Origin: Brevundimonas vesicularis
Lineage (GTDB): Bacteria; Pseudomonadota; Alphaproteobacteria; Caulobacterales; Caulobacteraceae
DNA: 64,000 nt
Direction of reading: 5' to 3'
Assembly: GCF_014204545.1 (NCBI RefSeq)
Contig: NZ_JACHLJ010000001.1
Coordinates: forward strand, 496,001 to 560,000
In this document: positions 1 to 64,000 of the stretch, piece after piece
Layout: each line of letters starts with the position of its first letter
Position numbering within the stretch: position 1 is the stretch's first letter
Made by a program: the position numbers and the translations under genes
The notes under the pieces: model-generated
Told to the model about the DNA's origin: nothing
Seen by the model: only the letters and a program-made list of their open reading frames with translations
The model's database searches: none

Positions 1-168
1 CCGGCCGATCCGCAACACCGTCGCGAGGCGAAGGCAAGAATTTGCCGCTTGGACGATCCGATGGCCGTCGAAGACGCCATGCACGAACTGTGGCGGCCGG
101 ATTTGCCTCGAGATGGCAAGTCTGCTGTTGAAAATGGGTCACAGGTGTTGGAGACTGCTGTGGCATGA
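1..168 (+). CDS. C-terminal fragment of unidentified protein (cut by window edge)
   Basis: Frame 1 is open from the first base and gives 55 residues ending in ...LETAVA before a TGA at 166-168. The TGA shares bases with the ATG of ntrY (ATGA), which suggests translational coupling and supports this frame as the real one. In relatives ntrC commonly precedes ntrY, but this tail does not resemble the Fis-type helix-turn-helix that normally ends NtrC, so I do not assign a name. The fragment is charged, contains LDDPMAVEDAMHELW, and shows no motif I can place. A second frame is also open over this short stretch, so the assignment is tentative. Confidence 0.4.
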   Translation, partial: PADPQHRREAKARICRLDDPMAVEDAMHELWRPDLPRDGKSAVENGSQVLETAVA

Positions 169-2435
169 CGGATACGCCTTCAGCACGCACTGCTTCGCCC
201 GACCTCGCGTCGGACGACGGATCGTTCTGGGGGTGGGTCGATAGCGAACGGGCGCGGACCGGCTTCGGACTAGCGTTCTTTCTGGCTGTCGCGATCACGG
301 CGGCGGCCATCTGGCTGGTGGCGGTCGCACCGGGCGCCACATCAGGGTCGGCGCGCGGATCGAGCAGCCAGATCGCTCTGATCGTGCTGGCCGCTAATCT
401 GCTCCTGATTTCAGGCTTGGCCATCATCGTCGGCCGGCGGGTGCTGACCCTGATGCGCAGCACTGACGAAGCCGGATCGCGCCTTCACCTGAGGTTCGTC
501 GCTCTGTTCTCGATGGTGGCTCTGGTGCCGTCGGTGCTGATCGCGTTGGTGTTCGGCGTACTGGTCAATCGGGGCGTGGACCAGTGGTTCAGCGAGAACG
601 TGAAGTCGTCGGTCGACAACGGCGCCATTATCGGTCGCGCCTATGTCCGCGACGTGGCCAGCTCGATGGATGCGGATCTGGTCACGATCTCCGATCAATT
701 GGACAGCGCACGAGGACTGTTTGACGACCGCATCCAGTTCAATGCCGCCTTGGCGCAGGTTGGGGACATTTTCCGATATCCGGCCATCTATATCGTCAAC
801 GGCAACGGCGAAGTTCTGGCGCGCGCCGAGCAACCCGGCGCACCGCCCTATCTGGCGCCGCCACGCAGCTATCTTGAGGCCGCCGGGCAGGACGGCCAAC
901 CGCCCACTGACGTCACGCAAAATCCCGATACCGTACGCTCCATCATCGCTCTGCCGGCCTATGGAGACGCCTACCTTTATCTCGTTCGTCCCCTCCAAGA
1001 GGGACTGATCGCGCGGATGAATGCGTCGGACCAGTCGATACAGGCCTATCGCGAGGCGGAAGAGAGCCGCGCTCGAATCCAGTCAGCCTTCATCCTCAGC
1101 TATCTGGAGACGGCGCTGCTGGTGCTGGTCGGAGCCGTATGGCTGGGAATGTCGGCGGCCAGCAGCATCTCTGCGCCCATCGGTCGGTTGGTGAAGGCGG
1201 CGGGCCAGGTCGCGGGCGGCGACTTCACCGCACGGGTCGACAGCGACGGCGCGCCGGCCGAAATCGCCACCCTGTCGGACGCCTTCAATCGCATGACCGG
1301 CGATCTGCAAGCGCAGCAGGCGGCGCTGAAGGCCGCGAGCGACGAGGCTCATGATCGCAGCCGTTTCATCGAGACCGTGCTGTCGGGCGTCAGCGCCGGT
1401 GTCATCGGTCTGGACAAGCGCGGCCGGGTGTCGGCGATCAACGACAGCGCCCTGCAGCTGCTTCACATTGACGACGCCGAGGTTCTGGGTCACGAACTCG
1501 CAGCCCTGTCGCCAGAGCTGAGCGATCTGGTGCGGCGCGCCGAGGCCCATATCGAAGAAGACATCGACGTCAGCCGAGGCGGAGACACGCGGCGGCTGCG
1601 CGTTCGGATCGAGGGCGGCTTGGGCGGCGAGATGGTCCTGACCTTCGACGACATCACTCGCCTTGTGACGGCTCAGCGAAACGCCGCCTGGCGAGACGTG
1701 GCGCGTCGCATCGCCCATGAGATCAAGAACCCCCTGACGCCGATCCAGCTGTCGGCCGAGCGGCTGAAGCGGAAATATCGCGCGCGGATCGGCGAGGATG
1801 TCGAGATCTTCGACCGCTGCACCGACACCATCATCCGCCAGGTCGGAGACATCGGCCGCATGGTCGATGAGTTCTCGTCCTTCGCCCGCATGCCGGCGCC
1901 ACGTTTCGCGCCCGAGAACCCGGCCGAAATGCTGCGCGAGGCGGTGTTCGCTCAGCGGGTCGCCGCGCCGGACATCGTCGTCGACATCACCGAGCCCCTG
2001 CCCAAGGCGATGATGCAGGCCGACGGCCGCATGGTGGGGCAGGCGCTGATCAACATCCTCAAGAACGCGGGCGAGTCGGTTGCGGCGCAACGGCTTGCGG
2101 CGGGTGAGGCGGCGGCATCGGATCATGCGGGCGTTATCGCCTCGCTGACGATCGAGGACGGCATCGCGACCTTCGTCATCGAGGACGACGGCGTGGGTCT
2201 GCCGGCGCGTGACCGGGACCGCCTGACCGAACCCTATGTGACCACGCGCGAGAAGGGCACGGGCCTGGGCCTGGCCATCGTCAAACGCATTTGCGAGGAC
2301 CACGGCGGCGAGCTGAAGTTGGCTGACGCCCAAACCCTGCGCGGCGCACGCGTGTGCATGATCTTCCCCCTGAAACCCCACGGTAAAGGCGGCGAGGGCG
2401 CGGAGCGCAAGCTCCAGACCCTGGCCGCCGAATAG
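165..2435 (+). CDS. ntrY: NtrY nitrogen-regulation sensor histidine kinase
   Basis: Inner-membrane sensor kinase that phosphorylates NtrX, encoded next. The 756-residue protein has three early membrane segments (about 35-55, 69-89 and 110-133), a periplasmic sensor region of about 170 residues, a fourth segment near 305-328, a HAMP linker (about 330-383), a PAS domain (about 400-490), a HisKA domain with the H-box RRIAHEIKNPLTP (phospho-acceptor His518), and an ATPase domain with DDGVGLP and GTGLGLAIV glycine boxes. Length and domain order are those of alphaproteobacterial NtrY. Only 9 nt separate it from ntrX, so the two are co-transcribed. The start overlaps the preceding stop codon. Confidence 0.95.
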   Translation: MTDTPSARTASPDLASDDGSFWGWVDSERARTGFGLAFFLAVAITAAAIWLVAVAPGATSGSARGSSSQIALIVLAANLLLISGLAIIVGRRVLTLMRSTDEAGSRLHLRFVALFSMVALVPSVLIALVFGVLVNRGVDQWFSENVKSSVDNGAIIGRAYVRDVASSMDADLVTISDQLDSARGLFDDRIQFNAALAQVGDIFRYPAIYIVNGNGEVLARAEQPGAPPYLAPPRSYLEAAGQDGQPPTDVTQNPDTVRSIIALPAYGDAYLYLVRPLQEGLIARMNASDQSIQAYREAEESRARIQSAFILSYLETALLVLVGAVWLGMSAASSISAPIGRLVKAAGQVAGGDFTARVDSDGAPAEIATLSDAFNRMTGDLQAQQAALKAASDEAHDRSRFIETVLSGVSAGVIGLDKRGRVSAINDSALQLLHIDDAEVLGHELAALSPELSDLVRRAEAHIEEDIDVSRGGDTRRLRVRIEGGLGGEMVLTFDDITRLVTAQRNAAWRDVARRIAHEIKNPLTPIQLSAERLKRKYRARIGEDVEIFDRCTDTIIRQVGDIGRMVDEFSSFARMPAPRFAPENPAEMLREAVFAQRVAAPDIVVDITEPLPKAMMQADGRMVGQALINILKNAGESVAAQRLAAGEAAASDHAGVIASLTIEDGIATFVIEDDGVGLPARDRDRLTEPYVTTREKGTGLGLAIVKRICEDHGGELKLADAQTLRGARVCMIFPLKPHGKGGEGAERKLQTLAAE

Positions 2436-2444
2436 CGAGGCAAG

Positions 2445-3851
2445 ATGCGACCAACCGGTTCCGACATTCTCGTCGTCGACGACGAGGCCGACATCCGCGA
2501 CCTGGTGTCAGGCCTTCTGGAGGACGAGGGGCATGCCGTGCGCGTGGCCGCCAACTCCGACGAGGCCCTGGCCGCGATCCGGGCAAGAAAGCCGTCGCTG
2601 GCGATCCTGGACATCTGGATGCAGGGCGGGGGGCTGGACGGGCTGGAGCTGCTGGAAGTGGTCAAGGAACTGGACCCAGACCTGCCGGTGGTGATGATTT
2701 CCGGTCACGGCAACATCGAGACGGCGGTGACGGCGCTGAAACGCGGCGCCTATGACTTTATTGAAAAGCCGTTCAAGTCGGATCGGCTGGTTGTCGTGGT
2801 CGAACGCGCGATCGAGGCGGCGACGCTGAGGCGCGAGAACCGCCGCCTGCGCGCGGCGACCATGACGCCGTCGGGCCTGATCGGCCGATCGCAGGCTGCG
2901 CAGGCCTTGCGCAGCACCATCGCCAAGGTGGCCCAGGCCAACAGTCGGGTCCTGATCGCTGGACCGGCCGGCTCGGGCAAGGAGCTGGTGGCGCGCCAGA
3001 TCCACGAAGCCAGCCCGCGCGCCCGCGCCGAGTTCGTCGCGATTTCGGCCGCCGGCATGACGCCGGAACGTCTGGACGTCGAACTGTTCGGCGAAGAGGG
3101 CCAAGATGGCCGCCCGCGCAAGATCGGCGTGTTCGAACGCGCCCATAATGGCACCCTGTACCTGGACGAAATCAGCGACATGCCGCGCGAGAGCCAGAGC
3201 CGCATCCTGCGTGTTCTGGTGGACCAACGATTCCGGCGTGTCGGCGGAGAGCAGGACGTTCAGGTCGACGTGCGCGTCGTGACCTCGACCTCGCGCGATC
3301 TGAAGGCCGAGATCGCAGAGGGACGTTTCCGCGAAGATTTGTTCCACCGTCTGAACGTGGTGCCGATCCGTGTCCCGCCGCTGTCGGAACGGCGCGAGGA
3401 CATCGCAGAGCTGGTCGAATATTTCGTCGACACGATCAGCGCTTCGCAGGGACTGCCTAAACGCATCGTCGGGGACGACGCGGTGGCGGTGCTGCAGGTT
3501 CATCCGTGGCCCGGCAACATCCGCCAGCTGCGCAACAATATCGAGCGTCTGCTGATCCTGGCGACCGGCGATCCGGCCGAGACGATCACCGCCGACATGC
3601 TGCCGCAGGAGGTGGCGACCTCGAACGGCGGGACGGCGAACCTGGGGGGCGAGCGCACCATCGCCCTGCCGCTGCGCGAGGCGCGCGAGGTCTTCGAACG
3701 GGAATATCTGGCGGCGCAGATCATGCGGTTCGGCGGCAATATCTCGCGCACCGCCGCCTTCATCGGCATGGAGCGATCGGCCCTGCACAGGAAGCTGAAG
3801 TCGCTGGGCGTGTCGCCTGCGCGCGGCGGCGATGAGGAAGAACCGGCCTGA
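2445..3851 (+). CDS. ntrX: NtrX sigma-54-type response regulator lacking the GAFTGA loop
   Basis: Cognate response regulator of NtrY. An N-terminal receiver domain has the acidic pair Asp12/Asp13, phospho-acceptor Asp56 (LAILDIWM) and a conserved lysine in EKPFK. An AAA+ domain follows, with Walker A AGPAGSGKE near 172-180 and Walker B TLYLDE near 240, then a Fis-like helix-turn-helix (ISRTAAFIGMERSALHRKL). Where NtrC has ELFGxExGAFTGA, this protein reads ELFGEEGQDGRPRKIG, so the sigma-54-contacting GAFTGA loop is absent, as reported for other alphaproteobacterial NtrX. It may therefore act as a sigma-54-independent regulator. A Shine-Dalgarno-like GAGGCAAG precedes the ATG. Confidence 0.94.
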   Translation: MRPTGSDILVVDDEADIRDLVSGLLEDEGHAVRVAANSDEALAAIRARKPSLAILDIWMQGGGLDGLELLEVVKELDPDLPVVMISGHGNIETAVTALKRGAYDFIEKPFKSDRLVVVVERAIEAATLRRENRRLRAATMTPSGLIGRSQAAQALRSTIAKVAQANSRVLIAGPAGSGKELVARQIHEASPRARAEFVAISAAGMTPERLDVELFGEEGQDGRPRKIGVFERAHNGTLYLDEISDMPRESQSRILRVLVDQRFRRVGGEQDVQVDVRVVTSTSRDLKAEIAEGRFREDLFHRLNVVPIRVPPLSERREDIAELVEYFVDTISASQGLPKRIVGDDAVAVLQVHPWPGNIRQLRNNIERLLILATGDPAETITADMLPQEVATSNGGTANLGGERTIALPLREAREVFEREYLAAQIMRFGGNISRTAAFIGMERSALHRKLKSLGVSPARGGDEEEPA

Positions 3852-4711
3852 TGTCACGCGTGGCCTATGTGAATGGCGCCTACAGCGCGTATGGCGAGGC
3901 CGTGGTCCATATCGAGGATCGCGGTTTCCAGTTCGCAGATGGCGTCTATGAGGTCTGGTCGGTCCTCGACGGGCGGCTGGCCGATTTCGAAGGTCATATG
4001 AGTCGCCTTCACCGCAGTCTGAGCGAACTGAAGATCGAGATTCCGATGAGCGCCGGCGCCTTGGGCGTCGTTCTACGTGAGACCGTGCGGCGCAATCGCG
4101 TACGTTACGGCATGGTCTATCTGCAGGTCACACGCGGCACGGCGCCGCGCGATCACGGCTTTCCGCTCGATGTCGCGCCCAGCGTGGTCGTGACCGCCAA
4201 GTCGATCGATCCGGCGCGAAATCAGCGTCTGGCGCAGAACGGCGCGGTGGGCGTCACCCGACCCGATATTCGCTGGGGACGTTGCGACATCAAGACCGTC
4301 GGTCTCTTGCCGAACGTGCTGGCCAAACAGGCGGCGCGCGAGCGCGGGGCCTATGAGTGCCTGATGTACGACGACATGGGTCTGATCACCGAAGGCGCAT
4401 CGACCAATGCGTGGATCGTGGATGAGGACGGCAGGCTGAGAACTCGGGACATCCAGGCCAATATCCTGCGGGGCGTCACGCGAGCGGCCGTCCTCGCGCT
4501 CGCCGCCGCCGAGGGTGTCGAACTGGAAGAACGCGCCTTCTCGGTCGACGAAGCCAAACGGGCGCGCGAAGTATTCGTCACCGCCGCCAGCGCCTTCGTC
4601 ATGCCGCTGGTTTCGCTGGACGGCATGAAGATCGGCGATGGTAAGCCCGGCCCCGTCGCGACCCGCCTGCGCGAGCTCTACCTTGAACAGGCGCGTCGAG
4701 GGGCCATTTAG
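3851..4711 (+). CDS. dat: D-amino-acid aminotransferase (fold-type IV PLP enzyme)
   Basis: PLP enzyme of the branched-chain/D-alanine aminotransferase fold, 286 residues, the usual length for D-alanine aminotransferase (D-Ala + 2-oxoglutarate to pyruvate + D-Glu). It shows the N-terminal YVNGAY...[16 protein letters not shown] signature, the Schiff-base lysine Lys148 in [11 protein letters not shown], and Glu181 in [12 protein letters not shown], which contacts the pyridine nitrogen. Its ATG overlaps the ntrX stop by one base (TGATG), so it belongs to the ntrYX transcript. An aminodeoxychorismate lyase or branched-chain aminotransferase is possible within this fold, but the KTVGLLPN motif favours Dat. 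It could supply D-amino acids for peptidoglycan. Confidence 0.88.
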
Positions 4712-4812
4712 GGCGTTGCCCGAGCGGCCGGGCGGCGGTTAAGGTCGCGGTCGGCCGCCTCGGCCCCGCCGCTACCACGGCGACAAACAACGAAGAACAG
4801 GAAAAACCTGCC

Positions 4813-5058
4813 ATGTCGCAAGACAAACGTCAGAACCTTCAGGACACCTTCCTCAACTCGGTCCGCAAGACCAAGACGCCGCTGACCATCTTCCTGGTCA
4901 ATGGGGTCAAGTTGCAGGGCATCGTGACCTGGTTCGACAACTTCTGTGTCCTGCTGCGCCGCGACGGCCAGTCCCAGCTGGTGTACAAACACGCCATCTC
5001 AACCATCATGCCGTCTGCGCCCGTGCAGTTGTACGAGCCCGACGCCGAAGAAGACTGA
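4813..5058 (+). CDS. hfq: Hfq RNA chaperone
   Basis: 81-residue Sm-like hexameric RNA-binding protein that pairs small RNAs with mRNAs. The Sm1 region ([25 protein letters not shown]) and the Sm2 YKHAIS motif are both present. The C-terminal tail is short and acidic (YEPDAEED), as in other alphaproteobacteria. A 101-nt gap separates it from the aminotransferase gene and probably holds its own promoter; an AGGA-like ribosome site lies at about 4798-4802. It is directly followed by hflX, the usual hfq-hflX pair. Confidence 0.97.
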
Positions 5059-6372
5059 TTGACCCAAAAACTGATCGACCACACCGTCCCGCTGATCCGG
5101 GCGGTCGTCATTCACCCCGACCGACGCTCGGACAGTCCCCGGCTGGCGAGCGAACGGCTTGAGGAGGCGGCGGGCCTTGCCCGCGCGCTGGATCTCGACG
5201 TGCGCGCCGAAGAGATCGTGCGGCTGCGTAGCACCACGCCTGCGACCTTGTTCGGCACGGGCAAGGTCGAGGAATTGGCCGCGCTCGTGCGCGCCGCAGA
5301 CGCCGAGGCCGTCATCATCGACGACGCCCTGACGCCGGTGCAGCAACGCAATCTGGAAAAGGCATGGGAGGTGAAGGTCATCGACCGCACCGGCCTGATC
5401 CTGGAAATCTTCGGCCGTCGCGCGCGGACCAAGGAAGGGCGTCTTCAGGTCGAACTGGCGCGGCTGGATTATGAGCGGTCGCGTCTGGTGCGGACCTGGA
5501 CCCACCTTGAGCGGCAACGCGGCGGCACTGGTTCGACCGGCGGGCCCGGCGAAACCCAGATCGAGTTGGACCGGCGGCTGATCGCCGACCGGATCGTCAG
5601 GCTGAAGTCCGAGTTGGAGGAGGTGCGACGCACGCGCGGCCTGCACCGCAAGCAGCGTCAGAAGGCGCCGTTCCCGACGATCGCCCTGGTCGGCTACACC
5701 AACGCCGGCAAGTCGACTCTGTTCAATCGGCTGACGGGATCGGAGGTCTTCGCCAAGAACCTGCTGTTCGCCACTCTGGACACGACCCAGCGCACCATCC
5801 GGCTGCCGCAAGGGCGACCGGCCATCGTGGCGGATACGGTCGGCTTCATTTCTGACCTACCGCATGAATTGGTCGAGAGTTTCCGCGCCACGCTGGAGGA
5901 GGTCGGCGAGGCCGATCTGATCCTGCACGTCCGCGACATCGCCTCGCCCGACAGCGCCGCCCAGGCCAAGGACGTCGAGGCCGTGCTGAAACAGATCGAG
6001 ACGCCAGAGGGCAAGACGCGCCGGGTGCTGGAAGTCTGGAACAAGATCGACCTGCTGGACGACGAGGCGCGCGAGACTGTGCTGGGTCAGGCCGAACGTT
6101 TGGCGAAGGACGGTGAGGCCGTCGCCGTCTCAGCTTGGACGGGCGAGGGGGTCGAGCCTCTGCGCCAGATCATCGCCGGCCTGATCGACGACGATCCCGA
6201 GACGCAGCTGACGCTGGAGCCTCATCAGGGCGACGCCCTGGCGTGGCTTTATGAACATGGGCGGGTCACGGCGCGCGATGCGGACGAGCTTGGCCGTACT
6301 CACGTCACGGTACGGCTGCATCCTGCGGCGCTTGGGCGATTCGAGCGTCTGTATCCCGACCTGACCGACTGA
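5059..6372 (+). CDS. hflX: HflX ribosome-associated GTPase
   Basis: GTPase that binds the 50S subunit and splits stalled ribosomes. It has an N-terminal HflX domain, the GTGKVEELA loop, the glycine-rich RGGTGSTGGPGETQIE segment, then a G domain with G1 GYTNAGKST (near 213-221), G3 DTVGF and G4 NKID. The start is TTG immediately after the hfq stop, with no spacer. A downstream ATG would remove conserved N-terminal sequence, so TTG is preferred. Length (437 aa) is normal. It forms an operon with hfq. Confidence 0.94.
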   Translation: MTQKLIDHTVPLIRAVVIHPDRRSDSPRLASERLEEAAGLARALDLDVRAEEIVRLRSTTPATLFGTGKVEELAALVRAADAEAVIIDDALTPVQQRNLEKAWEVKVIDRTGLILEIFGRRARTKEGRLQVELARLDYERSRLVRTWTHLERQRGGTGSTGGPGETQIELDRRLIADRIVRLKSELEEVRRTRGLHRKQRQKAPFPTIALVGYTNAGKSTLFNRLTGSEVFAKNLLFATLDTTQRTIRLPQGRPAIVADTVGFISDLPHELVESFRATLEEVGEADLILHVRDIASPDSAAQAKDVEAVLKQIETPEGKTRRVLEVWNKIDLLDDEARETVLGQAERLAKDGEAVAVSAWTGEGVEPLRQIIAGLIDDDPETQLTLEPHQGDALAWLYEHGRVTARDADELGRTHVTVRLHPAALGRFERLYPDLTD

Positions 6373-6378
6373 GTTTTC

Positions 6379-8016
6379 ATGCATCTGATCGAAACCGTCC
6401 TGCTTCTGCTGTTGGCTGTGGTGGTGTCGGGTTCGATCGCGCGTATCACGCGCATTGCCTTGCCCTTGGTTCAGATCGGGTTGGGCGCCGCCATCGTGCT
6501 GATCACGGGCAAGACGGTCGATCTTGAGCCGGACATCTTCTTTCTGCTGTTTCTGCCGCCGCTGCTGTTTCTGGACGGCTGGCGCATTCCCAAGGAAGAC
6601 CTGTTTCGCGACCGGGCAGTCATCCTTGAGCTAGCGCTGGGACTGGTGCTGTTCACCGTCGTCGGTCTGGGTTTCTTGATCTGGTGGATGATCCCGGAGA
6701 TGCCGCTGCCGGTGGCCTTCGCCCTGGCCGCCATCCTGTCGCCGACCGATCCCATCGCCGTTCAGGCGATCGCGGCGCGGGCGCCGATCCCCAAGCGTCT
6801 GATGCACATTCTGGAAGGCGAGTCGCTGTTGAACGATGCGACGGGCCTGACCTGCATGCGGATTGCGGTCGCCGCCGCGACGACCGGAGCGTTTTCGATC
6901 GGCAATGCGGTTGGGACGTTCACCTGGCTGGCTCTGGTCGGGGTCGCGGTCGGCGTTCTGGTCACCATGGCCATCAGCTACGCCAAGAGCTTCATCAGCC
7001 GACGCTGGGGCGAGGACGTGGGCGCGCAGATCCTGATCAGCCTGCTGATCCCGTTTGCGGCCTATCTGGTGGCGGAAGAACTGCACGCTTCGGGCATCCT
7101 GGCGGCGGTGGCGGCTGGGGTGACGATGAGTTTCACCGAACGCGGAGGCATCGCCGGCCAGTCGATGGCGATGACGCGGATCCGGCGCAGCGTTGTGTGG
7201 GACACGGTTCAGTTCGTGGCCAACGGCATCATCTTCGTGATCCTGGGCGAACAGATGCCCTCAATCATGTCGCGCGCGGCCGAGGTGGTGGCGGGCACCA
7301 GCCGGCCCGAGGTCTGGTGGCTGGCGGTCTATGTGTTCGGCATCGTCGCCACCCTGGCGGCGCTGCGGTTCGTCTGGGTCTGGACCTCGCTGAAGCTGAC
7401 CCTGTTTCGCCGCCGCCATCGAGGTCCGCCGGCCAAGGTCGGTTTGCGGCTGACCATGGTGATGTCTCTGGCGGGCGTGCGGGGGGCGATCACTCTGGCG
7501 GGTATTCTGACCCTGCCATTCGCCTTGGGCGACGGGTCGCCGATGCCGTCGCGGAACCTCGCGATCTTCCTGGCGGCAGGCGTGATCGTGGTGTCCCTGG
7601 TGCTGGCGACCTTCGCCTTGCCCCGGTTGCTGAAGAACGTCGAACTGCCGCCGGAGCCGTCGCACGAGCAGGAAGAGGATCGCGGCCGGGTCGCGGCCGC
7701 TTCGGCCGCCCTGCGCGCCATCGAGGACGCGTCGCACGCCATGGCGGAGGGCAAGCCCAACCCTGACCTTTATTCCGACATCGCGGGCCGGATCATGGAA
7801 ACCTATCGCCAGCGGATCGAGACCCATACCCGCACGGACGAGGAAGACGCCGCCCTGACGCGCAAGATGGACGACATCGAGCGGCGTCTTTGGCTTGCAG
7901 GGCTAGCCGCAGAGCGAGAAGAGTTACGTCGGTTGCTGAGGTCGCGTCAGCTGGACGAGGTGACGGCCAAGAAGCTGTTCCGTGACGTCGATCTACAGGA
8001 ACTGCGCTACCTCTGA
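6379..8016 (+). CDS. Na+/H+ antiporter of the CPA1/NhaP family
   Basis: 545-residue inner-membrane monovalent cation/proton antiporter with about 12 hydrophobic segments in residues 1-420. Family signatures include FLLFLPPLLFLDGW, the ion-binding region ILSPTDPIAVQA, and ILEGESLLNDATGL. The final ~120 residues are hydrophilic and helical and probably form a cytosolic regulatory tail. It begins 6 nt after hflX, so it may be read from the hfq-hflX transcript. It converges on the HAD gene with a 3-nt gap. Ion preference (Na+ or K+) cannot be told from sequence. Confidence 0.88.
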   Translation: MHLIETVLLLLLAVVVSGSIARITRIALPLVQIGLGAAIVLITGKTVDLEPDIFFLLFLPPLLFLDGWRIPKEDLFRDRAVILELALGLVLFTVVGLGFLIWWMIPEMPLPVAFALAAILSPTDPIAVQAIAARAPIPKRLMHILEGESLLNDATGLTCMRIAVAAATTGAFSIGNAVGTFTWLALVGVAVGVLVTMAISYAKSFISRRWGEDVGAQILISLLIPFAAYLVAEELHASGILAAVAAGVTMSFTERGGIAGQSMAMTRIRRSVVWDTVQFVANGIIFVILGEQMPSIMSRAAEVVAGTSRPEVWWLAVYVFGIVATLAALRFVWVWTSLKLTLFRRRHRGPPAKVGLRLTMVMSLAGVRGAITLAGILTLPFALGDGSPMPSRNLAIFLAAGVIVVSLVLATFALPRLLKNVELPPEPSHEQEEDRGRVAAASAALRAIEDASHAMAEGKPNPDLYSDIAGRIMETYRQRIETHTRTDEEDAALTRKMDDIERRLWLAGLAAEREELRRLLRSRQLDEVTAKKLFRDVDLQELRYL

Positions 8017-8019
8017 CGC

Positions 8020-8676
8020 TCAGCGATCCATGAAGGCGGAGACGGCGGCATAGCTGTCGGCGATAAAGTGGGCGCCGCGCGCCGTCAGGCGTTCGGCATG
8101 ACCGTCGCGAACATGGCCGCCCGCCGTCAGTCCCACGACCGTCATACCGGCCGCGACGCCTGCGGTGACGCCCGCCTCGCTGTCTTCGATCACCAGGACG
8201 CGCGTGGGATCAACGCCCATCGTCTGGGCGGCGTGCAGGAAGATGTCCGGGTGGGGCTTGCCGCGCTCGACCACCAGACCGGTGAAGACCGCGCCGTCGA
8301 AATGATCCGTCAGGCCGAACAGGTCCAGACCGACCCCGATCCAGTCCGGGCCGCTGGACGAGGCGATGCAGCGAGGCTCGGTCCGGGCGGCGACGAAGTC
8401 CAGCAGACCGGGCACGGGCTCAAGCTGGTGCGGCGCGCGCTGGCGACAGGTCGCAAACCATGTGGTGTGGAAGTCGGCAGGGCAGGCGCGACCCAAGGCC
8501 GCCTCGACGATCGGCCGATTGTCGCGCCAGCGCTTGCCCGTATAGGCGGCCAAGACGTCGTCGAGCGAGGTCGGCAGACCGATGGCGGTCAGTTGCTCGG
8601 CCATGACAGTGCTGTTCAGCACCTCGCTGTCGGCGACCACGCCGTCGTAGTCGAAGATGATAAGGTCGTAGGGCAT
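8020..8676 (-). CDS. HAD-superfamily phosphatase (beta-phosphoglucomutase-like)
   Basis: 218-residue HAD hydrolase of subfamily IA. Motif I is FDYDGVVADSE with nucleophile Asp9 and acid/base Asp11. Motif II is the serine in IASSSGPDW, and motif III/IV is KPHPDIFLHAA...VIEDSEAGVTAG. The four-helix cap after motif I is typical of beta-phosphoglucomutase and phosphoglycolate phosphatase relatives. Substrate is unknown. It is the last gene of a reverse-strand transcript (symporter-mazG-HAD), 8 nt after mazG, which could suggest a sugar-phosphate or nucleotide clean-up role, but that is only context. Confidence 0.85.
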   Translation of the reverse strand: MPYDLIIFDYDGVVADSEVLNSTVMAEQLTAIGLPTSLDDVLAAYTGKRWRDNRPIVEAALGRACPADFHTTWFATCRQRAPHQLEPVPGLLDFVAARTEPRCIASSSGPDWIGVGLDLFGLTDHFDGAVFTGLVVERGKPHPDIFLHAAQTMGVDPTRVLVIEDSEAGVTAGVAAGMTVVGLTAGGHVRDGHAERLTARGAHFIADSYAAVSAFMDR

Positions 8677-8684
8677 GCGGCGGC

Positions 8685-9479
8685 TCAGGATGGCAAGCCG
8701 GCCTTCTCAGCGACCTTTGCGGCGTCCCAGAGGCGGTCCATCTCGGCCAGATCCGATTGGTCGGGCGTACGGCCGTCCTTCGCCAGCGCCGCCTCGATAA
8801 AGCCGAAGCGACGCATGAATTTGGCGTTGGCGGCGCGGAGCGCATCCTCGGGCTCGACGTCCAACTTGCGCGCCAGGTTGGCGACGACGAACAAAAGGTC
8901 ACCCAACTCTTCGCGCGCCTTGGCCTTGTCGCCGGCGGCGATCTCGACGCGCAATTCCTCGACCTCTTCGGCCAGCTTGTCGAAGACCTCATCGGTAGAC
9001 GGCCAGTCAAAGCCGACGCGGCCGGCGCGCTTGGTCAGTTTGGCGGCGCGGGTCAGGGCGGGCAGGCCGACCGGCACGTCGTCCAGAACACCCGGCTTCT
9101 TGCGGTCCTTGCGCTCGGCAGCCTTGATGGCTTCCCAGGCGACGGTCTGTTCCTTCGAAGAGCGCTGCGCCTCGTCACCAAAGACATGGGGGTGGCGGCG
9201 CTCCAGCTTGTCGGCGATGGCCGTGACCACGTCGTCGAAAGCGAAAAGCCCCTGTTCCTCGGCCATGCGGGCGTGAAAGACCACCTGAAACAGCAGGTCG
9301 CCCAGCTCGCCCTTCAGCTCGACCAGATCGTTGCGCTCTATGGCGTCAGCGACCTCATAGGCTTCCTCGATCGTATAAGGGGCGATGGTGGCGAAGGTCT
9401 GCTCCACGTCCCACGGGCAGCCGCCGTTGGGATCACGCAACCGCTCCATGACGCCGAGCAGGCGGTCGATCGGTCTCAA
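8685..9479 (-). CDS. mazG: MazG nucleoside triphosphate pyrophosphohydrolase
   Basis: 264 residues, equal to E. coli MazG (263). It hydrolyses NTPs/dNTPs to monophosphate and pyrophosphate and limits aberrant nucleotides and (p)ppGpp. It has the GCPWD motif (residues about 20-24) and two MazG repeats with EExxE...ExxD metal-binding helices (EEAYEVADAIE...ELGDLLFQV and REELGDLLFVVAN). The start is TTG at 9479, since the conserved PIDRLLGVMERLRDP segment begins right there and the next ATG (9449) would cut into it. The TTG overlaps the stop of the upstream symporter (TTGA), implying coupled translation. Confidence 0.93.
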   Translation of the reverse strand: MRPIDRLLGVMERLRDPNGGCPWDVEQTFATIAPYTIEEAYEVADAIERNDLVELKGELGDLLFQVVFHARMAEEQGLFAFDDVVTAIADKLERRHPHVFGDEAQRSSKEQTVAWEAIKAAERKDRKKPGVLDDVPVGLPALTRAAKLTKRAGRVGFDWPSTDEVFDKLAEEVEELRVEIAAGDKAKAREELGDLLFVVANLARKLDVEPEDALRAANAKFMRRFGFIEAALAKDGRTPDQSDLAEMDRLWDAAKVAEKAGLPS

Positions 9480-10837
9480 CGGCGGGCTCCGTCGCGAGCT
9501 TCCAGGGCGAGGCGGATTTCATCGTGCCGCTTCGGCGTTAAGGGATAGCCCTTCAGCACCCAGGCGGCGGCGGCCAGCAACAGGCCGGGGACCAGGATGA
9601 ACAGGATCTGGAGCGTCAGCAGGGAAAAGTCGCTGTTGCCCGTCGGCCCCGGCACGGCCTTGAAGCCCACGCCCTGCAGGATCAGATAGGGGATCAGCGC
9701 GACCACATGGCCGATCTTGGTCGTCGCGGATAGGATGGAGAACATCAGTCCGGTGCGATCCACGCCGGTCTCCAGCCGCACCTCATCGCCGGCGTCCGCC
9801 ATCATGGCGCGCAGCAGGAACAGGCCGGCCGCATAGGGCAGGCCGGCGATGAACATGGCGCCTGCCGTCAGCATGAAGTTGCCGCCGGGAACCAGGGTGG
9901 CGGCGATGTAGAGGACCGCGAAGATCAGGCTGGCGACGGCCAGGGCCTTGTCCTTGCCGATCCGCGTGGCCAGCCAGGCCCAGATCGGCGCGCCGCACAG
10001 ACCGGCGACGAAATAGAACAGCATGAACAGGCCGGCCTGGCTGTGGTCATAGCCTTTGATCTGTCCGAAAAAGAAGAACAGCAGCGAACCCGTGATGCCC
10101 GGCGCGACGCCCAGCAGAAGGTCGGCGATCAAGAGCTTTCTGACCGTCGGCATTTTCAGCAGGGCCAGATAGGCGCCGGCGCCGCCGTGCGGCTGGGCGC
10201 CCGCATTGACGGGCTCCGGCACGGCGACCATGGCCAGGCCGATGGTGACGGGCAGGGCGATCAGGATGGCCCAACCCATGATCCGCACGCCGTCGGCATA
10301 GGTCCCGATGCCCGTCTGAACCACCACGGTCGGCAGCACCAGAATCAGGATCACGCCGATGATGTTGAACACCTGCCACCAGCCATAGACGCGGCTGCGC
10401 TGATCATACTGCGGCGCGAGCACGGCGGCCCAGCCGAGTTGGCCCAGGGTGCCGATCGAAAAGCCGAGATACAGGACCAGCAGCCAGCCGAACAGATAGG
10501 CCGGTCCGGCGCCGGGCTGGACCACGACGAACATCATGAAGGCCGACAGCATAAGGATCGGCGTCGAAATCGCCATCCACGGACGATAGCGACCGAACCG
10601 CGTCTTGGTCTTGTCCATGCCCCAGCCGATGAAGGGGTCGAAGACGATGTCGATCAGGCGCACGGCCATGAAGACGGCCGCCACGACTCCCAACTCCAAA
10701 CCCACATGAGTGGCGTAGAACTCCGGCAGTGTGACGGGCAGTGCGACGCCGAAGGCCGCCAGCGGCAGGCATGGGCCGGAGAAGGACGCGAGCACGGCGT
10801 TGGAACGGCGGGGCGCGGTCGGCGCGGCGGTGGACAT
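9476..10837 (-). CDS. GPH-family sugar:cation symporter (MFS, MelB-like)
   Basis: 453-residue transporter with about 12 membrane helices. The cytoplasmic motif RLIDIVFDPFIGWGMDKTKTRFGRYRPW is the hallmark of the glycoside-pentoside-hexuronide:cation symporters (MelB, XylP relatives). I place the start at the ATG at 10837 (MSTAAPTAPRR...); the reverse frame stays open far upstream, but that extension is arginine-rich noise overlapping the M15 peptidase gene. The stop overlaps the TTG of mazG by 4 nt. Substrate is unknown. No nearby glycosidase or regulator points to a sugar. Confidence 0.82.
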   Translation of the reverse strand: MSTAAPTAPRRSNAVLASFSGPCLPLAAFGVALPVTLPEFYATHVGLELGVVAAVFMAVRLIDIVFDPFIGWGMDKTKTRFGRYRPWMAISTPILMLSAFMMFVVVQPGAGPAYLFGWLLVLYLGFSIGTLGQLGWAAVLAPQYDQRSRVYGWWQVFNIIGVILILVLPTVVVQTGIGTYADGVRIMGWAILIALPVTIGLAMVAVPEPVNAGAQPHGGAGAYLALLKMPTVRKLLIADLLLGVAPGITGSLLFFFFGQIKGYDHSQAGLFMLFYFVAGLCGAPIWAWLATRIGKDKALAVASLIFAVLYIAATLVPGGNFMLTAGAMFIAGLPYAAGLFLLRAMMADAGDEVRLETGVDRTGLMFSILSATTKIGHVVALIPYLILQGVGFKAVPGPTGNSDFSLLTLQILFILVPGLLLAAAAWVLKGYPLTPKRHDEIRLALEARDGARR

Positions 10838-10942
10838 GCATCGGTCCGAAAGGCGCGGCGCGAGTCGGCCGCGCGTCACCATGCCAGCGATCGGTGACGC
10901 ATGCACTTGTGAGATCGACCGGCTTGGGGCTTCCTGTGGGAC

Positions 10943-11800
10943 ATGTGGCGAAGCCTTTTTGCGTTCCTGTCCGTTTGCTTCGTCATGACGTTTGCCGGCG
11001 GCGCGCGTGCGGCCGGGCCCTGCCACACCAACGCCGATGGCTGGCAGGCGCAGGGACTGGCGAACGCGGCGTCGGCCTACGCCATGGAATGGGCGCCGTT
11101 CGGGGCGGCGGAGTGGGGGTGGCAGGCCTATCTGCCGCTTATCCAGCGTGAACTGCATACGACGTGCGGACCCGGCACACCGATCTTCGCGTCGCAACTG
11201 GCCGGGTTTCAGCAGACGTACGGCCTGGCGCCGACCGGCCTGTTCGATGCGGCGACATTCCAGGTGTTTCGCGGCCTCTGGCAGGAGCGGCGGCCGTTCG
11301 TCATGGCGCGCGTCAGCGGAGCCTGTCCCGAGCCGCCGCCGATCAATCAGCTCGGCTATCTGGTCGAGTCCGAGGAACATGCCGACCGTCTGACACGCCT
11401 GCTGCGCCGTGACGTGTTGGACGCCTATCGCCGGCTGGTCGCGGCGGCGCGGGCTGAGGTTCCGGAGGTGGAGGCCGATCCCGAACTGCTGCAGATCTTC
11501 TCCGGCTTCCGCGATCCCGAAACGGACGCGGCGCGCTGTGCGCAACAGGGCAACTGCGACGGGCTGCGTCGGGCGATCTGTTCGCCGCATCGGACGGGGA
11601 CGGCGATCGATCTGTATGTCGGTCAGGCGCCGGGTCTGGGTGTTGATTCCACCAACCCGGCCAGTCGCGAATATATGGCGCGGTCGGCGACCTATCGCTG
11701 GCTGGTGGCGAACGCTGGGAGTTTCGGCTTTGTGCCCTATGTCTATGAGCCGTGGCACTGGGAGTATGTGAAGCCTTGGGATCCTTCGTTCGCGCCCTGA
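10943..11800 (+). CDS. Secreted D-alanyl-D-alanine carboxypeptidase, M15 family
   Basis: 285-residue zinc peptidase with a signal peptide (about 1-23, cleavage near ARA|AGP) and probable periplasmic action on peptidoglycan stem peptides. Zinc ligands of M15B (VanY/LdcB-type) are visible: His216 and Asp223 in HRTGTAID, and Glu269 and His272 in EPWHWEY. An N-terminal segment with YLPLIQRELHTTC...TYGLAPTGLFDAATF resembles a peptidoglycan-binding repeat. Several cysteines may form disulfides in the periplasm. Divergent from the symporter operon. Confidence 0.86.
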   Translation: MWRSLFAFLSVCFVMTFAGGARAAGPCHTNADGWQAQGLANAASAYAMEWAPFGAAEWGWQAYLPLIQRELHTTCGPGTPIFASQLAGFQQTYGLAPTGLFDAATFQVFRGLWQERRPFVMARVSGACPEPPPINQLGYLVESEEHADRLTRLLRRDVLDAYRRLVAAARAEVPEVEADPELLQIFSGFRDPETDAARCAQQGNCDGLRRAICSPHRTGTAIDLYVGQAPGLGVDSTNPASREYMARSATYRWLVANAGSFGFVPYVYEPWHWEYVKPWDPSFAP

Positions 11801-12234
11801 CAGTATCTGAGAAATCGCTCGCGGGAGAGGCGTTTGGGGCTGCGATCGACCTGGCGCCCGTTCGTTTGATCGGTTGGCCGTTCCGCCGCGCCTTCGTGGC
11901 TGGACGCTGGTTCGGACGAGACTGGATTGTCTGGCCGAAAGCGCAGCTCGTCGCAGACTTCACGGCCGCATCTGTGAGAATTCAGGGCGTCCTGATCCAC
12001 GAACTGACCCACGTCTGGCAGGCTCAGCATGGGGTCAACCTGCTGTTCGCAAAGCTGAAGGCTGGGGACACAGCCGCGTCGTATGCCTATAGCGTGGAAC
12101 CGACCTGCCGGTGGGACACGTTGAACATCGAGCAGCAGGCGATGGTGATGGAGCATCGTTTCCACTGTCGCCGCGGTCGCCCCACGCCGGGCGACAGGAC
12201 CTTTTACGACACCGTTTGCCCCTTCGAGACGTGA
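11752..12234 (+). CDS. Putative zinc-metalloprotease-like protein (HELTH motif)
   Basis: 160-residue protein whose central motif LIHELTHVWQAQHG (His83, Glu84, His87) is a gluzincin-type HExxH zinc site. The start GEAFGAAIDLAPVRL resembles DUF4157/eCIS-core metallopeptidase-like proteins, sometimes labelled Vgr-related in sphingomonads. No signal peptide or membrane segment is seen. The ATG at 11752 lies inside the M15 gene; a TTG at 11776 is an equally possible start, and the conserved part begins after either. The last 50 residues contain CRW...HCRRGR..VCPF cysteines. Co-directional overlap with the M15 peptidase suggests shared expression. Function unknown. Confidence 0.68.
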   Translation: MALGVCEALGSFVRALTVSEKSLAGEAFGAAIDLAPVRLIGWPFRRAFVAGRWFGRDWIVWPKAQLVADFTAASVRIQGVLIHELTHVWQAQHGVNLLFAKLKAGDTAASYAYSVEPTCRWDTLNIEQQAMVMEHRFHCRRGRPTPGDRTFYDTVCPFET

Positions 12235-12331
12235 TTTGCTGGCGGGGACTTGCGGAACGACAAGCAGCGCGCCAAGTTAGCAACGGTCGTTGTTGCGAAT
12301 GACGACCATGTCATTCAACGGAGCCTCCCCG

Positions 12332-12934
12332 ATGCCGAAAGTCCTCGTCCTCTATCATTCGACCTATGGTCACCTGGAAACCATGGCCGAGGCAGTCGCC
12401 GAAGGCGCGCGCGAGGTCGAAGGCGCAATCGTGGACATCAAGCGCGTGCCGGAAACCGTGCCGGAAGAGCTGGCTAAGGCCTCGCACTACAAGCTGGATC
12501 AAAAGGCGCCGATCGCCAAGATCGACGATCTGAAGGACTATGACGCCATCATCATCGGCGCCGGCACCCGCTTCGGTTCGGCCGCGTCGCAGATGCGCGC
12601 CTTCCTGGATCAGGCCGGCGGCCTGTGGTTCTCGGGCGCCCTGATTGGCAAGGTGGGCGGGGCCTTTACCGCGACGGCGACCCAGCACGGCGGTCAGGAG
12701 ACGACCTTCCAGGGCCTGCACAACTTCTTCATGCACCACGGCATGCCGGTCGTGGGTCTGCCCTATTCCTTCCAGGGACAGATGACGCTGGACGCCATCC
12801 ACGGCGGTTCGCCCTATGGCGCATCGACGATCACGGGCGGCGACGGCTCGCGTCAGCCCAGCGACGTCGAGCTGGACGGCGCCCGGTTCCAGGGTAAACA
12901 TATCGCCGAGCTGGCCAAGAAGCTGCACGGCTGA
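12332..12934 (+). CDS. wrbA: WrbA NAD(P)H:quinone oxidoreductase (type IV)
   Basis: 200-residue flavodoxin-like FMN enzyme that reduces quinones by two electrons, protecting against oxidative stress. FMN-phosphate loop [12 protein letters not shown] follows the first strand, and the [14 protein letters not shown]-type segment (here [14 protein letters not shown]) and [14 protein letters not shown] loop are WrbA signatures. GGAG at 12320-12323 precedes the ATG at 12332 by 8 nt, so this start is preferred to upstream in-frame starts. Length matches E. coli WrbA (198). It is 4 nt upstream of the dioxygenase gene and probably co-transcribed. Confidence 0.94.
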
Positions 12935-12938
12935 TCCG

Positions 12939-13697
12939 ATGCGCCAGCCCGCCGTCTTTTTCGGCCACGGTTCGCCCATGAATGCGCTGGGCGGTCCCTA
13001 TGGGGCCGCTTGGCGTGAGCTCGGCGAAGCGATCGGCAAGCCCTTGGGGGTGGTGATGATCTCCGCCCACTGGGAGACGCGCGGGCTGGGCGTCACCGCG
13101 CAGGAGAAGCCAGAAACCGTCCATGACTTCGGTAATTTCCCGCGCGAACTTCATGAGATGCAGTATCCGGCGCCCGGGTCGCCCGCCCTAGCGGCGCGGG
13201 TGTCGGCGCTGACCGGGGCCATCCAGACGCAAGCGTGGGGCCTGGATCACGGAGCCTGGTCGGTGTTGTGCCATGTGTGGCCCGAGGCGGACGTGCCTGT
13301 GGTGCAGTTGTCGCTGAACCGCGAGCTGACGGCGCGCCAGCATTACGAACTGGCCAAGGCGCTGAAACCGCTGCGCGACGAAGGGATCGTCATCGCCGGC
13401 TCGGGCGACTTCGTCCACAATCTGCGGACCTGGAAACGCGAGGACGACGCCGAGCCCTACGCCTGGGCGACCGGCTTCAACGAGGCGGTGAAGGCGGCGT
13501 TCGAACGGAGCGACCATGAGGCGCTGATCAACTGGGTAGGTCTGGCTGAAGACGCGCAACTGAGCGTGCCGACCGACGAACATTTCCTGCCGGTGCTTCA
13601 TATCGCCGCGCAGCAGGAGGCGGGCGAGGCGGTCAGCTTCTTCAACGACCGCATCGACGGCGGCTCGATCTCGATGACGGGCGTCCGGATAGGTTGA
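12939..13697 (+). CDS. LigB/DODA-family extradiol ring-cleavage dioxygenase
   Basis: 252-residue member of the 4,5-DOPA dioxygenase/YgiD family (class III extradiol dioxygenases). Visible metal and active-site motifs are FFGHGSPMNAL at the N terminus, ISAHWETRG (histidine ligand), LDHGAWSVL and GSGDFVHNLR. The true start is the ATG at 12939, just after the wrbA stop; longer readings run out of frame through wrbA. Bacterial YgiD-type enzymes cleave catechols such as L-DOPA in vitro, but the natural substrate is generally uncertain. Coupling to a quinone reductase (wrbA) makes sense for handling catechols and quinones. Confidence 0.87.
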   Translation: MRQPAVFFGHGSPMNALGGPYGAAWRELGEAIGKPLGVVMISAHWETRGLGVTAQEKPETVHDFGNFPRELHEMQYPAPGSPALAARVSALTGAIQTQAWGLDHGAWSVLCHVWPEADVPVVQLSLNRELTARQHYELAKALKPLRDEGIVIAGSGDFVHNLRTWKREDDAEPYAWATGFNEAVKAAFERSDHEALINWVGLAEDAQLSVPTDEHFLPVLHIAAQQEAGEAVSFFNDRIDGGSISMTGVRIG

Positions 13698-15251
13698 TCA
13701 GGCCGCCTTCTCGGCCTCGACCATCTTCTGGATCGACACATAGTCGGTCTTGCCGGTGCCCAGGACGGGGACCTCGGCGACCTTGACGATCTTCTTGGGC
13801 ACGATCAGTTCGGGCGCACCGTTGGTTCGCGCCCACTCAGCCAGGGGCGCCACTTCCGCCTCGGCATGATCCGTCACCAGGACCAGCTTTTCGCCCTTGC
13901 GGCTGTCGGGAATCGACACGACGGCGTGGCGCTGATCCGGCCAGACGGCGCCGGCGATGCCTTCGACGGCGGTCAGGGAAACCATTTCGCCGCCGATCTT
14001 GGCGAAGCGCTTGGCGCGGCCCTTGATGGTGACATAGCCCTCGGCATCGACATCGACGATGTCTCCGGTGTCCAGCCAGTCGTCGCCGATCGCATCCCAG
14101 GTCATCGGCTCGGCCGATGTAACGTAGCCGCTCATGACATTGGGCCCGCGCAGCATCAGGCGACCGCCCGCGTCGATGCCCTCGACCGGCTCCAGCTTCC
14201 AGTCGATGCCGGGCAGCACCTGACCGACCGTGCCGGGCGCGTTGCGGTCAGGGTGGTTGACGGCGATGACAGGCGAGGCCTCCGTCGCACCGTAGCCTTC
14301 CAGAAGTGCGACGCCGCCGAACTTGGTGTTGAACAGGGTGCGGGTCTCCTCGCGCACCTTCTCGGCGCCCGCGACCACGAACTTCAGCGTCGAGAAGTCG
14401 TTCGGTTCGGCGACGCGGCCGTACTGGTTCAGGAAGGTGTCGGTCGCGAACAGGATCGAGGCGTTTACCTGGGGCAGCAGGTCGGTGATCTGTTTGGCGT
14501 GCAGCGGCGACGGATACTGGAAGGCCTTCAACCCTTGCAGCAGCGGCAGGATGACCCCGCCGGTCAGGCCGAAACAGTGGAAGGTCGGCAGGGGATTGAA
14601 CATCACCCATTCGGGCAGCAGGTCGATATGGGCTGCCACCTGACGCGCATTGGCGACGAGGTTCTTCTGGCTCAGCACCACACCCTTGGGCGTGCCAAAG
14701 CTGCCGGAGGTGAACAGAACGACGCCCGGCGCATCGGGGTCCGTCTTCGCGCGAAACCGCTTGGGCGCCGCGCCGGCGGCGAGACCGTAGAGCTTGTCTG
14801 CCAGGCCGATGGTCTTGCGCACGTCGTCCAGCCAGACGACCTCGGCCACATTCTTCAGTTCGATGATCAGGTCGTCCAGCTTGGCCTGGTCGATGAAGCG
14901 TTTGGCGGTTAGCACCTTCTTGACGCCCGAGGCCTTGATCGCCGCCTTCAGATTGGCTTCGCCGGCGGTGAAGTTCAGCATCACCGGCACACGACCGTGC
15001 GCGTGCAGACCAAAGAAGGTGACGACGACGCCCATGGACGACGGCAGCAGGATGGCGACCCGCTCGCCCTTGTCGGTCATGTTGGCGATCTTGCGCCCCA
15101 GCACGAAGGCGGCGCGGATCAGGCCAGTATAGGTCAGCGGATGCCGGTCCTGATCCTCCAGGATTTCCTTGTCGCCGAAACGCGACCGCGCATCGATCAG
15201 GGCGTCGATCAGGGTCGAGTCGTAAAGCGAGGGATCCAGGGCCTGGCGCAA
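13698..15251 (-). CDS. Aas-like acyl-ACP/acyl-CoA synthetase (stand-alone AMP-binding protein)
   Basis: 517-residue ANL-superfamily ligase. P-loop LFTSGSFGTPKGV, the FGLTGGVILPLLQG and YPSPLHAKQI segments, EGYGATEASPV, WLDTGDI and the C-terminal GTGKTDY (catalytic lysine) are present. The central region is closest in style to the acyl-ACP synthetase half of E. coli Aas; the acyltransferase half is absent. It probably activates a fatty acid by adenylation and transfers it to ACP or CoA. The start is TTG at 15251, preceded by TAGGAGA six nt upstream. Its stop abuts the dioxygenase stop, and it diverges from lipA. Confidence 0.84.
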   Translation of the reverse strand: MRQALDPSLYDSTLIDALIDARSRFGDKEILEDQDRHPLTYTGLIRAAFVLGRKIANMTDKGERVAILLPSSMGVVVTFFGLHAHGRVPVMLNFTAGEANLKAAIKASGVKKVLTAKRFIDQAKLDDLIIELKNVAEVVWLDDVRKTIGLADKLYGLAAGAAPKRFRAKTDPDAPGVVLFTSGSFGTPKGVVLSQKNLVANARQVAAHIDLLPEWVMFNPLPTFHCFGLTGGVILPLLQGLKAFQYPSPLHAKQITDLLPQVNASILFATDTFLNQYGRVAEPNDFSTLKFVVAGAEKVREETRTLFNTKFGGVALLEGYGATEASPVIAVNHPDRNAPGTVGQVLPGIDWKLEPVEGIDAGGRLMLRGPNVMSGYVTSAEPMTWDAIGDDWLDTGDIVDVDAEGYVTIKGRAKRFAKIGGEMVSLTAVEGIAGAVWPDQRHAVVSIPDSRKGEKLVLVTDHAEAEVAPLAEWARTNGAPELIVPKKIVKVAEVPVLGTGKTDYVSIQKMVEAEKAA

Positions 15252-15434
15252 GCGCGTCTCCTACGGAGGACGCGGGCGGCCCTCTCTGTTGTTCGGGCGA
15301 CTGTCATTAATGACGCCGCGCCATCTTGAAAAGATGCGTAACGTCGCGTGAGTTCCGATGCGCGATCACGCCTGCGGCAAGTCTGTTACCCGGTGTGCCT
15401 TGCCTAAACGGCCTCAAAGTCCGAAATACCGGCC

Positions 15435-16397
15435 ATGGTCACCCTGATCGACACCCTTCAGCGCAAGCCGTCCGAGCTGCGTCACCCCGAAAAGCAGAAC
15501 CGGCCCGAGTCGGTCGTTCTGAAAAAGCCCGACTGGCTGCGGGTCAAGGCGCCGGGCTCTGGTCAATACAACGCCACCAAGGAGATCGTTCGCTCCAAGG
15601 GGCTGGTGACGGTGTGCGAAGAAGCGGCCTGCCCGAACATCGGCGAGTGCTGGAGCCAGAAACACGCCACTCTGATGATTATGGGCGACACCTGCACGCG
15701 GGCCTGCGCCTTCTGCAACGTCAAGACGGGCTTGCCTCAGCCGCTGGATCCGGAAGAGCCGGGCAAGGTGGGCCTGGCCGTCCAGCAGATGGGTCTGAAC
15801 CACGTCGTCATCACCTCGGTCGACCGCGACGATGTGGCCGACGGCGGCGCAGCCCACTTCGCCGAGGTGGTGCGCCAAATCCGCATCCAGGCGCCGGACA
15901 CCACCATCGAGATCCTGACACCCGACTTCCTGCGAAAGGACGGGGCGGCCGCCGTCATGATCGACGCCAAGCCCGACGTCTTCAATCATAACCTGGAGAC
16001 CGTGCCGCGCCTGTATCTGAAAATCCGGCCGGGCGCGCGCTACTTCCACAGCCTGCGCCTGTTGCAGATGGTCAAGGAGCGGGACCCGAACCAGTTCACC
16101 AAGTCCGGCATCATGGTCGGCCTGGGCGAGACCAAGGAAGAGGTCATGCAGGTGATGGACGACATGCGATCCGCTGGCGTCGACTTCATCACCATCGGCC
16201 AGTACCTGCAGCCGACGCGCAGACACGCCGCCATCGATCGGTTCGTGACGCCGGAAGAGTTCAAGGCCTATGAGGCGATCGCCCGGGCGAAGGGCTTCCT
16301 GATGGTGTCCTCCAGCCCGCTGACGCGTTCGTCGCACCACGCCGGCGACGACTTCGCCCGGCTGAAGGCCGCGCGCGAGGCGCAACTGCGCCGCTAA
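15435..16397 (+). CDS. lipA: LipA lipoyl synthase
   Basis: Radical-SAM enzyme that inserts two sulfurs into protein-bound octanoyl groups to make lipoyl cofactor, needed by the PDH complex encoded at 21.5-27.4 kb. The auxiliary cluster ligands Cys61, Cys66 and Cys72 ([12 protein letters not shown]) and the radical-SAM CxxxCxxC at Cys87, Cys91 and Cys94 (CTRACAFC) are intact, as is the C-terminal SSPLTRSS motif (RSSHH). 320 residues is typical. Seven nt before the ratA-like gene, so likely an operon. Confidence 0.97.
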
Positions 16398-16404
16398 GTC
16401 CCGA

Positions 16405-16857
16405 ATGTCCGTCCACCGCGTCACGCGCATTCTTCCCTATGCGCCCGAACAGCTTGCCGATCTGGTCGCCGACGTGCGCGCCTATCCTGATTTCGTGCCA
16501 TGGGTGACGTCGATGCGCGTCTGGAACGCGCGCGAGGAGGGCGAGGGCGTCGGCTTGCAGGACGCGGAGGCCAGCGTCGGTTTTTCCTTCCTGAAGGAGC
16601 GGTTCTCCACCTGGGTCCGGCATGATCGCAATGCGCCCAAGGTCGAGGTCGGCTTGCTGCGCGGTCCCTTCAAGCACCTGAAGAACCGTTGGGAGTTCTT
16701 TCCTCATCCCGACGGCACGCGGCTGGAGTTCATGATCGACTTCGCCTTCAAGTCCCGGATGCTGGACATGATGCTGTCGGCGAACTTCGACCGGGCCGTG
16801 GAAAAGCTGATCGGTTGTTTCGAGGCTGAGGCGAAACGGAGATACGGCGTCCGATGA
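16405..16857 (+). CDS. RatA/COQ10-type START-domain protein
   Basis: 150-residue polyketide-cyclase/START-fold protein of the RatA-COQ10 family (residues about 5-145; RILPYAPEQLADLVADVRAYPDFVPW at the N terminus). Family members bind ubiquinone in mitochondria (COQ10) or were described as a ribosome-association toxin (RatA) in E. coli; in alphaproteobacteria the ubiquinone role is more plausible. It sits between lipA (7 nt) and an FAD oxidoreductase (4-nt ATGA overlap), a context of respiratory or cofactor metabolism rather than a toxin-antitoxin pair; no antitoxin-like gene is adjacent. Confidence 0.86.
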   Translation: MSVHRVTRILPYAPEQLADLVADVRAYPDFVPWVTSMRVWNAREEGEGVGLQDAEASVGFSFLKERFSTWVRHDRNAPKVEVGLLRGPFKHLKNRWEFFPHPDGTRLEFMIDFAFKSRMLDMMLSANFDRAVEKLIGCFEAEAKRRYGVR

Positions 16858-17969
16858 GTTTTGATTTCGACGCGACCGTCGTGGGCGCCGGGGCTGTGGG
16901 CCTGGCCTGCGGTCGGGCGCTGTCGAAACGGGGGCTGACGGTGCTGGTGTTGGAGAAGGAAGGCCACATCGGCCAAGGCGTCTCCTCCCGCAATTCCGAG
17001 GTGATCCACGGCGGCCTCTATTACCCGACCGGATCGCTGAAGGCCCGCTTCTGCGTCGAGGGACGTCGTGCGCTCTACGACTTTCTGGCCAGCCGCAAGA
17101 TCGACCACTGGAAATGCGGCAAGCTGGTTGTGGCGACCGAAGAAACCGAGGTCGAGCGGATCGAGGCCATCTTCGAACAGGCGACGGCGAATGGCGTCGA
17201 GGGGCTTGCGCATCTGACCGGCGCCCAGGCGCGGGCGCTGGAGCCGGAGCTGAACGCCCACGCCGCCATCCTGTCGCCCGAGAGCGGCCTGTTCGACAGC
17301 CATGGCTATATGCTGGCCCTGCAAGGCGAGATCGAGGATGCGGGCGGATCGGTCGTGGTCTCGGCGCCGTTCGAGGGCGCAGAGTCTCTGGCGGGCGGCG
17401 GTTTCACGATCCGTGTCGGCGGGGAGGGGGCGATGCAGGTCACCAGCCGCCTTTTGGTCACCGCGCCCGGACTGTCGGCCCAGGCTGTGGCGGCGTCGAT
17501 CGAAGGCTATCCGCCCGGCGACATTCCGGCCGGGCATTTTGGCAAGGGCGTCTATTTCCGGCTGACGGGAAAGGCGCCGTTCGACCGGCTGATCTACCCG
17601 CCGCCTATCCCCGGCGCGCTGGGCACCCACTATCGCAAGGATCTGGGCGGTCAGGCCGTGTTCGGCCCTGATCTGGCCTATGTCGAAACCGAGGACTACT
17701 CGGTCGATCCCGCCAAGGCCGAAGAGTTCGCCACCTACATTCGTCGTTTTTGGCCGGGTCTGCCCGACCGCGCCCTGACGCCGGACTACGCCGGCATTCG
17801 ACCCAAACTGCATGGGCCGGGCGAGCCGCAACCTGACTTCCAGCTTCATGGCCGCGAGCATCACGGCATCGATGGTCTGATGGCCCTGTTTGGCATTGAA
17901 AGCCCGGGCCTGACCAGTTCGCTGGCCATCGGCGAAGCGGTGGCCTCCGCTATGACGGAGGCCGCATGA
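16854..17969 (+). CDS. FAD-dependent oxidoreductase, L-2-hydroxyglutarate dehydrogenase-like
   Basis: 371-residue DAO-family flavoprotein. Residues 7-35 form a Rossmann dinucleotide-binding fold (ATVVGAGAVGLACGRALSKRG...LEKE). VSSRNSEVIHGGLYYPTGSLKA is the signature of the L-2-hydroxyglutarate dehydrogenase/oxidase group (LhgO, L2HGDH), and the C-terminal GIRPKL and IESPGLTSSLAIGE segments fit the same group. It would oxidise L-2-hydroxyglutarate or a similar 2-hydroxy acid and pass electrons to the quinone pool. It overlaps both neighbours by 4 nt (ATGA), inside the lipA-ratA-...-maa transcript. Confidence 0.85.
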   Translation: MSFDFDATVVGAGAVGLACGRALSKRGLTVLVLEKEGHIGQGVSSRNSEVIHGGLYYPTGSLKARFCVEGRRALYDFLASRKIDHWKCGKLVVATEETEVERIEAIFEQATANGVEGLAHLTGAQARALEPELNAHAAILSPESGLFDSHGYMLALQGEIEDAGGSVVVSAPFEGAESLAGGGFTIRVGGEGAMQVTSRLLVTAPGLSAQAVAASIEGYPPGDIPAGHFGKGVYFRLTGKAPFDRLIYPPPIPGALGTHYRKDLGGQAVFGPDLAYVETEDYSVDPAKAEEFATYIRRFWPGLPDRALTPDYAGIRPKLHGPGEPQPDFQLHGREHHGIDGLMALFGIESPGLTSSLAIGEAVASAMTEAA

Positions 17970-18517
17970 CCGAGCGCGAGAAGATGCTGGCGGGCTTGCC
18001 CTATGATCCGGGCGATCCCGATCTGCGCGACGGTCGCGCCCGCGCCGTGGCTCTGACCGTCGCCATCAACGCTGAGCCGGATCGCGACCGGCGCGGCGCC
18101 CTGGTCAACGAACTGGTCAATGCGGCCGACAGCAAGGCGATCATCATGCCGGGCTTCTTCTGCGACTATGGCGTCAACATCCATTTGGGCGCGCGGGCCT
18201 TTGCGAACGCCAACTGCGTGTTCCTGGACTGCGCCGAGATCCGTATCGGCGACAACTTCCAGGCGGGGCCAGGCGTCCAGCTTCTGACGCCGGAACATCC
18301 GCTGGACGCGGTCGCCCGCCGGGGCGAGGAGACGGCGCGGCCGATCGTCATCGGGGACGACGTCTGGCTCGGCGGCGGCGCGATCGTTCTGGCGGGCGTC
18401 ACCATCGGCGATCGTTCGGTGATCGGCGCGGGATCGGTCGTGACGAAGGACGTGCCGTCCGACGTGGTGGTGGTGGGCAATCCTGCCAAGATCGTCCGGC
18501 GTCTGACGCCTGCTTAA
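17966..18517 (+). CDS. Maltose/galactoside O-acetyltransferase family protein
   Basis: 183-residue left-handed beta-helix acyltransferase. An N-terminal Mac domain (REKMLAGLPYDPGDPDL) is followed by hexapeptide repeats (IHLGAR, IRIGDN, IVIGDD, VTIGDR, SVIGAG) and the ending VVVGNPAKIVRRL. The conserved catalytic histidine is in LLTPEHPLD. This is the Maa/LacA/NodL type, which uses acetyl-CoA to acetylate sugars; the physiological acceptor is usually unknown. Its ATG overlaps the preceding stop (ATGA), so it closes the lipA operon. Confidence 0.88.
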   Translation: MTEREKMLAGLPYDPGDPDLRDGRARAVALTVAINAEPDRDRRGALVNELVNAADSKAIIMPGFFCDYGVNIHLGARAFANANCVFLDCAEIRIGDNFQAGPGVQLLTPEHPLDAVARRGEETARPIVIGDDVWLGGGAIVLAGVTIGDRSVIGAGSVVTKDVPSDVVVVGNPAKIVRRLTPA

Positions 18518-18650
18518 ACGCCTTGAAATCGTCGCGCGGTTCATGCATAAGCCGCGCCTCGCGTGGCGGTCCTGAGGGCCGCCGCTATTGTTTTCGCGCT
18601 AGACGGAGCTCGGCTCTGGGCGGCGCCCGACTTAGAAGATTGAGACGGAC

Positions 18651-18833
18651 ATGGCCGTTCCGAAGCGCAAAGTATCTCCCTCGCGTCGCAACATGCGCCG
18701 CGCCCACGACGCCCTGACCTCGAACGTTTACGTCGAGGACAAGGACACCGGCGAGCTGAAGCGCCCGCACCACATCGACCTGAAGACCGGCACCTATCGC
18801 GGTCGTCAGGTCATCACGCCGAAGGAAGACTAG
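18651..18833 (+). CDS. rpmF: 50S ribosomal protein L32
   Basis: 60-residue ribosomal protein. The N terminus [22 protein letters not shown] and the end [15 protein letters not shown] are characteristic of alphaproteobacterial L32 (zinc-free form, no Cys pairs). It is preceded by a 133-nt gene-free stretch that should hold its promoter and is followed by a strong hairpin terminator, so it is probably a single-gene transcript. Confidence 0.97.
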
Positions 18834-18873
18834 TCTCTCAGGCGACCCCGACTTCGGTCGGATGACGATTTCG

Positions 18874-18902
18874 ACGGCGCGCGGTGACCCGCGCGCCGTT
18901 TT
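18874..18902 (+). terminator. Rho-independent terminator after rpmF
   Basis: Perfect 11-bp GC-rich stem (18874-18884 with 18889-18899), TGAC loop, followed by TTTT at 18899-18902. Lies 40 nt after the rpmF stop. Confidence 0.85.
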
Positions 18903-18942
18903 CGTGCGTTCAGTGCGGTGAAGCTTCCATGGGAGACGCCGC

Positions 18943-19563
18943 ATGATGATTCGTTTCACCGCCGTCAGCGCCTGCGCGCTGCTGACTCTCGCCGCCTGCA
19001 ATCGTGCAGAGGAGCGCGTCTCCGAGCCCGCCGCAGCGCCGGTCGCATCGGCGAACGAGACGCCCGCAACGCCCGCCGCCGATTCGAATGCGTTGACGGC
19101 CGAAGGTCTGGGCCCGGTGCGAATCGGCATGACGCGCGCCGAACTGGTCAAGGTCTGGGGCGAGGACTCCCAACCGAACGCCGCCGGCGGCGCCGAGCCC
19201 GAAGTCTGCGATCAGTTCCATCCCGCCAAGGCGCCAGCAGATGTGCAGGTGATGGTCCAGAACGGCGTACTGACGCGAATCACCCTGGCGCGCGGTGCGA
19301 CGACCAAGACCGATCGCGGATTCGGGGTGGGCGATACGGCCATGGCAATCAAGCAAGCCTATGGCGGTGCAGTCTTCGCCCAGCCGCACAAATACCAGGA
19401 AGCGCCGGCCGAGGATCTGTTCGTCTGGTCCAAAGGTGGATCGACGACCTATGTCACCGACCCGTCCGCACGCGGCGTTCGGTATGAGATCGGCGGCGAC
19501 GGCAAGGTGATGATGGTCCACGCGGGCGATCCTTCGATCCAACTGGTCGAAGGCTGTTCCTGA
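18943..19563 (+). CDS. Hypothetical lipoprotein
   Basis: 206 residues. A type II signal peptide ends in the lipobox LAAC with Cys19 as the predicted lipidated residue, followed by a low-complexity Ala/Pro/Thr linker (about 22-50) and a globular domain with LGPVRIGMTRAEL near 60-72, the GMTxxEV-like motif seen in SmpA/BamE-type and other small envelope proteins. Two further cysteines (about 88 and the second-last residue) could pair. Starts at ATGATG; either ATG is possible. I do not recognise a specific family, so function is unknown; envelope location is inferred. Confidence 0.72.
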   Translation: MMIRFTAVSACALLTLAACNRAEERVSEPAAAPVASANETPATPAADSNALTAEGLGPVRIGMTRAELVKVWGEDSQPNAAGGAEPEVCDQFHPAKAPADVQVMVQNGVLTRITLARGATTKTDRGFGVGDTAMAIKQAYGGAVFAQPHKYQEAPAEDLFVWSKGGSTTYVTDPSARGVRYEIGGDGKVMMVHAGDPSIQLVEGCS

Positions 19564-19584
19564 CGCCCGGCGACGATGTCGGCA

Positions 19585-19613
19585 TTGGCGTTTGGCGGGT
19601 AGGCGGCTAAACC
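19585..19613 (+). promoter_or_regulatory. Predicted enolase promoter
   Basis: TTGGCGT, 14-nt spacer, then GCTAAACC, close to the Caulobacter housekeeping consensus TTGACGS-N10-14-GCTANAWC. It ends 40 nt before the eno ATG. Confidence 0.5.
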
Positions 19614-19619
19614 GTCTGA

Positions 19620-20930
<1,311 letters not shown>

Positions 20931-20940
20931 AAAACGGAAT

Positions 20941-20972
20941 TGTCGGCGGAGAATCAGCGTTTTCCGCCGACA
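20941..20972 (+). terminator. Hairpin terminator after eno
   Basis: 13-bp stem with one G-T pair (20941-20953 with 20960-20972) and a 6-nt loop, 10 nt after the eno stop. The T-run after it is short (CATTCTTA), so termination may be partial. Confidence 0.6.
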
Positions 20973-21056
20973 TTCTTACGGTCAAGCTACATTTCGTTAG
21001 GCATTTTCGGGCACGGTTTCTGAACTGTGTTTTCGCGCTCAGAAGGAGCGTCTCAA

Positions 21057-21368
21057 GTGCCCGAACGGATGAAACCTTACCGCCTGTCCCTCGCCCTGTT
21101 GCTGCTTCTGGCCTATCTCGGGGTGCAGGCGCTGACGGGCGAGCGCGGACTGTTGAGCGGCTCGTCTCGCGACGCCCTGCTGGGGCAACGCGAGGAGCAG
21201 CTGGCGCATCTGACCGAGCAGCGCCGCGACCTTGAGACGCGAGTTCGCTATCTGCGCACCGACAGCCTGTCTCGCGATCTTCTGGAAGAGCGCGCGCGCG
21301 CCGTGCTCGGCTTCTCCGATCCCCGCGACTATGTGATCCGCGTCTCGGCCCCCGCTGCCCAAGGCTAA
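21057..21368 (+). CDS. ftsB: FtsB/DivIC-family septum formation initiator
   Basis: 103-residue bitopic membrane protein of the divisome. One transmembrane helix (about 9-24, LSLALLLLLAYLGVQAL) is followed by a coiled coil (about 45-75, REEQLAHLTEQRRDLETRVRYL) and the conserved RDLLEERARAVLGF...DYVI segment. The start is GTG at 21057, eight nt after AAGGAG; ATG at 21069 is an alternative. The eno-ftsB-pdhA gene order is common in alphaproteobacteria. It should bridge FtsL and FtsQ. Confidence 0.86.
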   Translation: MPERMKPYRLSLALLLLLAYLGVQALTGERGLLSGSSRDALLGQREEQLAHLTEQRRDLETRVRYLRTDSLSRDLLEERARAVLGFSDPRDYVIRVSAPAAQG

Positions 21369-21418
21369 GCGACCTTCACCACTTGAACTATTGTTACAGG
21401 GCGACCCGCACCCCTTTG

Positions 21419-21459
21419 CGTTACCGGAAGGAAGGCTGCTAAAGCCCCTTTCCGTAACG
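21419..21459. promoter_or_regulatory. Interrupted palindrome upstream of pdhA
   Basis: Arms 21419-21431 (CGTTACCGGAAGG) and 21447-21459 (CCTTTCCGTAACG) are inverted repeats with one bulge, and the inner bases GGCT/AGCC continue the pairing. There is no T-run, so it is more likely an operator or leader hairpin than a terminator. It ends 43 nt before the pdhA start. The rest of the 134-nt gap shows no other clear signal. Confidence 0.45.
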
Positions 21460-21502
21460 ATAAGAAGGCGTCGGTTCTCGGCGCCTAGCCGGGAGATACC
21501 GG

Positions 21503-22531
21503 ATGGCGAAAGCCCCAGCCAAATCCGCTCAGACGACCACGCCTGACAAACTGCCCAACACGCCGACGGCGTCCAAGGAAGACCTTCTGCGCTTCTATCG
21601 CGAGATGGTTCTGATCCGCCGCTTCGAAGAGCGTGCGGGCCAGCTCTACGGCATGGGTCTGATCGGCGGCTTCTGCCACCTGTACATCGGCCAGGAGGCC
21701 GTGGCGGTCGGCGTTCAGGAGAGCGTCAAACAGGGCCACGATAAGATCATCACCGGATACCGCGACCACGGCCATATGCTGGCCGCCGGCATGGATCCCA
21801 AGGAAGTCATGGCCGAGCTGACCGGCCGCAGCGGCGGTTCGTCCAAGGGCAAGGGCGGATCGATGCACATGTTCGACGTGCCGACCGGTTTCTATGGCGG
21901 TCACGGCATCGTCGGCGCCCAGGTGGCGCTGGGCACCGGCCTGGCCTTTGCCGGCAAGTATCGCGGCGACGATTCGGTGGCCTTCGTCTATTTCGGCGAC
22001 GGCGCCTCGAACCAGGGGCAGGTCTACGAGAGCTTCAACATGGCGCAGCTGTGGAAGCTGCCTGCCATCTACATCATCGAGAACAACCAGTACGCCATGG
22101 GGACGAGCATCGAGCGCTCGTCCTCCACCACCGAACTGTATCAGCGCGGCGCCAGCTTCGGCATTCCGGGCGAGCAGGTCGACGGCATGGACGTGCTGGC
22201 CGTGCGTGACGCGACGGCCCGTGCGGTGAAGCGCGCCCGCGAAGGCGGCGGTCCCTTCATCCTGGAAGTGAAGACCTATCGCTATCGCGGTCACTCGATG
22301 TCAGACCCGGCCAAGTACCGGACCAAGGAAGAGGTCGACGAGGTCAAGAAGACCCGCGACCCGATCGATCACCTGAAGATGCTGCTGTCGGCCGCCAATG
22401 CGACCGAAGACGAGCTCAAGGCCATCGACAACGAGATCAAGGCGATCGTCGCCGAAGCTGTTCAATTCGCCCAAGAGAGCCCGGAACCCGATCCGTCCGA
22501 GCTCTATACCGACGTCTACGTGGAGGCCTGA
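21503..22531 (+). CDS. pdhA: Pyruvate dehydrogenase E1 alpha subunit
   Basis: 342-residue alpha subunit of the thiamine-diphosphate E1 component that decarboxylates pyruvate. The TPP/Mg motif GDGASNQGQVYESFN begins at Gly165, and RYRGHSMSDPAKYR is the regulatory/phosphorylation-loop region conserved in alpha2beta2 E1 enzymes. The N terminus has an Ala/Thr-rich extension of about 28 residues before KEDLLRFYREMVLIRRFE. First gene of pdhA-pdhB-DUF5076-pdhC-gpx-lpdA; only 3 nt separate it from pdhB. Confidence 0.96.
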   Translation: MAKAPAKSAQTTTPDKLPNTPTASKEDLLRFYREMVLIRRFEERAGQLYGMGLIGGFCHLYIGQEAVAVGVQESVKQGHDKIITGYRDHGHMLAAGMDPKEVMAELTGRSGGSSKGKGGSMHMFDVPTGFYGGHGIVGAQVALGTGLAFAGKYRGDDSVAFVYFGDGASNQGQVYESFNMAQLWKLPAIYIIENNQYAMGTSIERSSSTTELYQRGASFGIPGEQVDGMDVLAVRDATARAVKRAREGGGPFILEVKTYRYRGHSMSDPAKYRTKEEVDEVKKTRDPIDHLKMLLSAANATEDELKAIDNEIKAIVAEAVQFAQESPEPDPSELYTDVYVEA

Positions 22532-22534
22532 TCC

Positions 22535-23914
22535 GTGACCGACATTCTGATGCCGGCGCTGTCCCCCACGATGGAAGAGGGCACGCTGACCAAATGGCAC
22601 ATCAAGGCGGGCGACACCGTGTCGGCCGGCCAGGTGATCGCCGAGATCGAAACCGACAAGGCGACGATGGAAGTCGAGGCCGTGGATGAAGGCGAAGTGC
22701 TGGAAATCCTGGTCGCCGAAGGCTCCGAGAACGTGAAGGTCAACACGCCGATCGCGCGTCTGGCCGGCGAAGACGGCGCAGCGACGCCTGCGCCCAAGGC
22801 GGAGTCCGCAAAGGGTGAAGCTGAGGCGCCCAAGGCGACGGCCGAAGGCAAGACCGGCGATCCCGAGAAGGCGCCAGCCCAGACCGCGACGCCCAAGGTC
22901 GAATTTAGGGACCCGGAAATCCCGGCCGACGCCAAGCTGGTCAAGACGACCGTGCGCGACGCCCTGCGTGACGCCATGGCCGAAGAGATGCGCCGCGACG
23001 ATCGCGTCTTCCTGATCGGCGAGGAAGTTGCTCAGTATCAGGGGGCCTATAAGGTCAGCCGCGACCTGCTCCAGGAGTTCGGCGACCAGCGCGTCGTGGA
23101 CACCCCGATCACCGAGCATGGCTTTGCCGGCCTGGGCGTCGGCGCCGCCATGTCGGGCCTGAAGCCGATCGTCGAGTTCATGACGTTCAACTTCGCCATG
23201 CAGGCGATCGACCACATCATCAACTCGGCCGCCAAGACCCTCTATATGTCGGGCGGTCAGATCCGCGCGCCCATCGTTTTCCGCGGTCCCAACGGCGCCG
23301 CATCACGCGTCGGTGCCCAGCACAGCCAGGACTATTCCGCCTGGTATGCGCAGGTGCCGGGTCTGAAGGTCATCGCGCCCTATGACGCGGCCGACGCCAA
23401 GGGCCTGCTGAAAGCCGCCATCCGCGACCCGAATCCGGTCGTCTTCCTCGAACACGAGATGATGTACGGCCTGGAGTTCGATGTGCCGGAGGTCGAGGAC
23501 TACGTCCTGCCGATCGGCAAGGCCAAGGTCCGTCGCGAAGGCAAGGACGTCACCATCACCGCCCACAGCCGCATGGTCGGCTTCGCCCTGCAGGCCGCCG
23601 AGAAGCTGGCCGAGGAGGGTATCGAGGCCGAGGTGATTGACCTGCGCACCCTGCGTCCTCTGGATCACGAGACCATCGTCGAGAGCGTCAAGAAGACGAA
23701 CCGTCTTGTCTCGGCCGAAGAGGGTTGGGGTCCGATGGGCGTCGGCGCCGAGGTCGTGGCCCGCGTCATCGAGTACGCCTTCGATTATCTGGATGCCCCG
23801 CCGCTGCGCGTGCACCAGGAAGACGTGCCGCTGCCCTATGCCGCCAATCTGGAAGTCTTGTCGCTCCCGGGCGTGGACAAGATCATCGCGGCCGTGAAGC
23901 AGGTGATGGCATGA
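22535..23914 (+). CDS. pdhB: Pyruvate dehydrogenase E1 beta subunit with N-terminal lipoyl domain
   Basis: 459-residue E1 beta subunit. Residues 1-78 are a complete lipoyl domain (lipoylated Lys42 in ETDKATMEV), followed by an Ala/Pro/Lys-rich linker to about 125 and a transketolase-like beta domain ([35 protein letters not shown], split by family motifs, and the C-terminal half with [13 protein letters not shown]). A lipoyl domain on E1 beta is an alphaproteobacterial feature. The start is GTG at 22535, preceded by GGAGG inside the end of pdhA. The lipoyl-domain DNA is nearly identical to that of pdhC. Confidence 0.96.
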
Positions 23915-24228
23915 CCGAGGCATCGGAGTTCATGCTGACGACGCCAGACAGCGTCGCTGCTGACCCCAAGGCCATCGAAGTCCTTCGGATGTGGTGGTCG
24001 AAGGACGAGCCGGTGATGTCCGTCAAACCGGCCTTCAACGATCCCATACAGTTCGGTCGGCTGCTGGCCTATGCGGCTCGACATATGGCGCATGGTTATG
24101 CCGTGCGGCATCAACACGATGAAACTGCGGCCTACCACCGCATCCTCGAAGGTCTCAGCGAAGTGGTGAGGGCGAATGACGTCCGCACTGTCGCCGAACC
24201 GATCGCGCCAACCGGGGGGAACGCCTGA
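23911..24228 (+). CDS. DUF5076-like small protein in the pdh operon
   Basis: 105-residue protein lying between the E1 beta and E2 genes. Its ATG overlaps the pdhB stop (ATGA) and its TGA overlaps the pdhC ATG by one base, so it must be translated in step with the complex. The sequence [25 protein letters not shown] followed by [17 protein letters not shown] resembles DUF5076, a family of about 100 residues in Caulobacterales and relatives. No catalytic motif, membrane helix or signal peptide is seen. The role is unknown; context suggests an accessory or regulatory partner of PDH. Confidence 0.78.
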
Positions 24229-25529
24229 TGACCGACATCCTGATGCCGGCCCTGTCTCCGACGATGGAGGAGGGCGTTCTGGCCAAGTGGCACGTCAAGG
24301 TCGGGGACGTCGTCTCCGCCGGAGACGTGATCGCCGAGATCGAAACCGACAAGGCCACGATGGAAGTCGAGGCCGTGGACGAGGGCGAAGTCACCGACAT
24401 CCTGGTCGCTGAAGGCACGGAAGGCGTGAAAGTCAATACGCCCATCGCCCGCCTGAAGGATGAGGGCGGCGCGGCCGCACCCAAGCCTGCTGAAAAGCCC
24501 GCCGCCAAGACGGAAGAGGCGCCAAAGGCCGAGGCCGCTCCGGCTGCTGCCGAGGCGCCCAAGACAACTACGCCTGCCGCTCCGGCGCCCGCCGCGCCGA
24601 AGTCGGACGGCGGAGATCGCATCTTTTCTTCGCCGCTCGCTCGCCGTATCGCCGCTCAGAACGGCGTCGATCTGAAGTCGATCAAGGGCACTGGTCCCCA
24701 CGGCCGCATCGTCAAACGCGACGTTGAGGCCGCCGGCAAGGCGTCGGCCCAACCGGCGACCGCATCGTCGGCGTCGCCCGCCGCGACCGCAGCCGAACCG
24801 CGCAAGGCGCAGTCGCTGGCTCAGATGGGCATTCCCGACGGCAGCTACGACCTGATTCCGCTAGACGGTATGAAGAAAGCTGTGGCGCGTCGCATGGTCG
24901 ACAGCGTCCAGAACGTCCCACACTTCCCGCTGTTCATCGACTGCGAGATCGACCAGCTGATGGCTGTGCGCGCCAAGGTCAACAAGATGCTGGAGCCGCA
25001 AGGGATCAAGGTCTCGGTCAACGACTTCGTCATCAAGGCCGCCGCTCTTGCCTTGAAGATGGTGCCGGAGGCCAACGCCTCCTACACGCCCGAAGGCATC
25101 GCCATGCATCACAACGCCGATGTTTCCATGGCGGTGGCGATCGACGGCGGCCTGATCACTCCGATCATCAAAAAGGCCGAAACCAAGGGTCTGGCGCAGA
25201 TCGCGACCGAGTCCAAGGACCTGGCCAAGCGTGCGCGCGACCGCAAGCTGAAGCCGGAAGAGTTTCAGGGCGGCACCTTCTCGGTGTCCAATCTGGGCAT
25301 GTTCGGCATCAAGCAGTTCACCTCGATCATCAATGAGCCGCAGGGCTGCATCATGAGCGTGGGCGCGGGCGAACAGCGCGCCGTCGTCAAGAACGGCCAG
25401 GTCGTACCGGCCACCGTCATGACTGTGACCCTGACCTGCGATCACCGCGTGGTGGACGGCGCGACCGGCGCCCGCTTCCTGCAAGCGTTCAAGCCGCTGA
25501 TCGAAGATCCCGTCGCGATGCTGGCCTAA
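24228..25529 (+). CDS. pdhC: Dihydrolipoamide acetyltransferase (PDH E2)
   Basis: 433-residue core of the pyruvate dehydrogenase complex; it transfers acetyl from E1 to CoA. Domains in order are a lipoyl domain (1-78, Lys42), an Ala/Pro/Lys-rich flexible linker (about 80-125), a peripheral-subunit-binding domain (about 130-165, [15 protein letters not shown]...[13 protein letters not shown]), a second linker, and a catalytic domain ending in HRVVDG with His406 and Asp410. Its start overlaps the preceding stop by one base; AGGGGGGAAC-like purines lie upstream. Confidence 0.96.
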
Positions 25530-25544
25530 GGGGAGGGTGAGGTC

Positions 25545-26024
25545 ATGACCTCGGTCTATGACTTCTCCGCCCGCGCCATCGACGGCACGGACGTATCGCT
25601 TGATCGCTTTCGCGGTCAAGCGCTGCTGATCGTGAATACGGCGTCCAAGTGCGGCTTTACGGGGCAGTACGACGGCCTGGAAGAGCTGCATCGGACGTTC
25701 GCTGATCAGCCGTTCGAGGTGTTGGGCTTTCCCTGCAACCAGTTCGGCGAGCAGGAGCCGGGCAAGGCGGCGGAAATCGCCGCCTTCTGCGCCACCAGTT
25801 TCGACGTGACCTTCCCCCTGTTCGACAAGGTGGAGGTCAACGGACCGAACCGACATCCGCTTTACGCCTGGCTGACGGAGCAGAAGCGCGGCTTCCTGGG
25901 CTCCAAAGCCATCAAGTGGAACTTCACCAAGTTCCTGACCGACCGCGAGGGCAGGGTGGTCGCCCGCTATGCCCCGCAGACTGAACCCGAGGCCATTAAG
26001 GCCGACATCGAGAAGTTGATCTAA
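25545..26024 (+). CDS. Glutathione peroxidase (cysteine type)
   Basis: 159-residue thioredoxin-fold peroxidase of the GPx/BtuE family, reducing peroxides with glutathione or thioredoxin. The peroxidatic residue is Cys36 in NTASKCGFT (not selenocysteine), and the partner residues are the Gln of FPCNQFG and Trp-Asn of KWNFTKFL, completing the GPx tetrad. It is inserted between E2 (15-nt gap) and E3 of the PDH operon, and its TAA overlaps the lpdA ATG (TAATG). This placement may protect the dithiol chemistry of the complex, which is inference. Confidence 0.92.
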   Translation: MTSVYDFSARAIDGTDVSLDRFRGQALLIVNTASKCGFTGQYDGLEELHRTFADQPFEVLGFPCNQFGEQEPGKAAEIAAFCATSFDVTFPLFDKVEVNGPNRHPLYAWLTEQKRGFLGSKAIKWNFTKFLTDREGRVVARYAPQTEPEAIKADIEKLI

Positions 26025-27430
26025 TGGCTGCTGAATTCGATCTCGTCGTCATCGGCTCGGGCCCCGGCGGTTATGTCGCGGCCATTCGCGCCAGCCAGTT
26101 GGGCCTGAAGGTCGCCATCGTCGAGCGCGAGAACCTGGGCGGCATTTGCCTGAACTGGGGCTGCATTCCCACCAAGGCCCTGCTGAAGTCGGGCGAGAAG
26201 TTCGAGAGCCTGAGCCATCTGAAGGACTACGGCCTGTCCGCATCGGGCGCGTCGTTCGACTTCGACGCCATCATCCAGCGCTCGCGCGGCGTGGCCAAAC
26301 AGCTGAATCAGGGCGTCGGCTTCCTGATGAAGAAAAACAAGATCGAAGTGATCGAGGGTTCGGCCAAGCTGGAGAAGGGCGCCGCCGCGCCCAAGGTTGT
26401 GGTCGCCCTGAAAGCTGGCGGTTCACGCGCTCTGGAGGCCAAGTCCGTCATGCTGGCCGTCGGCGCCCGTGCCCGCGCCTTGCCGCAGATCGGGCTGGAA
26501 GCCGACGGCGATCGCATCTGGGCCTATCGTGAGGCCATGGCGCCGAAGTTCATGCCCAAGTCGCTCGTCGTGATCGGTTCGGGCGCCATCGGCATCGAGT
26601 TCGGCAGCTTCTATCGCGCCCTGGGCGCCGAGGTGACGGTCGTGGAGGCGGTCGAGCGCATCATGCCGGTCGAGGACGAGGAGGTCTCCAAGGCCGCCCA
26701 GAAATCGTTCGAGAAGCGCGGCTTCAAGTTCAAGCTCGGCGCCAAGGTGATCAAGGTCACCAAGACCGGCGCCGGCGTGAAGGTGGACATCGAGGTCGGC
26801 GGCAAGGCCGAGACGCTTGAGGCCGAGGTCTGCATCTCGGCTGTCGGCATCACCGCCAACACCGACGGCATCGGCCTGGAGGCGCTGGGCGTCGAACTGG
26901 ACCGCGGCCATATCAAGACCGACGGCCACTGCCAGACCAACGTCAAGGGCCTGTTCGCCATCGGCGACTGCGCCGGGGCGCCCTGGCTGGCGCACAAGGC
27001 CTCGCACGAAGGCATCCACGCCGCCGAATATATCGCCGGCTACAAGACCCCGAACGTCCATTCGCCCATCGCCGGCTGCACCTACGCCCAGCCGCAGGTC
27101 GCCTCGGTCGGCGTCACCGAACAGGCCGCCCGCGCCGAGAAGCGTGAGGTCAAGATCGGCCGCTTCCCGTTCCGCGTGAACGGCAAGGCGATCGCCTCGG
27201 GCGACACCGACGGCTTCGTCAAGGTGATCTTCGACGCCAAGACCGGCGCCCTGATCGGCGCCCACATGATCGGCCACGAGGTCACCGAGATGATCCAAGG
27301 CTATGTCACCGCCATCACAATGGAGGCGACGGAAGAAGACATCCACGGGATCGTCTATCCGCACCCGACCATGTCGGAGGCCATGCACGAGGCGGCGCTG
27401 GACGCCTATGGGCGTGTGATCCACATCTAA
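26024..27430 (+). CDS. lpdA: Dihydrolipoamide dehydrogenase (E3)
   Basis: 468-residue FAD/NAD disulfide oxidoreductase that re-oxidises dihydrolipoyl groups. FAD-binding GSGPGGYVAAIRASQLG at the N terminus, redox disulfide Cys42/Cys47 (GGICLNWGCIPTK), NAD-binding GSGAIGIEFGSFY, FAIGDCAGAPWLAH, and the C-terminal His-Glu dyad HPTMSEAMHE are all present. It overlaps the gpx stop by one base and closes the PDH operon, followed by a strong terminator. Confidence 0.97.
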   Translation: MAAEFDLVVIGSGPGGYVAAIRASQLGLKVAIVERENLGGICLNWGCIPTKALLKSGEKFESLSHLKDYGLSASGASFDFDAIIQRSRGVAKQLNQGVGFLMKKNKIEVIEGSAKLEKGAAAPKVVVALKAGGSRALEAKSVMLAVGARARALPQIGLEADGDRIWAYREAMAPKFMPKSLVVIGSGAIGIEFGSFYRALGAEVTVVEAVERIMPVEDEEVSKAAQKSFEKRGFKFKLGAKVIKVTKTGAGVKVDIEVGGKAETLEAEVCISAVGITANTDGIGLEALGVELDRGHIKTDGHCQTNVKGLFAIGDCAGAPWLAHKASHEGIHAAEYIAGYKTPNVHSPIAGCTYAQPQVASVGVTEQAARAEKREVKIGRFPFRVNGKAIASGDTDGFVKVIFDAKTGALIGAHMIGHEVTEMIQGYVTAITMEATEEDIHGIVYPHPTMSEAMHEAALDAYGRVIHI

Positions 27431-27440
27431 GCCAGAGACC

Positions 27441-27475
27441 GAAACGGCCCCGGAGTGCTCCGGGGCCGTTTCTCG
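27441..27475 (+). terminator. Strong rho-independent terminator of the pdh operon
   Basis: 14-bp perfect stem (27441-27454 with 27459-27472), GTGC loop, then a T-rich tail (TTTCTCGTTTC). The A-rich left flank lets it work on the reverse strand too, for the converging DUF3606 gene. Confidence 0.9.
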
Positions 27476-27491
27476 TTTCAGGCAGGCGGCA

Positions 27492-27674
27492 TCAGCGCTT
27501 CTTGCCCAATTCCGCCGCGATATCCTTGGTCATGCGTCCAACCTTGCGGTGCGCTGCGGTGATCTGGTCCTTGGTGACGCCCCAGCGCTTCATCCAGTAT
27601 TCGACGGACTGACGCTCGGATAGGTCGATCCGGTCCTTGTCGATGAAGCCGCGCTTGTCCTTGAGGCCCGCCAT
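27492..27674 (-). CDS. DUF3606 small protein
   Basis: 60-residue basic protein. The core IDLSERQSVEYWMKRWGVTKDQITAAHRKVG is characteristic of DUF3606, a short family common in alphaproteobacteria, often stress-associated and of unknown function. It is predicted to be helical and cytosolic, without cysteines or membrane segments. The start ATG at 27674 is 33 nt downstream of the uvrD stop on the same strand, so it could be the tail of the uvrD transcript. Confidence 0.83.
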   Translation of the reverse strand: MAGLKDKRGFIDKDRIDLSERQSVEYWMKRWGVTKDQITAAHRKVGRMTKDIAAELGKKR

Positions 27675-27707
27675 CTTTGGCTCCGTTCGTTGCGTTAGAG
27701 CGCCGGG

Positions 27708-30062
27708 TTAGGCCTTCTCGACAAAGCTGTCGATCACGCGCTTCTCCCCGGCCTTTTCAAACTCGACCAGCAGTTTGTTGCCTTCGACCACGCGCACGTT
27801 CCCGTAGCCGAACTTCTGGTGAAAGACGCGTTCGCCCTTTTTCCAGCCTGAACTGGATTTGGGATCGGCGGTCGCGATTAGGCGACCGTCGCCTTCGATG
27901 ACGGCCTTGCGCGCCGGAAGCTTGGCTGGCGTCTGAGCGGCGGTGAAGGATTGGGCGCGCTTCCATCCGGGGGACGAATAACCGCTGCCAAAGGATGGCG
28001 CGTCGTCCCAGCGGCTCTTGGCCTCCTTCATGCCGGTCGATGCGCCGTAATAGCCGGTGTCGGATTGGGGATCGACGTGGGCGATGGGCAGTTCGTCGAC
28101 GAAGCGACTGGGCAGTTGCGAGGTCCAGCGGCCATAGACCAGCCGGTTGGCGGCGAAGGAGATGCGGGCGTCCTGCTTGGCGCGGGTGACGCCGACATAG
28201 GCCAGGCGGCGTTCCTCCTCGAGGCCTTTTTCTCCCTTTTCGTCGATGCTGCGCTGGCTGGGGAAGACGCCTTCCTCCCAGCCGGGCAGGAAGACCAGCG
28301 GGAACTCCAGCCCCTTGGCGCCGTGCAGGGTCATGATCTGCACCGCCCCGTCGCCGTTGGGATCGTCGCTGGTCGCGCGCTCCAGATCCATCACCAAAGA
28401 GACGTGCTCCAGATAGGCCTGTAGCGTCTCGAACTGTTGCATCGACTGGGTCAGTTCCTTCAGGTTCTCTAGGCGGGTCTGGCCGCTGGTGCGGTCGGCC
28501 TTCTGCATGTCGGTGTAGCCGCTCTCCTCCAGCACCGTCTCCATGACCTGCCAGTGGGGCGTGGTCTCGGACAGTTGGCGCCAGCGGTCGATGTCGCGCA
28601 CGAAGTTGGACAGAGCGGTGCGCGTGCGGGCCTGAAGCTCGTCGGTATTGATCAGGCCCCGCACGGCGGTCAGGGCCGACAGGTCGTGCTGGCGGGCCAG
28701 TTGCAGAATTTTCTGCACGCTGGTGTCGCCGATGCCGCGTTTGGGCACATTGACGATCCGCTCAAAGGCGAGGTCGTCGTCTTCCGACAGGATCAGGCGC
28801 AGATAGGCGTGGGCGTCGCGGATTTCGGCGCGCTCGAAGAAGCGCGGCCCGCCGATGACGGTGTAGGGAATGGCCAGCATGACCAGCCGTTCTTCAAAGG
28901 CGCGCATCTGGAACGAAGCGCGGACCAGAATGGCCATGTCCTTGTATTTCAGGCCCGGCTCGCCGGCGTGGGGACGCCGCGCGGTCTCGATCTCGTCGGC
29001 GATCAGGCGGGCCTCGGCCTCGCCGTCCCAGACGCCGCGCACCCGCACCTTGTCGCCTCTGTCGTCCTCGGTCCACAGGGTCTTGCCCAGACGGTCGCGG
29101 TTGGCGGCGATTAGCCCGGACGCCGCGCCCAGGATATGACTGGTCGACCGGTAGTTGCGCTCAAGCTTGACGATCTTGGCGCCGGGGAAGTCGCGCTCGA
29201 AGCGCAGGATGTTGTCCACCTCGGCCCCGCGCCAGCCATAGATCGATTGATCATCGTCACCGACGCAGCAGACGTTGCCGGTCGAGGCCGTCAGCAGCCG
29301 CAGCCACAGATACTGGGCGACGTTGGTGTCCTGATACTCATCCACCAAAATGTAGCGGAAGCGGCTGCGATATTCCTCAGCCAGGTCCGCATGCTGCGAC
29401 AGGATGGTGATGTTGTGCAGCAGCAGATCGCCGAAGTCACAGGCGTTCAGGCTGCGCAAGCGCGCCTGATAGGCGGCGTACAGGCCCTGGCCCTTGCCGT
29501 TGGCGAAGTCCTCGCCCGGCGGCAGCTTGTCCGGCGTCCAGCCGCGATTCTTCCAGTGATCGATCAGGCCGGACAGCGACTTGGGCGTCCAGCGTTTGGT
29601 GTCGATATTGGCCGCTTCCAGCAGCTGTTTCAGCACCCGTTCCTGGTCGTCGGTGTCCAGGATGGTGAAGCTGGATTTCAGACCGACCAGTTCGGCGTGG
29701 CGACGCAGGATCTGGGCGGCGATGGAGTGGAAGGTGCCGAGCCAGCGAAGCCCTTCGGCCGACGGGCCGATCAGATGGGTGATGCGCTCGCGCATCTCGC
29801 GCGCGGCCTTGTTTGTGAAGGTGACAGCCAGCAGTTCCCACGGCTTGGCCCGGCCTGTCGCCAGAATGTGCGCCAGTCGTGTCGTCAGAACGCGGGTCTT
29901 GCCCGTACCCGCGCCCGCCAGAACCAGAACCGGCCCCTCAGTCGTCTCGACCGCCTCGCGCTGCTCCGGGTTCAGTCCCTTGAGATAATCACGCGGCGCC
30001 TCGCCCTCGGGCGCACGAGCGCGCGCGAGGTCGGAAATGCGGGGGGCGGGAAGATCGGTCAC
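27708..30062 (-). CDS. uvrD: UvrD/PcrA-type DNA helicase II
   Basis: 784-residue superfamily-1A 3'-5' helicase for nucleotide excision and mismatch repair. Q motif LNPEQREAV, Walker A GAGTGKT, motif Ia TFTNKAAREMRERI, motif II VDEYQDTN, motif III GDDDQSIYGWRGA, motif IV LERNYRST, motif V TLHGAKGLEF and motif VI VGVTRAK are all seen. The C terminus (about 735-784) ends in a basic/aromatic UvrD-type tail, GERVFHQKFGYGNVRVVEGNKLLVEF, split here as a Tudor-like fold that binds RNA polymerase. Length is slightly above E. coli UvrD (720). Confidence 0.96.
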   Translation of the reverse strand: MTDLPAPRISDLARARAPEGEAPRDYLKGLNPEQREAVETTEGPVLVLAGAGTGKTRVLTTRLAHILATGRAKPWELLAVTFTNKAAREMRERITHLIGPSAEGLRWLGTFHSIAAQILRRHAELVGLKSSFTILDTDDQERVLKQLLEAANIDTKRWTPKSLSGLIDHWKNRGWTPDKLPPGEDFANGKGQGLYAAYQARLRSLNACDFGDLLLHNITILSQHADLAEEYRSRFRYILVDEYQDTNVAQYLWLRLLTASTGNVCCVGDDDQSIYGWRGAEVDNILRFERDFPGAKIVKLERNYRSTSHILGAASGLIAANRDRLGKTLWTEDDRGDKVRVRGVWDGEAEARLIADEIETARRPHAGEPGLKYKDMAILVRASFQMRAFEERLVMLAIPYTVIGGPRFFERAEIRDAHAYLRLILSEDDDLAFERIVNVPKRGIGDTSVQKILQLARQHDLSALTAVRGLINTDELQARTRTALSNFVRDIDRWRQLSETTPHWQVMETVLEESGYTDMQKADRTSGQTRLENLKELTQSMQQFETLQAYLEHVSLVMDLERATSDDPNGDGAVQIMTLHGAKGLEFPLVFLPGWEEGVFPSQRSIDEKGEKGLEEERRLAYVGVTRAKQDARISFAANRLVYGRWTSQLPSRFVDELPIAHVDPQSDTGYYGASTGMKEAKSRWDDAPSFGSGYSSPGWKRAQSFTAAQTPAKLPARKAVIEGDGRLIATADPKSSSGWKKGERVFHQKFGYGNVRVVEGNKLLVEFEKAGEKRVIDSFVEKA

Positions 30063-30135
30063 AGGCGCAAAACTATCCGTCAGTCAGAATCAAACCGGAA
30101 CATAAGGTGACCGCGCGACAAAGTCAGGGCCGCGC

Positions 30136-30399
30136 ATGACGAAAGCTCGGAACCGTGCGGGCGAGGGTCGGTTCCTAGCTGCAATGCAGCACGACGATCA
30201 CCAGCAAGGGCCGACGCGCCGCAAGCCGAACGGACGAGCGGGCTGGATCGCCTTTGCCTTGGGCATGACCGCGATGTTCGCCATCATGGCGATCTGGGTG
30301 GCGGTCGTCGAAATGGGCGACGCCCCTTCAGACGAGGTGCAGTTGATCAGCCGATCGGAAACTATAGAGGACCATGGCGGGCGCGGCCGCGGCGACTAG
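30136..30399 (+). CDS. Hypothetical single-pass membrane protein
   Basis: 87 residues: a basic hydrophilic N terminus (KARNRAGEGR, TRRKPNGR), one transmembrane helix at about 36-61 (GWIAFALGMTAMFAIMAIWVAVV), and a short acidic tail ending GGRGRGD. The positive-inside rule predicts a cytosolic N terminus. The ATG at 30136 has a weak AGGG upstream; ATG at 30184 (MQHDD) is an alternative start. No family recognised. Coding status rests on the good membrane helix and lack of a competing gene on the other strand. Confidence 0.5.
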   Translation: MTKARNRAGEGRFLAAMQHDDHQQGPTRRKPNGRAGWIAFALGMTAMFAIMAIWVAVVEMGDAPSDEVQLISRSETIEDHGGRGRGD

Positions 30400-30418
30400 C
30401 CGATTCTCCAGACGGCGT

Positions 30419-30643
30419 TCACGGCTGACGTCCATGATCCGCCACCCAGTCCAGCGCCAGCAGGCGACAGGCGGAGGCGAGGGGGCGTCGGCCGCGACCG
30501 GCGTCGATCTCGGCCAGAAGTTGCGCCTTGCTGAGGCTGCGGGCGGCTGCGATCCGGTCCAGCACGGCCCAGAACTCCGGCTCCAGCGCCACCGAGGTGG
30601 CATGGCCGGCAAGGGCGACCGAACGTTTGCTGAGGCTGCTCAA
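30419..30643 (-). CDS. Ribbon-helix-helix domain protein (RHH_4-like)
   Basis: 74-residue putative DNA-binding protein. LSKRSVALAGHATSVALEPEFWAVLDRIAAARSLSKAQLLAEID matches, by style, the RHH_4 family of ribbon-helix-helix proteins found in alphaproteobacteria: a beta strand (SVALAGHATSVAL) followed by two helices. Its start overlaps the stop of the upstream YbaY-like lipoprotein gene (30640-30643), so both are expressed together. No adjacent toxin is seen, which argues against an antitoxin. Target unknown. Confidence 0.78.
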   Translation of the reverse strand: MSSLSKRSVALAGHATSVALEPEFWAVLDRIAAARSLSKAQLLAEIDAGRGRRPLASACRLLALDWVADHGRQP

Positions 30644-31047
30644 CGCGCGGACTTCAGCACGATCTCGGCCGAGGCCGGCGCGCCGTTCGTCAAGATCGCG
30701 TGGCGGGTGTCTGTGACGAAGACTAGGGCGCCTGCCGCGTCTCGGATCTCGGCGCGCGCGGCATAGGTGTGTCGCGGATCGATCTGAGACGTGGAAAAGC
30801 CCAGAGTGACGCGATAAGGCGGGGCGCCGGTCAACGGCTCGCTGGTCTCGGCGAGAACCTTGGCGGGCGCGTCGGCCAGACTGACATCCTCAACCCTGAC
30901 GGTCAGGACATGGCCGGGCGACAACATGATCCGTTCGCGATAGGTGGCGGTCACGTTCACCACCGTCGTTCCGGTGGTCACGTCCGGCGTGGCGGCGCAG
31001 GCTGCCAGGACCAGGGCGGCGGGCAGGATCAGGGGGGCGTTTCGCAT
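30640..31047 (-). CDS. YbaY-family lipoprotein
   Basis: 135-residue envelope lipoprotein. The signal peptide ends in the lipobox LAAC (Cys17). The mature part, VTATYRERIMLSPGHVLTVRVEDVSLADAPAKVL...YRVTLGF...YAARAEIRD, is the YbaY/type III secretion lipoprotein-like beta-sandwich, where tyrosine and leucine repeats alternate. Function is not established in the family. Its stop overlaps the start of the RHH gene. Divergent from the DMT transporter. Confidence 0.84.
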   Translation of the reverse strand: MRNAPLILPAALVLAACAATPDVTTGTTVVNVTATYRERIMLSPGHVLTVRVEDVSLADAPAKVLAETSEPLTGAPPYRVTLGFSTSQIDPRHTYAARAEIRDAAGALVFVTDTRHAILTNGAPASAEIVLKSAR

Positions 31048-31153
31048 GGCGATCTCCTTCGAGGCGTCCAGTGTGCCACACTCAGGCGCAAGACGTGAGG
31101 GCGGGTGGCGTCAGGGCGTGTTATGCGGGCCGTCCACCGTCGGAGATCAACCC

Positions 31154-32038
31154 TTGAGCCGCCCCTTTGCGATCGCCGCGATCGCCATCTGCGCCCTGAT
31201 CTGGGGCACGACCTGGTACGCGATCACCCTGCAGCTGGGGCCGGTTGATTCCATCGTCTCCATCGTCTGGCGGTTTGGTCTGGCGTCGGCGGTCCTGTTC
31301 GCCTTCTGCGCCGTGACGCGCCGGCCGCTGCGTCTGACGCGCAGCCAGCATCTGGCCGCCATCGGGCAGGGCGCCTTCGTTTTCGCGGTCAGCTATGGCT
31401 TCGTCTATGCGGCGGAAGGGCAGGTGGCGTCGGCTGTGGTCGCGGTGATCTTCGCCGCCTTGGCTTTTGTGAACCTGATCCTGTTTCGGCTGCTCGGCGG
31501 ACAGAAGGCGGCGCCGGCCGCTTGGATCGGCGCAGTTCTGGGCGTCATGGGCGTCGGGGTCTTGTCCTACGGCCAGATCACGGCGGCCGGCGCTGGCCTT
31601 AATCCGGGGCTGGGCGTCATCTTCGCCCTGACCGCTGTACTGGCTTCGGCGCTTGGCAACTGGTTCGCCTGGAAGGGACAGCAGGCGGGCGCGCCCGTCA
31701 TGGCCGCCACCTCCTGGGCGATGGCCTATGGCACAGTGATGTTGGCGCTGTACGGCATGGCGACCGGCGTGACGTGGCGGATCGAGCCGACGCCGGACTA
31801 TGTCCTGTCGCTGCTCTATCTGTCGCTGTTCGGCTCGGTGATCGCGTTCGGCCTATATTTCACCATCGCGCGCCAGCGCGGCTATGCCCTGGCCAGCTAC
31901 ATCTCGGCTCTGACGCCGCCCATCGCCATGCTGGTGTCGGTGCTGTTCGAAGGCGCGCGTTTCGGTTGGAGCGCCCTGATCGGACTGGCGCTTGTGCTGG
32001 CGGGGCAGGTCATGCTGATCCGCGCGCCCAAGGCCTGA
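31154..32038 (+). CDS. DMT-superfamily EamA transporter
   Basis: 294-residue inner-membrane protein with about 10 helices arranged as two EamA repeats (first repeat starts AIAAIAICALIWGTTWYAITLQLG, second at about 150). These drug/metabolite exporters often move amino acids or nucleotides-derived metabolites; substrate here is unknown. The start is TTG at 31154 with GGAG 8 nt upstream; the frame is open further back, but that extension is not membrane-like and overlaps the reverse-strand lipoprotein. Confidence 0.85.
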   Translation: MSRPFAIAAIAICALIWGTTWYAITLQLGPVDSIVSIVWRFGLASAVLFAFCAVTRRPLRLTRSQHLAAIGQGAFVFAVSYGFVYAAEGQVASAVVAVIFAALAFVNLILFRLLGGQKAAPAAWIGAVLGVMGVGVLSYGQITAAGAGLNPGLGVIFALTAVLASALGNWFAWKGQQAGAPVMAATSWAMAYGTVMLALYGMATGVTWRIEPTPDYVLSLLYLSLFGSVIAFGLYFTIARQRGYALASYISALTPPIAMLVSVLFEGARFGWSALIGLALVLAGQVMLIRAPKA

Positions 32039-32042
32039 GCCG

Positions 32043-32231
32043 TCAGTCGTCGGATTTCGGCTCCAGCTTCTGACCGTCCAACTGCTTCTCGGCGCGACGA
32101 CGCTCAAGAGCGGACAGGGTCTTTTCGGCCTTGGAGCGTCCGTGCGCCGCGCGGTTGGCGGCAGCCAGCGCCTTGTCCTCGGCCTTGGCGCGGGCCTTTC
32201 GCGCCCGGTTCAGATTGATGATCTCGCCCAT
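32043..32231 (-). CDS. DUF4169 small protein
   Basis: 62-residue highly charged protein. MGEIINLNRARKARAKAE followed by NRAAHGRSKAEK and a LDGQKL ending is the DUF4169 pattern, a short helical alphaproteobacterial family of unknown function. It starts 2 nt after the patatin stop on the same strand, so it is the second gene of that transcript. Converges on the DMT transporter. Confidence 0.85.
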   Translation of the reverse strand: MGEIINLNRARKARAKAEDKALAAANRAAHGRSKAEKTLSALERRRAEKQLDGQKLEPKSDD

Positions 32232-32233
32232 GA

Positions 32234-33493
32234 CTACGACGTGGGCTTGTCACCGGGGGGCGTATGCGCCGACGGTTTCGCCGAGGGCTCGGGCGTCAGC
32301 ACAGCCGGCACTTCAGACTCCGAAATCGTCGTCTGGGGGATGAAGGGCTGGTCCGCCGGGCGCTCGCCCAGCCGTGTCCAGGCATCGGTGCCGCGTCCGC
32401 GCTGGCGACCCAGTTCGAACATGGCCGTCATGGTCTCCGGATCGAACTTCAGGCTGGACGCGGCGACATTGTCTGGAATTGCCGACAGCGCCATGTCCAG
32501 CCCATTGCGCCGCGCAAACGCCGCCGTCACCGCCAGATGGATGCGCAGCGACGACTTGCTCATGCTGTCATAGGTGCGCGACAGAATTCCCGACAGGCGG
32601 CCGGGCGTAACCCCGTCGTTGCGGCCGACCTGACCATTGACGATGACATAGAGGGCACCGACACGCCCTTCGTCCTTCGGACGGGTCCACAGCATCAGGT
32701 CTTCAGGAATAGCCAGAAACGGCGTGTTGACGCCGCCGTCGACATGCATTTCCAGAACCACCTTGTCGTCGTCTTGGAGCCCGGCGATCAGAACCGGTGG
32801 AAAGACGCCGGGAATGCTGGCCGAGGCGACCAGCACCTCCTTGAACAGTTCGCGGGTGTTCTCGTCGCCCTGGGTCGCCAAAAGGCCCATGTCCCAGATG
32901 ACGGTTTCCTCGCTGTCCAGATCGGTCGTCGCCACCAGCAGGCGTCGGCCCTTGGCGTGCTCGCGCGCGACGGCCTGCATCAGTTCAGGGGTGACGTTCT
33001 CGTCCACCAGATTGCGCAGGACCTGCGACGAGAACAGGCTCGGGTTCAGGAAGGCGGCGAAACTGCGCCAGCTCAGCAAATTGCTGGCGGCGCCGCTGGT
33101 ATAGGCGTGCTGAAGTTCGTCGTCCCAATCCGATCCAAGAAAGGCGAACGGAGCGGCAAGCGCTCCCGTGCTGACGCCGGTGACGACATCGAACGCGGGG
33201 CGATCGCCCTGTTCGGTCCAACCGACCAGAAGCCCGGCGCCGTAGGCCCCGTTTGCGCCGCCGCCAGACAGCGCCAGGATCGACGTCGGTTTGTCAGGCC
33301 GAAGTCGCTGACCGATTTCCTGGGTGAAGGCCTGCAGGCGCGCGTTGTCGCTGGCGCGGATGCGAGGGTCTTCCGCCTTGACGAGCGTGCCGTCGGTGAT
33401 GCGGAGGGGGCCGGTCGGGCGATCCAGCGTTCCACACGCCGACAAGGCCAGGGCCATGAGGACGCCGAACAGGCCTGATCCAATCCGCCGCAT
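32234..33493 (-). CDS. Patatin-like phospholipase lipoprotein
   Basis: 419-residue lipoprotein. The signal peptide ends in the lipobox LSAC (Cys20). The patatin domain has the oxyanion-hole GGGANGAYGAG, the nucleophile elbow GVSTG (serine) and the DGG motif (HVDGGVNTPF) supplying the catalytic aspartate. It should hydrolyse acyl ester bonds of phospholipids at the envelope. The C-terminal ~60 residues are Pro/Thr/Ser-rich and likely disordered. Followed at 2 nt by DUF4169. The family includes outer-membrane lipases and secreted virulence-type phospholipases; function here is not known. Confidence 0.87.
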   Translation of the reverse strand: MRRIGSGLFGVLMALALSACGTLDRPTGPLRITDGTLVKAEDPRIRASDNARLQAFTQEIGQRLRPDKPTSILALSGGGANGAYGAGLLVGWTEQGDRPAFDVVTGVSTGALAAPFAFLGSDWDDELQHAYTSGAASNLLSWRSFAAFLNPSLFSSQVLRNLVDENVTPELMQAVAREHAKGRRLLVATTDLDSEETVIWDMGLLATQGDENTRELFKEVLVASASIPGVFPPVLIAGLQDDDKVVLEMHVDGGVNTPFLAIPEDLMLWTRPKDEGRVGALYVIVNGQVGRNDGVTPGRLSGILSRTYDSMSKSSLRIHLAVTAAFARRNGLDMALSAIPDNVAASSLKFDPETMTAMFELGRQRGRGTDAWTRLGERPADQPFIPQTTISESEVPAVLTPEPSAKPSAHTPPGDKPTS

Positions 33494-33643
33494 ATCTTGA
33501 GTTCCGGTTCCGTGTGAACGCCGGCTTCTACCGCGTCCTTGCCAATCCTGTCATCAAGGCGATGAACAAGCGTCGCCGTTTGAAACCGTCGCAGGCCGGG
33601 TGTGTTCTCATCGGCAGGACAAACCAAACTGCTGGAGATACAC

Positions 33644-33883
33644 ATGGTTGACGTTTCGCTCATCAAGGAACACCTCGAAGTCGTGGGCTCGGACGGCGGT
33701 CACGTGGGGCGGGTCGATCACGTCCTGGGCGACCAGATCGAACTGGCGAAGCTGGATTTCGCCGGCGGCTTCAAGCACCACATGATCCCGGTCAGCTGGG
33801 TCGAACGGGTTGACGACAAGCACGTCCATCTGAGCCTGACCCAAGACGACGCCAAGGCGCGCTGGACCGAGAAGCCGCACTAA
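33644..33883 (+). CDS. DUF2171 protein
   Basis: 79-residue protein with the PRC-barrel-like DUF2171 pattern: VDVSLIKEHLEVVGSDGGHVGRVDHV...IELAKLDFAGGFKHHMIPVSWVERVDDKHVHLSL. Members are small, cytosolic and of unknown function. GGAG at 33633-33636 lies 7 nt before the ATG at 33644, which decides the start over an in-frame one 42 nt upstream. The 150-nt region upstream of it (33494-33643) has no gene and should contain the divergent promoters for this gene and the patatin. Followed by a terminator. Confidence 0.85.
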   Translation: MVDVSLIKEHLEVVGSDGGHVGRVDHVLGDQIELAKLDFAGGFKHHMIPVSWVERVDDKHVHLSLTQDDAKARWTEKPH

Positions 33884-33910
33884 GGCCGATCTGACGCCGA
33901 TTTAATGAAG

Positions 33911-33936
33911 GCCCCGCTGCACAAGCGGGGTCTTTT
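33911..33936 (+). terminator. Rho-independent terminator after DUF2171
   Basis: 8-bp stem with one G-T pair (33911-33918 with 33924-33931), GCACA loop, followed by CTTTTG. Confidence 0.8.
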
Positions 33937-33982
33937 GCTTATCTGAGGTATGTCGCATTGGGCGACAGTGGAGCCTGTCTTG

Positions 33983-34366
33983 ATGCGCCTGATCCTGAAT
34001 GTCCTCTGGCTCATCTTCGGCGGCTGGATTTCCGGGCTGCTGTGGCTACTGGGCGGCGCGATCCTCGCGCTGACCGTCGTCGGCCTGCCGTGGACGTTCG
34101 CGGCGTGGCGCATCGCCAGCTATTCGTTCTGGCCCTTCGGTCGCGAGATCGTGTGGCAGGACCCGCATCCCGTCGCTGGCTGTGTCGGCGTCGTGTTGAA
34201 CATCGTCTGGTTCGTCGTGGCCGGCTGGTACATCGCCCTGACGCACCTGCTCATCGCCGTGGCGGAGTTCGTCTCCATCATCGGCATTCCGTTTGCGCTG
34301 AAGGATCTCGAACTGGCCAAGCTGGCGCTGGCGCCGGTCGGACGCACCATCCGCGACAAAGCCTGA
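33983..34366 (+). CDS. yccF: YccF-family inner-membrane protein
   Basis: 127-residue protein with two YccF domains of paired hydrophobic segments: MRLILNVLWLIFGGWISGLLWLLGG near the N terminus and VVLNIVWFVVAGWYIALTHLL around 68-90, then VSIIGIPFALKDLELAKLALAPVGR. This duplicated arrangement and the SIIGIPF motif are typical of YccF, of unknown function. The ATG at 33983 with GGAG about 9 nt upstream is preferred to an in-frame start 33 nt earlier. Confidence 0.88.
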   Translation: MRLILNVLWLIFGGWISGLLWLLGGAILALTVVGLPWTFAAWRIASYSFWPFGREIVWQDPHPVAGCVGVVLNIVWFVVAGWYIALTHLLIAVAEFVSIIGIPFALKDLELAKLALAPVGRTIRDKA

Positions 34367-34375
34367 CCCAAACGA

Positions 34376-34405
34376 AAACGCCGACGTCAGACGACGTCGG
34401 CGTTT
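34376..34405. terminator. Bidirectional terminator between yccF and fumC
   Basis: 13-bp perfect stem (34376-34388 with 34393-34405) and AGAC loop, flanked by A-rich left and TTTC right sequence, lying between two converging genes. Confidence 0.88.
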
Positions 34406-34428
34406 CAAAAATCTCGATCTTGGAGGGG

Positions 34429-35820
34429 TCAGCCCGGCGAGATCATCTTCTCCGGCCGCACGGCTTCATCGAACTCCGCGTCCGTCAGATAGCCGCCGCC
34501 GACAGCCTCTTCGCGCAACGTGGTGCCGTTCTTGTGCGCGGTCTTGGCGATCTTGGCGCACAGATCATAGCCCAGCTTGCCGTTCAGAGCGGTGACCAGC
34601 ATCAGCGAGTTGTTCAGGCCGCGCGCAATATTGTCCTCGCGCGCCTCGATGCCGACGACGCAGTTGTCGGTGAAGCTGATGGCCGCGTCGGCGACCAAGC
34701 GCACCGACTGCAGGAAGTTGTAGGCCATCACGGGGTTGTAGACGTTCAGCTCGAAATGGCCTTGCGATCCCGCGAAGGTCAGGGCGGCGTTGTTGCCGAA
34801 CACCTGGACGCAGACCTGGGTCAGGGCTTCGCATTGGGTCGGATTGACCTTGCCCGGCATGATCGACGAGCCTGGCTCGTTTTCCGGCAGCGCCAATTCG
34901 CCCAGACCCGAACGCGGGCCGGAGCCCAGGAAGCGGATGTCGTTGGCGATTTTGAACAGGCTGGCGGCGACCGTGTTGATGGCGCCGTGGCTGAAGACCA
35001 TGGCGTCGTGGGCGGCCAAGGCCTCGAACTTGTTCGGGGCCGTGGTGAAGGGCAGGCCGGTGATCTCGGCGATCTGGGCCGCAACCTTCTCGGCGAAGCC
35101 GATGGGTGCATTCAGGCCGGTGCCGACGGCGGTGCCGCCCTGCGCCAATTCCATAAGGGCCGGCAGCGTCTGTTCGATGCGCTTGATGCCGTTTTCGACC
35201 TGTTGCGCATAGCCGCCGAACTCCTGGCCGAGCGTCAGAGGCGTGGCGTCCTGGGTATGGGTGCGGCCGATCTTGATGATATGGGCCCAGGCCTTGGCCT
35301 TGGCGTCCAGGGCGGCATGCAGATGTTTCAGGGCCGGGATCAGGTCGTTGACCACCTGCTCGGCGCAGGCGACGTGCATGGCCGTGGGATAGGTGTCGTT
35401 GGACGACTGGCTCATGTTGACGTGGTCGTTGGGGTGGACCGGCTTTTTAGAGCCCATCTCGCCGCCTAGAATCTCGATCGCGCGATTCGAGATCACTTCA
35501 TTGGCGTTCATGTTCGACTGGGTGCCCGAACCCGTCTGCCAGACCACCAGCGGGAAGTGGTCGTTCAGCTTGCCTTCGATAACCTCATTGGCGGCCTTAA
35601 TGATGGCGTCGGCCAGGGCCGGATCCAGCTTGCCCAGGTCGCGGTTGGTCTCGGCGGCCGCACGCTTGACGATGCCCAGGGCGCGCACGACCGGCAGGGG
35701 CTGCTTTTCCCAACCGATCTTGAAGTTGCCCAGCGACCGCTGCGCCTGAGCGCCCCAGTAGCGATCGGCGGTGACTTCGATCTGGCCGAAGGTGTCGGTC
35801 TCTGTGCGGACGTTGCTCAT
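34429..35820 (-). CDS. fumC: Fumarase class II
   Basis: 463-residue iron-independent fumarate hydratase of the citric acid cycle. The superfamily signature [11 protein letters not shown] (mobile loop with catalytic serine), [13 protein letters not shown], the B-site [14 protein letters not shown] and [10 protein letters not shown] are all intact. Length matches E. coli FumC (467). The ATG at 35820 is 85 nt from the divergent peptidyl-prolyl isomerase gene, so the two promoters share that short gap. Confidence 0.97.
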
Positions 35821-35905
35821 GCGCGTAAATCTCGTCTCTCAGGCGTGGCGATGGGTTGCGCGGCGGTGTAGCACGAGAGCCATGCAGGGCAAGAAGAGCG
35901 CGGAT

Positions 35906-36535
35906 ATGAGACGAGGGCTGATCGCCGTGGCGGCGCTGTCGGCGCTGGCGGGCTGCGCGACTGTTCAGCCTGAACCCATAAGGCCCCGCGTTGCGCTCGA
36001 TACGACCGCCGGCACGATTGTGCTGGCGCTGAATGCAGCCGTCGCGCCGAGCACGACATGCAACTTCATCGGCTACGTCGTGACCGGTGATTATGATGGG
36101 GGCACGTTCTTCCGAACGGTCAACCGCGATACCAATACCGCCAGCCGCTATCCTATCGACGTAATCCAGGCGGCGACGCCACGCGGCAGCGATGACGCCT
36201 CGCGGCCGCCGATCATTCTTGAACGGACACGAGACACTGGCCTGCGTCATACGGCCGGCGCGGTGTCCATGGCGCGGGACGGACCGGACAGCGCGACCTC
36301 CAGCTTCTTCATCGTCACTGAGGATACGCCGAGTTTGGACTATGGCGGAGGGCGGAATCCTGACGGTCAGGGCTTCGCCGCATTCGGAGCCGTGCTCCAA
36401 GGACTGGATGTCGCGCGCCGGATCCAGCGGATGCCCGTGAACTCTCAGGAGCAGCTTACGCCGCCCGTCGGCATCCGCTCCGCGCGTTTGCTGGATGCGG
36501 CGCCCGCCGTCTGTATGAAGTCGATGCGACCGTGA
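35906..36535 (+). CDS. Cyclophilin-type peptidyl-prolyl isomerase lipoprotein
   Basis: 209-residue lipoprotein with the lipobox LAGC (Cys16) and a cyclophilin fold: VALDTTAGTIVLALNAAVAPSTTCNFIGYV, YDGGTFFRTV, SATSSFFIV and the C-terminal FGAVLQGLDVARRI. It should catalyse proline cis-trans isomerisation of periplasmic or outer-membrane proteins. The ATG at 35906 (MRRGLIAV) gives a canonical lipoprotein signal; an ATG at 35882 would add eight residues. Its stop overlaps the GTG of the RusA-like gene. Confidence 0.85.
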   Translation: MRRGLIAVAALSALAGCATVQPEPIRPRVALDTTAGTIVLALNAAVAPSTTCNFIGYVVTGDYDGGTFFRTVNRDTNTASRYPIDVIQAATPRGSDDASRPPIILERTRDTGLRHTAGAVSMARDGPDSATSSFFIVTEDTPSLDYGGGRNPDGQGFAAFGAVLQGLDVARRIQRMPVNSQEQLTPPVGIRSARLLDAAPAVCMKSMRP

Positions 36536-36891
36536 CCGCCGGCTGGATAGGGACCGGCAAGGTCAGGGCGCGCGAGGATGGCGATGCGGTCGAGATCGTT
36601 ATCGACGGCCTGACGACCCAGGCCAAGTACTACAAGCCGCTGGTCTATGAGTTCATGCGTAAGGAATGGCGCGGAGCCAGACCATCATGGGGCGACCACG
36701 TCGTCGAAATCCGCATGGAGCATGTCGGCGAGCCGCCCTGGATGGACCTCGACAACCTGGCCAAGGCCTTGCTCGACTCCATCAAGGGCTATCTGTTCCA
36801 CGACGACGCCCAGGTCGCGCGGCTGCTGGTCGAAAGACGCGAAGGCGAAAAAGAGCGGATCCTGATCCGCTCCTATCCGCGTAAAGACTAA
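36532..36891 (+). CDS. RusA-like Holliday junction resolvase family protein
   Basis: 119-residue protein whose centre reads PWMDLDNLAKALLDSIKG followed by DDAQVARL, the RusA-type DxDN...DA...DD metal-binding pattern of crossover-junction endonucleases. RusA is usually prophage-borne, but here the gene sits in core chromosome, starting at a GTG that overlaps the stop of the isomerase gene (GTGA) and converging on sspB with a 6-nt gap. Codon style looks like its neighbours. Resolvase activity is inferred from motifs only. Confidence 0.74.
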   Translation: MTAGWIGTGKVRAREDGDAVEIVIDGLTTQAKYYKPLVYEFMRKEWRGARPSWGDHVVEIRMEHVGEPPWMDLDNLAKALLDSIKGYLFHDDAQVARLLVERREGEKERILIRSYPRKD

Positions 36892-36897
36892 CGGCGG

Positions 36898-37371
36898 CTA
36901 TTTTTTGCGGAACTGGTCCAGCGAAACGACCTTTGGTCCGTCCGAAATCGGCGGCATGTCCTGCGGCGGGGTCGGCTCGTCTTCGACCTCGTCCAGAAGC
37001 TGCGGGTCTTCGAACTGCAGCAGGAATTGGACGCTAGGATCGTAGAAGCGCGTGATCGCGGAATAGGGGATGACAAGGCTCTTGGGCATGCCGCCGAAGC
37101 GCAGCTTGACCGAGAAACGCTCAGACTCGACGCGCAGGTCATCGTACTGGTGCTGCAGAACGACCGTCATCTCTTCCGGATATTTCGCAAGGATGTCAGG
37201 GGCCACGCTGACGCCGACGGCGCGCGTCTTGAAGGTGATGTAGAAGTGATGAGCGCCGGGTAGGCCCTCGGCCAGTACGCGTTCCAGCGCGGCACGCATA
37301 ACGCCGCGCAGGGCTTCCTGCGCCAGCTGTTCGTACCGCATCTCATCGACCGGAGGGGCCTGGTCGCTCAT
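36898..37371 (-). CDS. sspB: SspB ClpXP adaptor (alphaproteobacterial type)
   Basis: 157-residue adaptor that delivers ssrA-tagged proteins to ClpXP. The N-terminal 110 residues form the Sm-like substrate-binding domain (EALRGVMRAALERVLAEGLPG...FYITFKT...SVKLRFGGMPKSLVIPYSAITRFYDP), followed by a flexible acidic/Pro linker and the C-terminal ClpX-docking tail PKVVSLDQFRKK. The start is ATG at 37371 with GAGGTG six nt upstream; a GTG two codons earlier is possible. It lies directly downstream of ssrA on the same strand, a striking pairing of the tag gene with its reader. Confidence 0.93.
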   Translation of the reverse strand: MSDQAPPVDEMRYEQLAQEALRGVMRAALERVLAEGLPGAHHFYITFKTRAVGVSVAPDILAKYPEEMTVVLQHQYDDLRVESERFSVKLRFGGMPKSLVIPYSAITRFYDPSVQFLLQFEDPQLLDEVEDEPTPPQDMPPISDGPKVVSLDQFRKK

Positions 37372-37437
37372 CGTCACCTCACATTAGAGCGCGACTGATA
37401 GCGGCGCAGGGCCGCAGGCGAAAGGTGTCATGAAGGT

Positions 37438-37513
37438 AAAGCGCCGGGATTCTGACGCCGGGCTCCCGACCATCTTTTGGAAAGCGCCGGGATTCTGTTG
37501 CCAGGCTCCCGAC
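37438..37513. repeat. Tandem 33-bp direct repeat between ssrA and sspB
   Basis: Two copies, 37438-37470 and 37481-37513 (period 43 bp), identical at 30 of 33 positions. Each starts AAAGCGCCGGGATTCTG and ends GGCTCCCGAC and can form a weak CGGGA/TCCCG hairpin on the reverse strand. No coding sequence covers it. With ssrA reading toward sspB, the copies lie between the tmRNA 3' end and the sspB start. Confidence 0.9.
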
Positions 37514-37539
37514 AGGCCCCGCCCAAGGATCTGAACCCC

Positions 37540-37811
37540 TAGGACTTAAGATTCGAAATCACTCGAACCGCATTACGCGGCGAGAGCGACTTCTCCAGCG
37601 AAGTTATCGTTCGCAGTTAGAAAATGGCCCGATACGGTGGGCCAGGACGAGCGAAAGCAATCCTCTTTACACGTCCGTCGATGCTAGTCGGCCCCATGCT
37701 GCCTCCGCCGATAACGCGGGGAGAGAGTTGGTGGAGCCGCCGGGAATCGCACCCGGGTCCGGTCCGCTTATTACAAGCGCGTTTATCGCTATAGTCCGGC
37801 CGAAACCGGAC
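37540..37811 (-). ncRNA. ssrA: tmRNA, circularly permuted two-piece form (ssrA)
   Basis: Reading on the reverse strand, the acceptor piece (about 37800-37729) ends in a T-arm (CCGGG TGCGATT CCCGG) and encoded CCA. A 33-nt intervening segment (37728-37696) follows, then the coding piece starts GGGGCCG at 37695, which pairs 7 bp with CGGCTCC of the acceptor 3' end (one G-T). The tag frame 37614-37573 encodes ANDNFAGEVALAA-stop. GGACT of the acceptor piece can pair with AGTCC near 37541. This is the alphaproteobacterial two-piece arrangement. The outer ends are estimates. It rescues stalled ribosomes together with SmpB, encoded at 61.4 kb. Confidence 0.93.
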
Positions 37812-37817
37812 ATGACG

Positions 37818-37846
37818 AATATAGGCGCAGCCGTGAGGCATTCCAA
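37818..37846 (-). promoter_or_regulatory. Predicted ssrA promoter
   Basis: On the reverse strand TTGGAA (37846-37841), 17-nt spacer, TATATT (37823-37818). Start of transcription would fall at about 37811, just upstream of the acceptor piece and just after the miaA stop. Confidence 0.7.
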
Positions 37847-37860
37847 GCGCCGGATTGCAC

Positions 37861-38781
37861 TCAGGCGCGGCGCCAGTCCGGCGTCTGGTTTCGAAACCAC
37901 GTCAACTGACGTTTGGCGTAGTTGCGGGTGGCTTGTTTCAGAGCGGCGATCGCGTCGTTGCGGGCCAGGTCGCCGGACTGGTAGGCGGCCAGTTCTCTAA
38001 CCCCGACCGCCTTCATGGCAGGCAGGGCGGGGTGCAAGCCACGGGCCACAAGCGATTGAACTTCGTCTATCGCTCCCTGATCGATCATCAGATCCACGCG
38101 CTGATCGCAGTTTGCATAGAGCGGCTGACGGTCGGGCTCTCTGACCCATCCGGTCCATGAGCCTGGCGCCAACAAGGGCTGGGTGTCGGCCTTCCAGGCG
38201 CTCAGCGCGCGACCGCTGGCGATGAAGACGCTCATGGCTCGAACCAGTCGCTGGCGGTCTCCCTGTTCAATGGCCTGCGCCGCCTCGGGATCGATCTGGG
38301 CCAGGCGGCGGCGGAACGCTGACTCGCCGAGCGTCGTGTAGTCGGCATCCATCTGATCGCGCACCGCGCTCGGCACCGCTGGAATGTCGGCCAGGCCGCG
38401 CGTCAGGCTGGTGAAATAAAGGCCTGTGCCGCCCACCAGAATGGCCGGGCGTCCTTGATCGCGAAGGTCGTCGAGCAACACCATGACGGCGCGGCTCCAG
38501 CGCCCGACCGACCAGGCGTCGGCCGCGTCAGCGACGCCGTAAAGGCGATGATCGGCCTGAGCCTCGTCCTCAACCGAGGGCCGGGCCGTCAGGATGCGCA
38601 GGTCGGCGTAGAGCTGTTGGCTGTCGGCATTGATGATCACCGCGCCCGTTTCGCGCGCCATCTTCAGCGCCAGCGCCGACTTGCCCGAGGCGGTCGGGCC
38701 GGCGATCAGGGTGATTGAGGGCGGTTGGGACAAATCGTGGCTCGCGGGACGGGTTCGAGGGCGATAGAACGCGCGCATCAT
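37861..38781 (-). CDS. miaA: tRNA dimethylallyltransferase
   Basis: 306-residue enzyme that adds a dimethylallyl group to A37 of tRNAs reading UNN codons. P-loop IAGPTASGKS (Lys34), the INADSQQLYADLRILTARP segment, VGGTGLYF, and DRQRLVRA motifs are intact, as is the C-terminal MKAVGVREL...NYAKRQLTWFR. The ATGATG at 38781/38778 is taken as start, with AGG a few bases upstream; a TTG at 38790 is possible. Divergent from mrp with about 26 nt between starts. Confidence 0.94.
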   Translation of the reverse strand: MMRAFYRPRTRPASHDLSQPPSITLIAGPTASGKSALALKMARETGAVIINADSQQLYADLRILTARPSVEDEAQADHRLYGVADAADAWSVGRWSRAVMVLLDDLRDQGRPAILVGGTGLYFTSLTRGLADIPAVPSAVRDQMDADYTTLGESAFRRRLAQIDPEAAQAIEQGDRQRLVRAMSVFIASGRALSAWKADTQPLLAPGSWTGWVREPDRQPLYANCDQRVDLMIDQGAIDEVQSLVARGLHPALPAMKAVGVRELAAYQSGDLARNDAIAALKQATRNYAKRQLTWFRNQTPDWRRA

Positions 38782-38807
38782 TGCCTGCAAGTCTTCTGGA
38801 GACCGCC

Positions 38808-39875
38808 TTGGTCGAACGCTCCGCCGTCATCGCCGCCCTCGACGCCGTCATCGATCCGGTTTCCGGCCAGGGGCTGGTCGCCGCCGGTCTGGTTCAGGGT
38901 CTGGTCGTGGCCGAAGGTCGCGCGGGGTTTGCTCTGGAAGTCGATCGCAGCCAGGCCGCCGCGTACGCCCCGGTCCGTGACGCGGCGGAGGCTGCGCTGA
39001 AGGCCGTTCCCGGCATGGCGCGTGTCTCGGTCATTCTGACCGCTGAGACCAAGCCTACTGCTGCGCCACGCACGGCGGGTCTGTCCAAGGCGGCGGTCGA
39101 TCAGGGCCGCGCCAAGTCCCCGGTCCCGACCGACCGTCCTGCGCATGTCCGCCGCGTGCTGGCCGTCGCCAGTGGCAAGGGCGGGGTCGGTAAGTCCACC
39201 GTCGCCGTAAATTTGGCTGCCGCACTTTCGGCGCGCGGGCTTTCGGTCGGCATTCTCGACGCCGATGTGTATGGGCCCTCGCTGCCGACCATGCTGGGTA
39301 TCAGCGGCCAACCCGCCTATGAAGACGGCGCCATCGTGCCGCACGTCGCCCATGGATTGAAAGTCATGTCGGTCGGCCTCTTGACCAAGATGGACGACGC
39401 CATGATCTGGCGTGGCCCCATGGCGTCGCAGGCCATCACGCAGATGCTGACCCAGACGCGTTGGGGGACAGCTGATGCGCCCTTGGACGTGCTGGTGGTC
39501 GATCTGCCGCCAGGCACGGGCGACGTGCAACTGACCTTGATCCAGAAGACGCCGCTGGATGGGGCGGTGATCGTGTCGACGCCGCAGGAAGTGGCCTTGG
39601 CCGATGCGCGGCGCGCCCACACCCTGTTCCAGCGAGTCCATGTCCCGACGTTCGGCCTGATCGAGAACATGAGCGGGCCAGTCTTTGGTGAAGGCGGGGG
39701 AAAAGCCGAGGCCGAGCGCCTATCCATCCCATTCTTGGGGGCCTTGCCGCTGGACGCAGCCTTACGAGAGGGCGGCGATGCCGGACGACCGCTTTTCGCA
39801 ACCGATCCGCAGGGCGATATCGCTGGCCGTTTCGCCGAAATCGCCGCGCGCGTCTCGGCGGCGCTCGGGATTTAG
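38808..39875 (+). CDS. mrp: Mrp/ApbC iron-sulfur cluster carrier ATPase
   Basis: 355-residue P-loop NTPase that carries Fe-S clusters to apoproteins. An N-terminal MIP18/DUF59 domain (residues 1-80) precedes the deviant Walker A VASGKGGVGKST near 121 and DLPPGTGDVQLTL. The cluster-binding CxxC usual near the C terminus is not obvious here: the segment after IENMSG reads PVFGEGGG instead of the common YCPHCG, so cluster binding by that motif is doubtful. The start is TTG at 38808 with GGAG six nt upstream, which fixes it; longer frames overlap miaA. Confidence 0.9.
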   Translation: MVERSAVIAALDAVIDPVSGQGLVAAGLVQGLVVAEGRAGFALEVDRSQAAAYAPVRDAAEAALKAVPGMARVSVILTAETKPTAAPRTAGLSKAAVDQGRAKSPVPTDRPAHVRRVLAVASGKGGVGKSTVAVNLAAALSARGLSVGILDADVYGPSLPTMLGISGQPAYEDGAIVPHVAHGLKVMSVGLLTKMDDAMIWRGPMASQAITQMLTQTRWGTADAPLDVLVVDLPPGTGDVQLTLIQKTPLDGAVIVSTPQEVALADARRAHTLFQRVHVPTFGLIENMSGPVFGEGGGKAEAERLSIPFLGALPLDAALREGGDAGRPLFATDPQGDIAGRFAEIAARVSAALGI

Positions 39876-39951
39876 AAAAAGCCCAGGCAAGGGGTTTTCA
39901 AACGCAACCCTGTTCGCCACCTTGGGTGCTACAGATACCCAAGGAGATCCA

Positions 39952-41049
<1,098 letters not shown>

Positions 41050-41057
41050 TCGGGAAA

Positions 41058-41084
41058 CGTCGAGCCGGTTATGCCGGCTCGACG
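41058..41084. terminator. Hairpin between OYE gene and ybjQ
   Basis: Perfect 11-bp stem (41058-41068 with 41074-41084) and TTATG loop in the convergent gap; it overlaps the ybjQ stop codon. The reverse-strand tail has only TTT, so strength is uncertain. Confidence 0.55.
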
Positions 41085-41389
41085 ATCACGCCCGTGCCGT
41101 AGCACAGCACCTCGGTTACGCCCGGCATGATCTCCGTCGCGTCATACCGGACGGCCAGAATGGCGTTGGCGCCGTGGGCTTGGGCATGTTTGACCAGTTC
41201 GTCATAGGCTTCCTGACGCCCGGCTTCAGCCAGCTTCACATAGGCGCCGACGCGGCCGCCCAGCATGGACTGCACCCCGCCGATGGCGTCGGAGATGGCG
41301 TTGCGCGATCTCACCGTGACACCGCGAACCAGGCCGATGTGGCGGGTGACGCGAAAGCCGGGCAGGTCGTTGGTCGTGGTGACGTACAT
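41069..41389 (-). CDS. YbjQ/UPF0145-family protein
   Basis: 106-residue small protein, one full UPF0145 domain: MYVTTTNDLPGFRVTRHIGLVRGVTVRSRN at the N terminus, then AIGGVQSMLGGRVGAYVKLAE and GANAILAVRYDATEI. The family forms pentamers in crystal structures and is of unknown function. It follows folA by 9 nt on the same strand, so it is the last gene of thyA-MazG-like-folA-ybjQ. Confidence 0.9.
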   Translation of the reverse strand: MYVTTTNDLPGFRVTRHIGLVRGVTVRSRNAISDAIGGVQSMLGGRVGAYVKLAEAGRQEAYDELVKHAQAHGANAILAVRYDATEIMPGVTEVLCYGTGVIVEPA

Positions 41390-41398
41390 CTGTTTCTC

Positions 41399-41926
41399 CT
41401 AGCGGCGTTCCAGCACGCGGAAGGTGAAGGCGTGGTCGTCCTTCTCGCCCGCCGGGTGCGATTCCGACGATACCTCGACCCAAGCGGTTTCGTCGAATGA
41501 CGGAAAGACGGCGTCGCCTCCGGGCGAGGCGTCCACTTCCGTGATGTAGAGGCGTCTGGCGCGGGGCAGGGCGGCATCGAACAAGGCCGTGCCGCCGATG
41601 ATGCAGATCTCATCGACGCCATCGTCCTCGGCGGTTTCGCGTCCGATCTCGATGGCCTCGTCCAAAGTGGCGCAAACCAGCGCGCCCTTCGACATGCCGT
41701 CGGTTTCGTAGGATTCGTCACGCGTCAGCACGATGTTCAGCCGACCGGGCAGAGGCTTCAACGGCAGGCTCTCCCAGGTCTTTCGGCCCATCAGGCAAGG
41801 CTTGCCCACGGTGATGGCCTTGAAGCGCTGTAGATCACTGCGCAGTCGCCAGGGCAGGTCGCCGTCACGGCCGATGACGCCATTGCGTCCACGCGCGACG
41901 ACCAATGCGATTAGAGGAACGGTCAT
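41399..41926 (-). CDS. folA: Dihydrofolate reductase
   Basis: 175-residue enzyme reducing dihydrofolate to tetrahydrofolate with NADPH, closing the cycle opened by thymidylate synthase. N-terminal LIALVVARGRNGVIGRDGDLPWRL (catalytic acid Asp in the DLPW helix), MGRKTWESLP, PGRLNIVLTR and IGGTALFDAALP are standard DHFR motifs. GGAG lies 8 nt upstream of the ATG at 41926, which overlaps the stop of the MazG-like gene (ATGA). Confidence 0.96.
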   Translation of the reverse strand: MTVPLIALVVARGRNGVIGRDGDLPWRLRSDLQRFKAITVGKPCLMGRKTWESLPLKPLPGRLNIVLTRDESYETDGMSKGALVCATLDEAIEIGRETAEDDGVDEICIIGGTALFDAALPRARRLYITEVDASPGGDAVFPSFDETAWVEVSSESHPAGEKDDHAFTFRVLERR

Positions 41927-42222
41927 GCTTTCGGCTCCAGCCACTTCAGCCATTTGCTCTGCATGGCCTGATCAAGATCGACACCCGCCCGCGCGCAGTA
42001 GATCAGCAGCATCCCCAGCACATCCGCCGCCTCGTCGCCCAGCGCCTGGCTGTCAGGTGCGCCCCGTGCGCGGCCGGATAGGCGCAGATGCTCGGCTGTC
42101 AGTTCGCCCAACTCCTCCTGAAGCTTCAGCAGCGCCCAGTCGCGATCCCGGTCGATGTCGTGTTCGGCGGCGTAGATGTCGGAGATGCGCAGGACGTCGG
42201 CCTGAAGGTCCTTGAGATTCAT
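41923..42222 (-). CDS. MazG-like nucleotide pyrophosphohydrolase
   Basis: 99-residue single-domain all-alpha NTP pyrophosphatase. The metal-binding pattern is LKLQEELGELTAEHLRL followed by GDEAADVLGMLLIY (ExxE...ExxD). It overlaps thyA by 1 nt upstream and folA by 4 nt downstream. Short MazG-like enzymes often hydrolyse dCTP or dUTP; here it might feed dUMP to ThyA or limit dUTP, inferred from operon logic only. Different from the full two-domain MazG at 9.4 kb. Confidence 0.84.
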   Translation of the reverse strand: MNLKDLQADVLRISDIYAAEHDIDRDRDWALLKLQEELGELTAEHLRLSGRARGAPDSQALGDEAADVLGMLLIYCARAGVDLDQAMQSKWLKWLEPKA

Positions 42223-43079
42223 CAGACCGCGACGGCGGCCTTGATGTGCGGCCAGGCTTCGTAGCCCTCGAGGGTGAAGTCCGAGAGGTCGAAGGCGAAC
42301 AGGTCGGTCTTGGGCGCGATCTGCATGACGGGCAGGGGCAGGGGCTCGCGGGTCAGCTGAAGCTCGGCCTGTTCGAGGTGATTCAAATAAAGGTGGGCGT
42401 CGCCGAAGGTGTGGACGAAGTCGCCCGGCTCCAGCCCCACGACCTGGGCCAGCATCATCGTCAGCAGGGCGTAGGAGGCGATGTTGAACGGCACGCCAAG
42501 GAAGACATCGGCGCTGCGCTGATACAGCTGGCAGCTAAGCTTGCCGTCGGCGACGAAGAACTGGAACAGGCAGTGGCAGGGCGGCAGGGCCATGTCGTCG
42601 ACATCGGCCGGGTTCCAGGCGGTGACGATGTGGCGACGGCTGTTGGGATTGGTCTTCAGCCCATGAACCAGCTTCTCGATCTGGTCGATGACCCGGCCGT
42701 CCGGCGCGGTCCAGGACCGCCATTGCTTGCCGTAGACCGGGCCCAGCTCGCCCTCGGCGTCGGCCCATTCGTCCCAGATGCGGACGCCGTTGTCCTTGAG
42801 ATAGGCGATATTAGTTTCGCCGCGCAGGAACCACAGCAGTTCGACGATGATCGACCGCAGATGCAGCTTCTTGGTCGTCAGGACGGGAAAGCCCTTGGAC
42901 AGATCGAACCGCATCTGGCGACCGAAGACGCCCAAGGTGCCGGTGCCGGTGCGATCGTCGCGGCGGACGCCATTGTCGCGGATGTCGCGCAACAGGTTCA
43001 GATACTGCCGCTCGGGATGATCGGCCGGCGCGGCGGCGACGCGAGCCTGAAGTTCAGCGATGGCGACCTGAGCGTTCAT
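42222..43079 (-). CDS. thyA: Thymidylate synthase
   Basis: 285-residue folate-dependent ThyA making dTMP from dUMP. Active-site Cys168 in [31 protein letters not shown] at the N terminus, [23 protein letters not shown] and the C-terminal AVAV are canonical. E. coli ThyA is 264 aa; the extra ~20 residues are an Ala-rich N terminus. The ATG at 43079 is chosen because longer frames lose similarity. First gene of the thyA-MazG-like-folA-ybjQ transcript. Confidence 0.96.
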
Positions 43080-43155
43080 TTCTCGAGCTTGCCTCAGAAC
43101 CTGCGATTCGAAATGCAAATCGATGCGGACTCCTAGGGAGTCCACAGAAATCGAA

Positions 43156-43698
43156 TCAGCCCCCGAAGCCGCCTTCGTCGAGGAAGGCCTGTTCTTCAGG
43201 CGTGGTCTGGCGGCCCAGTGCGGCGTTGCGGTGCGGGAAACGGCCGAAGCGGACGATGATGTCGCGGTGCAGCTTGCCCCATTTCTCCAACTCTTCATCG
43301 CCGGCGACCGAGGCCATGTAGCGGTCCTGATCCTCGATCCGTTCGGAATGTTCGAAGGGCAGAAGCAGGAAGTTCTTCAAAGCCGGCTCCACCGCCAGAT
43401 GCAGATCGCGCGCCTCCGCCTGATTGGCGAACATCAGGGCCAAAGGATCGGTGGCGAACTGATGCGCCGTGCCGCGAAAACTGTTTCGGGGATACTGGTC
43501 CAGCAGGATCAGCAGCGCCAAGGCTCCCTCGGGCGTGTCCATCCAGTCGTCCAGTTCGCGGCGCGCGGCGGCCCAATGCAGGGCGTGGCCTCGGTCGCGG
43601 AAGTCGGAGTCGAACGCCTCGTCCTTGGCGAACCACTTTTCAGGCCCAGCCTCTTTCCAGAAGGCGACGACGTCGGATGGGGTTATGAAGGCGGTCAT
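43156..43698 (-). CDS. DUF924 family protein
   Basis: 180-residue alpha-helical protein. [24 protein letters not shown] at the N terminus, then [26 protein letters not shown]...YLPFEHSE-type (here [13 protein letters not shown]) and [22 protein letters not shown] are the hallmarks of DUF924 (TPR-like fold, unknown function). Its start codon (CAT at 43696-43698 on the top strand) overlaps the ATG of the divergent reductoisomerase gene. Confidence 0.9.
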
Positions 43699-44731
43699 GA
43701 CCCAGACCCTACCCAATCCGCTGCCCGTCTTCCATGACCGCGACTGCGACCTTTCGATCATACGCAGCAAGCGCGTGGCGATGATCGGGTACGGCAGCCA
43801 GGGTCGCACCCATGCGCTGAACCTGCGCGATTCGGGCGTGACTGACATCGTTGTGGGCCTAAAGGTCGACTCCAAGACCCGCGACCTGGCGCGCGCCGAC
43901 GGGTTTGAGGTGATGACGGCGTGGCAGGCCGCGTCGGGCGCTGATGTGGTCGCCGTCATGACCTCAGACGAGGCGCACCGCGATCTGTGGCGCGACGAAC
44001 TGAAGCCGAACGTGCGGCCGGGCGCGGCCTTGGTCTTCGCCCACGGCCTGTCGGTGAGATTCGGCCTGGTCGAGCCGCGCGCGGATCTGGACATCATCCT
44101 GGCCTCGCCCAAGGGGATCGGGCCGCGCATCCGAGATCTGTACGAAGCCGGGGAAGGCGTCTTCTGCCTGTTTGGCGTGCAGCAGGACGCGACGGGCGGC
44201 GCGCATGCGCTGGGCCTGTCATATGCGGCGGCGCTGGGCTGCGGGCGCAAGGGCATTTTGGAAACGACGATGCGCGACGAGTGCGAGAGCGACCTGTTCG
44301 GCGAACAGGTGGTTCTGTGCGGCGGCATCGCCGAACTGATCGACGCAGCCTTCATGAAACTGGTCAACGCCGGCTATCCGCCCGAAGTGGCGTGGTTCGA
44401 ATGTTTCTACGAGACCAAGCTGGTGACCGACCTGATGTACGAACGCGGCATCGCGGGCGCCTTCGCCAAGATTTCGAACACGGCGGAATACGGCGCCTAT
44501 CTGACCGGGCCGAGGATTATCGGAGCCGGATCGCACCAGGCGATGGATCAGGTGTTGGCCGAGATTCAGGGCGGGGCGTTCGTGCGGCGGCTGATGGCCG
44601 ACTACGACGCGGGTTCGCCCGACCTGACCACGCGCCGAAAGGCGTTGGGCTCAAGAACCATCGAGTCGGTCGGAGCGCATCTGAATGCGGTGGCGCGCCA
44701 GGCGATGGAGAGCGCGGCGAACGACGACTGA
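43697..44731 (+). CDS. ilvC: Divergent ketol-acid reductoisomerase (KARI)
   Basis: 344-residue class I KARI-like protein of branched-chain amino-acid synthesis. The Rossmann GYGSQGRTHALNL, FAHG histidine, PKG lysine, metal-binding DLFGEQ and EC-x-YETKL glutamates, and SNTAEY serine are kept. However canonical PKGPGH is SPKGIGP, the YQDxxG-type loop is QQDATGG, and other segments differ from usual alphaproteobacterial IlvC, so a paralogous function is possible. No ilvB/ilvN is near. The ATG at 43697 overlaps the start of the divergent DUF924 gene; an upstream in-frame ATG (43685) would lie within that gene. Confidence 0.82.
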   Translation: MTQTLPNPLPVFHDRDCDLSIIRSKRVAMIGYGSQGRTHALNLRDSGVTDIVVGLKVDSKTRDLARADGFEVMTAWQAASGADVVAVMTSDEAHRDLWRDELKPNVRPGAALVFAHGLSVRFGLVEPRADLDIILASPKGIGPRIRDLYEAGEGVFCLFGVQQDATGGAHALGLSYAAALGCGRKGILETTMRDECESDLFGEQVVLCGGIAELIDAAFMKLVNAGYPPEVAWFECFYETKLVTDLMYERGIAGAFAKISNTAEYGAYLTGPRIIGAGSHQAMDQVLAEIQGGAFVRRLMADYDAGSPDLTTRRKALGSRTIESVGAHLNAVARQAMESAANDD

Positions 44732-44742
44732 CGCGGCTCTAG

Positions 44743-44779
44743 CAGCGGGCGAAGACCCGCTGTCGCATCGTCGATTTTT
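44743..44779 (+). terminator. Possible terminator after ilvC
   Basis: 7-bp stem CAGCGGG/CCCGCTG (44743-44749 with 44756-44762), followed after 11 nt by a TTTTT run (44774-44778). The gap between stem and T-run makes it weak. It lies between ilvC and converging tRNA-Pro. Confidence 0.4.
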
Positions 44780-44791
44780 CTGAGGAGAAGA

Positions 44792-44868
44792 TGGTCGGAG
44801 TGAGAGGATTCGAACCTCCGACCCCTGCGTCCCGAACGCAGTGCTCTACCAGGCTGAGCCACACTCCG
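44792..44868 (-). tRNA. tRNA-Pro (CGG)
   Basis: 77-nt reverse-strand cloverleaf with encoded CCA. Acceptor CGGAGTG pairs with CACTCCG; the anticodon loop TTCGGGA gives anticodon CGG; T-arm GGAGGTTCGAATCCTCT-type is intact. A spurious protein is often called across this gene on the top strand. Confidence 0.97.
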
Positions 44869-44914
44869 ACCGTGGGGGCTGGCCTGGCGGCGTCGCCCCG
44901 AAGTGAGGACGCGG

Positions 44915-44943
44915 CTTATAGCCATGGGTTTGATAGGCCGCAA
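44915..44943 (-). promoter_or_regulatory. Predicted tRNA-Pro promoter
   Basis: Reverse-strand TTGCGGC (44943-44937), 14-nt spacer, GCTATAAG (44922-44915), matching 7 of 8 positions of GCTANAWC. It lies 46 nt upstream of the tRNA 5' end. Confidence 0.55.
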
Positions 44944-44997
44944 GCGCCCATTTCGACCCATCTTCACGGTAAGCGAAAATAGTCCTGAAAGAGGGTG

Positions 44998-45026
44998 TTG
45001 CATCCCAAAACGGCTTGGCGTATCTG
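44998..45026 (+). promoter_or_regulatory. Possible tRNA-Gln promoter
   Basis: TTGCAT (44998-45003), 17-nt spacer, TATCTG (45021-45026), ending 43 nt before the mature tRNA-Gln. The two tRNA genes are divergent and share this 200-nt gap, which holds no gene. Confidence 0.4.
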
Positions 45027-45069
45027 ACCGCCTCCGCCGCACAGAGTGCTTCGGAAACGCCGGTCCTGC

Positions 45070-45143
45070 TGGGGAATGGTGTAATGGTAACACTACGGTT
45101 TTTGGTACCGTCATTCTAGGTTCGAGTCCTAGTTCCCCAGCCA
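45070..45143 (+). tRNA. tRNA-Gln (TTG)
   Basis: 74-nt cloverleaf with encoded CCA. Acceptor TGGGGAA pairs with TTCCCCA; anticodon stem ACGGT/ACCGT encloses loop TTTTGGT giving anticodon TTG; the T-arm is CTAGGTTCGAGTCCTAG. Confidence 0.97.
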
Positions 45144-45265
45144 TCCGCCGACAAAGGTCGGCGCCGCCGAACCACTTTACAGCTTCAGCATTATCATCTG
45201 CGCCAGGGGTTCCGTTCGGACGCCCGGCTACCTAGCTTGACCGCAGACTACTGCTGAGGAGAACG

Positions 45266-45784
45266 ATGATGGTCACCGCCAAAGAAAAGCGCCTGGCGCC
45301 CCTGAGGACGCCGACGAGCCTGTCGGAGGAGGCGACCCAGAGCATTTCCGCCGCTCTGACCGGGCTGCTGGCCGATACGTTCGCCCTCTACATCAAGACC
45401 AAGAACTTCCACTGGCACGTCTCAGGCCCGCATTTCCGGGACTATCATTTGATGCTGGACGAGCAGTCGGCGGAAATCCTGGCCATGACCGATCCGATGG
45501 CCGAGCGGGCGCGCAAGATCGGCGGGACCACGCTGCGCTCTATCGGTCAGATCGCCAAGGAATCACGCATCGCCGACAACGACGCCGATTACGTCGATCC
45601 GCTGGATATGCTGGCCGAGCTTCGCGACGATAACGGCGAACTGATCGGCCGGATGCGCGAGGTGCATGACCTATGCGACGAGCATAACGATGTCGCGACC
45701 GCCAGCCTGCTCGAGAATTGGATCGACGAGAGCGAGAAGCGCGTCTGGTTCCTGTTCGAATCGGGTCGTCGCGGCAACGGCTGA
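45266..45784 (+). CDS. dps: Dps ferritin-like DNA-protection protein
   Basis: 172-residue mini-ferritin that stores iron and binds DNA in stress and stationary phase. The inter-subunit ferroxidase motif KNFHWHVSGPHFRDYHLMLDEQ carries His, His, Asp and Glu ligands, and the helical bundle continues through MAERARKIGGTTLRS. The N terminus is basic (TAKEKRLAPLRTP), as in DNA-binding Dps. GAGGAG lies about 6 nt before ATGATG at 45266. No Fur or OxyR site is evident upstream, though I cannot exclude one in the 122-nt gap. Confidence 0.94.
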   Translation: MMVTAKEKRLAPLRTPTSLSEEATQSISAALTGLLADTFALYIKTKNFHWHVSGPHFRDYHLMLDEQSAEILAMTDPMAERARKIGGTTLRSIGQIAKESRIADNDADYVDPLDMLAELRDDNGELIGRMREVHDLCDEHNDVATASLLENWIDESEKRVWFLFESGRRGNG

Positions 45785-45852
45785 GGAACCGCAGCGCTTG
45801 CGCCGTCTTATGTATCGTCGATAGTCGATGACGGACGGCGCAGGAGGGGCGT

Positions 45853-46215
45853 GTGAAGCAGGATTCGGTGATCTGCGGCTTGGCGATTATAGGCGTGCTG
45901 GCGGCCTCGCCCGCCTCAGCCGATATGTCCAAGGCGTTCGGTAATACGATCTTGTCCCATTATCCGAACGGACAGTGGGTCCGGCATTATTTCGAGCCGG
46001 ATGGACGCTACACCTCGCAGTTTTCGGATGGACGACGTGTGGCGGCCCGCTGGTCAGCCGAGGGCGACAAGATATGTCTGACCGGATTCAGTCCGCGCCA
46101 GATCCTGCCGCGCTTCTGCAGCCGGATGGTCGAGGCCGATGTCGGCGACACTTGGCGCGCCCGCGATCCCTTGGGACGCTCCATTCGCAACGAACTGATC
46201 GCTGGGCGTCGCTAG
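45853..46215 (+). CDS. Hypothetical secreted protein
   Basis: 120-residue protein with a signal peptide (about 1-23, cleavage near ASA|DMS). The mature domain reads ILSHYPNGQWVRHYFEPDGRYTSQFSDGRRVAARWSAEGDKICLTGFSP...FCSRMVEADVGDTWRARDPLG, with two cysteines likely forming a disulfide. It looks like a small periplasmic beta-rich protein of a type common in Caulobacterales and sphingomonads, of unknown function. The start is GTG at 45853, five nt after AGGAGG. Confidence 0.75.
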   Translation: MKQDSVICGLAIIGVLAASPASADMSKAFGNTILSHYPNGQWVRHYFEPDGRYTSQFSDGRRVAARWSAEGDKICLTGFSPRQILPRFCSRMVEADVGDTWRARDPLGRSIRNELIAGRR

Positions 46216-46218
46216 GCC

Positions 46219-46247
46219 TTGCCCTGAGCGACGTCACCCTCTAGACG
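46219..46247 (+). promoter_or_regulatory. Possible tRNA-Leu promoter
   Basis: TTGCCCT, 14-nt spacer, TCTAGACG, ending 16 nt before the mature tRNA-Leu. Same -35 to -10 geometry as the other promoters listed here. Confidence 0.4.
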
Positions 46248-46263
46248 CGACCGCCTACCCGAT

Positions 46264-46348
46264 GCGGATGTGGCGGAACTGGTAGACGCACTGGATTTAG
46301 GTTCCAGCGCCGAGAGGCGTGGAGGTTCGAGTCCTCTCATCCGCACCA
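46264..46348 (+). tRNA. tRNA-Leu (TAG)
   Basis: 85-nt class II tRNA with long variable arm and encoded CCA. Acceptor GCGGATG pairs with CATCCGC; anticodon stem CTGGA/TCCAG encloses loop TTTAGGT giving anticodon TAG; the T-arm is GAGGTTCGAGTCCTC. Confidence 0.97.
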
Positions 46349-46355
46349 AGACAAA

Positions 46356-46387
46356 AAAGGCCCCGGAGCGATCCGGGGCCTTTCTTT
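46356..46387. terminator. Bidirectional terminator after tRNA-Leu
   Basis: 12-bp perfect stem (46356-46367 with 46372-46383), GCGA loop, A-run on the left and TTTCTTT on the right. Also serves the converging permease gene. Confidence 0.88.
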
Positions 46388-46471
46388 ATTCTTGGCCTAT
46401 CGCCCTTGCGGGCTACTTGAGGCCGATAGATGGGCCTGCCGTGATTGGTGCGACAGGCCCACAGTTTTGGC

Positions 46472-48046
46472 TTAGCTGATCGGCGGCACGGGCGGCGGCG
46501 GGACGTCGCGGTCCGTTTCATGAACCTCGACCAGACCGCGACCCAGGTGGCTCTTGCGATAGCCATACAGGAAGTAGATCACCAGGCCGATGCCGCCCCA
46601 GATTGGCAGCACCATCTTGGCGTCGTGCGGCAGATTCCAGAACAGGAAGGCGCAGCCGAACGCCGACAGGGGCGCGAACACCCAGATCAGCGGCGTACGG
46701 AACGGACGGCGACGGTTCGGATCCTTGACCCGCAGCACCAGCACCGCGATCGACACCATGAAGAAGGCGAACAGGGTGCCCGAGTTCGAGATGTCGGCCA
46801 GTTGGCCCACCGGGAACAGGGCGCCGGCGATGGCGACCGCGATGCCGGTGGCGGCGGTCACGATATAGGGCGTCTTCCACTTGGGGTGGATCTTGGTCAG
46901 GCCTTCCGGCAGGAGGCCGTCGCGCGCCATCACGAAGAAGATGCGGGTCTGACCGAAGATCATCATCAGGATGACCGACGGCAGGGCCAACAGGGCGGCG
47001 GTGCCCAAGGCGTTGCCGATTTGGGGGTGACCGACGACGCGCAAAACGTGGGCCAGGGCCTCGTTGGAGCAGACCAGCATTTCTGCGTTTGCGGGCAGGG
47101 CGCAGGCGGCGACGAAGGCGGGCGAGCCCGGCTGTACCGCTTCACCGGCGGCGCCCAGAACCGGCTGGGCACCGATAGCGCCGGCGGCGCCGAGCGCGAC
47201 CAGCAGATAGAAGATCGTGCAGATGGCCAGCGAGCCGATCAGGCCGATGGGCACGTTGCGCTGCGGGTTCTTGGTTTCCTCAGCCGCCGTCGAAACGGCG
47301 TCAAAGCCGACATAGGCGAAGAAGATCGAGGCCGCGGCGCCGACGATGCCCATCCCCGAATATTGGCCGAACAGGCCATTGGGAGCGAACGGCGACAGGT
47401 TGGCCGACTTGATGACAGGCAGGGTGATGACGATGAAGACCGTCAGGGCGACGACCTTGATCGCGACCAGGATCGCGTTGACGCGAGCCGATTCCGTGGT
47501 GCCGACCATCAGCAGAGCCGTCACCAGCAGGGCCACGACGATGGCGGGGATGTTGACGATCCCGGCCGAGAAGTCAGGCGTGGGGATGAAGCCGTTCATC
47601 GACCAGGTCGGCCCGGCGGATAGAAGATCAGGGAAGTCGAATCCGAGCCCCTGTTCTATCAGCCCGAGCACATAGCCCGACCAACCGACCGACACGGCCG
47701 AGGCCGCCACGGCGTATTCCAAGATCAGCGCCCAGCCGACCGTCCAGGCCAGCAACTCGCCCATCACGGCATAGGTGTATGTGTAGGCCGAGCCCGAAAC
47801 CGGAGCCATCGACGCCAGTTCGGAGTAGCAGAGCGCTGCGACCGCGCAGACGGCGCCGGCGATGACGAAGCTGATCATCATGCCCGGTCCGGCCTTTTGG
47901 GCGGCCGAAGCGGTCAGCACGAAGATTCCGGTGCCGATGATGGCCCCGATCCCCAGAAGCGTCAGTTGAATAGGACCAAGCGACCGGTGAAGCGACTTCT
48001 TCTCGGCCGTGGCAAGGATCGCGTCGAGCGACTTAACGCGCCACAT
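46472..48046 (-). CDS. APC-family amino-acid permease (YfnA/CAT-type)
   Basis: 524-residue inner-membrane transporter with 12 or more helices. The APC signature IGAIIGTGIFVLTASAA is near the N terminus, and ISFVIAGAVCAVAALCYSELASMAPVSGSAYTYTYAVMGE, TAAEETKNPQRNVP and GQTRIFFVMARDGLLP are characteristic of cationic amino-acid transporter relatives. Substrate is probably an amino acid but not defined. The ATG at 48046 has a GGGGG stretch just upstream; longer readings add an arginine-rich segment without support. The C terminus ends in a proline-rich tail. Confidence 0.9.
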   Translation of the reverse strand: MWRVKSLDAILATAEKKSLHRSLGPIQLTLLGIGAIIGTGIFVLTASAAQKAGPGMMISFVIAGAVCAVAALCYSELASMAPVSGSAYTYTYAVMGELLAWTVGWALILEYAVAASAVSVGWSGYVLGLIEQGLGFDFPDLLSAGPTWSMNGFIPTPDFSAGIVNIPAIVVALLVTALLMVGTTESARVNAILVAIKVVALTVFIVITLPVIKSANLSPFAPNGLFGQYSGMGIVGAAASIFFAYVGFDAVSTAAEETKNPQRNVPIGLIGSLAICTIFYLLVALGAAGAIGAQPVLGAAGEAVQPGSPAFVAACALPANAEMLVCSNEALAHVLRVVGHPQIGNALGTAALLALPSVILMMIFGQTRIFFVMARDGLLPEGLTKIHPKWKTPYIVTAATGIAVAIAGALFPVGQLADISNSGTLFAFFMVSIAVLVLRVKDPNRRRPFRTPLIWVFAPLSAFGCAFLFWNLPHDAKMVLPIWGGIGLVIYFLYGYRKSHLGRGLVEVHETDRDVPPPPVPPIS

Positions 48047-48191
48047 AAAATACCCCCACGTTTTGATGCAGCCCCTCGGCTGCTTGGGGCGGACGCTAGC
48101 GACGGATGAGGCGGCGCGCAACGCGCATGACGGGGTGGTTAAGGCGCGACGACGCTTTCGTGATCGCCTGTCGGCAGGCTAGAGGCGAAGC

Positions 48192-50618
48192 ATGCTGCCC
48201 ATCCACGCCGTTCTGGAACCGCTGAAGGCCGCCCTGAGCGCGGGCAATACGGCCGTGCTGGCGGCGCCGCCGGGGGCCGGGAAGACGACGGTCGTGCCGC
48301 TGGCCCTGCTGGATCAGCCCTGGCTGGACGGCAAGGTGCTGGTGTTGGAGCCGCGACGCCTGGCCGCACGGGCGGCGGCCGACCGGATGGCTTCTACCTT
48401 GGGCCAACAGGCGGGCGGGACGGTAGGCTATCGCACCCGGCTGCAGAGCCGCATTGGGCCGAACACGCGGATCGAGGTCATCACCGAGGGCGTCTTCACG
48501 CGCATGATTCTGGACGATCCGGGGTTGGATGGCGTGGGCGCGGTTCTGTTCGACGAGTTCCACGAACGCAGCCTGGACGCCGATCTTGGGCTGGCGTTGG
48601 CGAGAGACACGCAAAAGCTGCTGCGTGAGGACCTGCGACTGCTGGTCATGTCGGCGACGCTGGATGTGGTCGGGGTCTCGCGCCTGCTCGACGGCGCGCC
48701 GGTGATCGAGGCCGAGGGACGGGTCTGGCCGGTCGAGACCCGGTATCTGGGCCGCAATCCGTCCGAACGGTTCGAAGAGGCTTTGGCGCGGGCCTGTCTG
48801 ACCGCGTTGGGCGAGGAGACGGGGTCGGTGCTGGTCTTCCTGCCGGGGCAGGGCGAAATCCATCGGGTCGCTCGGCTGGTGAACGCTCGGCTCCGGCTGC
48901 CGAACGTCGATGTCGTGCCCCTGTATGGCGGGCTGGACCGGGCCGAACAGGACCGAGCCATCGAACCGGCGGCTGAGGGGCGTCGCAAGCTGGTGCTGGC
49001 GACGTCGGTTGCGGAAACCAGCCTGACCATCGAAGGCGTGCGGGTCGTGATCGACGGCGGCCTGTCGCGCGTGCCGCGGTTCGAACCGTCCAGCGGCCTG
49101 ACTCGGTTGGCGACGGTCAAGGTCAGCCGATCCTCGGCCGAACAGAGGCGCGGCCGGGCCGGGCGCACCGAGCCGGGCGTCTGCTACCGCCTGTGGGATG
49201 AGGAACGGACGCGCGGGCTGGTTCCGCATCAGCGGCCAGAAATCCAGGAGGCGGATCTGACGGGTCTTGCCCTGGATCTGGCCCGATGGGGCGCACGATC
49301 GGTCGAGGGGCTGGCCCTGTTGGACCCGCCGCCGGCTGGAGCGATGGCCGAGGCGCGCAAGGTGCTGACACGGCTGGGGGCGCTGGATGCTGATGGCGGA
49401 CTGTCGCAACACGGGCTTAGGCTGACGAAGATCCCGCTGTCGCCGCGGCTGGCCCATATGGTGGCCGTGGCGTCCGACGCCGGCGACGCGATGACGGGCG
49501 CACGGATCGCGGCGGTGTTGAGCGAGCCGGGTCTGGGCGGATCGAGCGTCGATCTGGCGGATCGCCTGATCGGGCTGGAGCGCGATCGGACGCAGAGAGC
49601 GCGCGATTCGATCAAGCTGGCGGAGCGCTGGGCGCGCGCAGCGGGCGGCGGATCGGGACGGACGATCGATCCTGGACTCCTGCTGGCCGAGGCCTTTCCC
49701 GAGCGGATCGCAAAGGCGCGGGGCAAGGCGGGTGAATACCTTCTCGCCAGCGGGAGAGGGGCCGTGCTGGAGGCGACCGACCATCTAGCGCGTGAGACCT
49801 GGTTGGCGATCGCCGAACTGGGCGGCGGCGACACGCGCGACCGGGTGAGACTGGCGGCGGCGCTGGAGGCGGACCGGATCGACAGCGATCTGGCGCGCAT
49901 GATCTCGACGGAAGACCGGCTGGCGCGCGAACCGTCGGGGCGGTCGGTGATCCGGCGCTCGCGGCGCATCGGCGCCATCGTGCTGGACGAAAAGATCGTC
50001 GGCGCGCCGGATGCGAAGACCCTGACCGCCGCCCTTCGGGCCGAGATCGAGGCGGATGGGCTGGGCGCTCTGAAATGGGGCGAGCAGGCGTCGGGACTGC
50101 GCGCACGTCTGGCCTTCCTGCACGCGCGCGACCCAGCCTGGCCCGACGTATCGAACAACGCCCTGCTGGCCGCGCGGCAGGACTGGCTGTGGCCCCTGCT
50201 GGACGGGGCGAAGTCGCTGGAGGCGATAGCTGACGGTCGTCTGACCGAAGCCTTGCGTGGACTGATCCCTTGGGACCTGCAACGGCGGCTGGACGAGCTT
50301 GCGCCCCCGCGTCTGATCACGCCGCTAGGCTCGGCAGCCATCGACTATGCCGCCGAGGGCGGGCCGCGCGTGGATATTCGCGTGCAGGAACTGTTCGGCG
50401 TGACGACGCATCCGACTGTCGGCGGCGTGCCGTTGACCCTGGCGCTGTTGTCGCCGGCGCGACGGCCGGTGCAGGTCACCAAGGATCTGCCGCGCTTCTG
50501 GTCGGGATCGTGGGCGGCGGTGCGTGCGGAGATGCGCGGCCGCTATCCCCGTCATCCGTGGCCGGAAAATCCGGCCGAGGCGCAGGCGACGAACCGGGCC
50601 AAGCCGCGCGGGACTTGA
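48192..50618 (+). CDS. hrpB: ATP-dependent helicase HrpB
   Basis: 808-residue DExH-box helicase. Walker A APPGAGKTT near residues 29-37, motif II FDEFHERSLD (DEFH form typical of HrpB), motif III MSATLD, and motif VI QRRGRAGRTEPG are present. Helicase-associated and HrpB C-terminal domains follow, ending with PRFW-GSWAAVRAEMRGRYPRHPWPENP, the family's usual ending. It is of unknown cellular role in most bacteria. Single ATG at 48192. 56 nt before the MHS transporter gene, possibly co-transcribed. Confidence 0.95.
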   Translation: MLPIHAVLEPLKAALSAGNTAVLAAPPGAGKTTVVPLALLDQPWLDGKVLVLEPRRLAARAAADRMASTLGQQAGGTVGYRTRLQSRIGPNTRIEVITEGVFTRMILDDPGLDGVGAVLFDEFHERSLDADLGLALARDTQKLLREDLRLLVMSATLDVVGVSRLLDGAPVIEAEGRVWPVETRYLGRNPSERFEEALARACLTALGEETGSVLVFLPGQGEIHRVARLVNARLRLPNVDVVPLYGGLDRAEQDRAIEPAAEGRRKLVLATSVAETSLTIEGVRVVIDGGLSRVPRFEPSSGLTRLATVKVSRSSAEQRRGRAGRTEPGVCYRLWDEERTRGLVPHQRPEIQEADLTGLALDLARWGARSVEGLALLDPPPAGAMAEARKVLTRLGALDADGGLSQHGLRLTKIPLSPRLAHMVAVASDAGDAMTGARIAAVLSEPGLGGSSVDLADRLIGLERDRTQRARDSIKLAERWARAAGGGSGRTIDPGLLLAEAFPERIAKARGKAGEYLLASGRGAVLEATDHLARETWLAIAELGGGDTRDRVRLAAALEADRIDSDLARMISTEDRLAREPSGRSVIRRSRRIGAIVLDEKIVGAPDAKTLTAALRAEIEADGLGALKWGEQASGLRARLAFLHARDPAWPDVSNNALLAARQDWLWPLLDGAKSLEAIADGRLTEALRGLIPWDLQRRLDELAPPRLITPLGSAAIDYAAEGGPRVDIRVQELFGVTTHPTVGGVPLTLALLSPARRPVQVTKDLPRFWSGSWAAVRAEMRGRYPRHPWPENPAEAQATNRAKPRGT

Positions 50619-50674
50619 TCGCCTTGACGCGGCGGGCGGGAAACGGGCATCGCTGGGACAACCGGGAGAAGAAG

Positions 50675-51952
50675 ATGTCCGACGTCCTGCCGAAGAACTC
50701 CACCGGCCGCGTGCTGTTCGCCAGCCTGATCGGCACGACCATCGAGTTCTTCGACTTCTATATCTACGCCACGGCGGCCGTTCTGGTGTTCCCGACGCTG
50801 TTCTTCCCCGGCGAAGATCCGGGGACGGCGCTGCTGTCGTCGTTCGCGACCTTCTCCATCGCCTTCTTTGCGCGGCCCATCGGCGCCTTAGCCTTCGGAC
50901 ATTTCGGGGACCGGGTGGGGCGCAAGGCGACGCTGGTCGCGGCGTTGATGACGATGGGCCTGTCGACCGTGGCGATCGGCCTGTTGCCGACGCACCAGCA
51001 AGTCGGTCTGCTGGCGCCCCTGCTGCTGGCCCTGTGCCGGTTCGGTCAGGGGCTGGGCCTGGGCGGCGAGTGGGGCGGGGCGGTGTTGCTGGCGACAGAG
51101 AACGCGCCGCCCGGAAAGAAGGCCTGGTTCGGCATGTTCCCCCAACTGGGCGCGCCCATCGGCTTCATCCTGTCCACCACATCCTTCATCGTTCTGACGT
51201 CGACGATGAGCGAGACCGCGTTCGAGGGCTGGGGCTGGCGAATTCCGTTCCTGGCCAGCGCCATCCTGGTGTTCGTCGGCCTGTGGGTGCGGCTGAAGAT
51301 CACCGAGACGCCCGAATTCCAGAAGGCGGTCGACCGCGACGAGCGGGTCAAGGCGCCCGCCGTGACCCTGTTCGCCCATCACAAGGCGGCGCTGGTTCTG
51401 GGGACGTTCAGCGGCGTGACGACCTTCACTCTGTTCTATCTGATGACCGTCTTCGCCCTGGGCTGGGCGACGACGGGAATGGGGCTGGCGCGGGCAGATG
51501 TCCTGCCCATACAGTTGATCGGCGTGCTGTTCTTCGCCGCCTTCATCCCGGTGACGGCGCTGCTGGCGGATCGATACGGGCAGGTCAGGGTGCTGATCGC
51601 CTCGTCGGTCGGGATCGGCCTGTTCGGCTTTCTGTTCGCACCGCTGTTCGGGGGCGGTCTCAGCGGCCTGCTGATCTTCTTTGCGCTGGGGTTCGCCCTG
51701 ATGGGCTGCACCTATGGACCCATCGGCGCGGCCATGGCGCGGCCGTTTCCCACAGCGGTGCGCTACACCGGCGCGTCGATGGCCTTTAATCTGGCGGGCA
51801 TACTGGGCGCATCACTTGCGCCCTATGTCGCGCTGAAGCTGGCCGAGCGATTCGGGCCGGGAGCCGTCGGCGGCTATCTGGCGATTTCGGCCCTGGTCAC
51901 AATCGCCGCCCTGTGGGGCATGGGGCGGGTGGCGCCGGAAGAGAAGCGCTAG
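50675..51952 (+). CDS. MHS-family MFS transporter
   Basis: 425-residue 12-helix transporter of the metabolite:H+ symporter group (ProP/KgtP/ShiA-like). N-terminal GTTIEFFDFYIYATAA, cytoplasmic loop GHFGDRVGRKATL, and LCRFGQGLGLGGEWGGAVL are its signatures. Likely substrates of the group are carboxylates or osmolytes; none can be assigned here. GGGAGAAGAAG directly precedes the ATG at 50675. Its stop overlaps the end of the converging methyltransferase gene by 4 nt. Confidence 0.91.
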   Translation: MSDVLPKNSTGRVLFASLIGTTIEFFDFYIYATAAVLVFPTLFFPGEDPGTALLSSFATFSIAFFARPIGALAFGHFGDRVGRKATLVAALMTMGLSTVAIGLLPTHQQVGLLAPLLLALCRFGQGLGLGGEWGGAVLLATENAPPGKKAWFGMFPQLGAPIGFILSTTSFIVLTSTMSETAFEGWGWRIPFLASAILVFVGLWVRLKITETPEFQKAVDRDERVKAPAVTLFAHHKAALVLGTFSGVTTFTLFYLMTVFALGWATTGMGLARADVLPIQLIGVLFFAAFIPVTALLADRYGQVRVLIASSVGIGLFGFLFAPLFGGGLSGLLIFFALGFALMGCTYGPIGAAMARPFPTAVRYTGASMAFNLAGILGASLAPYVALKLAERFGPGAVGGYLAISALVTIAALWGMGRVAPEEKR

Positions 51953-52746
51953 GCTTCGTCCGTCGCGGCATAGACCATGATGCCGGTGGCGATAGCCAGG
52001 TTCAGGCTGTCAGCGCGGCCGCGCATCGGGATCTTGACGTTGACGTCGCAGGCGGCGGCCAGGCCGTCGGTCAGGCCCGCCTGTTCATTGCCCATCAGGA
52101 TCAGCGACGGCCGTTGCATGACGGCTGAGCGGTGACTGACCTTGGCGTCCAGTCGTGTGCCGACGACGCTGCCGGGCCAGCGCTTGCGCCAGGTCAGGAA
52201 GGCTTCGGGCGTCGTCTTGGTGATCGAAACGGCGAAGACCGAGCCCATGGTCGCGCGCACGGCCTCAACCGAATAGGGATCGACGCAATCGCCGATCAGG
52301 ATGACCCCGCCGCAACCGGCCGCGTCCGCCGTGCGGATGATGGTGCCCAGATTGCCGGGATCGCGCACCTGCTCCAACGCGACCCAGCAGGGCGCCGAGG
52401 CGGGGTTGAGGCTGTCGAGAGGCGCATAGGCCTGTTCGAACACGCCGAGCACAGTCTGCGGATTGTCCCGGCGGCTGATCTTTTCAAGGATGGCGTGGGT
52501 GACGACGATGATGTCGCCGCCGGCCTTGAGCGTGGCGGCCTTGGCGCGGTCCAACAGCGGGTGGGGGCGGGCGTCCTCGCCGACCAGCAGCATGCGGGGC
52601 GCACGGCCCTGGTCCAGCGCCTCGCCAATGAACTTCAGACCTTCGGCCAGGAAGGTGCCGGTCAGGTCGCGTTCCTTGCGCATATGCAAGGCACGGACGC
52701 CCTTGACCGTGTCGTTGGTCAGGGAAGTGATGACGCGTTCGGTCAT
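51949..52746 (-). CDS. TrmH/SpoU-family RNA 2'-O-methyltransferase
   Basis: 265-residue SPOUT enzyme. An N-terminal substrate-binding domain (ITSLTNDTVKGVRALHMRKERDLTGTFLAEGLKFI) precedes the knotted SAM domain with motifs QVRDPGNLGTIIRTADA, LILMGNEQAGL and the C-terminal IPMRGRADSLNLAIATGI (the SxN motif). It methylates ribose of rRNA or tRNA; exact target unknown. The ATG at 52746 overlaps the stop of the upstream methyltransferase gene (ATGA), GGAG is close upstream, and a GTG three codons earlier is less likely. Confidence 0.92.
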   Translation of the reverse strand: MTERVITSLTNDTVKGVRALHMRKERDLTGTFLAEGLKFIGEALDQGRAPRMLLVGEDARPHPLLDRAKAATLKAGGDIIVVTHAILEKISRRDNPQTVLGVFEQAYAPLDSLNPASAPCWVALEQVRDPGNLGTIIRTADAAGCGGVILIGDCVDPYSVEAVRATMGSVFAVSITKTTPEAFLTWRKRWPGSVVGTRLDAKVSHRSAVMQRPSLILMGNEQAGLTDGLAAACDVNVKIPMRGRADSLNLAIATGIMVYAATDEA

Positions 52747-53654
52747 TGGCTCCACCGCGCGAAGAAGGACAGGCCGATGGCGCGGGCGCCAGGGCCGTCT
52801 TCGGACAGGGCCAGTTCGCCCCAGTCGATCCGGCCGCCGCGATCCTGGGTCGCCTCGACCATCAGATGCGCCAGGGACAGGCCGGAAACGCGGGCCGCAT
52901 AGGCGTTCAGCAGCAGGAAATCGGCTTCGTCGGACAAAAGGGTGGCGCAGTCCTTGAGCAGGCCCGGCATGTCCTCGAACAGGCGCCAGACTTCGCCCGT
53001 CGGACCGCGCCCGTATTTGGGCGGGTCAAGAATGACGCCATCGTATTTCGAGCCGCGCCGGACTTCGCGCGCGACGTATTTGCGGGCGTCCTCGACGATC
53101 CAGCGGATTGGATGTTGGGCCAGGCCCGACTGTTCGGCGTTCTCGCGAGCGTAGGCGACCGACTTCTTGGAGGCGTCGACGTGGGTGACCTCTGCGCCCG
53201 CGGCGGCCGCAGCCAGGCTGGCGACGCCGGTATAGCCGAATAGATTTAGGATCTTCGGCGCGCGGCCGCTCGAACGTGAGAAGTCACGCACGCGTCCGTC
53301 CAGCCATCCCCAGTTCGCCGCCTGTTCAGGGAAGAAGGCGAGGTGGCGGAAGGGGGTGAAACGGCCGCTGAATTTCACATCGCGCCACCTCAGGGGGAAG
53401 GCTTCGATGGGGCCGTGCTTGTCGAACCGCCAGCGACCGCTGTCGTCCTCTTCCTGCTGGGGATCGAAGGTGGCGGTGACGTTTTCGAAGGCCGCAGGAT
53501 CGCGGGGAGACCAGAAACACTGCGGCTCGGGCCGGACGACGGTGTAGCGGCCATAGCGCTCCAGCTTCTTGCCGTCGCCGCTGTCCAGCAGGGCATAGTC
53601 CGACCAGCCGGAGGTCACGAGCGTTTCGGGAGTTTTGGAAAGGACGGGCGCCAT
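52743..53654 (-). CDS. Class I SAM-dependent rRNA methyltransferase (RlmI/RlmL-like)
   Basis: 303-residue Rossmann-fold methyltransferase. Motif I LNLFGYTGVASLAAAAAG, the acidic SAM ribose contact in HVDASKK, EDARKYV, and the catalytic motif ILDPPKYGRGP (DPPK) followed by GEVWRLFEDM identify a pseudouridine-synthase-neighbour type or RlmI-like base methyltransferase acting on rRNA. It overlaps the TrmH-like gene by 4 nt, making a two-methyltransferase operon. The specific modified base is unknown. Confidence 0.9.
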   Translation of the reverse strand: MAPVLSKTPETLVTSGWSDYALLDSGDGKKLERYGRYTVVRPEPQCFWSPRDPAAFENVTATFDPQQEEDDSGRWRFDKHGPIEAFPLRWRDVKFSGRFTPFRHLAFFPEQAANWGWLDGRVRDFSRSSGRAPKILNLFGYTGVASLAAAAAGAEVTHVDASKKSVAYARENAEQSGLAQHPIRWIVEDARKYVAREVRRGSKYDGVILDPPKYGRGPTGEVWRLFEDMPGLLKDCATLLSDEADFLLLNAYAARVSGLSLAHLMVEATQDRGGRIDWGELALSEDGPGARAIGLSFFARWSQ

Positions 53655-53672
53655 CGTCGGGCTGATAGGCGC

Positions 53673-55121
53673 TCAGGCCGCCTCGCGTCCAGCGTCCAGC
53701 GCAACGACGGTCAATTCCGGTATCTGATCGTCGCGATCGTGCGGGGTCTTGTCCCAGACGTGCGGTTCGACCGCGAGCCGCCAGGCCGCATGGACGAAGG
53801 CCAGACTAAGCAACGCCCAGTATGCCGGCGCAGCCAGCACATCGCCCAGACGATAATCGAGCCCGGCGCGTCGTGCTCCGACCGCACAGCTCATCCAGGC
53901 GGTAATGACGCCCAGGGCCAGCACGCCTAGCGAGCCGCCGGGGAGGGGCGGCAAGACGCCTGACAGGGCCCAGACGGTGATGGCTAGAACCAGCCAGGCC
54001 AGCGTCGGGGCATGGGCGGCCGCCGAAAGGATCGCCGCACCCAGGGTCATGACCAGCGACAAGCTTCCGCGCCGGCCCAACGCATTGGGACGCCGCGTAT
54101 GCACGCCCCAGGTCTGCATATAACCCTTCAGCCACCGGGTGCGCTGGGGCAGCCAGCGGTCCATTGCGCCCGGCGGCGTCTCCCAGGTCGGACTGTCGAT
54201 GACGCCGAGCTTCCAGCCGAGCGACCACAGGCGAAAGCCCAGGTCGGCGTCCTCGGTGACATTGTGCGCGTCCCAGCCGCCGGCGCCGCGCAGAGCCGTC
54301 ATCCGGATGTGATTGCTGGTGCCGCCCAGTGGGAAGGGCAGGCCCAGCCGCGCCATGCCCGGCAGCGTCACCTCGAACAGCGCCGCATATTCAAAGGCGA
54401 ACTGCCGATCCAGAAACCAGGAACCAGTCTTGCCGGATGCTCGGATGCGCAGCGGCGCCTGAAGACAACCCAATCGGGGCTGGGCGACGAAGCGCGCCGC
54501 CGCCTGACGGAGTTGTTGCGGATGCGGTCGGTCCTCTGCGTCATAGATGGTGACCAGATCGCCCCGCGCTTGACCCAGGGCGTAGTTCAAAGCGCGCGGC
54601 TTGGTCTGGGGATTGCCCGGCGGCGCGATCAGGATTTTCAGCCAAGGCGGCTTTAGCGTCGCCTGGGCTGCGGCCAGGGTGGCCTCGTCATGCGCCTCCA
54701 GCACGATGAAGGCCTCCAACCTGTTCGCCGGATAGTCGATCCGGCTGAGGTTGGCGATCAACTGCGAGGCCACAGCCGCCTCATCGTAAAGCGCCGCCAG
54801 AATGGAGTAGCGCGGCCATTCGATCGGACGCGGAACAGGTGCGGGGCGTCGCAGGCTGGCGATGCTGATGGCGACCTTCCACAGAGCGCAGATTACGAAT
54901 GCAGCCTGGAACAGCACCAAGGCGACGTCGAAGGCAGTTTCGGTCCAGCGGATTAGCGCCACGACGGAGGTCAGGGTGAGCAGGATCAAGGTCGTGACCT
55001 GGAAACCGCTTGGCGCGCGTCGTGAGGCGCCGTTTTGGCGTTGCCTGATCCCTGGATGCGCCCAATCCTTCACCGCATCCGCCCCCAAAGCGCCACAACG
55101 CCTAATCGCTATTTGAAACAA
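53673..55121 (-). CDS. Membrane glycosyltransferase family 2 protein
   Basis: 482-residue inner-membrane protein. Two N-terminal membrane segments (about 42-60 and 64-86) precede a GT-A domain with YSILAALYDEAA, the DxD-like YDAEDRPHPQQL, TEDADLGFRL and QRTRWLKGYMQT (the Q/RxxRW motif of processive GT2 enzymes such as cellulose or glucan synthases). Four more membrane segments follow. It probably polymerises or adds sugar to an exopolysaccharide. No other polysaccharide gene is adjacent. Start uncertain: TTG at 55121, or GTG at 55073 with a G-rich stretch upstream. Confidence 0.85.
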   Translation of the reverse strand: MFQIAIRRCGALGADAVKDWAHPGIRQRQNGASRRAPSGFQVTTLILLTLTSVVALIRWTETAFDVALVLFQAAFVICALWKVAISIASLRRPAPVPRPIEWPRYSILAALYDEAAVASQLIANLSRIDYPANRLEAFIVLEAHDEATLAAAQATLKPPWLKILIAPPGNPQTKPRALNYALGQARGDLVTIYDAEDRPHPQQLRQAAARFVAQPRLGCLQAPLRIRASGKTGSWFLDRQFAFEYAALFEVTLPGMARLGLPFPLGGTSNHIRMTALRGAGGWDAHNVTEDADLGFRLWSLGWKLGVIDSPTWETPPGAMDRWLPQRTRWLKGYMQTWGVHTRRPNALGRRGSLSLVMTLGAAILSAAAHAPTLAWLVLAITVWALSGVLPPLPGGSLGVLALGVITAWMSCAVGARRAGLDYRLGDVLAAPAYWALLSLAFVHAAWRLAVEPHVWDKTPHDRDDQIPELTVVALDAGREAA

Positions 55122-55193
55122 CCGAGTTCTGCAAGTCGGTTGGCGCCCGGGACGGATTGTCGCTATTCAGGGCGCCTCACCCGGAGCAGCGGC

Positions 55194-55823
55194 TTGTCTG
55201 AACCCTCGAACGCCTCGCGCACGACCCGAAAGCCCAAGGGCGAAGGCCATTCGCGGAGGGGTGAAATCCTGGCGGCGGCTGAACGCATCTTTGTCGAGCA
55301 CGGCTATGAAGGCGCGACGATTCGCAAGATCGCGGACGAGGTCGGGTTGTCGTCGACAGCGCTCTACATGCATTTCTCGGACAAGGGCGCGATTCTGCAG
55401 GAAATTTGCCGTGACGCCTTCGCCCGTCTGATCGCGTCGAACGCCGCCGTCGCCGATGAGGAAGCGCCGCCCGAGCAGCGGCTGCGGCGGATGATCGAGG
55501 GCTATATCGACTTCGGTTTCGCCCATCCCAATGCCTATCGCCTGATTTATCTGACACGACCTGTCGAGGCGCGAGAAGGCGCGCAGGACGCGGCGCGCGA
55601 ACTGGGCTCCAGCTTGTTCACGACATTGGAAGTGACCGTGGGGGACGCCGTGACGGGCGGACGCATGAAGGGCGATCCCGCCACGATCGCCCAGGCGATC
55701 TGGGCTGCGGCGCACGGGATCGTGTCCCTCATGATCACAAAGCCTTATTTCCCGTGGTCCGATCGGCAGGCGCTGGTTCGCACGACCCTTGACGCCCTGT
55801 TCGCCGGTCTGATCGAACGATGA
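55194..55823 (+). CDS. TetR-family transcriptional regulator
   Basis: 209-residue repressor-type regulator. The N-terminal helix-turn-helix is RRGEILAAAERIFVEHGYEGATIRKIADEVGLSSTALYMHF, followed by a ligand domain (LFARLIASNAAVADEE-type helices; here DAFARLIASNAAVADEEA, and YRLIYLTRP). The start is TTG at 55194, with GGAG seven nt upstream; longer frames lose all similarity. Its TGA overlaps the ATG of the substrate-binding protein (ATGA), so it leads the importer operon and probably regulates it. Confidence 0.9.
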   Translation: MSEPSNASRTTRKPKGEGHSRRGEILAAAERIFVEHGYEGATIRKIADEVGLSSTALYMHFSDKGAILQEICRDAFARLIASNAAVADEEAPPEQRLRRMIEGYIDFGFAHPNAYRLIYLTRPVEAREGAQDAARELGSSLFTTLEVTVGDAVTGGRMKGDPATIAQAIWAAAHGIVSLMITKPYFPWSDRQALVRTTLDALFAGLIER

Positions 55824-56620
55824 GGCGTGTCTGCGTCGCCTTGGCGGCTCTGGCGTTCAGCAGCAGCGCGGCTCAGGCCAGGCCCTTGCGGATCATGGCG
55901 CTGGATCAGTGCGCCGACCAATATGTGCTGGCCTTGTCGCCGGGCGCAGACATCGCGCTATCGCCGCGCGCCGACGATCCAGACGCCTGGCTGCGTCAGC
56001 AGGCGGTCGGTCACAGGCGTTTGCGTCCGACACTCGAAGCCGCCGTGGGTTTTCAGCCTGACGTCGCGGTGCGCTACTGGGGCGGCGAGCCGCGCCTGCT
56101 GACAGCGCTGGCGAAGCGCGGGGTCAAGGTTGTCACGATCGATGATGCGGTGGACCTAAACGGGGTGCGCCGGAATATCCAAACCGTGGCGCGCGATCTG
56201 AATCAAACGCAGCGCGGACGGGCTCTAGAGCAACAGATGGACGCCAAGCTGGCGAAGGCGGCGCCGGTAAGACCTGTGACTGAAGCGCCTGGGGCCGTCT
56301 ATCTGACATCGGGGGGCTTCACCGCGGGTCCGGGGACGCTGATGGATGCAATGATGCGGGCGGCCGGATTTCGCAATCTGACGGCCGCTCCCGGTTTTGG
56401 CGCACTCAGCGTCGAGCGAATTGTGATGAATCCGCCAGTGCGATTTGTGCTCGGCTTTTTCGATCAGCTGCGCGCCGATCTGCGCGGGCCGGGGCGGCAT
56501 CCGGTTGTCGCGCAGGCGGCCGAGAGCCGAACGGCGGCGCGCCTGCCCGCCGCGACCTTGACCTGCCCGGCTTGGTTCGCCGCTGACGCAGTTGAAATGA
56601 TGGCCAAGGGGCGGCCGTGA
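55820..56620 (+). CDS. Periplasmic substrate-binding protein (iron/haem/cobalamin type)
   Basis: 266-residue class III periplasmic binding protein with a signal peptide (about 1-20, cleavage near AQA|RPL). The first strand RIMALDQCADQYVLALSP and FQPDVAVRYWGGEP fit the BtuF/FecB fold of chelated-metal importers. It captures its ligand for the membrane complex encoded next. Starts with an ATG overlapping the tetR stop; its TGA overlaps the permease GTG. No TonB-dependent receptor is within the window, so the substrate (siderophore, haem or B12) is undecided. Confidence 0.83.
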   Translation: MRRVCVALAALAFSSSAAQARPLRIMALDQCADQYVLALSPGADIALSPRADDPDAWLRQQAVGHRRLRPTLEAAVGFQPDVAVRYWGGEPRLLTALAKRGVKVVTIDDAVDLNGVRRNIQTVARDLNQTQRGRALEQQMDAKLAKAAPVRPVTEAPGAVYLTSGGFTAGPGTLMDAMMRAAGFRNLTAAPGFGALSVERIVMNPPVRFVLGFFDQLRADLRGPGRHPVVAQAAESRTAARLPAATLTCPAWFAADAVEMMAKGRP

Positions 56621-57606
56621 ACAGCACAGTTCGGCTATGCCTAATCCTGACCGGTTTCATCGTCGCGGCGCTGGCTCTGGCGGTGCTGGCAGGCGAGACG
56701 GCGTTCGACGTCGATCAGTTTGCGGCTGCCTTCAGCGATCCGACATCCGGTCCGGCCGAGGTGCTGTGGCAGGTGCGGGCCCCGCGCGCGGTATGCGCGC
56801 TTGTCGTCGGCGCAGCCTTGGGTTTGGCGGGCGCGGTGATGCAGGGGTTGCTGCGCAATCCGCTGGCCGATCCCGGCGTCCTGGGGGTGTCGGCGACGGC
56901 GGCCCTAGGCGCGGCGCTGGCGATCGTGCTGGGCTCGGCGGCTGTGCCGGGACTGATTGAGCTGTCGGCCTTGGCAGGCGCAGCGTTGGCGGGCGGACTT
57001 TTGATCGCAGCTTCCAGGGCTATGAGGGCGCCGGAGGCCCTGATCCTGTTCGGCGTCGCGCTGTCCAGTTTCGCAGGCGCGGCGACGGCCTTGATCTTCA
57101 ACCTGTCCCCGTCGCCGATCGCCTCGGCCGAGGTCATGTCCTGGCTTTTGGGATCGGTGCAGAACCGAAGCTGGGTCGATGTCGCCTGGGTGACCCCGGC
57201 CGTGATCGTCGCGGGCGTCTTCGCTGCCTTGTCGGGCGCAGGTCTGCGCATGCTGACCCTCGGCGACGAGGGTGCGGCGGCGTCGGGCTTGAACATGGGA
57301 CGGTTGCGGGCCTTCGCCCTGATCGCAGCGGCCCTGGCCGCCGGGGCGGCGGTAGCAGTAGCGGGCGTCATCGGGTTCGTGGGCCTGGCCGCACCGCATC
57401 TGGTGCGCGCGGCGGTTCGCGGTGATGCGAAGCGAATCCTGGCGCCCTCGGCGCTGGCCGGCGGGTTGATGCTGATCGTGGCGGACCTGTTGGCGCGACT
57501 GACGCCGACGGATCAGGAACTGAAGCTGGGCGTGTTCACCGCCCTGATCGGCGCGCCCCTGTTCGCCCTGATCGCCTGGCGCGCGGCGCGGGAGTGGCGA
57601 CTGTGA
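56617..57606 (+). CDS. FecCD/BtuC-family ABC permease
   Basis: 329-residue inner-membrane permease with 9-10 helices. VLWQVRAPRAVCALVVGAALGLAGAVMQGLLRNPLADPGVLGVSATAALGA contains the FecCD signatures (RxPR, GAxLxxAGxxxQ, RNPLADPxxLG), and GFVGLAAPHLVRAAVRGDAKRILAPSALAGGLMLIVADLLAR is the C-terminal coupling region. The start is GTG overlapping the preceding stop (GTGA). With the ATPase below it forms a type II importer. Confidence 0.92.
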   Translation: MNSTVRLCLILTGFIVAALALAVLAGETAFDVDQFAAAFSDPTSGPAEVLWQVRAPRAVCALVVGAALGLAGAVMQGLLRNPLADPGVLGVSATAALGAALAIVLGSAAVPGLIELSALAGAALAGGLLIAASRAMRAPEALILFGVALSSFAGAATALIFNLSPSPIASAEVMSWLLGSVQNRSWVDVAWVTPAVIVAGVFAALSGAGLRMLTLGDEGAAASGLNMGRLRAFALIAAALAAGAAVAVAGVIGFVGLAAPHLVRAAVRGDAKRILAPSALAGGLMLIVADLLARLTPTDQELKLGVFTALIGAPLFALIAWRAAREWRL

Positions 57607-58358
57607 GCCTGTTATCTCTGGACACGGTTCAGGCGCGGCTTGGCAGGGCTGTCGTGCTGGACGGAGTGAGCCTGTCGGTCGCGGCGGGCGATGTCGTGGC
57701 CCTTTGCGGTCCGAACGGCGCGGGCAAGAGCAGCGCTATCCGCGCGGCCGTGGGACTTTTGGCCATGACCGGCGGACAAATCAGGTTGGGCGGCGCGGAC
57801 ATCACTGATCTATCCCCTCGCCAGCGGGCGGAGCGCGTCGCCTATCTGCCGCAGGAACGGCGCATCGCCTGGAATCTGCCGGCGGTGGAGGTGGCGGCGC
57901 TCGGCACGCCTTTCCTGTCAGGCGCGGATGCGCTGGCGCGCGCGCGAGCTGCTCTGGACGAAATTGGCGCCGGTCATCTGGCGGACCGCGGCGTTGCAGA
58001 GATGTCAGGCGGCGAGCGTGCCCGGGTTCTGCTGGCGCGAGCTCTTGTCGTCGATGCGCCGCTGCTGCTGGCCGACGAGCCGATCGCGGGGCTGGACCCG
58101 GATGCGCAGCGTCTGGTGCTGGAGCGCCTTAGGGCCCGTGCTGACGGTGGGTCGGGGGTGTTGGTCAGCCTTCACGACCTGTCCCTGGCTGCAACCGTGG
58201 CGGATCGCATCGTCGTGCTGGATCGGGGGCGAGTAGTCGCCGACGCCCCACCGATCCAGGCCCTGTCGTCCGCCGTCCTGCGCGAGGTGTTCGGGCTGGA
58301 CGGCGAGTGGATCGAGGGGCCGAACGGGCCGCTGCTGGCGGCCCGCCGGGCTCAATAG
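57603..58358 (+). CDS. ABC transporter ATP-binding protein (BtuD/FecE-like)
   Basis: 251-residue ATPase of the importer. Walker A CGPNGAGKSS, Q-loop LPQERRIAWN, signature MSGGERARVLLARAL, Walker B LLLADEP and H-loop VSLHDLSLA are all present. GTG at 57603 overlaps the permease stop (GTGA), repeating the coupling seen at 56617; a GTG at 57594 is an alternative. It converges on the lytic transglycosylase gene with a 7-nt overlap. Confidence 0.93.
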   Translation: MSLLSLDTVQARLGRAVVLDGVSLSVAAGDVVALCGPNGAGKSSAIRAAVGLLAMTGGQIRLGGADITDLSPRQRAERVAYLPQERRIAWNLPAVEVAALGTPFLSGADALARARAALDEIGAGHLADRGVAEMSGGERARVLLARALVVDAPLLLADEPIAGLDPDAQRLVLERLRARADGGSGVLVSLHDLSLAATVADRIVVLDRGRVVADAPPIQALSSAVLREVFGLDGEWIEGPNGPLLAARRAQ

Positions 58359-60412
58359 GCGATATAGGGCCGCGCGCCAGCCGCCGATCCGCGCGAGATG
58401 TCGGCCGAGGGCGTCAGCGGCGCCGTGCCGCCGTTCAGGCGCGCCTTGTAGACCGCCATGTTCTCCATCACCCGCATCATGTAGTTGCGTGTCTCCGTGA
58501 AGGGCGCGCACTCAATGAAGTCGATGGTCTTGACCGCATCGCCGCGCGGGTCGCCGCAACGGGCGATCCACTGGCTGGGGCGCGCCGGGCCGGCGTTGTA
58601 GCCGACCGTCGCCAGCAGCATGGAGCCGTTGTTCGCGGCCATCAGCTCGCCCAGGTGATAGCTGCCCAGGGTCATGTTGTAGTCTGGATCCCACAACTGC
58701 TCGGCGGAATAGCTCATGCCCAGACGGCGGGCGACGCCGGAGGCGGTGGACGGCAGGAACTGCATCATGCCGCGCGCGTCGGCGCCGGAGCGGGCGCGGG
58801 GATCGAAGCTGGATTCCTGGCGCGTGATCGCCTGGGTGAACTCCAGCGGTGCGGCGCCGGCGACCTGGGGCGGGACGCGGACCGGATACATCCGCTCGGG
58901 CATGACGAAGCCCCGCTGGCTGGCGGCGCGCCCCACCATCATGGCGGTGAAACCCTCGCCGTAGCCGCGCGACAGGTCCATCAGCAGGGCCAGATCGTTG
59001 ATGGTCGGCAGGTCGTTGTCCAGCTGATAGGCGAAAACGCGCAGCAGGCTCATCTCGCCCGTCTCGCCCAGGATTCGTGTGGCGCGGACGATCTCATTGT
59101 CTTCGAAGCGGGCCATGTCTGCTTGGGACGGCACAGGCTCGCCCGGCAGCTGAAGGGTGGTCATCCCCGCCTTCTCGGCCGCCAACTGACCATAGAAGGT
59201 CTGCCAGTGCTGGGCGCCATTGCGGTAATAGGCGAGGGCGACGTCGCGTTCGCCGCGCGCCTCGGCGGCGCGACCCAGCCAATAGTAGGCGCGCCCCTGA
59301 GTGATCGGCGTGGATGATGCGGTGCGCAGAGCCTCGAAATGGCGGGCGGCCACTTCGGGCTGGTTCAGCTTGGTCAGGGCGACCCAGCCGGCGAAGAACT
59401 CGGCGTCCACCATCCGGTCGCCCGAGGTGAAGCCGTGACCGTTCATGGCGTCATAGGCTGCGCGCCAGTTGCCCTGTTGAAGGGCGTCGAGGAAGTAGTT
59501 GCGGCGCTCGCTCCACAGAGTGTTGTCGCCGGTCGTGTGGCCCGGCGCCGGCGGAAGATTGGCCAGCAGCGCAAAGCCTTCGGACTGCCGGTTTTGCGAT
59601 CGCAGAAGGCGCACGCGCTCCAACACGACCGCCGGATCGGCGGCCTGGGCGGTCGTCAGATTGGCGATGACGGCGTCGGGACTGTAGGCCGAACGCAGGG
59701 TCATGACCGTGTTCGCGATGGCGGCGCGATCGGGCGACACCAGATTGATCATGCTGCGCGTCGCCGGTCCGTGCGGACCGAGCAGCAGCATATTCAGCCG
59801 CGCCTCATGATCGGCGGGTGTCAGCCAGGAACCCCATTGGCTGAGGATGCGCGACTGCGGCGCGTCGTCGAACGAGCGGGTGCGCCACCAGTCGCGGACC
59901 AAGGCGCGCGCCTCATCCTGGCGGCCGCGCTGCTGCAGCGCGGAGGCGTAGGCGATGGCCCCCTCGACCGTCGTCGGCTTGCCGTCAGACATCAGGGCCA
60001 GTGCCGCGTCCGCGCCCATGCCGGAGCGGTCCAGCACCTTTTCGGCGGCGGCGCGTCTTGATTCGCCGCGCGGCCATCCCGCCAGATCGGACTGACCGCG
60101 CGCGAGGTCCGAGTAGGACAGTTGCTCGCCCGAGGTGTCGATCAGCGCCCATTCGACCAGTTTGCGAGCCGAGGCGTCCTTGATCTGCGACATGGCGGAC
60201 TGGGCGCCGAACACATCGCGCGCACGGGCCGCCGCCAGCCCCTGACGAAACAGCGCGGTGTCCTGATCGGTCAGCACGCGGCCCTGATAGGTCGCTGAAT
60301 AGCCGGGCACGGATGAGGACGCCGAGGCATAAGGCACAGGCTGGGTGGGCAGGACGTCCTGCGGGTTCGGCGCAAGGACGGCGAGGGCCGCCGCCAGACT
60401 GGTCGCGATCAT
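58352..60412 (-). CDS. slt: Soluble lytic murein transglycosylase
   Basis: 686-residue periplasmic muramidase of family 1. A hydrophobic N-terminal signal (IATSLAAALAVLA) is followed by a long superhelical repeat region (about 60-480) and a C-terminal SLT domain. Catalytic Glu is in ITRQESSFDPRARSGADARGMMQFLP, and NAGP with the family motif GYNAGPARPSQWI and PFTETRNYMMRVMENM complete it. ATG at 60412 with AGGA upstream is preferred over 60430. It cleaves peptidoglycan to anhydro-muropeptides. Neighbour of the divergent dapA. Confidence 0.93.
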   Translation of the reverse strand: MIATSLAAALAVLAPNPQDVLPTQPVPYASASSSVPGYSATYQGRVLTDQDTALFRQGLAAARARDVFGAQSAMSQIKDASARKLVEWALIDTSGEQLSYSDLARGQSDLAGWPRGESRRAAAEKVLDRSGMGADAALALMSDGKPTTVEGAIAYASALQQRGRQDEARALVRDWWRTRSFDDAPQSRILSQWGSWLTPADHEARLNMLLLGPHGPATRSMINLVSPDRAAIANTVMTLRSAYSPDAVIANLTTAQAADPAVVLERVRLLRSQNRQSEGFALLANLPPAPGHTTGDNTLWSERRNYFLDALQQGNWRAAYDAMNGHGFTSGDRMVDAEFFAGWVALTKLNQPEVAARHFEALRTASSTPITQGRAYYWLGRAAEARGERDVALAYYRNGAQHWQTFYGQLAAEKAGMTTLQLPGEPVPSQADMARFEDNEIVRATRILGETGEMSLLRVFAYQLDNDLPTINDLALLMDLSRGYGEGFTAMMVGRAASQRGFVMPERMYPVRVPPQVAGAAPLEFTQAITRQESSFDPRARSGADARGMMQFLPSTASGVARRLGMSYSAEQLWDPDYNMTLGSYHLGELMAANNGSMLLATVGYNAGPARPSQWIARCGDPRGDAVKTIDFIECAPFTETRNYMMRVMENMAVYKARLNGGTAPLTPSADISRGSAAGARPYIAY

Positions 60413-60440
60413 GATCTGTCCTGTTCCCATTCAATCCCGG

Positions 60441-60469
60441 TTGCGGCGGAGCCGCTGGCGACCTAACGT
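60441..60469 (+). promoter_or_regulatory. Possible dapA promoter
   Basis: TTGCGGC (60441-60447), 14-nt spacer, CCTAACGT (60462-60469). The -35 is identical to that of tRNA-Pro and the spacing is the same. Confidence 0.4.
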
Positions 60470-60537
60470 CCCGCGCTCATTGCAAAGGCGATGAACACTC
60501 GTCCATCGTCACTCCCCACGCAGGCCAGCTTAGTCTC

Positions 60538-61422
60538 ATGAACGCCCCCTTGTTCAAGGGCGTGATCACCGCCCTGATCACACCACTTCGTGACGGAAAC
60601 GTGGACGAAGCCGCATTCGCCAAACTGCTCGAGCGTCAGATCGCCGCAGGCGTTCACGGCGTCGTCCCTATGGGCACGACGGGCGAGGGCGCCAGCATGG
60701 ATCTGGATGAGCACAAGCACGTCATCGAGCTGTGCGTGCGCCTGACGGCCGGGCGCGTCGCCGTCATCGCCGGCACCGGATCGCCCTATACCAAGGAAGC
60801 CATCGACCTGACCCGCCACGCCAAGACGGTGGGCGCGGATGGGGCTTTGATCGTGACGCCCTATTACATTCGTCCGTCCCAGGCGGGCATGGCGGCCCAT
60901 TTCGAAGCGGTGGCCGACGCGGTTCAACTCCCGATCCTGCTTTACAATGTGCCGGGCCGGACGGGGACCGATCTGTCCAATGAGACAGTGGCGCGGCTGG
61001 CGGGCCACCCCAACATCGTCGGCATCAAGGACGCCACAGGCGACATGAGCCGCGTCAGCTGGATGCGCGCGAACATCGATGGCCAGTTCGACCTGATCTC
61101 GGGCGACGACCCCAGCTATCTCGGCTACCACGCCCATGGCGGCGTTGGCCTGATCTCGGTGGCGTCGAATGTCGCGCCCGAAGCCATGGTCGCCTTGCAC
61201 AATGCGATGACCGCCGGCGATTATGCGACGGCACGCGACTGGCAGGACCGACTGATCAGTCTGTGCAAGGCGCTGTTTCTGGACAACTCGCCCGCGCCAA
61301 CGAAGTACGCTTTAGCCAAGCTCGGCTTGTGCAACGAGGAGGCGCGTCTGCCGCTTTCGCCGACCTCCGATGCGGTCAAACCTTTCATCGACCGCGCCAT
61401 GGCGGCGGCGGGCGTCATCTGA
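60538..61422 (+). CDS. dapA: 4-hydroxy-tetrahydrodipicolinate synthase
   Basis: 294-residue TIM-barrel aldolase of lysine/diaminopimelate synthesis, condensing pyruvate with aspartate semialdehyde. Schiff-base Lys164 in GIKDATGD, Tyr136 in LYNVPGRTG and the GTTGE loop at 46-50 make the catalytic set. Feeds DAP for the peptidoglycan that the neighbouring Slt cuts. Its TGA overlaps the smpB ATG by one base, so dapA and smpB share a transcript. Confidence 0.97.
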
Positions 61423-61895
61423 TGGCCCCCAAGCCGCAATCGAAGTCCAAGGTCATCGCCGAAAATCGCCGCGCGCGGTTCGACTATTTCCTGGAAGACA
61501 ATATCGAGGCCGGGATCCAGCTCCTGGGCACCGAGATCAAGGCGCTGCGCGACGGCCGGGCCAATATCGCCGAAAGCTATGCGGCGGTGGAGGGGCGCGA
61601 GATCGTGCTGATCAACGCCGATATCCCCCCATACAAACAGGCAAACCGCTTCAACCACGAGCCGCGCCGACCGCGTAAGCTGCTGCTGCACAGAAAGCAG
61701 ATCGACAAGCTGATGGGGGCGGTCCAGCGCGACGGCCAAACCATCATTCCGCTGAAGCTCTATCTGAACGATGCGGGCAAGGCGAAGCTGGAGATCGCGC
61801 TGGCCAAGGGCAAGAAGCTCCACGACAAGCGCGAGGCTTCGGCCGAACGCGACTGGCAGCGCGACAAGGCCCGCCTGATGCGCGACAAGGGCTGA
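61422..61895 (+). CDS. smpB: SmpB tmRNA-binding protein
   Basis: 157-residue protein that binds tmRNA and brings it to stalled ribosomes. [39 protein letters not shown] and the basic [23 protein letters not shown]-terminal tail are typical. The ATG at 61422 overlaps the dapA stop (TGATG); longer frames are spurious. Works with the ssrA RNA at 37.5-37.8 kb. Confidence 0.97.
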
Positions 61896-61898
61896 GGC

Positions 61899-62537
61899 TC
61901 AAGCCTCGATCAGGGTTCGGGCGCGCGCGAAGATGTCCTCGAACATCTGCGGCGTCAGGCGACCCGTGTTCGTGTTCAGGCGAGAGCAGTGATAGCTGTT
62001 CAGAATGATGTAGCCGCCGGCTTCGCCCTGCGCCCCGTGACCCGCCGGCATCGCTGACGCAGGCCGTCCAAAGGCTTTCAGGATATTGCGGCGTGAAACG
62101 TCGCCCAGGGTCACGATCACCTTCAGATTCGGCAGCAGTTTGAGCCGGTCGATCAGGAAGGGCCTGCAGGTGGTCTCCTCGATCGGCAGAGGCTTGTTGC
62201 CGGGCGGGGCGCACCGGACCGCATTGGTGATCATGCAGTCCGTCAGCGTCAGGTCATCGTCGCTGTTGGGATCGTAATGGCCGTGCGCAAAGCCGGCCTT
62301 ATTCAGCGTGTCATACAGCAGCCAGCCGGCGTGATCGCCGGTGAAGGGACGTCCCGTGCGGTTTGCGCCGGTCCGGCCGGGTGCGAGTCCGGCGATCAGC
62401 AGGCGCGCGTTCGGATCGCCGAACGAGGCGGCTGGTCCGTTCCACCAGTCTGGATTCTGACGCGCATTCTCCTGACGATAGGCGACCAGGCGCGGGCACA
62501 GGGGGCAGTCACGGGGCGGTTCGGGCGTCAATGTCAT
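61899..62537 (-). CDS. Family 5 uracil-DNA glycosylase (UDGb)
   Basis: 212-residue Fe-S uracil-DNA glycosylase. Cys11 and Cys14 (DCPLCPRL) with Cys in NAVRCAPP and ETTCRPF should bind a 4Fe-4S cluster. Motif A GLAPGRTGANRTGRPFTGD is the family 5 form (GxAPG...FTGD), and motif B reads NSYHCSRLNTNTGRLT. It removes uracil or other deaminated bases. Its ATG overlaps the stop of the NYN gene (ATGA). A family 4 enzyme is less likely given motif A. Confidence 0.88.
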   Translation of the reverse strand: MTLTPEPPRDCPLCPRLVAYRQENARQNPDWWNGPAASFGDPNARLLIAGLAPGRTGANRTGRPFTGDHAGWLLYDTLNKAGFAHGHYDPNSDDDLTLTDCMITNAVRCAPPGNKPLPIEETTCRPFLIDRLKLLPNLKVIVTLGDVSRRNILKAFGRPASAMPAGHGAQGEAGGYIILNSYHCSRLNTNTGRLTPQMFEDIFARARTLIEA

Positions 62538-63070
62538 TGGGCGGCCTTCGGTCGGCCGAAGTCGGCCATCAGATCGTTCAGGTCCAGGAAGGCGTCGGCC
62601 TGACGACGCAGTTCGTCAGCGATATGCGGCGGTTGGGTCTTCTGGGTCGAGATGACAGTGACCCGCACGCCCCGGGCCTGGATCGCCTGAACCACTCGCC
62701 GGAAGTCGCCGTCGCCGGAGAACAGCACCGCATGGTCGATGTGCGGCGCTAGCTCCAGCATGTCCACCGCGATCTCGATGTCCATATTGCCCTTGATCCG
62801 GCTATGGCCGCTGTTGTCCGTGAACCGCTTCACCGGCTTGGTGACGACCGAGAAGCCGTTGTAGTCGAGCCAGTCCACCAGAGGCTTCACCGGCGAGAAT
62901 TCTTCGCCCTCGACCACGGCCGTATAGTAGTATGCGCGGGTCAGGATGGACCTCTCGCGGAACCAGTCCAGCATCCGCCGGAAGTCCATGTCGTGCTGCA
63001 AGGCGCGGGCGGCGGAGTAGAGGTTCGAGCCGTCGATGAAGATCGCCAGCCGGTCGGTGGGATGAAACAT
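62534..63070 (-). CDS. NYN-domain (LabA/PIN-like) protein
   Basis: 178-residue NYN domain protein. AIFIDGSNLYSAARAL (N-terminal acid), NMDIEIAVDMLEL and AVLFSGDGDFRRVVQAIQARGVRVTV carry the acidic residues of the PIN/FLAP-like RNase fold. Function in bacteria is poorly defined (RNA cleavage or regulation). It overlaps the UDG gene by 4 nt, and its start codon (CAT at 63068-63070) overlaps the ATG of divergent folK. Confidence 0.86.
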   Translation of the reverse strand: MFHPTDRLAIFIDGSNLYSAARALQHDMDFRRMLDWFRERSILTRAYYYTAVVEGEEFSPVKPLVDWLDYNGFSVVTKPVKRFTDNSGHSRIKGNMDIEIAVDMLELAPHIDHAVLFSGDGDFRRVVQAIQARGVRVTVISTQKTQPPHIADELRRQADAFLDLNDLMADFGRPKAAQ

Positions 63071-63632
63071 GGTCGAAGCCGTCGAAAGAGATGAAAAATC
63101 GGATCGCGCGGTCGCTGTCGGAATCGATGACGGGTTCGACCTGAATGACGCAGTCATCGTGGCCCTGGGCTGCAATGACAAGGGGGCATGGTCGTCCTGC
63201 ACCGAAGCGCTGGAGGCGGCGCTTGCGCGTTTTCGCAGCGAGGGGATTGATGTCGTCGCACGCTCGTCGTGGTGGTCGTCACTGGCCTGGCCCGATCCGC
63301 ACGATCCCGCCTTCCTGAACGGCGTGGTCATCGTCCGCACAGAACACGATCCGCATGCCCTAATGGCGGCGCTCGGCCGGATCGAGGACGCGTTCGGCCG
63401 CGAGCGGTCGGTTCGCAATGCGCCGCGGACGCTGGATCTTGACCTGATCGCCTACGGACGATTGAGCGGTGATCTGCAGGGATTGATCCTGCCCCATCCC
63501 CGCGCGGCCGAGCGGCGGTTCGTCATGGGCCCCATCGCCGAGATCGCCCCAAGTTGGGTGCATCCGCATGGCGGGGCCGCGAGCGACCTAGCCGCTCTGG
63601 CCACCGTCGGCGCCGACGCCCGCCCGACCTGA
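63069..63632 (+). CDS. folK: 2-amino-4-hydroxy-6-hydroxymethyldihydropteridine pyrophosphokinase
   Basis: 187-residue folate-pathway kinase. VIVALGCN, SSWWSSLAWPDPHDPAFLNGVV, the metal/ATP motif RNAPRTLDLDLIAYG and LPHPRAAERRFVMGP are the HPPK hallmarks. About 27 residues precede VIVALG, an unusually long N terminus, and no other in-frame start with good support lies between, so the real start may be 63069 even though it overlaps the divergent NYN start. Links to folA/thyA at 41-43 kb. Confidence 0.93.
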   Translation: MVEAVERDEKSDRAVAVGIDDGFDLNDAVIVALGCNDKGAWSSCTEALEAALARFRSEGIDVVARSSWWSSLAWPDPHDPAFLNGVVIVRTEHDPHALMAALGRIEDAFGRERSVRNAPRTLDLDLIAYGRLSGDLQGLILPHPRAAERRFVMGPIAEIAPSWVHPHGGAASDLAALATVGADARPT

Positions 63633-63656
63633 CGCCTAACTTCCGCCCCTGTAGCG

Positions 63657-63685
63657 TTGCAAAAAGCCGTCCTCATCTGTATTTG
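63657..63685 (+). promoter_or_regulatory. Predicted rpoZ promoter
   Basis: TTGCAA, 17-nt spacer, TATTTG, ending 31 nt before the rpoZ ATG. Confidence 0.45.
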
Positions 63686-63716
63686 ACGCGGTTCTCCCCC
63701 GCGTTCGAGGAATTTC

Positions 63717-64000
63717 ATGGCCCGCGTCACCGTCGAAGACTGCATCGAGAAGGTTCCGAACCGCTTTGGTCTGGTGCTGATGGCTGGCCACCGCGCCCGC
63801 AGCATCGCCAATGGCGCCGCCCTGACGATCGACCGCGACAACGACAAGAACCCTGTCGTCGCCCTGCGCGAAATCGCCGACGACACTGTCGTGCCGGACG
63901 AACTGCGCGAGACCATCATCACCACGCTGCAACGCGTCGATGAGCGGACGGAAGCCGAGGACGAGGCGGAAACGGTCGCCCTGCTGGCTTCGCCGCAGCA
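63717..64000 (+). CDS. rpoZ: RNA polymerase omega subunit (3' end beyond window)
   Basis: The first 94 codons are seen: [34 protein letters not shown] and [12 protein letters not shown] are the RpoZ core, followed by an acidic segment ([20 protein letters not shown]) typical of alphaproteobacterial omega. GAGGAA lies 5-10 nt before the ATG. Omega stabilises the beta' subunit and commonly precedes spoT/rsh in this class, which lies outside the window. Confidence 0.95.

Follow-up and report, generated by a model that had tools for sequence, protein, structure and literature searches.

The window, i.e., the whole 64,000-nt stretch of DNA analysed here, carries on its minus strand miaA, ssrA, and sspB in that order, followed by a RusA-like gene that reads toward them from the opposite direction. 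Its relevant features are these:

37861..38790, minus strand: miaA, the neighbour 5' of ssrA (PF01715, E 1.9e-71)
37819..37847, minus strand: promoter-like element of ssrA, CTTGGA (37847-37842)-N17-CTATAT (37824-37819) (consensus scan, one base offset, and sequence)
37483-37850, minus strand: ssrA, a permuted two-piece tmRNA gene (Rfam RF01849, 233.8 bits, E 1.6e-66)
37729..37812, minus strand: tmRNA acceptor piece, ending in ...GGCTCCACCA at 37729 (RF01849/RF04321 alignment; 5' end deduced from the promoter)
37696..37728, minus strand: segment intervening between the tmRNA pieces (bounds deduced from the RF01849 alignment)
37483..37695, minus strand: tmRNA coding piece including the 3'-terminal hairpin (bounds deduced from the RF01849 alignment)
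37573..37614, minus strand: tag reading frame ANDNFAGEVALAA plus stop (hand reading of the sequence; RF04321 match end 37573)
37483..37516, minus strand: 3'-terminal hairpin of the tmRNA, loop CCTGGCAACAGAA (covariance model R1, 41 bits, the window copy being itself in the model)
37438..37473, minus strand: additional, decayed copy of the 3'-terminal hairpin, between the tmRNA end and sspB (R1, 19.3 bits, E 0.017)
37396..37424, minus strand: candidate sspB promoter, CTTTCG (37424-37419)-N17-CTATCA (37401-37396) (footprint over 28 loci of the genus)
37377..37380, minus strand: Shine-Dalgarno-like GAGG before the sspB ATG (sequence)
36898 (stop)-37371 (ATG), minus strand: sspB (PF04386, 145.9 bits against a cut-off of 27)
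36532..36891, plus strand: RusA-like gene, convergent with sspB (PF05866, E 5e-10)
60538-61419, plus strand, opposite to ssrA and sspB: dapA (PF00701)
61416-61892, plus strand, opposite to ssrA and sspB: smpB (PF01668)

The Rfam and Pfam matches bear out the initial annotation in that ssrA and sspB are same-strand neighbours, both on the minus strand with ssrA upstream. Its figure of about 170 nt between them fits no measure: counted from the tmRNA model end at 37483, the gap is 111 nt long if sspB starts at the likely ATG (37371) and 105 nt if it starts at the in-frame GTG (37377), and counted from the tag stop it is about 200 nt. The smpB gene is essentially where it had been placed (24 kb away, behind dapA), at 23.6 kb from ssrA on the other strand and beside dapA. 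On the 5' side, only 10 nt separate the end of miaA (37861) from the start of the tmRNA model. The RNA fold of the ssrA-sspB gap has a z of -1.6, which is uninformative. The stop codons of sspB and the convergent RusA-like gene (36891-36898) are separated by only 6 nt.

At ssrA, the RF01849 score compares with a curated cut-off of 50, the permuted tmRNA model RF04321 also matches (to 37573), and the acceptor piece (...CCACCA) precedes the tag frame, i.e., the order is permuted. The promoter-like element ahead of the gene has the form of the S. meliloti sigma-70 consensus quoted in a passage of PMC2245857. Processing of alphaproteobacterial tmRNA into two RNAs is reported in S. meliloti and Orientia, according to sections of PMC2245857 and PMC7335160, respectively. 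ARAGORN did not report the window tmRNA at 37483-37850, though Rfam gives it 233.8 bits; annotation relying on ARAGORN may miss permuted tmRNA genes.

The match of the sspB product to PF04386 has an E value of 1.3e-42, computed from the alternative in-frame start, GTG 37377. Its solved-structure relatives are 2qas, 2qaz, and 2nys, with 2qas (E 3.5e-49) and 2qaz, both of which we take to be the Caulobacter protein, as the closest chains. The C-terminus reads KVVSLDQFRKK, and the tail VVSLDxFRKK, presumably with a role in ClpX docking, is kept across 12 aligned sequences. From its sequence, the window SspB is predicted to be the ClpX adaptor that binds the tmRNA tag and delivers to ClpXP, an ortholog of Caulobacter SspB-alpha. 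Among the named matches listed, those nearest to the window sspB come from Brevundimonas, taken here as its genus. Two SspB-domain matches per genome were seen in G061 (in tandem, locus L144) and in G096 (on separate contigs, C33 and C30). A contig titled Pseudanabaena biceps, a cyanobacterium, holds an alphaproteobacterial tmRNA and an sspB 61% identical to that of the window (L179); it is probably a contaminant.

Comparison of the gap across Caulobacterales, as the initial annotation had proposed, was based on a sample of 100 genomes of the order. Both genes were present in all of them, and the 88 that carried both on one contig had sspB on the same strand and downstream of ssrA, at no more than 20 kb, in 83 cases, 47 of them at no more than 600 nt (distances in the order and class samples and in the smpB and miaA controls end at profile-hit ends, not at start codons). 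The class sample comprised 142 genomes, mostly one per family, of which 131 had a tmRNA over the cut-off, 127 an SspB, and 125 both. Among the 104 of these 125 with the two genes on one contig, sspB lay downstream of ssrA on the same strand and within 18 kb in 100, and the remaining 4 were unlinked; with the distance taken to the SspB profile hit, 88 fell within 600 nt and 67 within 150 nt. No weight either way is given to genomes whose two genes lie on separate contigs, of which there were 12 among the 100 of the order and 21 among the 125 of the class. A tmRNA was also found upstream on the same strand in 72 of 80 sspB loci of a named set (flank fetched, at most 3 kb), which represents the best 80 loci among the matches listed and is hence biased to close relatives of the query. 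The linkage of ssrA and sspB is far beyond chance, and the pairing is class-wide in the Alphaproteobacteria sample.

Absence of the linkage from close relatives, which had been named at the outset as an argument against a module, was encountered only in part: the linkage is kept in most of the order, but genera g13 and g24 (family f5) are unlinked wherever ssrA and sspB share a contig. In one further genome of the order (G067), sspB is on the strand opposite to ssrA. The spacing reaches 2 to 11 kb in some lineages, and in genus g6 of family f2 the two genes are on the same strand but 5.7 to 10.7 kb apart. Inserts between ssrA and sspB in L154 and L156 contain long, mechanically called ORFs on the other strand, which implies that read-through from ssrA is not essential there. 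At two other loci (L142 and L144), a pyruvate kinase-like gene, recognised by eye, lies between ssrA and sspB on the same strand.

The controls behaved differently from sspB. Within 5 kb of ssrA, smpB was found in none of the 125 class genomes, 23 of which had both genes on one contig; a limit of 30 kb admits two, the window being one of them, which makes the proximity of smpB noted there incidental. Of the 100 order genomes, 54 have miaA at most 30 kb from ssrA, but it switches strand relative to ssrA between families and is on the same strand and upstream only in the window's family, whereas sspB holds its strand and its side of ssrA in 83 of the 88 order genomes that carry both genes on one contig. 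A phylum sample of 100 genomes yielded 63 non-alpha genomes with a one-piece tmRNA over the cut-off and an SspB match (over its own cut-off in 61, many of them weak); ssrA-sspB linkage was absent from all 63, the 13 with both genes on one contig never having them closer than 165 kb. The pairing goes with the alphaproteobacterial lineage and with its permuted tmRNA, two factors that are inseparable here.

How sspB is transcribed was approached through the gap lengths in 80 class loci, i.e., the 80 with the shortest gaps outside the window's genus, out of 88 linked within 600 nt. With start codons picked by a rule on start type, Shine-Dalgarno, and distance, the predicted sspB start lies a median of 65.5 nt from the tmRNA model end, at most 50 nt from it in 33 of the 80 and at most 30 nt in 19. 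Several compact loci (L061, L067, and L085) have a Shine-Dalgarno-like sequence directly 3' of the hairpin. A gap of at most 50 nt is too short for a sigma-70 promoter plus leader, and for one of at most 30 nt even a leaderless start is too large, so that the message would begin inside or before the tmRNA gene. At the loci whose predicted start follows the tmRNA end by no more than 50 nt, sspB is probably read through from ssrA, and a shared ssrA-sspB transcript is plausible in compact lineages. This tightness is the strongest argument for read-through, though an indirect one. Against read-through, gaps of about 35 to 50 nt might be just long enough for a leaderless transcript, and compact lineages may have a promoter within the tmRNA gene.

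Whether read-through occurs also depends on the hairpin at the tmRNA 3' end. In an alignment of 39 sequences (the window plus class sequences, of which 40 were drawn and 38 used, without L105 and L123), its stem covaries at all 7 pairs, with 97.7% of cells paired and 0 of 500 shuffles as high, and its loop, CAACAGAA, is nearly fixed. Because the stem covaries and the loop is near-invariant, the hairpin likely belongs to the RNA, being part of the tmRNA and more than a plain terminator. A T run (at least 5 T in 8) follows it in 24 of the 80 class loci and 2 of the 28 genus loci examined below; in the window, the hairpin is stable and followed by a weak T run. The strong terminator that the initial annotation had considered as counterevidence to a shared transcript is hence not clearly present, the T run being weak in the genus, but a section of PMC2245857 has the last two stem-loops of the S. 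meliloti tmRNA predicted as a "V-shaped" terminator. A discrete 372-nt tmRNA precursor is described for Orientia in part of PMC7335160, which implies that the hairpin is where many of the RNAs terminate, or close to where they are cut. The evidence on both sides would be accommodated by a terminator that stops only part of the transcription and lets the rest read through, or by a longer RNA that is subsequently cleaved.

The hairpin is also repeated. In the window, the hairpin and its decayed copy form a 33-nt repeat, 91% identical and 43 nt apart. Extra copies, two being partial, occur in 8 of 43 Caulobacteraceae sources, with five copies in all in L149, and were detected by the model in 3 of 72 named loci, all 3 from Caulobacteraceae; the gaps of the 80 class loci held none. 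Among the loci searched the extra copies are limited to Caulobacteraceae, the family of the order that the search covered. The copies between ssrA and sspB span positions 1077-1394 (minus strand) in L149, 2720-2896 in L209, and 37438-37513 in the window, and a 75-nt tandem array is present in a record of Caulobacter vibrioides. In several loci the stretch between copies appears by eye to be complementary to the 5' arm of the hairpin, making alternative folds possible. As for their origin, a dispersed repeat was rejected on a model search of the home genome that found only the ssrA hairpin and one stray match (E 0.44), a search that also missed the decayed copy and that further decayed copies could therefore escape. 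Integration scars are a candidate reading, suggested by abstracts on islands that integrate at ssrA.

The window's own genus presents a different picture. The genus set comprised 28 loci including the window, i.e., the best 30 of 57 matches in 61 genomes without L032 and L047, in which the sspB motif was not found. Their gaps measure 68 to 202 nt, and MAFFT placed two blocks, with no alignment gaps between them, before the ATG in 28 of 28. A score of at least 9 of 12 for CTTTCG-N17-CTATCA was reached by 25 of the 28 loci (window included) versus 3.4% of shuffled gaps, although the score is not independent, the consensus having been derived from these very loci and the scan being limited to N17; the gap-free MAFFT blocks are the safer support. 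The hexamers show a mean pairwise identity of 0.86 and 0.76, the spacer one of 0.47 (27 distinct spacers), and the flanks 0.36 and 0.42. The element ends 24 to 29 nt before the sspB ATG in 26 loci and 46 to 47 nt before it in the other two, while its distance to the tmRNA varies from 15 to 148 nt. Its architecture is that of the ssrA promoter. For the genus, window included, the most probable reading is that sspB transcription begins at a sigma-70-like promoter of its own, which in the window lies at 37424-37396. The separate sspB start within the gap that the initial annotation had set against a shared transcript is thereby indicated, through an element kept across the genus.

Outside the genus, its promoter matrix reached p of at most 0.05 in only 2 of 19 other Caulobacterales loci, one of which (L168) is close to the window's genus, and in 7 of 80 class loci; this failure speaks against a class-wide sspB promoter of this kind. 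Other Caulobacteraceae have a related candidate element, CTTTGCG...GCTAGG-like, seen by eye. With regard to an operon, ssrA and sspB have the same strand and a conserved adjacency, and the candidate promoter footprint suggests that in the window they are not free of a promoter between them.

The explanation that we favour, and consider reasonably probable, is an old ssrA-sspB pair of the Alphaproteobacteria in which the tmRNA would write the degradation tag and the ClpX adaptor would read it, with read-through in compact lineages and a separate sspB promoter in Brevundimonas. In the compact lineages transcription would continue beyond the 3' hairpin of the tmRNA and so yield sspB mRNA. Such an extension would do no harm to a permuted gene, whose functional CCA end is cut out inside the precursor, leaving the 3' end of the primary transcript free to extend; the hairpin would mark the end of the coding piece and limit read-through. 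In Brevundimonas, including the window, the gap is wider, and sspB would use its own sigma-70-like promoter, with read-through from ssrA as at most a second source. The pairing is probably functional.

The shared transcript of the initial annotation is accordingly the simplest reading at the very short gaps of many lineages, but as the sole route to sspB in the window it is doubtful. That sspB depends there entirely on transcription initiated at the ssrA promoter would agree with the common strand, the 111-nt gap, the weak T run after the hairpin, and the compact relatives elsewhere in the class; we regard it as very unlikely nonetheless, given a promoter-like element that stays 24 to 29 nt before the ATG in 26 of 28 genus loci while its distance to the tmRNA ranges from 15 to 148 nt. 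The opposite proposal, in which sspB always has a transcript of its own, started at promoters in the gap or within ssrA, while the hairpin ends the ssrA transcript and other reasons keep the genes linked, has more in its favour: the candidate promoter in Brevundimonas, the insertions between the two genes in some lineages, and, from the sections of PMC2245857 and PMC7335160 concerned, the V-shaped terminator predicted in S. meliloti and the discrete precursor of Orientia. Yet 33 of 80 fetched loci place the predicted start no more than 50 nt past the tmRNA end, at least 5 T in 8 follow the tmRNA end in only 24 of 80, and the near-invariant loop is unlike a plain terminator, which leaves this proposal unlikely, if still worth serious attention.

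Rather less credible is that the adjacency is an inherited accident without functional meaning, a piece of a conserved chromosomal block. That miaA, too, is often in the wider vicinity of ssrA in the order (at most 30 kb away in 54 of 100 genomes) is in keeping with such a block, but the orientation of miaA varies between families whereas that of sspB, and its side of ssrA, is constant in 83 of 88 one-contig genomes, the short gap persists across many families, and tmRNA and SspB act on the same substrates. An accident of neighbourhood is not favoured by the smpB and miaA controls and the non-alpha genomes either.

A wider reading, which we put forward tentatively as a possibility below even chance, is that the precursor of the alphaproteobacterial permuted tmRNA doubles as the 5' leader of sspB, so that one RNA would give rise to the acceptor piece, the coding piece, and the message of the reader. 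The hairpin would then set the amount of reader per tag RNA, and permutation, by releasing the 3' end of the transcript from aminoacylation, would have allowed the fusion. Brevundimonas, and perhaps other Caulobacteraceae, would later have uncoupled the two by means of a dedicated sspB promoter, in a family that would have repeatedly duplicated the hairpin.

Conservation of a tag writer beside a tag reader suggests that cells match the supply of adaptor to that of tmRNA. The pairing bears on the control of adaptor dose in bacteria like Caulobacter, and it provides a simple test of whether tmRNA permutation has regulatory consequences. Loss of ssrA in Caulobacter delays replication timing, as stated in part of PMC8119881. 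Adjacency of ssrA and sspB was not named in the literature searched, among the matches listed (mostly abstracts, with few subscription papers). Both genes flanking the tmRNA are conserved in the Alphaproteobacteria compared in PMC2245857, a section of which judges their functional association uncertain, since even smpB is unlinked; the term "sspB" is absent from its main text. The pairing reopens that verdict, in the form given in this section of PMC2245857, on functional links between the alphaproteobacterial tmRNA and its conserved neighbours.

Among known systems, the adjacency of ssrA and smpB, cited as a functional adjacency in a passage of PMC2245857, likewise places a tmRNA gene beside the gene for a protein partner. 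In the pair described here, by contrast, the partner is a proteolysis adaptor rather than a tmRNA-binding protein, and smpB is unlinked in the sampled Alphaproteobacteria. The alphaproteobacterial SspB itself (Caulobacter SspB-alpha), to which the window adaptor is orthologous, was reportedly described by Lessner in 2007. In tRNA-mRNA dicistronic transcripts, a stable RNA and an mRNA are cut from one precursor; at ssrA-sspB, a permuted tmRNA takes the part of the stable RNA, and the mRNA, on a joint transcript that is only proposed, encodes the reader of the tmRNA tag.
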